From the IMG/VR virus record IMGVR_UViG_3300030061_000368, positions 1-29,767 of that record: 29,767 nt of DNA. One strand, written 5' to 3'. Made by a program: the position numbers and the translations under genes. The notes beneath the pieces were generated by a model. The model did no database searches and had not been told where the DNA came from. It worked only from the letters and a program-made list of their open reading frames with translations. Below, piece after piece: positions 1-29,767 of the stretch (positions are counted from its first letter, which is position 1; each line of letters begins with the position of its first letter). This stretch comes from a virus.

Positions 1-2
1 CG

Positions 3-386
3 ATACTAAACAAAGCTGTAAGTTTAGTACCAGATAAAAATAAACTACATCAACAGAAAGCAGATCTTGAAAAAGAATTAGTTAGAGCTCTAGTAGATGT
101 AGATAAAGAACAAGCAAAAATAAATAGAGAAGATGCAAAAGCTACTGGGGCCTTATCCTGGATACAAAGATTGTGGAGGCCTACACTTGCGTGGGTATGT
201 GTATTTGCTTTTATGTTTCAGTTCTTAGTTATACCTATAACAACTTGGGTATGTGCTATTAGAGGAACAACAATAGATCTACCTACATTAGATAGTTCTA
301 CTTTGATGACTGTTTTATTTAGCCTTCTAGGATTAACTGGGGCCAGATCTTTTGACAAGTTAAAAAAAATAAGTGGTAAAAAATGA
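3..386 (+). CDS. Holin, GTA_holin_3TM-like (5' partial)
   Basis: The reading frame is open from the first bases of the window to a TGA at 384-386, so the gene starts upstream; 127 residues are visible. The visible N-terminal part is a charged amphipathic stretch, followed by a tryptophan-rich motif (LWRPTLAWVCV) that opens a hydrophobic segment, then a second hydrophobic segment (STLMTVLFSLLGLTGARSF) and a basic tail. This arrangement matches the three-transmembrane holin family first described in gene transfer agents, which form the inner-membrane lesion that releases endolysin. The amidase three genes downstream is the likely partner. The stop overlaps the next start as ATGA. Family assignment is by motif memory and is fairly secure; the missing start limits certainty about the first membrane segment. 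Confidence 0.75.
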   Translation: MLNKAVSLVPDKNKLHQQKADLEKELVRALVDVDKEQAKINREDAKATGALSWIQRLWRPTLAWVCVFAFMFQFLVIPITTWVCAIRGTTIDLPTLDSSTLMTVLFSLLGLTGARSFDKLKKISGKK

Positions 387-778
387 AAGTAAGCGACAAG
401 ACTAATATAGCTATGCCTATAAAAAATCTGATTTCAATAGTCGGATCTGTAGCTGTAGGTGTCTGGGCTTACTTTGGTGTAGTAGAAAAACTTAACTCAC
501 ATGCTACTCAGTTAGAACTAATGCAGAAGGATTTGGACCAAGCTGTAGAGTTTTCTATTAAATGGCCAAGAGGTGAGATGGGTAGCTTACCAGCAGATGC
601 AGAACAATTTTTATTAATTGAAGATGCTTTAAAAGATATAGAAGATATACAAGAAGAGTTAAAAGAAAGCAGACATAATGCAACTAACATATCAAGACTA
701 CAAAAGGATGTTGATAGATTGTTAGATGAATTAGAAAAATTAAAAGACAAGGTAAGAGCAAATGGAAGTGGTCATTAG
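383..778 (+). CDS. Small membrane-anchored coiled-coil protein of the lysis cassette
   Basis: The product has 131 residues. Residues about 14-34 form one hydrophobic segment (LISIVGSVAVGVWAYFGVV), followed by a soluble part rich in Glu, Lys, Leu and Asp with heptad-like spacing from about residue 80 to 125, so a trimeric or dimeric coiled coil is likely. The topology (short N-terminal tail, one membrane helix, long periplasmic or cytoplasmic helix) resembles i-spanins and phage lysis accessory proteins, but no lipoprotein partner was found nearby, so spanin is only a guess. The motif WPRGEMGSLPADAEQ looks like a conserved patch of a phage hypothetical family. It overlaps the holin by ATGA and the next gene by 17 bases, which places it in the lysis operon. 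Confidence 0.75.
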   Translation: MKVSDKTNIAMPIKNLISIVGSVAVGVWAYFGVVEKLNSHATQLELMQKDLDQAVEFSIKWPRGEMGSLPADAEQFLLIEDALKDIEDIQEELKESRHNATNISRLQKDVDRLLDELEKLKDKVRANGSGH

Positions 779-971
779 TTTATTGATGATGCTCAATGGG
801 GAGATTGTTGAGCATACTTGGAAAGATAAAATGAGCTCATGTTTAAAATCAAAAAGGATTGCAGAGAGAGAGGTTAATCCTCAATCAGTTAGATTTATTT
901 GTAAAAAAGTTAATGCTATTACTGAGATTTATATGGGCCAAAAAAAAATTGTGAAAATTGTAAATAAGTAG
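762..971 (+). CDS. Small conserved phage hypothetical protein
   Basis: A 69-residue protein, not recognised. It starts with a hydrophobic stretch (VVISLLMMLNG), followed by a charged body with three cysteines and a basic C-terminus. The start at 762 overlaps the previous gene by 17 bases; an internal ATG-ATG at 786-791 is an alternative start and would remove the hydrophobic N-terminus. Similar short proteins beside holin and amidase genes occur in marine podoviruses, which suggests a lysis-linked or membrane role, but nothing in the sequence shows a function. Confidence 0.55.
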   Translation: MEVVISLLMMLNGEIVEHTWKDKMSSCLKSKRIAEREVNPQSVRFICKKVNAITEIYMGQKKIVKIVNK

Positions 972-987
972 TACAAGGATAGGTAGT

Positions 988-1467
988 ATGAAGAATGGAA
1001 AAATAGATTTGAGAGACAAGACAAATTATATTGTAGTACATTGTGCAGCAACAAAGCCATCAATGGATGTTGGAGCTGTTGATATAAGAAAGTGGCATAC
1101 AGATCCTCCGAGAAATTGGGATGACATAGGTTATCACTTTGTAATTACAAGAGATAGAAATCCAATCATAGAACTGGGCCGACATGTATCTGTACCTGGA
1201 GCTCATGTAGCTAAACATAACTGGGAGAGTGTAGGTATATGTTTAGTAGGTGGTATGGATGAAGAAGGAGAGCCAGAAAATAATTTTACTGTAAATCAAA
1301 TGGCAGCTTTACATGATCTAATAAGAGTATTGATGATGATATATCCTCAAGCTGAGGTTGTAGGACATTGTGATTTAGATCCAGATAACAAAGCTAATTG
1401 TCCTGGCTTTGATGTAAGTGAATGGTTTGCCGAAGAATTTATTGGACTATCAAATGAACAGATCTAA
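988..1467 (+). CDS. N-acetylmuramoyl-L-alanine amidase (T7 lysozyme type, Amidase_2)
   Basis: A 159-residue endolysin that cuts the bond between N-acetylmuramic acid and L-alanine in peptidoglycan. Expected zinc ligands are His18 (IVVHCAA), His127 (VVGHCDL) and Cys138 (NCPGFDV). Tyr49 (GYHFVI) and Lys135 stand where T7 lysozyme has its catalytic Tyr46 and Lys128. The length is close to T7 lysozyme (151 residues). There is no signal peptide, so it would reach the wall through the upstream holin. The start has a purine-rich AGGATAGG just upstream. T7 lysozyme also inhibits T7 RNA polymerase; no such polymerase is seen in this window, so that second role is unlikely here. The next gene starts inside the last codons. 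Confidence 0.93.
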   Translation: MKNGKIDLRDKTNYIVVHCAATKPSMDVGAVDIRKWHTDPPRNWDDIGYHFVITRDRNPIIELGRHVSVPGAHVAKHNWESVGICLVGGMDEEGEPENNFTVNQMAALHDLIRVLMMIYPQAEVVGHCDLDPDNKANCPGFDVSEWFAEEFIGLSNEQI

Positions 1468-2173
1468 AAAATATGAATGTGTATTAGTTATATCTGATCT
1501 ACACATACCCTACCATCACCCACAAAGTTTTGATTTCCTAAAAGCTATTAAAAAAAAATACAAAGACATAGATCTTGTAGTCAATATCGGTGATGAATTG
1601 GACCAACATGGATTGTCATTCCATGATACAGATCCAGACCTTCCATCATCTGGTGATGAACTTACTCTTAGTAAAAAATATATAAAAGAATTAGAGAAGA
1701 TGTATCCAGAGATGGTACTCTTACATAGTAATCACTCATCATTAATTTATAGAAGAGCATTAAAACATGGTATGCCTAAAGCATATCTAAAATCTTATAA
1801 TGATTTTTTAGATGTAGGACCTGGATGGGAATGGGTAGATGATCTCAATATAAAATTATCTAATGGCCAGGAATGTTTTATGACACATGGTATATCAGCT
1901 GATGGTTTAAAACTTGCTATGCAATATGGAAAGCATGTAGTCCAAGGACACTTCCATTCCAAATTTAATATACAATACTTTAGCAATCCAGATAACTTAG
2001 TATGGTCCTTGCAAGTTGGCTGCCTTACAAATCAAAAACACATGGCTTTTAATTACTCAAGACAATTCAGAGTAAGATTTATTATTGGGTGTGGTATCAT
2101 AATTAATGGATGGCCCAGGTTATTACCTATGGTTCTAGATAATAATGGTAACTGGATAGGTGAGTTAGTATAG
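1454..2173 (+). CDS. Calcineurin-like metallophosphoesterase
   Basis: A 239-residue protein with all metal-binding motifs of the calcineurin-like phosphoesterase fold in order: Asp15 and His17 (SDLH), Asp47 (NIGDELD), Asn93-His94 (HSNHSS), His145 (MTHG), and His166/His168 (QGHFHS). It should be a two-metal phosphodiesterase or phosphatase; the substrate cannot be read from sequence. I chose ATG 1454, which overlaps the amidase by 14 bases, over an in-frame ATG at 1418 that would add 12 non-conserved residues and a 50-base overlap. Location inside the lysis block may only reflect late expression. Phage members of this family have been linked to DNA-end or RNA processing, but that is not shown here. 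Confidence 0.88.
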   Translation: MNRSKKYECVLVISDLHIPYHHPQSFDFLKAIKKKYKDIDLVVNIGDELDQHGLSFHDTDPDLPSSGDELTLSKKYIKELEKMYPEMVLLHSNHSSLIYRRALKHGMPKAYLKSYNDFLDVGPGWEWVDDLNIKLSNGQECFMTHGISADGLKLAMQYGKHVVQGHFHSKFNIQYFSNPDNLVWSLQVGCLTNQKHMAFNYSRQFRVRFIIGCGIIINGWPRLLPMVLDNNGNWIGELV

Positions 2174-2484
2174 TGGCAAGAGCTGTTACTATAAATAACA
2201 AGAAACATTTATTTTTAAAATTAACATGGCTTGATATTGTTGGTTCCAGTTCTCTTTGTACTGATTATGAGTTTGGTAAACTTAAATGTGCAACAATAAT
2301 TACTGAGGCATATCTCTATGAAATCTTTGAAGATGATGGAATAGAATGTGTAAGGACCTTTGCCTCCTATCAGAATGAAGATGATATAGGTTATGGTGAT
2401 ACCAATGTTTATCCTATGTCAGTCTTTACGAAATCAAGCCAGAGAGCTATCAGAAAGGCCTGGAAAGAGATGGGCAAGGGGTAA
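2173..2484 (+). CDS. Hypothetical protein (103 aa), GTG start
   Basis: Starts with GTG at 2173, sharing one base with the TAG stop of the phosphoesterase gene, so translation is likely coupled. The protein is mixed alpha/beta in appearance, with a hydrophobic beta-like start (HLFLKLTWLDIVGSSSLCT), an acidic centre and a basic C-terminus (SSQRAIRKAWKEMGKG). I do not recognise the family. It is the last gene of the rightward lysis block and faces the leftward operon across a 57-base gap. Confidence 0.65.
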   Translation: MARAVTINNKKHLFLKLTWLDIVGSSSLCTDYEFGKLKCATIITEAYLYEIFEDDGIECVRTFASYQNEDDIGYGDTNVYPMSVFTKSSQRAIRKAWKEMGKG

Positions 2485-2541
2485 CAACCCTAGAACCCTA
2501 AGGCTTAAAAATTAGGCTATCTATGGCCCAGGAATGGCTAT
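2485..2541. other. Convergent-operon junction without a clear terminator
   Basis: Fifty-seven bases separate two converging genes. A bidirectional terminator would be expected, but only a weak inverted repeat (CCTAA 2497-2501 with TTAGG 2512-2516) and a 9-base direct repeat GGCTATCTA (2515-2523 and 2536-2544) are visible. Neither has a GC-rich stem followed by a T run. Confidence 0.4.
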
Positions 2542-2829
2542 CTAATTACCACTCTTATCTTCAATAGGTTCCTTTAAGAAAATGTGCTCAATCCGATCTC
2601 TATTCTTTCTTGCCCATAACTCCTCAAAAGGTTTGACCTGGATTGTGGCAGTTTTATGCAACACCTCCAAGTCTATGTTATCAGCAGAATAGAACTTTTG
2701 AACTGGATCACCCTTCTCATTATACTTTTCATCAAAGGTGATTACGACTACATCATTCTCACCATCAAAGGCTTTGATCAGTTCTTTAAGAAACCATTTT
2801 CTAAACCTACTTTTGTAAGCTATCGTCAT
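2542..2829 (-). CDS. Hypothetical protein (95 aa), last gene of leftward operon
   Basis: A 95-residue protein that is basic at the N-terminus (YKSRFRKWFLKELIKAF) and then predicted beta-rich (VVVITFDEKY..., TATIQVKPF). Not recognised. The ATG at 2829 has GAGGT 8 bases upstream and overlaps the preceding LexA-type gene by 23 bases, so it belongs to the recombination operon. No catalytic motif was seen. It could be an accessory or anti-host protein, but nothing supports one choice. Confidence 0.65.
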   Translation of the reverse strand: MTIAYKSRFRKWFLKELIKAFDGENDVVVITFDEKYNEKGDPVQKFYSADNIDLEVLHKTATIQVKPFEELWARKNRDRIEHIFLKEPIEDKSGN

Positions 2830-3034
2830 TCTTAATTACCTCTATCCCTCTATATTTTCCAGCATAGATCTTGATGTATCCTCGTTGCTCTATGTTTCTC
2901 AAGATCCTCCAGATGTTTGAGTGTACACACTTTTGTTTACGAGCTATCTCTCGTATCGTAGGTGGTACCCTCTTTTGCTTTATATAACTATTTATAAAGT
3001 CAAATACCTTAAGTTGATTTGGTGTCAGCATCAT
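2807..3034 (-). CDS. Stand-alone LexA-type winged-helix DNA-binding protein
   Basis: 75 residues that match the N-terminal DNA-binding domain of LexA along most of their length: TPNQLKVFDFINSYIKQ, then VPPTIREIARKQ (first helix of the HTH) and a recognition-helix region HSNIWRILRNIEQRGYI followed by a basic wing. The C-terminal autoprotease domain of LexA is absent, so it could not be inactivated by RecA-stimulated self-cleavage. It could regulate its own operon or compete with the host LexA for SOS boxes; both are inference. It overlaps the end of the ERF gene by 26 bases. A second in-frame ATG lies immediately after the first (3031). Confidence 0.8.
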   Translation of the reverse strand: MMLTPNQLKVFDFINSYIKQKRVPPTIREIARKQKCVHSNIWRILRNIEQRGYIKIYAGKYRGIEVIKNDDSLQK

Positions 3035-3683
3035 TTGGTTTTAGCTCCTCTATCTTATTTTTTATTTTATCTGCCATCATGTTCGCTTTACCTTTATCCA
3101 TACCATACAACTTTTCAAAGTCTGATCTTACCTTATCCTTGAGCTGTATTATTTCGTGAACCTTCTCAGCATTTGTTAAATGTGGATCTTCAAAAAGAAT
3201 ATCTACACTTTTTAATGTGTCATTCTCAAACTTATCCATCCATTGTTTATTTTTATTCTTAGTTACAATTTGTTGGTTAGTACCTTTCTCACTATCCTCT
3301 TCATCAGATATATCTAATAGAAATAGTTTTAATAAAAGATACTTGTAAGCATAAGACATGGCCTTACCTGGTCCTTTGTCCTGGGTATCATTACCATAGC
3401 CAAAGTAATCTCCTACATCTATATGATCTCCAGTTTCTATATCAACAACTCTTGCAGCCATTACACATCTAGTTTGATTACCATCTTGCTCATGTGATTT
3501 TACATAAGGTATTAAAGTTAGCTTTGCTTTTTTAAGAGCTGGTCTTACTACCTCATTAACTGAATTGTATGATAGTGGTTTGTATTGTAATCCTTTTTTC
3601 TCATCTTTAATTACACTCTCACATTCATGTTGAACCTCAAATATTTTTTTGTAAATATTAGATGTTACCTTTTCCTTAGTCAT
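3009..3683 (-). CDS. erf: ERF-family single-strand annealing recombinase
   Basis: 224 residues. The ERF core is clear: an N-terminal LQYKPLSYNSVNEVVRPAL, a beta region, and the family signature DKGPGKAMSYAYKYLLLK at residues 102-119. ERF proteins (founder: P22 Erf) form rings on single-stranded DNA and anneal complementary strands, for genome circularisation or recombination. The C-terminal 100 residues are acidic then basic and helix-rich, as usual for variable ERF tails. It is transcribed with a YqaJ-type exonuclease, a typical exonuclease/annealase pair. It starts inside the end of the 44-residue CxxC gene with a GGAGG-like site just upstream, so translation is coupled. Confidence 0.92.
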   Translation of the reverse strand: MTKEKVTSNIYKKIFEVQHECESVIKDEKKGLQYKPLSYNSVNEVVRPALKKAKLTLIPYVKSHEQDGNQTRCVMAARVVDIETGDHIDVGDYFGYGNDTQDKGPGKAMSYAYKYLLLKLFLLDISDEEDSEKGTNQQIVTKNKNKQWMDKFENDTLKSVDILFEDPHLTNAEKVHEIIQLKDKVRSDFEKLYGMDKGKANMMADKIKNKIEELKPNDADTKST

Positions 3684-3810
3684 TACTTTCCTCCTTTAAA
3701 TGTTCGTCATAACAATCCTCACATAAGTAATATAAAACATTGTTGTAGTTTAAAATATTTTCACTATCGTGTTCTTTACATTCATCACATTTAAACTCTC
3801 TATTACTCAT
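3676..3810 (-). CDS. 44-aa double-CxxC (zinc-knuckle-like) protein
   Basis: This small gene sits exactly between the exonuclease and ERF genes. Its ATG (3810-3808) shares a base with the exonuclease stop as TAATG and has GGAGG upstream; its TAA (3678-3676) overlaps the ERF start by 8 bases. The 44-residue product has CDEC at residues 8-11 and CEDC at 30-33, plus His14 and His37, so it could bind one zinc ion. The end-to-end coupling on both sides and the strong ribosome site argue that it is real. A role as partner of the recombination proteins is inference from position. Confidence 0.75.
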   Translation of the reverse strand: MSNREFKCDECKEHDSENILNYNNVLYYLCEDCYDEHLKEESND

Positions 3811-4778
3811 TATTTTCCTCCTTCTACTGTAAACCTTCTATAGCTAGTGAACTCACCAGGTATGGTTACAGATTTAGTTTTCTTTTTCTGATTTGTTGAG
3901 TGTCTTATAATGTAGTTATTAAATTGAACTATCTCATTAGCTCCAACAATTTCTTTCATATACATTGATGCAGCATCTTTTCTTTTCTTTGCATCCTTCT
4001 CATCAGCAGATGCAGATACATATTGCTCAATCAATATACCTAACTTGTTATGGGTACTCATATCCTGGACCTCTTTAGATCCATTACCTTTATAGATTTC
4101 ACTTGCCTCTTTTGTATCTTGAGGTGGATACCAGTAATCATGTCCTTGTCTAACACCATCAAACCTATTCCAGAAATCCTCACCAGCATTTATAATCTCA
4201 TCAATCATTTTATGATCTCTTGGATATACAAACCATTGTAGCTGCCAACCTCTAACAAATCTAACTAAGATACCATGCTCACATCCAGTAGTAAGTAGAG
4301 CTTGTTGTATTTGATATTTGTAAGCTGGATAAGGTTCATCCTCGGCAGCTCCAGAATAATTCTTACACTCTAAGACAACTTGTTTTGATAAGCTAAAGAC
4401 TTTTTTTGTGTAGTCTGAGAGCTCAAGATTACCTGGAGATATGTGTAGCATACCATCTAAAGAGCTACCGAGTTTTCCATTCTTCAACTGATACAAGTGA
4501 GCTGCATTAGGTACAGTCATTTTTACCTTTTGTTTATTTGTACAAAAAGGTTTCACTTGGTCCATGAAGATCTTTAAAATTACTGGTTCTAATTCTCTAC
4601 CAGCAACAACCTTTGGTTCGTTAGCTATGTCATTTGTAGCCTCCTTGCCTTCATACTCATTAAGAGCATCTTTCAAGATTTGGTTTGGTGTCTTGAAACT
4701 TTTTACTAAGAGGGAGCCAACAACACTCCCTCCTAGTTCTTTTCTTTTATAAGATGTTTTTCTACCACTATCTCCCAT
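3810..4778 (-). CDS. YqaJ-type viral recombinase exonuclease (PD-(D/E)XK nuclease)
   Basis: 322 residues from the ATG at 4778, chosen because AGGAGGGGG lies 6 bases upstream; an extension to 4814 would add 12 residues (LLLLCSRRG) encoded across that ribosome site. Motifs of the YqaJ/lambda-exonuclease fold: LGGSVVGSLL (16-24), GRELEP with Glu62/Glu64, Asp108 in GSSLDGM, Glu137-x-Lys139 in VVLECKN, and the QIQQ helix (156-159). The enzyme should degrade one DNA strand from ends to give single strands for the neighbouring ERF annealase. The C-terminal 100 residues are helical and less conserved. It starts inside the stop of the membrane-peptide gene (TTGATG). Confidence 0.88.
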   Translation of the reverse strand: MGDSGRKTSYKRKELGGSVVGSLLVKSFKTPNQILKDALNEYEGKEATNDIANEPKVVAGRELEPVILKIFMDQVKPFCTNKQKVKMTVPNAAHLYQLKNGKLGSSLDGMLHISPGNLELSDYTKKVFSLSKQVVLECKNYSGAAEDEPYPAYKYQIQQALLTTGCEHGILVRFVRGWQLQWFVYPRDHKMIDEIINAGEDFWNRFDGVRQGHDYWYPPQDTKEASEIYKGNGSKEVQDMSTHNKLGILIEQYVSASADEKDAKKRKDAASMYMKEIVGANEIVQFNNYIIRHSTNQKKKTKSVTIPGEFTSYRRFTVEGGK

Positions 4779-4954
4779 CAAGATCCCCCTCCTGGAACAT
4801 AGTAATAGTAACAACTATCAACCATCACGCATCCAAACATGACAATAAAATAGATAGCAGCCAAGCATAACAAGAAAGCTACACCCTCTGCTATAAACAA
4901 TAATGTTTCTTTTATGTTCATCTTGTTTATATATTTAGTCCATATTCTGTTCAT
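4778..4954 (-). CDS. Small single-span membrane protein
   Basis: 58 residues from ATG 4954, which overlaps the stop of the serine recombinase as TAATG; a TTG two codons upstream is a less likely start. Residues about 18-45 form a long hydrophobic segment (LLFIAEGVAFLLCLAAIYFI), followed by a Cys/Tyr-rich tail. The tail is encoded over the ribosome binding site of the exonuclease. No known family. It may be an early membrane protein affecting the host, but that is guesswork. Confidence 0.6.
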   Translation of the reverse strand: MNRIWTKYINKMNIKETLLFIAEGVAFLLCLAAIYFIVMFGCVMVDSCYYYYVPGGGS

Positions 4955-5601
4955 TAGCAACCCCTTTCAAGGACATTTTTAACTGTTGTAGGGTACCAAG
5001 ATCTGTCCTTATAAGTCTTAACACCTCTATTATTTAAAGCATCTGCAATACCTTGGAATGTTTTGATCCCAGAAAGTTTGATGCCTTCAATAATATCTTT
5101 AATATCTTTTGCGTACTTATCTGCATTAGCTTTGATTGTTTCATGGCCTCTTATTCTTACCTCAGCTAAGTTAGTTAAGTTACCAAGATCAACACCCTCA
5201 GCTTTTAATCTAGCTAGAGCTGCCTTGGTCCTATTAGATATGTTTATTCTTTCCATTCTATTGATAGCTACATGGAACCCAGCTATTGCATCATCTAAGA
5301 TAGGTGTATCTAAAATATCTAATTTTATTTTACCTTTATTATCTTCCAGGAATTGTCCTACCTCATAGGTCCTACCTAATCTACTCATAGAATATGCAAC
5401 AAGTGGTACATCTAATTTCTTAGCTGTCTTAACTGCATCCTGGAATACTGGTCTATTTCTTAATAGCTTTGCTCCAGATATGCCTGGCTCTTCAAACCAT
5501 TCAATATCATATCCAGGATATTTTTTTTCTATTGCAAACTTTTGATTGTTTACATCTTGCTTGTCTGTACTAACTCTTACTAATGCTACGATCTTAGGCA
5601 T
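4954..5601 (-). CDS. Small serine recombinase (resolvase/invertase family)
   Basis: 215 residues. The resolvase catalytic domain is plain: ALVRVSTDKQD places Arg9 and the nucleophile Ser11, then EEPGISGAKLLRNRPVFQ (residues 37-54), AYSMSRLGRT with Arg74 and Arg77, and the long E-helix RMERINISNRTKAALARL (115-132). The C-terminal part (about 165-215) resembles the helix-turn-helix end of resolvases (FQGIADALNNRGV). The size fits resolvases or invertases, not large serine integrases, which have 450 or more residues. Possible jobs are resolving genome multimers or flipping a segment; no paired inverted crossover sites were recognised by eye. Start has GGAG just upstream and overlaps the previous stop by 8 bases. 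Confidence 0.9.
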   Translation of the reverse strand: MPKIVALVRVSTDKQDVNNQKFAIEKKYPGYDIEWFEEPGISGAKLLRNRPVFQDAVKTAKKLDVPLVAYSMSRLGRTYEVGQFLEDNKGKIKLDILDTPILDDAIAGFHVAINRMERINISNRTKAALARLKAEGVDLGNLTNLAEVRIRGHETIKANADKYAKDIKDIIEGIKLSGIKTFQGIADALNNRGVKTYKDRSWYPTTVKNVLERGC

Positions 5602-5839
5602 ATATTTCTCCTTCTACTTTGTTTAATATATCTTGGAATGTTAGCTCTGGAGGCTGGTTCTCATTAACAAAGAACCAACCATCCTCAACTGCTCTCTCTA
5701 CAACTTGATCAGATGAGTAACCAGTATTTGATAAGTATCTGAATGTACTTGTATCAGTAACACAACGCAGATCTGGAACCCACTTGTCTGTTGCTTTTAG
5801 TTTATTTTTTGTAAGCCAAGATAAAAATGGTTTATTCAT
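5594..5839 (-). CDS. Hypothetical protein (81 aa)
   Basis: Not recognised. I take ATG 5839 as the start; a GTG four codons upstream (5851) is also possible and would overlap the upstream gene. The protein is mixed, with a tryptophan/lysine-rich first half and an acidic second half (PELTFQDILNKVEGEIYA). It overlaps the serine recombinase start by 8 bases. Confidence 0.6.
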   Translation of the reverse strand: MNKPFLSWLTKNKLKATDKWVPDLRCVTDTSTFRYLSNTGYSSDQVVERAVEDGWFFVNENQPPELTFQDILNKVEGEIYA

Positions 5840-5841
5840 AA

Positions 5842-6264
5842 TTAACCCCACTTTGCATCTTCATAAAGAGGATGCTTACTTGCTAAGTCATGAGCAAATA
5901 CATCTTTGATAGCATCCAAAGTTTTGTATAAGTTTTTTTTGTTAGCATCACCTTCACATGCTTGATATAAAAAACAACCTAAGCTCTTATATAATTGTAC
6001 ATCTGCATGACCTAATTGTCTGCTGTACCAAACAGCTTTGTTTCTATCTACATCATGATGTAATTCCTGGCTGTCATCTGGGTATCTTTCAGCTAAACTA
6101 AATCTATTAAGATCCAATAACTGATCAAAAACCTTACCAGCATTTTTTTCATATTGATTTTTAAGTTTACTTATTTGTTTGTATCTAGGACCATAAGCAC
6201 CAGACTTACTGATAGCTTTTAATACTCTACCTAAACACTCTGTATCTACTTGATATGCACTCAT
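5842..6264 (-). CDS. Conserved phage hypothetical protein, first gene of leftward operon
   Basis: 140 residues, mostly helical. The C-terminal half (SLGCFLYQACEGDANKKNLY ... ASKHPLYEDAKWG) resembles a widespread phage family with the pattern CFLYQxxEG and a terminal tryptophan; no function is known to me. It is the promoter-proximal gene of the leftward operon, so it is likely among the first proteins made after entry. The ATG has AAAGGAG 7-8 bases upstream, a good ribosome site. Confidence 0.75.
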   Translation of the reverse strand: MSAYQVDTECLGRVLKAISKSGAYGPRYKQISKLKNQYEKNAGKVFDQLLDLNRFSLAERYPDDSQELHHDVDRNKAVWYSRQLGHADVQLYKSLGCFLYQACEGDANKKNLYKTLDAIKDVFAHDLASKHPLYEDAKWG

Positions 6265-6312
6265 TACTTTGCTCCTTTGTTAGTTATTATTAGTGGTCTT
6301 ATTTTGTTCATA

Positions 6313-6340
6313 TTGTTAATATAGTGATCTAATATATATT
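6313..6340 (+). promoter_or_regulatory. Rightward promoter candidate for the regulator/replication operon
   Basis: TTGTTA (6313-6318) and TATATT (6335-6340) with a 16-base spacer lie about 40 bases ahead of the ribbon-helix-helix gene. It occupies the same DNA as the leftward candidate, so the two would compete. Low-complexity AT context makes this uncertain. Confidence 0.4.
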
Positions 6341-6345
6341 TGCAA
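6318..6345 (-). promoter_or_regulatory. Leftward promoter candidate for the recombination operon
   Basis: On the minus strand, TTGCAA (6345-6340) and TATATT (6323-6318) are spaced by 16 bases, close to the sigma70 consensus, about 55 bases ahead of the first leftward gene. By-eye assignment in AT-rich DNA, so moderate confidence. Confidence 0.45.
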
Positions 6346-6378
6346 GATATATTTTAAATATTTTTTAAGGAGGTAAAA

Positions 6379-6597
6379 ATGGCTAAAAATATGAAGATTG
6401 TACCATTCTATTTAAAAATCCCAGAAAAATTAAAAGATAAGATCCAGGACCAAGCTAAGGTTGAGAGAATACCTATGGCTACATTAGTCTCTGAAATCTT
6501 AGAGATGGGAATATCTATAAGACCTAAAGTTATCCAGGACCGAATAGATAAAATGCTTAACGCAGCTAGAATGGGAGGATCAAATGAGCAAGGATAA
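6379..6597 (+). CDS. Arc/MetJ-type ribbon-helix-helix regulator
   Basis: 72 residues. The pattern of an N-terminal basic beta strand (MKIVPFYLKIPEKLKDKI) followed by two helices (DQAKVERIPMATLVSEILEMGI) is that of Arc-like repressors, which dimerise to form a two-stranded sheet in the DNA major groove. A strong AAGGAGG precedes the ATG. It is the first rightward gene beside overlapping divergent promoters, so autoregulation and control of the leftward operon is the natural inference. Its end overlaps the next gene by 14 bases. Confidence 0.82.
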   Translation: MAKNMKIVPFYLKIPEKLKDKIQDQAKVERIPMATLVSEILEMGISIRPKVIQDRIDKMLNAARMGGSNEQG

Positions 6598-6967
6598 AAT
6601 AAATCCATCACACTACCAAGACAATCCAATACAAACTTTTGATGCAATAACATCTCAGTTTACAGACGCAGAGAAGATTGGAGCTATCAAGTTTAATATC
6701 TGCAAGTACATCATGCGAATGGGTAAGAAAGTTGAAACTCTTGAAGGAGCTAGAGATGATGCTGGTAAGGCTCATTGGTATCTTGAGAGATTACTCAAAG
6801 AACTAACCGACATGATTAAGAAAAAGACACCAAAGAAAAAGGCCCAGGATAAAGATCCAATGGATTTAACCGAGGCAGATCTGGAGGAACTATTAAATCC
6901 TGGAGTACACATCTATCCATTTAAACCTAAAAAGAAAGAGGATAAGAATGACAAAGATCCCAAATAA
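6584..6967 (+). CDS. DUF3310-domain protein
   Basis: 127 residues. The first 70 residues match the small DUF3310 domain: INPSHYQ, then QTFDAI, IKFNICKYIMRMGKK and a helix ending in HWYLERLLKEL. This domain occurs in many phage proteins, including the T7 gp1.7 nucleotide-kinase region, and is thought to act in nucleotide metabolism, but no reaction can be assigned to the stand-alone form. The remaining 55 residues are Lys/Asp/Pro-rich and probably disordered. It overlaps genes on both sides. Confidence 0.82.
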   Translation: MSKDKINPSHYQDNPIQTFDAITSQFTDAEKIGAIKFNICKYIMRMGKKVETLEGARDDAGKAHWYLERLLKELTDMIKKKTPKKKAQDKDPMDLTEADLEELLNPGVHIYPFKPKKKEDKNDKDPK

Positions 6968-7514
6968 TGTGATCAAGCCACCACCTGGTTATATGTATGT
7001 AAATGAAAAAGTAGAGAAAATACAAAAGTATGTAGGAACTATTCAAGGTAAAAAATATCTCTTTGAGAATGATACAAAAAAAAGAATAGAATATCTTGAG
7101 AGTAAAATGGATAAGATCTTGGATGAGCTGCGAGTATTAAAAAGAAAAGATAAATATAGACCTAAGCCTAGTGAGAGAGCTAAGAGAGTTTGGATGGAGG
7201 ATATATTGAAAGCAGTATGCAATCACTTCAATACTACTCCAACAGATATTATGTCTGAAAAAAGACAAGCTGAATTAGTTAGAGTTAGATCTGTATATAT
7301 TAATTTATGTAATGAACTTACTTATGCATCTCAACCAGCTATTGGTAGAATGTGTGGTAACAGAGATCATACAACAATCATTCATCATGTTAGATTAAAG
7401 AGAGAGAAAGCTAATTGCTGGAATATTAAAAAAGAAAGTGGAATTGAATTGTGGTCCGACTTTGGCAAACTTGAGGCAAAGCTAAAGTCAGAGGCCCAAC
7501 CAGATAATGAGTGA
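6948..7514 (+). CDS. DnaA domain IV (DnaA-box-binding) mini-protein
   Basis: 188 residues. Residues about 84-155 match the C-terminal DNA-binding domain of DnaA (Bac_DnaA_C): ILKAVCNHFNTTPTDIMSEK, then RVRSVYINLCNEL, then PAIGRMCGNRDHTTIIHHV, whose GNRDHTTI at 138-145 is the DnaA signature GGRDHTTV. The AAA+ ATPase and the DnaB-loading N-terminal domains of DnaA are missing. In their place is a 70-residue Pro/Lys segment with a short coiled coil (KKRIEYLESKMDKILDELRV). It should bind DnaA boxes without ATP-driven oligomerisation. Position next to the HTH_36 replication protein suggests a role at the phage origin or in sequestering host DnaA sites. Confidence 0.88.
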   Translation: MTKIPNNVIKPPPGYMYVNEKVEKIQKYVGTIQGKKYLFENDTKKRIEYLESKMDKILDELRVLKRKDKYRPKPSERAKRVWMEDILKAVCNHFNTTPTDIMSEKRQAELVRVRSVYINLCNELTYASQPAIGRMCGNRDHTTIIHHVRLKREKANCWNIKKESGIELWSDFGKLEAKLKSEAQPDNE

Positions 7515-8352
7515 TAAAAAGAAAGCTGATTATGGTAAGGGTAGAACACCTGGCCACTTTTGTGTACTGCCTCAACGAGCTGTAATAGATAAAAGGTTCA
7601 AGACCTATCCACGAACCTTTATGATACTTGCAGCACTTGGTAACTATACATCAAGGCAAGGTGTTTGTTGGCCGAACCAAATAACTATAGCCAGGAATTT
7701 ACATATAACCCAATCAACTGTTTCAAGACATATTAAGAAACTTATTGAGTGGGATTATATTCGTTATGCTAAAAAACATCCTGGCCTCAAAGGTAACAAA
7801 TACTTTATGGTGTTTGATCCTAAGATTAAGGAAGAGGATGCTCTTGCTATGGTACCAGATAAAGACAGATCCTATGAAGATAAACCAGAAATACATGTAG
7901 GGCCTAAAGGTGGGGATAAAAAGAAATATGCACCTAGAGTACATAAGACTGTAGTTAAGAATAGTTCTAATATGGTCTCCAGTACATATCCAGATATGCA
8001 GTCAGAGTACATGCATAACAACCCAAAGAACAATCATATATACCCTATAGTCAGAAACATATTAAATAGGTTTGTAAGAATAACCGAAGAGATTTTCGGA
8101 ACATTGGTCCAGTACACTACAGAAGATGAGAAGATGGTATCAGAATGGGTAAAGGAAGGACTTACCGAGGCCAGAGCTGTTGCTAGAATTAAGGAGATAC
8201 TATTGTGGAGAAGGAATAATAGAAAGGAATGTCCTAAAAGAATAGTGTTTTATAAGGATGTATTTAAAAGGAAACCACCACCGAGTACCAATAAGGAACT
8301 GGTACAGGATATGGTAAAGAAACTATCCAGGAAAATGAAGATGCCCAGGTAA
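7507..8352 (+). CDS. HTH_36 replication-initiator-like protein
   Basis: 281 residues. The N-terminal domain (about 15-100) has the helix-turn-helix layout of phage replication proteins: HFCVLPQRAVIDKR, then LAALGNYTSRQGVCWPNQ, then the HTH proper at 58-80 (ITIARNLHITQSTVSRHIKK) and a wing. A Lys/Asn-rich linker of about 90 residues separates it from a C-terminal helical domain with basic patches. The architecture resembles lambda O-type initiators: site-specific DNA binding in front, partner or helicase-loader contact at the back. The non-coding stretch directly downstream is the obvious candidate target. No polymerase or helicase motif is present. Confidence 0.75.
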   Translation: MSDKKKADYGKGRTPGHFCVLPQRAVIDKRFKTYPRTFMILAALGNYTSRQGVCWPNQITIARNLHITQSTVSRHIKKLIEWDYIRYAKKHPGLKGNKYFMVFDPKIKEEDALAMVPDKDRSYEDKPEIHVGPKGGDKKKYAPRVHKTVVKNSSNMVSSTYPDMQSEYMHNNPKNNHIYPIVRNILNRFVRITEEIFGTLVQYTTEDEKMVSEWVKEGLTEARAVARIKEILLWRRNNRKECPKRIVFYKDVFKRKPPPSTNKELVQDMVKKLSRKMKMPR

Positions 8353-8396
8353 CAATACATTTATAAAAAGTAAACGAACCTTTACATTATATAAAA

Positions 8397-8420
8397 GCTA
8401 GGCCTAGCAACGATTATCGT
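8397..8420. repeat. Two adjacent perfect palindromes
   Basis: GCTAGGCCTAGC (8397-8408) reads the same on both strands. One base later, ACGATTATCGT (8410-8420) is a palindrome around a central T. Palindromes of this size are typical protein-dimer sites. They lie 45 bases after the HTH_36 gene. Confidence 0.7.
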
Positions 8421-8456
8421 ACAGAATAGAACATTTGCGTACAAAGCTGGTACAAA
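8419..8456 (+). repeat. Iteron-like GTACARA direct repeats
   Basis: GTACAGA (8419-8425), GTACAAA (8439-8445) and GTACAAA (8450-8456) are spaced 20 and 11 bases start to start, close to two and one helical turns. This spacing is common for initiator-binding iterons. The units are short, so chance occurrence is possible. Confidence 0.45.
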
Positions 8457-8468
8457 AAGGCAACACCT

Positions 8469-8501
8469 TCCCCCCCTACGTCATAATATATATGGGGGGG
8501 A
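8469..8501. other. C7/G7 inverted repeat (8-bp stem, 17-base loop)
   Basis: A run of seven C (8470-8476) and a run of seven G (8494-8500), extended by one T-A pair, flank an AT-rich 17-base loop. Such GC runs are exceptional in this AT-rich sequence. It may end the replication operon transcript, although the following T run (8511-8517) starts nine bases after the stem, too far for a standard terminator. Confidence 0.6.
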
Positions 8502-8515
8502 TACTCACAATTTTT

Positions 8516-8554
8516 TTGCAATTATTTTACAAATCGTTTATTATGTTCACATAA
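8516..8554 (+). promoter_or_regulatory. Sigma70-type promoter with overlapping operator-like inverted repeat
   Basis: TTGCAA (8516-8521), a 17-base spacer and TATTAT (8539-8544) form a near-consensus promoter pointing to the gene at 8682. TTATGT-TC-ACATAA (8541-8554) overlaps the -10 box and expected start site, where a repressor dimer would block transcription. The transcript would have a leader of about 130 bases. Confidence 0.55.
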
Positions 8555-8600
8555 CTTTCTCTAGGTTAAAACTATAGTGGGTTAGTTATTTTTAGTTATA

Positions 8601-8650
8601 TAAGTGGGGTAGGCTTTCTCATCCTAGGCTAGTCAAAGCAGCTCCACTTA
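8601..8650 (+). promoter_or_regulatory. Folded 5' leader upstream of the SSB-tip gene
   Basis: TAAGTGGGG (8601-8609) pairs with CTCCACTTA (8642-8650) in a 9-bp stem with one G-T pair. Inside it, GCTTT (8613-8617) pairs with AAAGC (8635-8639); a competing pairing is TAGG (8610-8613) with CCTA (8623-8626). The element ends about 30 bases before the ATG. It could be a cis-regulatory RNA or a DNA hairpin of the origin; no known riboswitch class was recognised. Confidence 0.45.
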
Positions 8651-8681
8651 AAAAAGGAAACATAAAAGGAAAAGGAAATAT

Positions 8682-8978
8682 ATGAGTGGACCAACACATA
8701 GCAATCGTAACTATAAGGTTATGAAAGGATACAGCTTACCAGAGGGTGAGTACATCATTGAAGAATGGAACGCATCTAACTGGGATAAGGAAACAAAAGA
8801 AAGATCATCAGTACCAGGTGCTAAGGATATTAAGATCTATAAGAAAGATCCTACTAAAGATTATAACAAGGGAGATCTTGTAGCTTTCTTTAGAGTATTT
8901 GAGAATAAAGATGATCCTCAGATACCTCTTCACCAAAAATCAGCAAGTGAAGGACAATCTAGTGACATCCCATTCTAG
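8682..8978 (+). CDS. Small protein with SSB-like C-terminal tip
   Basis: 98 residues, predicted beta-rich (EYIIEEWNASNW, DLVAFFRVF), ending in a polar stretch and SSDIPF. The last four residues equal the tip of bacterial SSB (DDDIPF), which docks host proteins such as PriA, RecQ, exonuclease I and the polymerase chi subunit. The body is shorter than a standard SSB OB fold (about 110 residues) and I cannot align it with confidence. It may be a compact phage single-strand-binding protein or a decoy for SSB partners. An AAGGAAAAGGAAA stretch precedes the ATG. The gene follows the candidate origin and has its own promoter candidate. Confidence 0.7.
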   Translation: MSGPTHSNRNYKVMKGYSLPEGEYIIEEWNASNWDKETKERSSVPGAKDIKIYKKDPTKDYNKGDLVAFFRVFENKDDPQIPLHQKSASEGQSSDIPF

Positions 8979-9450
8979 GAATAATAAAAATCCTTCACAT
9001 CTTTATTTTAGAAATGATAAGTTGATGAAATGGGTAAGAACTCCCAAACAGATCTGGGAAGATTTATCTAATGAATTTGATTTTACTGTTGATTGTTGTG
9101 CATCTCATCAGAACCATCTTTTACCAAAATATTATACTAAGGAAGATAATAGCTTAACAAAAGATTGGACTGGTGAGATTGCATATATACATCCTATGTT
9201 TGATAATGATATACCCAGGTTTGTTAAGAAGGCAGCAGAAACTAAAAATTTTACTGGAGTGTTTTTGTTACCAGCCTCTACTCATTCAAAGTATTTTCAT
9301 GATTACATGTATAAGAAAGATAATGTTGAGATAAGGTTTCTACAAAAGCCAAAGGATGGATTTAGATTTGGTCATGATGATGGTACTGAGGATACAAATA
9401 GAGTTGGATATATAAAAGGTTTAATGGTGGTGATCTTTAAAAATGAGTAA
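8962..9450 (+). CDS. Divergent phage Dam-family (DNMT) adenine-methyltransferase-like protein
   Basis: 162 residues from GTG 8962, chosen because AAGGA lies 7 bases upstream; ATG 9025 is an alternative and the frame is open further back. The order of motifs follows the phage DNA N6-adenine methyltransferase family: RTPKQIWEDLSNEFDFTVD (26-44), CCAS, YYTKEDNSLTKDW (57-69), FLLPASTHSKYF (101-112) and VEIRFL (122-127). The catalytic motif IV, normally NPPY, reads HPMF at residues 77-80 (AYIHPMFDND). The Asn and second Pro are lost, so methylation activity is doubtful; it may only bind DNA or act differently. It overlaps the previous gene by 17 bases and the small terminase gene by 8. Confidence 0.75.
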   Translation: MTSHSRNNKNPSHLYFRNDKLMKWVRTPKQIWEDLSNEFDFTVDCCASHQNHLLPKYYTKEDNSLTKDWTGEIAYIHPMFDNDIPRFVKKAAETKNFTGVFLLPASTHSKYFHDYMYKKDNVEIRFLQKPKDGFRFGHDDGTEDTNRVGYIKGLMVVIFKNE

Positions 9451-9898
9451 TGCAAGTAAAAAAAGAATAGTAAAACCTCCTTTGGATCGTTTCGGTGGTG
9501 TCCGAGTGGTCCAGAGGAGAGTACAAAAGTCAGAGATCATAGAACACAATAAGGAAAGTGTTGCTAAAGAACTTGTTGATATAGCTCAAGCTAATATTGC
9601 CGATATTATGGAGTGGGATGATAAAGGTAATGTTACAATTAAAGATACTAAAAACATATCGGATGCAGCAGTCAAAGCTATAAAAAAAATTAAAGTTACT
9701 CCGACAAAACTAGGCCCTCAGTTAGAGGTAGAGCTGCATGACAAGGTAGCTGTACTTAGAGTGTTGGCTAAGGCTGCTGGATTATTAGAACAACATGAGG
9801 ATAGTGATAGACCTTCTGTTGTAGGTATTGTAATGCAAGGACCAGACACTAAGCCTATAATTGATATAGAGGAGGATGATGGCAAGAGTAAAGTTTGA
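9443..9898 (+). CDS. terS: Terminase small subunit
   Basis: 151 residues. The C-terminal half carries a helix pattern typical of Terminase_2-type small subunits: VKAIKKIKVTPTKLG, a short beta strand, then LHDKVAVLRVLAKAAGLLEQ (about 98-117), where the motif of residues contacting other subunits usually sits. The N-terminal basic segment (KKRIVKPPLDRFGGVRVVQRR) may contact DNA. Small subunits recognise the packaging site and stimulate the large subunit, found three small genes downstream. Start overlaps the Dam-like gene by 8 bases. Confidence 0.75.
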   Translation: MSNASKKRIVKPPLDRFGGVRVVQRRVQKSEIIEHNKESVAKELVDIAQANIADIMEWDDKGNVTIKDTKNISDAAVKAIKKIKVTPTKLGPQLEVELHDKVAVLRVLAKAAGLLEQHEDSDRPSVVGIVMQGPDTKPIIDIEEDDGKSKV

Positions 9899-10028
9899 TC
9901 TAAGCAAACAGCCCCACGAAAGGATCCCAAAGAAAACATCAATATCAAAAAGAAAAAAACCGAAGTTCTCCAGTATGAATAAGCATAAAAAGAGATCTTG
10001 GAAAAAACGAAATAGAGGTGGAATGTGA
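9879..10028 (+). CDS. 49-aa highly basic protein
   Basis: Starts at ATG 9879 after GAGGAGG inside the end of the small terminase gene and stops at 10026-10028, overlapping the next gene start as GTGA. About two in five residues are Lys or Arg (for example SKRKKPKF, NKHKKRSWKKRNRGG), so it likely binds nucleic acid. Not a known family. The strong ribosome site and coupled overlaps on both sides support expression. Confidence 0.65.
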   Translation: MARVKFDLSKQPHERIPKKTSISKRKKPKFSSMNKHKKRSWKKRNRGGM

Positions 10029-10219
10029 GAAGTCTTATAGAAAGTATTATTGATGTAGGATCTGGTTTAATTGTGGCAACATTATTACAACTGTATGTGT
10101 TTCCATTTTTTGGAATGTATCCTACAGTTTGGGAAAGTTTTAATATAGCATTAATTTTTATGTGTGTATCAATATTTAGATCCTGGTTATGGAGATTGTT
10201 TTTTAGGAGGTATAAATGA
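10025..10219 (+). CDS. DUF7220-like small membrane protein
   Basis: 64 residues from GTG 10025. Two hydrophobic helices (ESIIDVGSGLIVATLLQLYV and SFNIALIFMCVSIFRSWLW) with a conserved Pro-Phe-Phe-Gly turn and a basic end (RRYK) match a two-span membrane family common in phages of Proteobacteria (remembered as DUF7220). Function unknown; the position between terminase genes is also common for the family. Overlaps the basic-protein stop by 4 bases (GTGA). Confidence 0.7.
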   Translation: MRSLIESIIDVGSGLIVATLLQLYVFPFFGMYPTVWESFNIALIFMCVSIFRSWLWRLFFRRYK

Positions 10220-10425
10220 GTTTAATTATTTTATATGATGGTTTATATAGTTTAGTTCCAGTTACAAAAGAAATGTTACACAATATTACACTATTAACAG
10301 CAGTAGATTGCTTTGAGCTTTGTGATATAATAAGATTGAAATTGACAACCTATCATGATGCTCCCATAAATAGACATGTAATGAATGATGGTAGTGGTGA
10401 TCTATTTGGGTGTATATGTAAATGA
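10216..10425 (+). CDS. Hypothetical protein (69 aa)
   Basis: Begins with ATGA overlap with the preceding stop and has TAGGAGG upstream. The protein has a hydrophobic first half (SLIILYDGLYSLVPV), five cysteines or histidines in the second half, and ends as the large terminase starts (ATGA overlap at 10422). Not recognised. Confidence 0.6.
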   Translation: MSLIILYDGLYSLVPVTKEMLHNITLLTAVDCFELCDIIRLKLTTYHDAPINRHVMNDGSGDLFGCICK

Positions 10426-11942
10426 GTGATGCAATAACAAATTTAAAGTTAGACTTTTCTACATCACAAACAGTTTGGAAGTTTCTACAAGACAAATCAT
10501 TTGTAAGAGGATTGATGGGGCCAGTTGGTAGTGGCAAATCATACGCATGTGCAGCTGAGGTTATGTTAAAAGCTGTCCAACAAGTGGCCAGTCCTAAGGA
10601 TGGGATCAAGTATTCTAGGTTTGTTGTAGTTCGTAATTCTTATCCAGAGCTTAGGACAACTACTATTAAAACTTGGCAAGAGTTATTTCCAGAAAACATT
10701 TGGGGGCCATTTAGATGGAGCCCTCCATTAACACATCACATAAAATTACCATCAAGAGACAATGCTCCAGGTATAGATTGTGAAGTTATATTCTTAGCTC
10801 TTGATCAACCAAAAGATGTTAGAAAACTTTTATCTATGGAATTGACTGGTGCCTGGGTGAATGAGGCTAGAGAATTACCTAAGGCTGTTATAGATGGATT
10901 AACACATAGAGTTGGAAGGTATCCTACATTATCAGATGGTGGAGCCAAACCCTGGAGAGGTATCATCATGGATACTAACCCAATGGATGATGATCATTGG
11001 TGGTATAGATTAGCTGAGAAAGAAAAGATGAAAGGTAAGTTTGCTTGGAAGTTTTATAAGCAGCCAGGTGCAGTTGTAGAATATAGCAAAGAAGATTTAC
11101 CAGATAATCCAGAGGCAAATGGTTTTGTTATGTCAGCAAAGAAATGGTGGATGACAAATCCAAAAGCAGAAAATAAAAAAAATTTACCGACTGGTTACTA
11201 TGAACAAACTCTACTCGGTAAAAACTTAGACTGGATTAGATGTTATGCTCAAGGCTTATATACTTATGTACAAGAAGGTAAACCAGTTATGTCAGAGTAT
11301 GATGATACATTAATGGCTATAGATTTTTTAGAGCCAGATATAGGATTACCTATCCAGGTAGGTGTGGACTTTGGTTTGACACCAGCTGCAATATTTGGAC
11401 AGAAAACAAAAAAAGGAACCTGGAATATTCTACATGAATTAGTAACCTTTGATATGGGATTAGAAAGATTTGGTGAAATGTTAAAATCAGAACTATCTAC
11501 AAAGTTTCCTAAGTTCGAGGTTTTGGTCCATGGAGATCCAGCTGGTATGAAAAGAGATGAGATCTATGAAGTTACAGCTTTTGATCATTTAAGATCTATA
11601 GGATTGACTGCTAGACCAACTGCATCAAATGATTTTAGAGTAAGACGAGAGGCTGGTGCTATGCCTATGAATAGATTGATAGAAGGTAAACCAGGATTAC
11701 TTGTAGATAAGAGATGTCAAAGATTAAGAAAGTCATTAAGTGGTGGTTATCATTTTAAAAGAGTACAGATCTCTGGTGGTGAGAGATATAGAGATGCTCC
11801 AAACAAGAATGAACACTCGCATGTAGGTGATGCGTTTATGTATTTGTTGTTAGGTGGTGGTGAGCATAGAAGATTAACAAGAGGTAATAATAATAAATTT
11901 AAGCAATCTGTTGCTAGTACAGAGTTTGATATATTCGCATGA
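10422..11942 (+). CDS. terL: Terminase large subunit (packaging ATPase/nuclease)
   Basis: 506 residues. ATPase domain: Walker A GPVGSGKS at 33-40, and a Walker B region with the catalytic Glu148 in GAWVNEARE. Nuclease domain (RNase H fold): Asp316 in GVDFGLTPAA, Asp372 in HGDPAG and Asp470 in HVGDAFMYLL form the metal-binding triad. The enzyme cuts concatemeric or circular DNA and pumps it into the prohead through the portal encoded at 14634. Length is usual for the family. No frameshift or intein was seen. Phylogeny of this protein would be the best way to place the phage. Confidence 0.95.
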   Translation: MSDAITNLKLDFSTSQTVWKFLQDKSFVRGLMGPVGSGKSYACAAEVMLKAVQQVASPKDGIKYSRFVVVRNSYPELRTTTIKTWQELFPENIWGPFRWSPPLTHHIKLPSRDNAPGIDCEVIFLALDQPKDVRKLLSMELTGAWVNEARELPKAVIDGLTHRVGRYPTLSDGGAKPWRGIIMDTNPMDDDHWWYRLAEKEKMKGKFAWKFYKQPGAVVEYSKEDLPDNPEANGFVMSAKKWWMTNPKAENKKNLPTGYYEQTLLGKNLDWIRCYAQGLYTYVQEGKPVMSEYDDTLMAIDFLEPDIGLPIQVGVDFGLTPAAIFGQKTKKGTWNILHELVTFDMGLERFGEMLKSELSTKFPKFEVLVHGDPAGMKRDEIYEVTAFDHLRSIGLTARPTASNDFRVRREAGAMPMNRLIEGKPGLLVDKRCQRLRKSLSGGYHFKRVQISGGERYRDAPNKNEHSHVGDAFMYLLLGGGEHRRLTRGNNNKFKQSVASTEFDIFA

Positions 11943-12064
11943 GTATAGGTTATGGAATTGGAATGTTGTTTGTAGGCATAGCTGCAATAATTGTGGCTGC
12001 CATAATAGGATATTACATAATTAATAAAATAAAGGATGAAGATGAAGATACTAATAGCATGTGA
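11939..12064 (+). CDS. 41-aa single-span membrane peptide
   Basis: ATG 11939 overlaps the terminase stop (ATGA) and the frame ends at 12062-12064, 29 bases inside the methyltransferase-like gene. Residues 3-29 are continuous hydrophobic and glycine residues (for example GMLFVGIAAIIVAAIIGYYI), followed by KIKDEDED. The tail encodes the AAAGGA ribosome site of the next gene. A membrane role such as holin-like or superinfection exclusion is possible, but unproven. Confidence 0.6.
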   Translation: MSIGYGIGMLFVGIAAIIVAAIIGYYIINKIKDEDEDTNSM

Positions 12065-12479
12065 ATATTCTGGTACTGTAAGGGATGCTTTTGCAAAGCG
12101 AGGACATAACGCATGGAGTTGTGATATACTACCAGGTGAAACTCCAGGACAACATGTACAAGGAGATGTTACAGATATGTTGTTAGATGATTGGGATATG
12201 ATTATAGCTCATCCACCATGTACTTATTTATCAAATGCTGGTGCATGTAGATTATATCCAAAGAAAGGTCAGATGGACCAAGATAGATACCAAAAAGGAT
12301 TAGAAGGTAAAAAGTTTTTTATGAAATTCTACAATCATCCTTGCGATAAAGTTGCTATAGAAAATCCAATATCTTTAAGAGTATTTAATATGCCAGAGTT
12401 TTCTCAAGAGATACAACCATACGAGTATGGACATCCATTTAGTAAAAAAACAAGATTGTGGTTAAAAGATTATAGATAA
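12036..12479 (+). CDS. DNA cytosine-methyltransferase-like protein, C-terminally truncated by frameshift
   Basis: 147 residues. It begins with a Rossmann-like ILIACEYSGTVRDAF, then CDI (Cys29-Asp-Ile31), the motif IIAHPPCTYLSNAG with Pro60-Pro61-Cys62 (motif IV of C5-cytosine methyltransferases) and VAIENP (Glu109-Asn-Pro111). It ends abruptly after KKTRLWLKDYR, where phage relatives continue. The missing end is present in another frame (see the next entry). ATG 12042, two codons later, is an equally good start given AAAGGA upstream. The C-terminal target-recognition part would be lost, so a truncated or programmed-shift product is expected. Confidence 0.75.
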   Translation: MKMKILIACEYSGTVRDAFAKRGHNAWSCDILPGETPGQHVQGDVTDMLLDDWDMIIAHPPCTYLSNAGACRLYPKKGQMDQDRYQKGLEGKKFFMKFYNHPCDKVAIENPISLRVFNMPEFSQEIQPYEYGHPFSKKTRLWLKDYR

Positions 12480-12627
12480 AAAAAATGTAAGAACATTTAT
12501 ACAAAGTGGAACCAGTAGATACAAACATACTAATAAAAATAAAGGCAGATGGTTACCAAGATCTGGGAAAGAAAGAAGTAGATTTTGGAATGGGATTGCA
12601 GAGGCTATGGCAGAACAATGGGCATAG
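12463..12627 (+). pseudogene. Out-of-frame C-terminal part of the methyltransferase-like gene
   Basis: In the +1 frame the sequence reads KIIDKKNVRTFIQSGTS ... RSGKERSRFWNGIAEAMAEQ and stops at 12625-12627. The ending RSxxERSxFWxGIAEAMAxQW is the usual C-terminus of phage cytosine-methyltransferase-like proteins. Removing one A from the run AAAA at 12464-12467 would join the two frames without a stop (TGG TTA AAG ATT ATA GAT AAA). So this is either a recent one-base insertion, a sequencing error or a +1 programmed shift. Confidence 0.75.
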
Positions 12628-12782
12628 AAAAAAATATAAAACGAAAATGGTTAGTAAGAGTTTGGAAAAAAGGACAAATGGATTTAAAAAAAGAGTTTAC
12701 TATTTTAATATCAGAAAAAAGGATGGAGCAGTTTGTTATACCAAAAAAGTATAGAGCCACTTATGAGATTACAAACACTTGA
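12618..12782 (+). CDS. Small basic hypothetical protein (54 aa)
   Basis: Starts at ATG 12618, inside the last codons of the methyltransferase remnant (CAATGGGC), and ends at a TGA that overlaps the next gene. The product is basic, beta-like (KWLVRVWKKGQMDLKKEF, then EQFVIPKKYRATYEI). Codon use (AGA, TTA, ATA) matches neighbours, which favours this frame over the overlapping frame at 12506-12754. The frame is open further back to an ATG at 12585, but those codons overlap the methyltransferase end. Not recognised. Confidence 0.5.
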   Translation: MGIEKNIKRKWLVRVWKKGQMDLKKEFTILISEKRMEQFVIPKKYRATYEITNT

Positions 12783-13254
12783 AAATATATTTGGTGCTGA
12801 TGGTAAAGACATGATTGTCTTGCCATTCAAATCATATTTATTAGAAATTATGGATCTATACCAGGAAGATAAGGACCATCTCAATCATATACCTGGGTAT
12901 AGAGATTACTTAGATCAAGCAACAAAACAAGGATATGGATTTACTGTACTAGATAAAGGTAGGCCTATAGTTTGTTTTGGTATTGTACCACAATGGCCTG
13001 GAGTTGCTGAGTTATGGTTAATACCAGATCAAAAACTAATACAAAAATGGAAACTTAAATTTCATAAAGGATCATTAAAGTTTATGAAGTTAGCAGCTGA
13101 TGAGCTAAATCTACATAGATTACATGTAACTGTAAGTGCTAACAATGTTCGTAGTGTCAAATGGATAGAACATATATATTTTAAAAGAGAGGGTGTATTA
13201 AAAAAATATTCCTTCAATAAGAAAGACATGATAATGTATAGTAGGTTATTTTAA
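12763..13254 (+). CDS. T7 gp13-like / GNAT-fold protein
   Basis: 163 residues from ATG 12763; a TTG ten codons upstream (12733) is less likely. The central pattern FTVLDKGRPIVCFGIVP, AELWLIPD, then a long helix with LHRLHVTVSANN and SVKWIEHIYFKREGVL follows the acetyltransferase (GNAT) fold and resembles the T7 gp13 family, needed for virion morphogenesis. An acetyl-CoA-binding loop is not obvious, so it may be a structural relative. In T7, gp13 lies after the tail tube genes; here it sits before the portal. Confidence 0.7.
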   Translation: MRLQTLENIFGADGKDMIVLPFKSYLLEIMDLYQEDKDHLNHIPGYRDYLDQATKQGYGFTVLDKGRPIVCFGIVPQWPGVAELWLIPDQKLIQKWKLKFHKGSLKFMKLAADELNLHRLHVTVSANNVRSVKWIEHIYFKREGVLKKYSFNKKDMIMYSRLF

Positions 13255-13255
13255 T

Positions 13256-13345
13256 ATGTTAAAAAAAATATTTAGAAAATGGGTTTGTTTAGTATTCTGT
13301 ATGAATATTTGTTTCTATACACCATGTTGTAAAGGTAAAAGATAA
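13256..13345 (+). CDS. 29-aa cysteine-rich hydrophobic peptide
   Basis: ATG 13256 lies one base after the preceding stop, and the TAA (13343-13345) overlaps the next start as TAATG. The peptide has a basic start (MLKKIFRKW) and a hydrophobic part with five cysteines (VCLVFCMNICFYTPCC). The coupling makes it plausible; the size makes chance possible. It resembles a short membrane or toxin-like peptide only superficially. Confidence 0.4.
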   Translation: MLKKIFRKWVCLVFCMNICFYTPCCKGKR

Positions 13346-13611
13346 TGGGTAGTTTATTTAAAACTCCGAAGTTCACTCCACCACCAGCTATGGATACAAC
13401 TAATAAATTATTAGATGAGAGAGATAAAAGAGCTGATGCAAGTGAAAAAAAAGAAATAAGAAAATTAGCAGCAAGATCTCGTACTAGACGAAAAGGTGGT
13501 AGATTACTTTATTCTCAAGATAGAGCTTTACCAGCTCTTGGTGTAGGTACTACACTTACAGATGTAAATAGTGTAAGAGATCCAATGAAAGATGAAAGGA
13601 TGATAACATAA
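13345..13611 (+). CDS. Small Pro/Arg-rich protein, copy 1 of a likely paralogous pair
   Basis: 88 residues: a proline-rich start (KTPKFTPPPAMD), a charged helix and a basic patch (ARSRTRRKGGRLLYSQDRA), then a Gly/Thr-rich tail. Similar small proteins precede the portal gene in several marine podoviruses, where a virion role is suspected; function is unknown. Coupled on both sides by TAATG. Compare with the next gene, which repeats this design. Confidence 0.65.
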   Translation: MGSLFKTPKFTPPPAMDTTNKLLDERDKRADASEKKEIRKLAARSRTRRKGGRLLYSQDRALPALGVGTTLTDVNSVRDPMKDERMIT

Positions 13612-13871
13612 TGGGAGGAGCTCCAAGAATAATTAGAAGGGTTATTTCAAAACCAAAACCACCACCACCAGCTAGTCCGATAGTTGAAAGAAGAGCTGAG
13701 GTAGTTAAAAAAACTGAGGCTGAGGGTAAAAAAGTTACTAGAAGATTAAAGAAAAGAACTAGAAGAAGAACTCAGTTAATGGCAACATCTCAGAATACTG
13801 GTTTAGATACTGGTTCAGATTATTCACCAATAAGAAATCCAAGAGATGGATCTAAATTAGGAAGTGCCTAA
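13611..13871 (+). CDS. Small Pro/Arg-rich protein, copy 2 of a likely paralogous pair
   Basis: 86 residues with the same layout as its neighbour: proline-rich start (ISKPKPPPPASPI), charged helix (ERRAEVVKKTEAEGKKV), basic patch (RRLKKRTRRRTQLMATSQN) and a polar tail ending in IRNPRDGSKLGSA. A virion or DNA-binding role is guessed from the charge and the position before the portal. Coupled by TAATG on both sides. Confidence 0.65.
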   Translation: MGGAPRIIRRVISKPKPPPPASPIVERRAEVVKKTEAEGKKVTRRLKKRTRRRTQLMATSQNTGLDTGSDYSPIRNPRDGSKLGSA

Positions 13872-13978
13872 TGGACCATCACGAACAAACATATATAAGA
13901 AATCCAAAGTTTAGAGATTTGGAAAAAGAAAAAAAAGAAAGAGAGGAGGAAAATGAAAAAAGAGTATCACAAAACTAA
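13871..13978 (+). CDS. 35-aa charged peptide
   Basis: Begins with a TAATG overlap at 13871 and overlaps the next gene by 26 bases; its last codons contain that gene's GAGGAGG ribosome site. The peptide starts MDHHEQTYIRNPKF and is then almost all Glu/Lys/Arg. It may be a real peptide or simply a frame carrying the ribosome site; evidence is the coupling alone. Confidence 0.4.
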   Translation: MDHHEQTYIRNPKFRDLEKEKKEREEENEKRVSQN

Positions 13979-14138
13979 ATCTGGTAAAGTTGCTAAAAAA
14001 GGTTTGTATTATAACATTAACAAAAAAAAGGCATCTGGTACTTCAAAAAGTAAAGCTAAAAGCACAATAACTGATAAGGCTTATGCTAATATGAAAGCTG
14101 GATTTCCAAAAAGAAAAAATAGAAAGGGGCTAGTATAA
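13953..14138 (+). CDS. 61-aa lysine-rich protein
   Basis: Strong GAGGAGG upstream and TAATG coupling to the next gene. About one residue in three is Lys or Arg (YHKTKSGKVAKKGLYYN, FPKRKNRKGLV), so binding to DNA or to acidic capsid surfaces is likely. Not recognised. Part of a run of five tiny genes before the portal. Confidence 0.65.
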   Translation: MKKEYHKTKSGKVAKKGLYYNINKKKASGTSKSKAKSTITDKAYANMKAGFPKRKNRKGLV

Positions 14139-14266
14139 TGGCTTACAAAATGAAAATGAAAAAGAAACCAGCAAATAAAAAACTTGCTGCACAATATGGT
14201 GATAAAACAAAAATCACTAGAGGTGATATAATTACTGCTGCTAAAAAAAATAAAAAGAAGGTTTAA
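14138..14266 (+). CDS. 42-aa lysine-rich peptide
   Basis: Starts with TAATG overlap at 14138. The product (MAYKMKMKKKPANKKLAA..., then DKTKITRGDIITAAKK) has a short basic N-terminus and a conserved-looking TKITRGDIITAAK end that I recall from small marine-phage proteins. Function unknown. Confidence 0.6.
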   Translation: MAYKMKMKKKPANKKLAAQYGDKTKITRGDIITAAKKNKKKV

Positions 14267-14268
14267 TT

Positions 14269-14379
14269 ATGATTATATTAGGACATACTCCTAGAGAATG
14301 GAAAAGGAGAGCTAAAGAACATAAATGGTTTATTGGTGTTATAATTATATCTTTTGTATTAGGAGGAATAATACTTTAG
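14269..14379 (+). CDS. 36-aa tail-anchored membrane peptide
   Basis: ATG 14269, two bases after the preceding stop; TAG 14377-14379 is followed immediately by the next ATG. Residues 1-19 are basic/polar (HTPREWKRRAKEHK) and residues 20-36 are a hydrophobic membrane helix (WFIGVIIISFVLGGIIL). Topology would be N-in with the C-terminus in the membrane. Role unknown. Confidence 0.55.
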   Translation: MIILGHTPREWKRRAKEHKWFIGVIIISFVLGGIIL

Positions 14380-14634
14380 ATGGTAGCAAAAAGATTTCAA
14401 AATCCATCTGGTGGACTTAATGATGCTGGTAGAAAAAAGTTTGGTGTCAAAGCTCCAGTAAGTTCTGGAAAAAACCCACGCAGAATTTCTTTTGCTGCGA
14501 GGTTCTCAAAAGTTAAAGGACCACTTATGAAAGATGGAAAACCAACAAGATTAAAACTTGCATTAAAAAAATGGGGATTTGGATCTAAAGAGGCAGCTGG
14601 TAAATTTGCTGCAAACAATAAGGCAACCACATAA
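14380..14634 (+). CDS. DUF6321-like small basic protein
   Basis: 84 residues. The order GLNDAGRKKFG, then LKAP-like VKAPVSSGKNPRR, then SFAARFSKVKGPLMKDGKP and TRLKLALKKWGF matches a small phage family (remembered as DUF6321) often beside head genes in marine phages. The function is not established; high charge and late position suggest a head or DNA-associated role. TAGGAGG lies 15-20 bases upstream of the ATG, and the stop overlaps the portal start as TAATG. Confidence 0.7.
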   Translation: MVAKRFQNPSGGLNDAGRKKFGVKAPVSSGKNPRRISFAARFSKVKGPLMKDGKPTRLKLALKKWGFGSKEAAGKFAANNKATT

Positions 14635-16235
14635 TGAAATTATCACCAAGAGATGTACTAGATAGATCAAACAAAGCATTTGCTCGTAAAGAACAATGGA
14701 GAACTATTTACGAGGATTGTTATCGTTATGCTCTTCCACAAAGAAATCTTTATGATGGATATTACGAGGGTAGTGTACCTGGTCAAAATAAAATGAACAT
14801 GGTATTTGATAGTACAGCAATTCACTCAACTCAAAGATTTGCAAATAGAATACAATCTGGCTTATTTCCTCCCTATAAAAAATGGTGCAGATTGGAACCT
14901 GGGAATGACATACCAGCAGATAGAAAAGCAGAAGTCCAACAAGCATTAGATTTATATTTAGATAAAATGTTTACTTTGTTAAGACAATCAAACTTTGATC
15001 TAGCTATGGGAGAGTTCTTATTAGATCTTTGTGTAGGTACTGCTGTTATGCTCATTCAGCCAGGAGATGATATTAATCCAATACAATTTACTCCAGTTCC
15101 TCAATATCTTATTGCATTAGAAGAAGGACCACATGGAACTGTAGATAATGTTTATCGTAAATATAAAGTTAGAGCTGAGGCTTTACCAAGACAATACCCA
15201 GATATAAAATTAAACGAACAACTAACAAGATTAATAGAAACTAAACCTCAAGAAATGGTAGAGTTGATTGAGGCTGTAATTATAGATACAGAAAGAAAAG
15301 ATTATTGTTATCATATCATACATGAGAAAACAAAAGATGAGTTAGTATTTAGAAGAATGGATACTACACCATGGATTGTAGCTAGGTATATGAAAATCCC
15401 AGGTGAGGTATTTGGTAGAGGCCCCCTAGTTTCAGCATTACCAGATGTTAAAACTTTAAATAAAACTTTAGAGCTGTTACTTAAAAATGCTAGTATTGCA
15501 TGTGCTGGAGTTTATACAGCAGCAGATGATGGTGTTATCAATCCATCTAATATTAGAATTACTCCAGGATCAATTATACCAGTAGCAAGAAATGGTGGAC
15601 CTCAAGGTGCATCACTAGCTCCTTTACCAAGATCTGGAGATTTCAATGTATCACAAATTGTTATAAATGATTTAAGAGTAAATATTAAAAAGACTTTACT
15701 TGATGATACTTTACCACCAGATAACATGTCAGCTAGATCTGCAACTGAAATTGTAGAAAGAATGAAAGAACTAGCTCAAAATTTAGGTGCTGCTTTTGGT
15801 AGATTAATAACTGAAACTATGGTACCAATCATCACAAGAGTTTTGTTCATTATGGATGAGAAAGGCCTCATCCAGCTCCCTTTGAAAGTCAATGGGCTAG
15901 AGGTAAAAGTAGTACCAGTTAGTCCATTGGCCAAAGCTCAAAACTTAGAAGAGATAAATGAAATTATGCAATTTTTCCAAATAGCAAATTCACTAGGACC
16001 AGGTGGTGTAGCAGAACTAAAACCAGATGCTATAGCAACTTACATTGGTGATAAGCTAGGTGTACCATCCAATTTAAGAACTACACCAGAAGAAAAAGAA
16101 CAAATCATCCAACAAAGTATGCAGATGTTTGAGGCTCAAGCAGCATCATCTATGCAAGGACAAGCTCCCCAAAGCGAACAAACTCCTCCTCAACAAGAAC
16201 CAGCAAGTGCTGTAGAGGAAGAGGTTAGTTCATAA
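14634..16235 (+). CDS. Portal protein (head-tail connector, T7 gp8-like)
   Basis: 533 residues, the usual length for T7-type portals (T7 gp8 is 536). The N-terminal part (REQWRTIYEDCYRYALPQR-like, residues about 18-38), FDSTAIHSTQRFANRI and LFPPYKKWCRL are typical of the Head-tail_con family, as is the later NMSARSATEIVERMKEL (about 365-381). The C-terminus is Gln/Ser/Pro-rich. Twelve copies form the channel at the capsid vertex through which terminase packs DNA and to which the tail tube attaches. Coupled to its neighbours by TAATG on both sides. Confidence 0.94.
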   Translation: MKLSPRDVLDRSNKAFARKEQWRTIYEDCYRYALPQRNLYDGYYEGSVPGQNKMNMVFDSTAIHSTQRFANRIQSGLFPPYKKWCRLEPGNDIPADRKAEVQQALDLYLDKMFTLLRQSNFDLAMGEFLLDLCVGTAVMLIQPGDDINPIQFTPVPQYLIALEEGPHGTVDNVYRKYKVRAEALPRQYPDIKLNEQLTRLIETKPQEMVELIEAVIIDTERKDYCYHIIHEKTKDELVFRRMDTTPWIVARYMKIPGEVFGRGPLVSALPDVKTLNKTLELLLKNASIACAGVYTAADDGVINPSNIRITPGSIIPVARNGGPQGASLAPLPRSGDFNVSQIVINDLRVNIKKTLLDDTLPPDNMSARSATEIVERMKELAQNLGAAFGRLITETMVPIITRVLFIMDEKGLIQLPLKVNGLEVKVVPVSPLAKAQNLEEINEIMQFFQIANSLGPGGVAELKPDAIATYIGDKLGVPSNLRTTPEEKEQIIQQSMQMFEAQAASSMQGQAPQSEQTPPQQEPASAVEEEVSS

Positions 16236-16504
16236 TGGCAAAAGTAGGATGGGATGGTATTGAGGTCTTAGATAATCAAGCAAAGCAAGAAACAAAAAAC
16301 GAGCAGCTTGAAATTGATAAGTCTTATGCTAGAACATTTGAAACTGAGGAGGGTAAAAAATGTTTAAAACATTTAGTATCCAGAACTCTAAGCCAACCTA
16401 CTTGGGTACCAGGGGGAGATCACACATCTGGATATGCAAGAGAAGGACAAAATAGTGTGGTCCGAGAAATATTAATGAGAATAGAAAGGGCAAAAAATGG
16501 CTAA
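16235..16504 (+). CDS. Bbp19-like small structural protein
   Basis: 89 residues. The core YARTFETEEGKKCLKHL, QPTWVPGG and REGQNSVVREILMRI (about 30-85) matches the Bbp19 domain described from Bordetella phage BPP-1 and found between portal and scaffold genes in many podoviruses. It is thought to be a minor virion or assembly protein. Overlaps the portal by one base and the scaffold gene by 8. Confidence 0.8.
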   Translation: MAKVGWDGIEVLDNQAKQETKNEQLEIDKSYARTFETEEGKKCLKHLVSRTLSQPTWVPGGDHTSGYAREGQNSVVREILMRIERAKNG

Positions 16505-17318
16505 TGAAAATCAAGAACAAGTATTAGAGAAACCAAATGCAGAAGGATTATTAGGAGATACTCCTTTATCTGAGGAAACAAAAGAAACAGATCCTAATGA
16601 AACTGTAGTACCTCATAAAGAAGATGAGAAGGCAGAGGATAAAACTTACGAGAATGAAAAAGAAGTAAAACTTGAAAGACCAGATTATATTGAAGATAAA
16701 TTCTGGGATCCTAAGGATGGTGTAAAAGTAGAAGAGTTAAGTAATTCTTATAGTGAGTTACAAAAACAATTTTCTATGGGTAAACATAAAGCTCCAAAAG
16801 AATATGATGTATCAGCATTAGAAGATGTAGAAGATGATGATGAATTAAAAGAATATTTTTTAGATTGGGCTAAAGAAAATAAACCTACACAAAATGCTTT
16901 TGATAATCTTGTTAATAAATTTAAAGAATTATCTGTACAACAAGAAGAGGCAGATAGTATTAATATTGATGAAGAGACAGCTAAATTAGGACCTAATGCT
17001 CCACAAATTATAGATGGTATCAAAAAATGGGGCCAAGGCCTTGTTGCTAAAGGTGTATGGTCTGATGAGGACTTTGATGAGTTCAAAGTATTTGCAGCAA
17101 CATCAAGTGGTATCAATGCTTTAAATAAAATAAGAAAATACTATGGAGAACAGACTATACCTACAGCTCCTATTGATGTAGATGGTCAACCTTCTAATGA
17201 TGAACTATATGATTTAGTTGCAGATCCTAAGTATAAATCAGATCCAAACTTTCGTAGAAAGGTAGAGCAACAGTTTGCTAGAGCCTTTCCAGGAAAAGTG
17301 AATACTGGCGAAATATAA
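16497..17318 (+). CDS. Capsid scaffolding protein
   Basis: 273 residues, strongly acidic, with a disordered Glu/Lys/Thr N-terminus (about 1-55), helical centre (WDPKDGVKVEELSNSYSELQ, then KEYFLDWAKENKPTQNAF) and a Pro-rich, then basic C-terminus (FRRKVEQQFARAF). This composition and the position directly before the major capsid gene are typical of T7 gp9-type scaffolds, which guide prohead assembly and leave before packaging. Family recognition is mostly by position and composition. Confidence 0.85.
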   Translation: MANENQEQVLEKPNAEGLLGDTPLSEETKETDPNETVVPHKEDEKAEDKTYENEKEVKLERPDYIEDKFWDPKDGVKVEELSNSYSELQKQFSMGKHKAPKEYDVSALEDVEDDDELKEYFLDWAKENKPTQNAFDNLVNKFKELSVQQEEADSINIDEETAKLGPNAPQIIDGIKKWGQGLVAKGVWSDEDFDEFKVFAATSSGINALNKIRKYYGEQTIPTAPIDVDGQPSNDELYDLVADPKYKSDPNFRRKVEQQFARAFPGKVNTGEI

Positions 17319-17340
17319 GACTTGATTATTTATTAGAAAA

Positions 17341-17434
17341 CGATTATTTTGTAATCGGAGACAACCAAATTTCTTTTGGCCTTTTGACAAATGTGAAAGA
17401 ACATTATTGTCAGCCTGGCTTTTACCAGACAACT
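17341..17434 (+). promoter_or_regulatory. Structured leader ahead of the major capsid gene
   Basis: The 159-base gap (17319-17477) holds three hairpins. CGATTA-TTTTG-TAATCG (17341-17357) has a 6-bp stem. TGACAAATGT (17385-17394) pairs with ACAT (17401-17404) and TTGTCA (17407-17412), bulging TA. CTGG (17415-17418) pairs with CCAG (17425-17428), extendable by TTGT (17407-17410) with ACAA (17429-17432). GACAA occurs three times (17360, 17386, 17428). TTGACA (17384-17389) is a perfect -35 box but only a weak TATTGT follows at 15 bases. Confidence 0.5.
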
Positions 17435-17477
17435 GAGTGTAAATAAATAAATGTGTTAAACTAATAAAGGAGAAAAC

Positions 17478-18329
17478 ATGGCACAATCAATAACTAATGC
17501 TTTTGTTACTCTGTTTGATGCTGAGGTAAAACAAGCATACCAAGGTGAAAGTTCAATCTTGGGATGTGTAAGGCTAAGACAAGGTGTACAAGGGCAAACA
17601 TACAAGTTTCCTAAACTTGGAAAGGGATCTGCTACTGCAAGAGTTCCTCAGACTGATGTTACTCCATTGAATGTAACTTATTCACAAGTTACAGCTACAA
17701 TGAGTGATTTCAATGCTGCTGAATATTCAGACATTTTCCACCAAGCTAAGGTGAACTTTGATGAAAGATCAGAGTTGGTACAAGTCGTATCTAAAGCGAT
17801 AGGTAGAAGAATGGACCAACTTATAATAGATGCTGTTAATGCTGCGTCTGGAACTGGTACAGTTGCTAAAACTGTAGTAACTTCTGGATCTGCTGCTGCA
17901 TCAAATTTGAATGTTGGAAAGCTAATAGCTGCTAAAAAAGCTATGGATGCTAAAAATGTTCCATTTGATGATAGACACATCATAATCCACGCAAACTCAT
18001 TATCTGGATTACTAGCTGATGAGAGAGCAATCTCTGGCGATTTCGCTAGTATTAAAGCTCTGGTATCTGGAGAGATCAATACTTTCCTAGGTTTCAGATT
18101 TTATGTTCTAGGTGATAGAGATGAAGGTGGATTACCATTAGCGACAAACGACAGAACTTGTTTTGCGTTTCATAGAGGTGCAGTCGGTATGGCTGTTAAT
18201 ATGGCACAAAAAACAGAAATCAACTATGTACCAGAAAAAACATCTTTCTTGGTAAATAGTATGTTCTCTGCTGGAGCTGTTGCTATTGATGCTGATGGCA
18301 TTGTAAAAATAACAACTGATGAAAGCTAA
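17478..18329 (+). CDS. Major capsid protein
   Basis: 283 residues, right after the scaffold gene, with the strongest ribosome site context of the block (AAAGGAGAAAAC). Features expected of an HK97-fold podovirus capsid: conserved start (SITNAFVTLFDAEVKQAYQG), a beta region, DLIIDAVNAASGTG-like core helix (near 114-127), GKLIAAKKAMDAKNVPFDDR and HANSLSGLLAD (about 150-185), and a C-terminal hydrophobic part (FLVNSMFSAGAVAIDADGI). Several hundred copies would form the shell. Length is at the short end for T7-type capsids (T7 gp10A has 345). Confidence 0.9.
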   Translation: MAQSITNAFVTLFDAEVKQAYQGESSILGCVRLRQGVQGQTYKFPKLGKGSATARVPQTDVTPLNVTYSQVTATMSDFNAAEYSDIFHQAKVNFDERSELVQVVSKAIGRRMDQLIIDAVNAASGTGTVAKTVVTSGSAAASNLNVGKLIAAKKAMDAKNVPFDDRHIIIHANSLSGLLADERAISGDFASIKALVSGEINTFLGFRFYVLGDRDEGGLPLATNDRTCFAFHRGAVGMAVNMAQKTEINYVPEKTSFLVNSMFSAGAVAIDADGIVKITTDES

Positions 18330-18344
18330 TAAAGGAGAATAATT

Positions 18345-18626
18345 ATGGCGTTTGATAAAACTGGATTACAACCAATCGGTGGTCAATCTAAAGCTGGTAA
18401 TGCTCCTCAAATGTGGAGCTATACATCAACTGATGCTAAAACAGCTATTGATGCAGAAGGATACTTTAATGATGTATCTGGATTGCTAAAAGTTGGGGAT
18501 ATAATTTATGTCCACGCATCAACTGGTGGTACGAGAACTTACTCGTTACACCCAGTAGTCAGCAACGCAAGTGGTGTTGTTGATGTTGGAGATGGCACAG
18601 CTATTTCTGCTACTGATAGTGACTAA
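18345..18626 (+). CDS. Capsid decoration-like structural protein
   Basis: 93 residues, beta-rich and acidic, with MAFDKTGLQPIGGQ, PQMWSYTSTDAKTAI, GYFNDVSGLLKVGDIIYV and a Gly/Val-rich end. Proteins of this kind lie directly after the capsid gene in many phages and resemble head decoration or stabilising proteins. It has its own AAGGAG site and is followed by the only clear terminator in the window, suggesting a capsid/decoration transcript made in high amount. Function is by position and similarity, not proven. Confidence 0.72.
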   Translation: MAFDKTGLQPIGGQSKAGNAPQMWSYTSTDAKTAIDAEGYFNDVSGLLKVGDIIYVHASTGGTRTYSLHPVVSNASGVVDVGDGTAISATDSD

Positions 18627-18640
18627 TAAATAGACATGGG

Positions 18641-18658
18641 GAGGCCCTTAGGGGCCTC
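18641..18658 (+). terminator. Intrinsic terminator after the capsid genes
   Basis: GAGGCCC (18641-18647), loop TTAG, GGGCCTC (18652-18658): a perfect 7-bp GC-rich stem followed by TTCATTAATT. The T tract is poor, so termination is probably partial, letting tail genes be read at a lower level than capsid genes. Confidence 0.75.
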
Positions 18659-18681
18659 TTCATTAATTAAGGAATATTATT

Positions 18682-19314
18682 ATGGCAAGTGGAGATACAA
18701 ATGTAACTATAGTAAACCAAGCATTGGTGTTGTTAGGATCGGACACAATTTCGTCATTTTCTGATACAACTAATGATGCTGCTACAGTAGCCAATAATAT
18801 TTACGAAACAATCAAAGGAAAAACTTTATCATTATATCCCTGGTCATTTGCTCTTGTAAAAGAACAACTTGCAAGATCAACAACAACACCAGTAAATGAA
18901 TGGACTTATTTATACCCTTTACCCTCAACTGCTGTAAGTGGTACAGCTCTACAAGTTTATAACTCAAGCTCAACAAGAGTATTGCCAATCCAAAACTATG
19001 AATTACTTTATACAAGTTCTGGACCAGCAATAGCTACTAATGAAGATAAGATATATATTGACTATGTATCAAGTGTTGTATCCGAAGGCTTAATGCCTAA
19101 ATATTTTGTACAACTTTTAGTTTACATGTTAGCCTGGCATTTAGCTGAACCAGTAACAGACCAAATTACAAAGGCTGAATACTGGAGAGGTGTAGCTTTG
19201 GGTTCTTTAACAGAAAATGGAAGGGGTGGGTATTTTCGCCAGGCATGTAATATAGATGGTAGAGGTAAACCAAATTATGCAATAGTAGATTTCCCATTGA
19301 CAGATGTTAGATGA
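18682..19314 (+). CDS. Tail tubular protein A (T7 gp11-like)
   Basis: 210 residues. The start (IVNQALVLLGSDTISSFSD), the pattern YETIKGKTLSLYPWSFAL and the later VYMLAWHLAEPVTDQ follow the T7 gp11 family (196 residues in T7), which forms the ring linking the portal to the tail nozzle and docking the fibres. AAGGAATATTATT precedes the ATG. Stop overlaps the next gene (ATGA). Confidence 0.9.
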   Translation: MASGDTNVTIVNQALVLLGSDTISSFSDTTNDAATVANNIYETIKGKTLSLYPWSFALVKEQLARSTTTPVNEWTYLYPLPSTAVSGTALQVYNSSSTRVLPIQNYELLYTSSGPAIATNEDKIYIDYVSSVVSEGLMPKYFVQLLVYMLAWHLAEPVTDQITKAEYWRGVALGSLTENGRGGYFRQACNIDGRGKPNYAIVDFPLTDVR

Positions 19315-21278
19315 GCAGAGCAGTAACTATACAAACAAACTTTACTACTGGTGAGGTAGATCCTTTATTAAAAGCTCGTATAGACATCAACCAATATTAC
19401 AACGCATTAGAACAAGCTCGTAATGTATTAATCCAACCTCAAGGTGGAATAGAAAGAAGGCCAGGATTACAATTTATATTTGAGGTACCAAGTGCTGCCA
19501 ATCCACAAAATGGAATGAAACTTGTACCATTTGAATTTTCAACTACACAAAGTTATATGCTTTTATTTGTACATAATAGAATGTACATTTTTAAAGATAA
19601 AGAATTAGTAACTAATATAAACTCTAGTGGTAATGATTATTTAACTACAACTATTACCTCTACAGTTCTTGCTACTATGGACCATACACAATCAGCAGAT
19701 ACATTAATTGTAGTTCAAGAAGATATGGCTCCTAAAAAAATAGTAAGAGGTGGTTCTCATTCAACATGGACTATATCAGATGTTACATTTGAATTTATAC
19801 CTAAGTTTAATTTTACTCAATCTGAAACTACTATTAATCAAACTATTACACCATCAGCTGTAGATGGTAATATTACAATAACAGCTGGAGGAAATGTTTT
19901 TGCATCTGGTAATGTTAATCAATACATAGAGGCTAATGATGGAATGGGTAGAGCAAGAGTTACAAGATTTGTTTCTGCTACATCTGTAGAGGCTATTGTT
20001 GAAATACCATTTTTTAATACATCAGCTATAGCATCTGGAGGAACTTTTATAGATGGAGGCTATGAGGATAGTTGGTCTAGTTCAAAAGGCTATCCAAGAA
20101 CTTGTACCTTCCATGAAGGAAGGCTTTACTTTGGTGGTGTTAAGTCAAGACCAAATACAATCTTTGCATCAAGAGTAGCTAGGTTTTTTGATTTTAATCC
20201 TGGTGAGGCTTTAGATGATGATAGTATTGAATTAACAATATCTACAGATAGTACCAATGCAATAACTGGTATGTTTTCTGGTAGAGACTTACAGATCTTT
20301 ACAAAAGGTGGAGAGTTCTTTTTACCACAATCAACACTTGATCCTATTACTCCTACTAATGTTGTAGTTAATGGTGCAACAAGAAGAGGATCTAAAGAAG
20401 GTATCAAACCAGTAGGAGCTGAGAGTGGTACATTATTTATACAAAGAGCTGGTAAATCTTTAAGAGAGTTTTTATTTAGTGATGTAGAGTTATCTTACAT
20501 ATCAAACAATATTTCTTTGTTGTCATCTCACTTGCTTAAATCCCCATCAGATATGGCCCTCCGAAAAGCAACATCAACTACTGATGGGGATCTATTACTT
20601 ATTGTAAATGAAACAGATGGATCCCTGGCTACATACTCAATACTTAGAGGACAAAATGTTATAGCTCCAAGTTTGAGTACAACAGATGGTTTGTTTGTAA
20701 ATGTAGGAGTAGATGTGGACCAAATATATTTTACTATGAAAAGAACTATTAATAGTGCAACAAAATATTATGTAGAATGTTTTAATGATGACAATACAAC
20801 TGATAGTGCAAAATTATATTCTGGTAGTAGTAAACCATCAAGTACAACTGTAACTGGACTAAATCACTTAATAGGTAAAACTGTTAAAGTAATTGCAGAT
20901 GACAGTATGCAACTTGATAAAGTAGTTAATGGATCTGGACAAATAACTTTAGATGCAGTTCCTACTACTTATGTAGAAGTTGGATTAGATTTTACACCTA
21001 CTATAAAAACTTTACCAGTAGAACTAAAATTATCTAGTGGTAATATTATGGGCCAAAAGAAAAGAATAATAGAGGCAACTGCTAATTTATATCTCTCGCA
21101 AAATCTTACATTAAATGGTAATGATTTATTATTTACAGCTGGTAGTTTTTTTACTGGTAAGAAAAGAAAGAAACCAATGCTTGGATATGATAGAGATGGA
21201 CAGATGACATTCTCCCAATCTGCTCCATTATTTTTTACATTATTGGGAGTAGAATATAAAGTGAGTGTAGGACAATAG
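19311..21278 (+). CDS. Tail tubular protein B (T7 gp12-like nozzle)
   Basis: 655 residues, beta-rich. The beginning NFTTGEVDPLLKARIDINQY, then ALEQARNVLIQPQGGIERRPG is characteristic of T7 gp12-type nozzle proteins, as are SKGYPRTCTFHEGRLYFGG and FFDFNPGE. T7 gp12 has 794 residues, so this is a compact version. Six copies form the tail tip through which DNA passes. Overlaps the tube A gene by 4 bases; the next gene starts one base after the stop. Confidence 0.92.
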   Translation: MSRAVTIQTNFTTGEVDPLLKARIDINQYYNALEQARNVLIQPQGGIERRPGLQFIFEVPSAANPQNGMKLVPFEFSTTQSYMLLFVHNRMYIFKDKELVTNINSSGNDYLTTTITSTVLATMDHTQSADTLIVVQEDMAPKKIVRGGSHSTWTISDVTFEFIPKFNFTQSETTINQTITPSAVDGNITITAGGNVFASGNVNQYIEANDGMGRARVTRFVSATSVEAIVEIPFFNTSAIASGGTFIDGGYEDSWSSSKGYPRTCTFHEGRLYFGGVKSRPNTIFASRVARFFDFNPGEALDDDSIELTISTDSTNAITGMFSGRDLQIFTKGGEFFLPQSTLDPITPTNVVVNGATRRGSKEGIKPVGAESGTLFIQRAGKSLREFLFSDVELSYISNNISLLSSHLLKSPSDMALRKATSTTDGDLLLIVNETDGSLATYSILRGQNVIAPSLSTTDGLFVNVGVDVDQIYFTMKRTINSATKYYVECFNDDNTTDSAKLYSGSSKPSSTTVTGLNHLIGKTVKVIADDSMQLDKVVNGSGQITLDAVPTTYVEVGLDFTPTIKTLPVELKLSSGNIMGQKKRIIEATANLYLSQNLTLNGNDLLFTAGSFFTGKKRKKPMLGYDRDGQMTFSQSAPLFFTLLGVEYKVSVGQ

Positions 21279-21279
21279 T

Positions 21280-21744
21280 ATGGCAAATCCATTTGTAATT
21301 TTAGCAGTAGCATCATCTTTTGGTAAGGCTTATGCAACATATCAAGCTGGTATGGCTCAAAAGGCTTACTATGATAGCCAGGCAGCTGTAAGCAGACTAC
21401 AATACAAATCAAAAGAGATAGAGGCTAAAGAGGCTGGTGTAGAGGCTTTAAAAGAAACAAACAAAGCTCTATCAACTATTATAGCTAAAGCTGCTGCTGG
21501 TGGTATGTTACCAAATGAAGGTTCAGCTTTACTTGCTCAAACAATGTCAATTAAAGAAGGTGCCGAAGATTTCCAAGTATCTAAATTAAATGAAGAGATA
21601 ATACAAAACTTAGGATTGATTGAATTTCAAAATCTTAAAATGGCTGGTAAGTATGCTAAACAAGCTGGTATTATGGGTGCAATCTTTGGACTTGGTACTG
21701 ATATAGCAACTATAGGTATTAAGACTGGAAAGGGTACTGGATGA
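21280..21744 (+). CDS. Internal virion protein (T7 gp14-like)
   Basis: 154 residues. An N-terminal hydrophobic segment (PFVILAVASSFGKAYATYQAG), a long Ala/Lys/Glu-rich helix (about 28-75) and a glycine-rich hydrophobic C-terminus (AGIMGAIFGLGTDIATIGIK) follow the layout of T7 gp14, which forms the outer-membrane pore during ejection. No enzymatic motif. It is followed, with a 4-base overlap, by the larger ejection proteins in T7 order. Confidence 0.78.
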   Translation: MANPFVILAVASSFGKAYATYQAGMAQKAYYDSQAAVSRLQYKSKEIEAKEAGVEALKETNKALSTIIAKAAAGGMLPNEGSALLAQTMSIKEGAEDFQVSKLNEEIIQNLGLIEFQNLKMAGKYAKQAGIMGAIFGLGTDIATIGIKTGKGTG

Positions 21745-23660
21745 GTGCAAGAAAAATATTTCCAGGAGGTATGATAAAACCAGTTAATATTCCTAATATT
21801 AATTTTTCACAATTCCAGGTCCAATCATCTGCATTTAACAGTTTAGCACAAAGACTAGATAGACTTACAAATTTTGCTGTTCAACAAGGAGAGAAGATAG
21901 CAATAGAAGAAGGTAAAGAGTTTGCTGCATCTAATCCACTTAATGCTGATACATTTTATAATGCAGATCCAGAGGAAAGAGAAAAACTTGTAGGTGGAGA
22001 TAATATTACATCTTATGGGAGAGCTCTTAAAATTGCACAAATAAATTTACTTGCAACTGATTTGTCAATCAAGGCTCAAGGAGATTTTACTAAATTAAAA
22101 ATAGTAGCTGTAGGTTCAGACATGGATGCAGATATGTATGAACAAGGATTAAATGCAATAGTAAAAGGTTACTCTGATAGTTTGTTATCTGTAGATGCAG
22201 AGGCAGCTATAACAGTAAAAGCTCAGTTAGCATCAAAAGCTAATACACTTTACACATCATACTTAGATGACAAGATAAAAGATTACAATACTGTTAAATC
22301 TTCAAACTTACAAAACTGGGGCCAAACACAACTTGATAGCATAGCAGACGAAATAAAAGCTGGTACTATGCGAACTATAGAAATAGATGGTGCAACACAA
22401 AATGTAACTGTTGAAGAGTTTTTAGATTTAAAGAAAAAAGAATACTTTGATAAGATTGCTGCTAATCCAAAACTTAAAAAATACTCATTAACATGGGAGA
22501 AAGAATGGGATGCAAGAGTACAACTAGAACTTAAAAATTATTTATATACTCAGATTGTAGATACTAATGAAAACAGAGAGACTATGAGTGCTGCATCTAA
22601 GGCTAATAAAGAAGTACAAAATGGAACTTTCTTTGGCAACAAAGAGGCACAAAGAATATTCAACAATTTAGATAGTGAAGAACAAAAGAAATTCAAAGCA
22701 GAGGTAAGAACTTGGAAAGCAGATGTTATATCTAGTAGAGAAAAAGATGAAACTGGTAATGAGTTAGATCTTAAAACAGAAAAAGATAAACTTACAGAAG
22801 AATACTTACAAGCAGAAACAGATAATGATACAGAAAAAGTAAATGAAATAATTACTCAAGCATACAAATTAGATACATCTTTAGGTAATGAGTTTAAAAA
22901 AACATTTAATTCAGATCTTAAATCTGGTTTGTTTTTTGATCCAGAGGTAGAAGTAAATTTATTCTTTGATTTATATAATGGTGTTCTTTCAGAAAGAGAA
23001 GTATTAGATGCAGTAGCAGCTGGTAATATAGGTAAAGATACAGCTATAAGTTTGAGATCACAAATAGTGTCAATGAGAAAAGATAGTTATGCTAAAGCTG
23101 ATGCAGAACTAAGAAAAACTATAGGAATACCAGAGCCAGGATCAATTACACCAGGTTTTGTAGAAACAAAAAAATATAGACAATATGTAAAAAGATCAGC
23201 TGAGTTATTAAAATATTACAATGACAATCCAACTGCTACTCCAAGAGATCTTATAGAGTATGCAAGAGGATTAGAAGATAAACAAGAAATACAAAACTTA
23301 AATGAAGAAGATTTTAAAAAGAAATCTAATGATCTTACATCTATGGATGGTCCTTATAAAATGTCTAGTAGTGAATGGGATAAATATTTTAGAGAGTTTT
23401 ATAATGAAAAACATCTTACTGTACAAACAGATTTCTTATCATTCAATGACAAATCAAAAATAGGTTTACTTATAAAAGAACTAGAAGAATTGAAACTTAT
23501 GACTGATGGTGTTAAATATATTCCATCTACTTTACCACCTGGAGAAATAAAAGTAGAGGATCGTATCTTAAGAGGTACAGAATTTAAAAGACCAGAGGGT
23601 GTAACTAATAGGGAAATAGATATGATAATAGATATATTGGAGGACATGCAAAGTGAGTGA
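21741..23660 (+). CDS. Internal virion/ejection protein (T7 gp15-like position)
   Basis: 639 residues, helical and highly charged, with few hydrophobic segments. It starts MSARKIFPGGMIKPVNIPNI, followed by FNSLAQRLDRLTNFAVQQGE, a start commonly seen in podovirus internal proteins. The order after the gp14-like gene suggests the periplasmic tunnel protein equivalent to T7 gp15 (747 residues), but I see no specific motif that proves it. The end overlaps the next gene by 8 bases. Confidence 0.72.
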   Translation: MSARKIFPGGMIKPVNIPNINFSQFQVQSSAFNSLAQRLDRLTNFAVQQGEKIAIEEGKEFAASNPLNADTFYNADPEEREKLVGGDNITSYGRALKIAQINLLATDLSIKAQGDFTKLKIVAVGSDMDADMYEQGLNAIVKGYSDSLLSVDAEAAITVKAQLASKANTLYTSYLDDKIKDYNTVKSSNLQNWGQTQLDSIADEIKAGTMRTIEIDGATQNVTVEEFLDLKKKEYFDKIAANPKLKKYSLTWEKEWDARVQLELKNYLYTQIVDTNENRETMSAASKANKEVQNGTFFGNKEAQRIFNNLDSEEQKKFKAEVRTWKADVISSREKDETGNELDLKTEKDKLTEEYLQAETDNDTEKVNEIITQAYKLDTSLGNEFKKTFNSDLKSGLFFDPEVEVNLFFDLYNGVLSEREVLDAVAAGNIGKDTAISLRSQIVSMRKDSYAKADAELRKTIGIPEPGSITPGFVETKKYRQYVKRSAELLKYYNDNPTATPRDLIEYARGLEDKQEIQNLNEEDFKKKSNDLTSMDGPYKMSSSEWDKYFREFYNEKHLTVQTDFLSFNDKSKIGLLIKELEELKLMTDGVKYIPSTLPPGEIKVEDRILRGTEFKRPEGVTNREIDMIIDILEDMQSE

Positions 23661-25011
23661 AGTAGATGACATGTTTTTAAATTACTATGATAGTAAGAAA
23701 GTAAAAAGAGTTCTTACTCCAGAGGGTTACACTATAGATAAAGAAGGTTATGAAATCTTTGGTGTTACACTTGCAGAGGCAGAGGAAGGTGGAAAGAAAA
23801 TTGGAGCTTTTACTAAAGATGTAGGTAAAGGTGCAGCAAGAGGTACTATGAAACTTACAGAGGGAATACTTACTTTACTTGCAGCTGGAACTGAAAAATT
23901 TATTATTGGTCCAGATCTTATGAAACAGCTATACCCAGAGGGTGATAGTATTGTTAAAAGTATAGGAGAGTTTTACCAAAAAAATATCTATGACAACATT
24001 GGAGAAACTGAAACATTAGCTGGTGGTTTAACAGAAGGACTTGCACAATTTATAGCTCCTGGTGTTGGGTATTACAAATTGTTTAATGGTTTGATAAAAG
24101 CAAAAGGTATCATGCCATTTTTAACCAGAGCATTAGCAGCTGAGGGAGCAACTGTAGGTACAGCTCAAGTAGCTGGTGATCAAAACTTTGCTGGTTTCTT
24201 AGTATCTGTTTTTGATATTAGTACAGAAGATGCAAACAGTATGACTGAAAGATATTTAGAGTATTTAAGAACACCAGAAAATGTACAAGATGGTGTAGAT
24301 GCTGATGAGGTTTTTAAAGAAAAATGGAAAGCTATACAAGGTGATATAGTTATGGGGCCAGTAGGTGAGGCCTTTGGACCATTATTAACTAAGTTTTTTT
24401 CTGGAATGAAAAAGATAATGAAAAACGAAAAAGTAGCAGAGGAGATTACATCATTTAATTTAAGCGATAATACAGTAACACCTAAAGCAAACAAACTAGA
24501 GGTAGAAAGTTTATTATCTTTTGTAAAAGGTAATCCAGATGGATTTACTATATCTATAGATGGCAAAGCTACACCAAAAAGTGGATTTGTATTAGCTCCT
24601 ATAAAACAAACAGAATTAATATTTGATGCTAAAACTATAAATTATGAGGATATTGTAAAATTAAAAGATAATGTCAAATTCTTGTTCAAAACATATCAAG
24701 ATATGGGCATGGATAATGTAAGGGTTTATGCTGGTGGATGGTTAAATAAAGAGACTAATAAGTATGTTTTAGATGCCTCTGTAATAATTGACAATAAAGC
24801 AGATGCTCTGTATATTGCTAATGCTGGAAAACAAGATGCAATATTTGACTTAGGAGAATTTAATGAAATCAAAACAAGCGAAGGTATTGAAGAACTCAAA
24901 CAAAGTGGATCTTATGACATTGACAAATCAAATGTCAGACAATCAGATAATGTCAAACTTGTTGAAGGGTTTGAAGAAACAAGGATGGCAAGTGAAGGGG
25001 GAACCAACTAA
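23653..25011 (+). CDS. Internal virion protein with a polyvalent-protein-type C-terminal domain
   Basis: 452 residues from GTG 23653. The middle has Gly/Ala-rich amphipathic helices (VGKGAARGTMKLTEGILTL, GLAQFIAPGVGYYKLFNG) suited to membrane insertion. The C-terminal 130 residues (SGFVLAPIKQTEL, then DNVRVYAGGWLNKETNKYV, LDASVIIDNKADALYIANAG and QDAIFDLGEF) look like a small domain often found in large polyvalent phage proteins carried in virions. Its biochemical role is unknown to me. It lies between the two bigger ejection proteins, so delivery into the host with the DNA is likely. Confidence 0.65.
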   Translation: MSEVDDMFLNYYDSKKVKRVLTPEGYTIDKEGYEIFGVTLAEAEEGGKKIGAFTKDVGKGAARGTMKLTEGILTLLAAGTEKFIIGPDLMKQLYPEGDSIVKSIGEFYQKNIYDNIGETETLAGGLTEGLAQFIAPGVGYYKLFNGLIKAKGIMPFLTRALAAEGATVGTAQVAGDQNFAGFLVSVFDISTEDANSMTERYLEYLRTPENVQDGVDADEVFKEKWKAIQGDIVMGPVGEAFGPLLTKFFSGMKKIMKNEKVAEEITSFNLSDNTVTPKANKLEVESLLSFVKGNPDGFTISIDGKATPKSGFVLAPIKQTELIFDAKTINYEDIVKLKDNVKFLFKTYQDMGMDNVRVYAGGWLNKETNKYVLDASVIIDNKADALYIANAGKQDAIFDLGEFNEIKTSEGIEELKQSGSYDIDKSNVRQSDNVKLVEGFEETRMASEGGTN

Positions 25012-27986
25012 TGTCGCTGCCAAAGGATCTGATAAACAAGGAAAGTCCACTATCTAATAAGGACCTAGATTTCTTAAATGAAATCAAACCAGACATATCT
25101 GTACAAAAAGAACCAGATCTAAATGAAGATAAATCTATTGATGAAGTAGATATTGAAAACGCAAAAGTACATAATCCAGATAACGAAAATGATAGTGAGA
25201 TTTTACTTGCTGGTGTTTTTCCTAAAAATTTTAAAATAAAAAAGAAAACTTACAAAGACAAAAATGCTGAGGATCTTTCTAATAAACAATTAGGAGATCA
25301 ACAACAAGAACAACTTAAAACTAAAACAGAAGGTGAGGATTTTGTATTTGAAGAAGGTACTGGTAAAGCTATCTTTGCTGATTTTAGTGATGAGCAAATG
25401 GAAAGTATTAACCAAACACTTATTAAGTTTGGAGCTGGTGAATTAGACGAAGGTAAAAAAAGATCTCTTAAATTTATATTTGATGAAATGGATGCTGATA
25501 TTAAAAACAGCAAACTATTAGATAGTAATAAATTTTCAGACTTTGTTACAAAGTTTATTCCTAGTGCTAAAAAAACTACTATTAAAGATTTAATGGATGA
25601 GGCAGCTAATCTTAATAGAAATGATGTCTATCTAAAATTACTTAAATTAAAAGAAGGTGAAACTGTAGATATGGGTACCATGGTCCGAGGTGTCATGGAG
25701 GCCAAACTATTATATACAAGATTAAGAACTATAGCTGTAGATGCTGCCAATGGTCAGTTTACAGATTTAGACAAACAACAATTCTATCAACTCTATAGAT
25801 TATTTTCTACTGTCTATGCAAAAGCAGCTGGAGATTTATCTGCAAGAGCTACTGGAATGAGAGTAGTACAATCTATTGATAAACCAACAAAAGAAGGTGC
25901 AGAAGATATTATAAAATTATTAACAGATGAAATGGGAGCAGATTTTACTGATGAAGGTTTCCAACAATTTGCTCAAGCATTTGTATCATTAAAACCATTT
26001 CAAGCTGGTAAGATGGCTAAAGATAGTTATGGTAAAAAATTAAGAGATGCCTGGGCAGAGATATGGGTAAACTCTTTACTATCATCACCTATAACACATG
26101 CAGTTAATATTGTAGGTAACACTACATTTAATACTTTAAGAATAGCTGAGTATGCTATTGCAGCTGGTATAAATAAAGTACCAGGTATGAATAGTCCAGA
26201 TGGTGTAGCTTTCTCTGAGGTTATGACCATGATTAAATCTATGAGAACTGGTTTTAGATTAGGTTTAGAAAATAGTTACAGATCTATTAAAACTGGTGAG
26301 GCCCAAACAACAAAACTAGATCTTAGAAAACCAAATGCTTTTGGTAAAACTTTATTACCAGAGGGTATGCAAAACAGCATGATGGGTGGATTTTTAGAAT
26401 TATTAGGTACTATTAATAGACTACCAGGTACAGCTCTTGTTGCTGAGGATGAGTTTATGAAAGGTATTATGTACAGAATGGAGTTAGAAAGAATAGCTCA
26501 AGTAAACTACAACAAGCATCTACAATTAAAACCAGATGATGTTGAAGGTGCAGAAAGAATATTTTTAGAAACAGTAAACAATCCAGATAATGCTACAACA
26601 GCTATGGCTAAAGAAAGTATGTTAGAGGCTACATTCCAAAAAGATCTACCAGATGGTGTACTTAAAAAAATGCAATCAACATTAAACATACCAGAGGTTA
26701 AACTATTCGTACCATTCTATAAAACTATAACAAACATATTTTTAGAAAGTTCTAAAAGAAATCCAATTTTAGCTGGTTTGATGCCAACAGTAAGAAATGA
26801 TTTAAAAGGATTAAATGGTAAAGCAAAACAACAACTAGCATTAGCTAAGTTATCTACTGGTGCTACTATGTTAATGGGATTTGGTATGTATGCTTATGGA
26901 GCTAACTCATCTGGTGGTGATTTCATGATTACTGGTATGGCCCCTTATACAAAAGCAGAAAGAGATAATTTTTATAGACAAGGTTTACAACCATATTCAT
27001 TATGTGAAAAGACAGAGGGTAATACATACTCATGTACATCTTATGCAAGGTTTGATCCAGTATCTTCTTTGTTAGCTATATCAGCTGATACTGCTTATAT
27101 ACTATCAAGACCAGATCAATATGGAGATCCTTCATTTGATCAACAAGCTGTAGAGTTAGCGACTGCTGCTACAAGTGCAATCTTTATGTATATGACTGAA
27201 CAACCATTCTTATCTGGTATGAAAGAATTATCTAAAATATTTTCTCCAGGTGCATTTAATCCAGAAAAAGGTATGAGCAGTAGAGCTTTTGAATTTTTAA
27301 CACAAAAAGTTACAGAGGGTGCTATGGCTGTAGTTCCTGGTGTAAGTAGTTTTGGTAATTATTTAACAAGAATGTCAGATCAAAATATTTATGAGTATGC
27401 AATAACTGGTAGCCAAGACCAATGGTTTAGAGAAACATTTGATGTAGAAGGAGATATACCTTTAGCTATTAGAGGATTTTACAAAGCATACAATAAAGCT
27501 ATGTTTAAAAGTCCATTCTTTAATACTGATTTAGAAAGAAAGTTAAATCTTTGGGCAGAGCCAATAGAAGGACCAGAGTTTAATATGTTCTCACCTATAA
27601 GAGTTAAAAATACTAAATACAAAAAAGTAGATGAAATGTTAGTTAAATTAGGTTTTGGTATTGCTATGCCTAGAGCTTACATGGATGGTGTTCCTATGAA
27701 CCAAACAGAATATAATCAATTTATTAGATTTATAAATGTAGATAATGATGGTAATGGTGAAAGTGATTTGTTACAAAATCTAAATGAGCTAGTATTAAGT
27801 AGTGAGTTTATTGATCTAGCTATTACTGATGCTGATGAGGCTATGGCCCAAATATCATCAGAGGTCAGAGAGGCTAAACAAATTGCTAAGGATTTGTTCT
27901 TGCAGACAAATACAAAATTTAATGCTAGAGTAAATGAGGTTAATAACATAAAAAAAGAAAGAGTTAAAAAAAGGTTAAATAGATAA
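25011..27986 (+). CDS. Large internal virion/ejection protein (T7 gp16-like position)
   Basis: 991 residues, the longest gene. The N-terminal 110 residues are acidic and look disordered. The centre has the string WVNSLLSSPITHAVNIVGN (near 352-370) and DEFMKGIMYRMELERIA, typical of very large phage ejection proteins, plus hydrophobic or amphipathic stretches (LSTGATMLMGFGMYAYG). T7 gp16 carries a lytic transglycosylase near its N-terminus; no such catalytic Glu motif was recognised here. It probably builds the trans-periplasmic conduit. Start is coupled by TAATG to the upstream gene. Confidence 0.78.
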   Translation: MSLPKDLINKESPLSNKDLDFLNEIKPDISVQKEPDLNEDKSIDEVDIENAKVHNPDNENDSEILLAGVFPKNFKIKKKTYKDKNAEDLSNKQLGDQQQEQLKTKTEGEDFVFEEGTGKAIFADFSDEQMESINQTLIKFGAGELDEGKKRSLKFIFDEMDADIKNSKLLDSNKFSDFVTKFIPSAKKTTIKDLMDEAANLNRNDVYLKLLKLKEGETVDMGTMVRGVMEAKLLYTRLRTIAVDAANGQFTDLDKQQFYQLYRLFSTVYAKAAGDLSARATGMRVVQSIDKPTKEGAEDIIKLLTDEMGADFTDEGFQQFAQAFVSLKPFQAGKMAKDSYGKKLRDAWAEIWVNSLLSSPITHAVNIVGNTTFNTLRIAEYAIAAGINKVPGMNSPDGVAFSEVMTMIKSMRTGFRLGLENSYRSIKTGEAQTTKLDLRKPNAFGKTLLPEGMQNSMMGGFLELLGTINRLPGTALVAEDEFMKGIMYRMELERIAQVNYNKHLQLKPDDVEGAERIFLETVNNPDNATTAMAKESMLEATFQKDLPDGVLKKMQSTLNIPEVKLFVPFYKTITNIFLESSKRNPILAGLMPTVRNDLKGLNGKAKQQLALAKLSTGATMLMGFGMYAYGANSSGGDFMITGMAPYTKAERDNFYRQGLQPYSLCEKTEGNTYSCTSYARFDPVSSLLAISADTAYILSRPDQYGDPSFDQQAVELATAATSAIFMYMTEQPFLSGMKELSKIFSPGAFNPEKGMSSRAFEFLTQKVTEGAMAVVPGVSSFGNYLTRMSDQNIYEYAITGSQDQWFRETFDVEGDIPLAIRGFYKAYNKAMFKSPFFNTDLERKLNLWAEPIEGPEFNMFSPIRVKNTKYKKVDEMLVKLGFGIAMPRAYMDGVPMNQTEYNQFIRFINVDNDGNGESDLLQNLNELVLSSEFIDLAITDADEAMAQISSEVREAKQIAKDLFLQTNTKFNARVNEVNNIKKERVKKRLNR

Positions 27987-29767
27987 TGGCAACTTTTAAC
28001 ATAAATGCTGTTGATAGAAGGATACAATATACATCTACTGGCCAGACTGCGTTTAATTTTAGTTTTCAAGTAAACGCATCATCTGAGCTCCAGGTATATA
28101 TTAATGATGTTTTAAAATCAGAAACTACTCACTACTCTGTATCTTTAAATGCTGATGGTACTGGAACTGTAACCTTTGGATCAGCAACTACAGCTGGAGA
28201 AATAATTACAATTATTGGTGATCAACCATTATCAAGAACTACTGTATTCCAAACTGGTCAAACAAATAATCCTACAACTTTAGAAACTGAATTTGATAAT
28301 GTATTAATTAGACAACAACAACTCAAAGAACTTACAGATAGATCTATACAATTAAAAGTTACTACTCCAAGAACTGTAACTGGATCTGGTACATCTGGTC
28401 CTTTAGAATGGCCTTATGATGCAACTGTATCTAACAATGCAGATAAAGTTATAGCTTATGACAGTAATGGTACTTCTTTAATATTAGGACCAACAACTAC
28501 TGGACTAACTACACTTGCTGGAATTAGTACCGAGGTTCAAGCTCTTGCTGGGATTGCAAGTAATATTACAACTGCTGCTGGGATTGCATCTAATATAACA
28601 ACTGTAGCTGGTCTATCTACACAAATTACAAATTTATCTGGAGTATCTGCATCTGATCTAACTACTGTAGCTGGTATTGGTGGTACAGTTTTAGGTAATG
28701 TAGCTGGAGCTGTAACAGCTATCAATGCAGTCAATTCTAATTTAGTAGCTATCAATGCAGTAAATTCTAACTCTACTAATATAAATGCTGTATCTGCTGC
28801 AAATACAAATATTACAAATGTAAACAATGCCTTAGCAAATATAAATCAAGTAGCATCAAACTTATCTGCTATATCTGATTTTGCTGGTATCTATCTTGGA
28901 GCTCAATCTTCAAATCCAACGCAAGATCCAGATGGTTCAGCTTTGGATGGAGGAGAACTTTTTTTTGATACATCTTCAAACCAACTTAAAGTCTATTCGT
29001 CATCAAGTGGATGGCAAAATGCTGGTTCATCTATAAATGGTACATCTGCAAGATTTACATTTACAATATCTGGAACTCCAACAACAGTAAGTGGAAATGA
29101 TGATGCTGGAACAGCCCTTTCATATAGTCCGAATTTCATTGATGTATATTTGAATGGTGTTAAGCAAGTAAATGGAACAGATGTAACTGTAACATCTGGA
29201 AATAGTTTAGTATTCGCATCTGCTTTAGCAAATTCGGATGTAGTAGATTGTGTAGCCTTTGGTACATTCAATGTTGCTAATATAGCTGCTAGTGCAATTA
29301 CATCTGGTACACTTGGATCTGCAAGAGGTGGTACTGGTAAAACTACATCTGATTTATCTGGTCAAGCTGGAAAAGCATTAGTAGTTAATAGTTCACAAAA
29401 TGGATTTGATCTGGCTAACACATCAAGTGCAGAGGTTTATGGATTTAAAAAATCATTTACAGCCTCAACTCTTAATAGAACAGTTACAGTAGTATCTGTA
29501 GGTGGTTCAAATAAATATTTTATAGATGGAGTTCAACAAGATACTTTAGAATTATTAGAGGGTAACACTTATGTATTTACTTATCCATCTGGCCATCCTT
29601 TTAAATTTTCAACTACATCAGATGGTTCTCATGGTGGAGGCAGCGAATACACGACTGGGGTTACTCATAACTCATCTACCCAGGTTACAATAGTTGTAGC
29701 AACTGGAGCTCCGACTTTATATTATTATTGTTCATCTCACTCTGGAATGGGTGGTCAAGCAAATACA
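27986..29767 (+). CDS. Tail fibre with T7 gp17-type N-terminus and blue-copper-like domain (3' partial)
   Basis: 594 codons are visible and the frame runs off the window. Residues 1-120 match the T7 gp17 tail-attachment domain (INAVDRRIQYTSTGQTAF..., ITIIGDQPLSRTT, then LRQQQLKEL-like helix). Residues about 180-290 are decapeptide repeats (AGIASNITTA, AGIASNITTV, VAINAVNSNS) forming a trimeric shaft. Next comes a beta domain with YLNGVKQVNGTDV, a SARGGTGKTT hinge, and from about 505 a domain with NKYFIDGVQQDTLELLEGN, His537 (SGHPFKF), Cys582, His585 and Met588 (YCSSHSGMGG), the ligand set of cupredoxins. It should bind the host surface. Coupled by TAATG to the preceding gene. Confidence 0.88.
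   Translation, partial: MATFNINAVDRRIQYTSTGQTAFNFSFQVNASSELQVYINDVLKSETTHYSVSLNADGTGTVTFGSATTAGEIITIIGDQPLSRTTVFQTGQTNNPTTLETEFDNVLIRQQQLKELTDRSIQLKVTTPRTVTGSGTSGPLEWPYDATVSNNADKVIAYDSNGTSLILGPTTTGLTTLAGISTEVQALAGIASNITTAAGIASNITTVAGLSTQITNLSGVSASDLTTVAGIGGTVLGNVAGAVTAINAVNSNLVAINAVNSNSTNINAVSAANTNITNVNNALANINQVASNLSAISDFAGIYLGAQSSNPTQDPDGSALDGGELFFDTSSNQLKVYSSSSGWQNAGSSINGTSARFTFTISGTPTTVSGNDDAGTALSYSPNFIDVYLNGVKQVNGTDVTVTSGNSLVFASALANSDVVDCVAFGTFNVANIAASAITSGTLGSARGGTGKTTSDLSGQAGKALVVNSSQNGFDLANTSSAEVYGFKKSFTASTLNRTVTVVSVGGSNKYFIDGVQQDTLELLEGNTYVFTYPSGHPFKFSTTSDGSHGGGSEYTTGVTHNSSTQVTIVVATGAPTLYYYCSSHSGMGGQANT

Follow-up and report, generated by a model that had tools for sequence, protein, structure and literature searches.

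A phage protein reduced to DnaA domain IV, encoded in overlap with an O-like replication initiator, as a candidate competitor for host DnaA boxes

The gene that we call DnaA_C encodes a phage protein retaining only the DNA-binding domain IV of DnaA, and it overlaps the gene for a lambda O-like replication initiator. We tentatively read its product as a dimeric DnaA-box competitor that acts on host DNA and is co-expressed with the phage initiator, a reading that leads the alternatives while falling short of an even chance. The window, that is, the whole 29.8 kb IMG/VR record, comes from a marine, podovirus-like phage with capsid, tail tube, internal virion and terminase genes and a GC content of 34%; no tRNA and no Rfam match was detected in it. 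According to the terminase, the nearest isolate is the OM43 phage MEP301 (67.6%; PMC8024684), a kinship that suggests OM43 as the probable host. Relatives were collected from IMG/VR, some 35 through the DnaA_C protein and more through the O-like initiator, and are designated by L numbers. The features discussed below are listed in Table 1.

Table 1. Features of the DnaA_C/O-like replication region in the window
Feature	Position	Strand	Basis or remark
Promoter block GTGGTCTTATTTTGTTCATATTGTTAATATA, conserved	6293..6323		TTGTNCAY core; DnaA_C-positive phages
Arc-like (ribbon-helix-helix) gene, first of operon	6379..6597	+	PHROG 582, E 3e-4
DUF3310 protein gene, second of operon	6584..6967	+	PF11753, E 5.6e-10
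DnaA_C gene, 188 aa	6948..7514	+	DnaA domain IV only plus N-terminal coiled-coil segment; PF08299, 1J1V, model and fold search
Predicted coiled-coil helix, residues 43-67	7074..7148	+	AlphaFold helix; heptad spacing read from sequence
DnaA domain IV, residues 84-149	7197..7394	+	Profile match and alignments
C-terminal helix past domain IV, residues 163-182	7434..7493	+	AlphaFold
O-like replication initiator gene	7507..8352	+	N-terminal winged helix; PHROG 391/270/428, HTH_36
Iteron 1, ATATGCACCTAGAGTACAT	7926..7944	+	Dyad TATGNAC..GTNCATA
Block of excess synonymous conservation, candidate origin	7960..8073	+	Within O-like gene
Iteron 2, ATATGCAGTCAGAGTACAT	7994..8012	+	Other reading frame; 68 bp from iteron 1
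C7/G7 inverted repeat in gap	8470..8500		Not kept in L040
Gap core CTCACAATTTTTTTGCA	8504..8520	+	After G-run; in relatives with and without DnaA_C, with small changes
Short protein with SSDIPF end	8682..8978	+	Syntenic with annotated ssDNA-binding protein of MEP301 (gp50)

An earlier note, made from the sequence alone, had described the product as DnaA domain IV without the ATPase and helicase-loading domains, preceded by a coiled-coil/Pro-Lys segment, and both profile searches and structure prediction bore this description out. The ORF, which starts with ATG, matched PF08299 (Bac_DnaA_C) with 77.5 bits against a cut-off of 31.5 (E 7.9e-22), and was the sole PF08299 match when the whole 29.8 kb record was scanned. 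A phmmer search of the PDB found domain IV of Escherichia coli DnaA bound to a DnaA box (1J1V; E 1.6e-9), which was also the top Foldseek match of the AlphaFold model, with a TM score of 0.86 over the target. TIGR00362, the profile of full-length DnaA, was matched over model positions 340-414 of 437 only (71 bits; cut-off 344), indicating that domains I-III are absent, and profile searches including TIGR00362 detected no AAA+ ATPase domain III, domain I or helicase-binding domain in DnaA_C. A protein that has lost domains I-III is predicted to be incapable of ATP binding, helicase contact and origin opening. DnaA_C is phage-encoded, shorter than about 200 aa, and has one Bac_DnaA_C domain, at the C-terminal end; it shares the domain IV fold and the box-contact residues with bacterial DnaA but carries the predicted coiled coil in place of domains I, II and III. 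In the AlphaFold model (mean pLDDT 72.8), the domain IV helices were formed, the N-terminal helix had a pLDDT of about 77-82 over most of its blocks and was followed by a Pro/Lys linker, and the C-terminal helix contained a GxxLWxD motif that is conserved within the clade. The hydrophobic residues of the N-terminal helix (I47-L50-M54-I57-L61-L64) are arranged with the 3-4-3-4-3 spacing of heptads, and the model suggests that DnaA_C may dimerise via this coiled coil. An N-terminal IPNNV(I/M)(K/R)P sequence, perhaps a protein-contact peptide, is present in most of the clade, even in members with a very different central part (L093 and L126), and is missing from L124.

The DnaA_C sequence aligned with E. 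coli DnaA without gaps, placing R106, R114, D140, H141, T142 and T143 at the positions of R399, R407, D433, H434, T435 and T436. In E. coli DnaA, the TnCACA part of the box is read by the helix 434-451 and the TTA half by R399, and the R399A and T435M mutants are defective in box binding (PMC5742627). The window protein retains the equivalents of the contact residues R399 and D433-T436 as R106 and D140-T143. Only R106, R114, D140, H141 and T143 were invariant when 21 phage DnaA_C proteins were aligned, taken from the window's clade, from pelagiphages of the HTVC010P type, from prophages of Bradyrhizobium and from a Microcystis phage, with identity down to 23%; V90, S103, V111, S128, R134, T142 and H146 were nearly so. 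This pattern supports the idea that DnaA_C retains DnaA-box-type DNA binding; since DnaA proteins at large share DHTT and the arginines, the exact specificity is one that we infer, and the invariance is no proof of specificity for TTATNCACA.

Domain-IV-only proteins as such are already known from the annotation of pelagiphages, where they are called "DNA replication initiation (DnaA)" or "Bac_DnaA_C domain-containing", and PMC6811365 lists DnaA for every HTVC010P-related genome. The proteins of HTVC010P, HTVC035P, HTVC100P, HTVC204P, Greip and Skadi are about 170-187 aa long, with a C-terminal domain IV and the same contact residues as DnaA_C. They are 23-27% identical to DnaA_C and differ from it in the N-terminal half, and tblastn matches to this type, which started at query residue 38 or later and covered at most 74%, revealed no N-terminal homology. 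Their DnaA_C operon contains nuclease/annealing genes, with the O-like candidate in another operon; such a separate, weak candidate, gp15 of HTVC035P, exists besides DnaA_C and was counted in favour of the competitor reading. This gene (L016 4165-4845, minus strand) was deposited as a "putative transcriptional regulator" and weakly matches O-like families (PHROG 678, E 7e-4; PHROG 270, E 2e-3). The Bradyrhizobium prophages ppBjS10J-1 and ppBeUSDA76-2 (annotated as hypothetical) and the Microcystis phage Mae-JY35 ("putative DnaA") also encode short proteins in which a single DnaA_C domain lies at the C-terminal end, but their N-terminal halves and gene neighbourhoods are unrelated to those of the window. 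Among cellular genomes, a search of GTDB gave a single match, on a Mariniblastus MAG contig. No functional study of domain-IV-only phage proteins was found in a full-text search of the open-access literature. New here are the overlap of DnaA_C with an O-like gene, the coiled coil and the comparison of relatives with and without DnaA_C. It is possible, if rather doubtful, that these proteins form a phage class that shuts down host replication through the occupation of DnaA boxes: a dimerising, ATPase-free domain IV, co-translated with a phage initiator, would serve at oriC as a dominant-negative DnaA, and the reduction would have taken place in several unrelated phage lineages.

The operon runs in the order Arc-like, DUF3310, DnaA_C and O-like initiator. 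As the earlier note had proposed, the gene after DnaA_C is initiator-like: it matched PHROG 391 (replication initiation O-like) with an E value of 3.4e-10, and a Foldseek search with its product gave weak matches to the plasmid initiators 4pql, 4pt7 and RepE. The two genes overlap by 8 nt in the window and by 4, 8, 20, 23 or 26 nt across 58 of the 60 measurable loci, many of which are near-duplicates and do not represent 60 independent events. In the other two (L027 and L083), DnaA_C and the O-like gene are separated by 528 nt, with an MT-A70 methylase gene inserted in the one that was inspected. This near-constant position beside the initiator is also what one would expect of a phage-origin co-factor. 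In that reading, DnaA_C would bind DNA in or close to the origin of the phage and assist the O-like protein, whether by bending or looping or by keeping the open complex stable, and a two-protein initiator would have its box-binding part on a separate subunit. The constant coupling, together with its several different overlap lengths and the fact that domain-IV-only genes of unrelated phages lie with genes for replication or recombination, keeps this partner role, to which we give roughly one chance in three, close behind the leading reading.

The origin elements themselves bear on this alternative. As in the phage lambda O module, the window has iterons within the gene of a winged-helix/O-like initiator; it differs from lambda, which has no DnaA-domain-IV protein, in that such a protein is encoded in overlap with the initiator gene, and in that the repeats are two or three dyads. 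Synonymous conservation peaked over O-like residues 152-189, reaching 0.91 in the best 9-codon window, compared with 0.86 for the 95th percentile of shuffled maxima. Most of the DnaA_C-positive O-like genes examined contained two similar 12-24 bp elements at the same linker site in different reading frames, spaced by 44, 68 or 89 bp and forming dyads of the TATGCAC..GTRCATA or TATTC..GAATA type. When the pair was compared with synonymous-codon shuffles, the counts were 0/400 for each of L005, L049 and L089, 3/400 for L011 and 2/400 for L145; the window's own pair gave 13/400, modest when taken alone, and in some members (L003, L008 and L040) the pair was not significant alone. A few diverged DnaA_C-positive members (e.g. 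L124 and L137) lacked the repeat pair. From the PHROG matches, off-frame repeats and synonymous peak, the O-like gene conforms to a lambda-type initiator with internal iterons, and the phage origin appears to be lambda-like, with palindromic repeats inside a stretch of coding sequence under excess synonymous conservation.

Two repeats were also present in the O-like gene of L145, which lacks DnaA_C; no repeat pair was found within the O-like genes of the DnaA_C-less L106, L111, L117, L122 and L130. Because L145 keeps its iterons without DnaA_C, we assigned the repeats to the O-like protein, the likelier binder, and their presence there ruled them out as a dedicated DnaA_C site. The iteron half-sites are partly box-like (TTATGCACC in L003 and L027, ATATGCACC in the window and GTATTCACT in L049), as a phage-origin co-factor would have it, but those of DnaA_C-less phages are at least as box-like (TTATGCACT in L145 and ATATGCACA in L138). 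The DnaA_C gene showed no block of synonymous constraint, either in the window's clade or in the HTVC010P-type genes, so a cis site inside it was rejected, which likewise counts against the co-factor role. Nor was any origin element specific to DnaA_C carriers found, both the iterons and the gap core being present in phages without DnaA_C.

Counting O-like relatives at E values below 1e-20, we found 63 loci with DnaA_C, nine without it that had enough upstream sequence, and eight that were cut off. PF08299 was absent from the seven whole records tested among the nine DnaA_C-less loci, two of which are 32.8 and 33.0 kb long, and the isolate MEP301 also has an O-like gene (gp55) and no DnaA_C (PF08299). 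These nine relatives and MEP301 indicate that DnaA_C is accessory and, provided that the DnaA_C-less relatives replicate in the same way, dispensable for this origin type. The gp55 gene (L020 34057-34662, minus strand), deposited as hypothetical, encodes a replication initiator of the O-like kind (PHROG 270, E 1.3e-7) and its locus is the counterpart of the O-like locus of the window.

We searched the phage genomes for DnaA boxes. The window contained 35 sites matching TTATNCACA with up to one mismatch, compared with about 52 in shuffles, and a single exact site, in the capsid gene. Sites with zero, one or two mismatches were neither enriched nor clustered in the window or six relatives, the same was true of the other DnaA_C phages HTVC035P, Greip, ppBjS10J-1 and Mae-JY35, and none of 13 complete or partial phage genomes, whether they carry DnaA_C or lack it, had a DnaA-box cluster. 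Box counts were equally low, and again below those of shuffles, in phages without DnaA_C (MEP301 and Hodr), so the scarcity is not tied to DnaA_C and the deficit is uninformative. A box cluster adjoining the initiator, the mark of a DnaA-dependent origin, was likewise absent from the window, and the lack of clusters makes a DnaA-dependent phage origin unlikely. The suggestion of the earlier note that the protein may mark the phage origin with host-type boxes is unsupported in view of this result and of the occurrence of the likely origin elements in phages without DnaA_C. DnaA boxes are known to occur in combination with the initiator of a plasmid or phage, and the iteron half-sites are weakly box-like; however, the genome has no box cluster to bring DnaA in and DnaA_C lacks the domains that mediate DnaA-DnaA contact, making it very improbable that the phage origin obtains host DnaA through DnaA_C, in the manner of DnaA-dependent plasmids.

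The gap at 8353-8681, which the earlier note had called palindrome-rich, does contain an inverted repeat, but "rich" was an overstatement, since the C-run arm is missing from L040 and L094. The C7/G7 palindrome was rejected as a functional gap element for this reason; the neighbouring core CTCACAATTTTTTTGCA is kept in both. This core, as ACACAATTTTTT or a close variant, was kept in all nine of the nine DnaA_C-less relatives, and it was therefore rejected as a DnaA_C site. A terminator scan found no intrinsic terminator in the gap, the T-run lying too far from the C7/G7 stem.

Upstream of the operon, the conserved block lies in a divergent promoter. Its TTGTNCA differs from the DnaA box TTATNCA at position 3 alone and varies exactly at the N position of the box, and TCTYAT..TGTNCAY was found in the DnaA_C-positive loci with an aligned promoter. 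In the DnaA_C-less L130, L138, L145 and L147, the operon promoters instead carry an iteron palindrome of the TATGCAC..GTGCATA type (at about 2170-2195 in L145 and about 2208-2228 in L138), which suggests that the O-like initiator may repress its own operon in these relatives. DnaA is a known transcription factor (PMC8203912), and DnaA_C could correspondingly control its own operon or phage promoters in the manner of DnaA, with the TTGTNCAY block as an example of a target. We consider this improbable. DnaA_C has an Arc-like gene with it at every locus seen in this group, and the Arc-like loci that were found appear, from contig names and identities, to be DnaA_C-positive, so that the effects of the two at the TTGTNCAY block are inseparable; an operator before the Arc-like gene would more usually be bound by the Arc-like protein itself. 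Moreover, no such block was seen before the DnaA_C genes of HTVC010P-type phages, and some members (L003 and L027) have ATGTTCATA.

The retained contact residues, the lack of a box cluster in the phage and an origin type that apparently works without DnaA_C together point to the host chromosome as the site of action, as the competitor reading holds. A DnaA_C homodimer, built from the short conserved N-terminal peptide, the coiled coil and a domain IV still recognising DnaA boxes, would be co-translated with the O-like initiator. The latter would bind the palindromic iterons in its own gene and start phage replication by itself, and the DnaA_C dimer would occupy DnaA boxes at oriC and DnaA-controlled promoters of the host, displacing host DnaA while being unable to open the origin. 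Host helicase and replisome would thereby become available to the phage origin at the moment when the phage initiator is made. We infer the DNA binding, the action on host boxes and the timing, and oriC blocking, one of the proposals of the earlier note, is a candidate role favoured by elimination. Since one phage family exists with and without DnaA_C around apparently the same origin, the choice between an initiator and a blocker of host replication is directly testable; the DnaA-box sequence named for a comparison of binding is TTATCCACA. If DnaA_C blocks oriC, host shut-off would act on a DNA site that is among the most conserved in bacteria. A comparable factor is the initiation inhibitor YfdR, encoded by a cryptic prophage of E. 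coli (PMC4776307; PMC5742627). It resembles DnaA_C in being a prophage- or phage-encoded factor acting on the DnaA system, but binds DnaA itself, whereas DnaA_C would compete for the DNA sites of DnaA.

Other genes around the replication operons were also noted. DNA methyltransferase genes, either MT-A70 or, by sequence, apparently of the C5 type, are inserted at differing points of the operon in L027 (6530-7069), L011 (3633-4634), L111 (1396-2499) and L093 (238-1227). In the window, a gene for a small serine recombinase of 215 aa (4954-5601, minus strand; PHROG 125 DNA invertase/95 integrase) adjoins Erf-like annealing and RecE-like exonuclease genes. The short protein encoded downstream of the gap had no family match; its SSDIPF end resembles the acidic tip of SSB.
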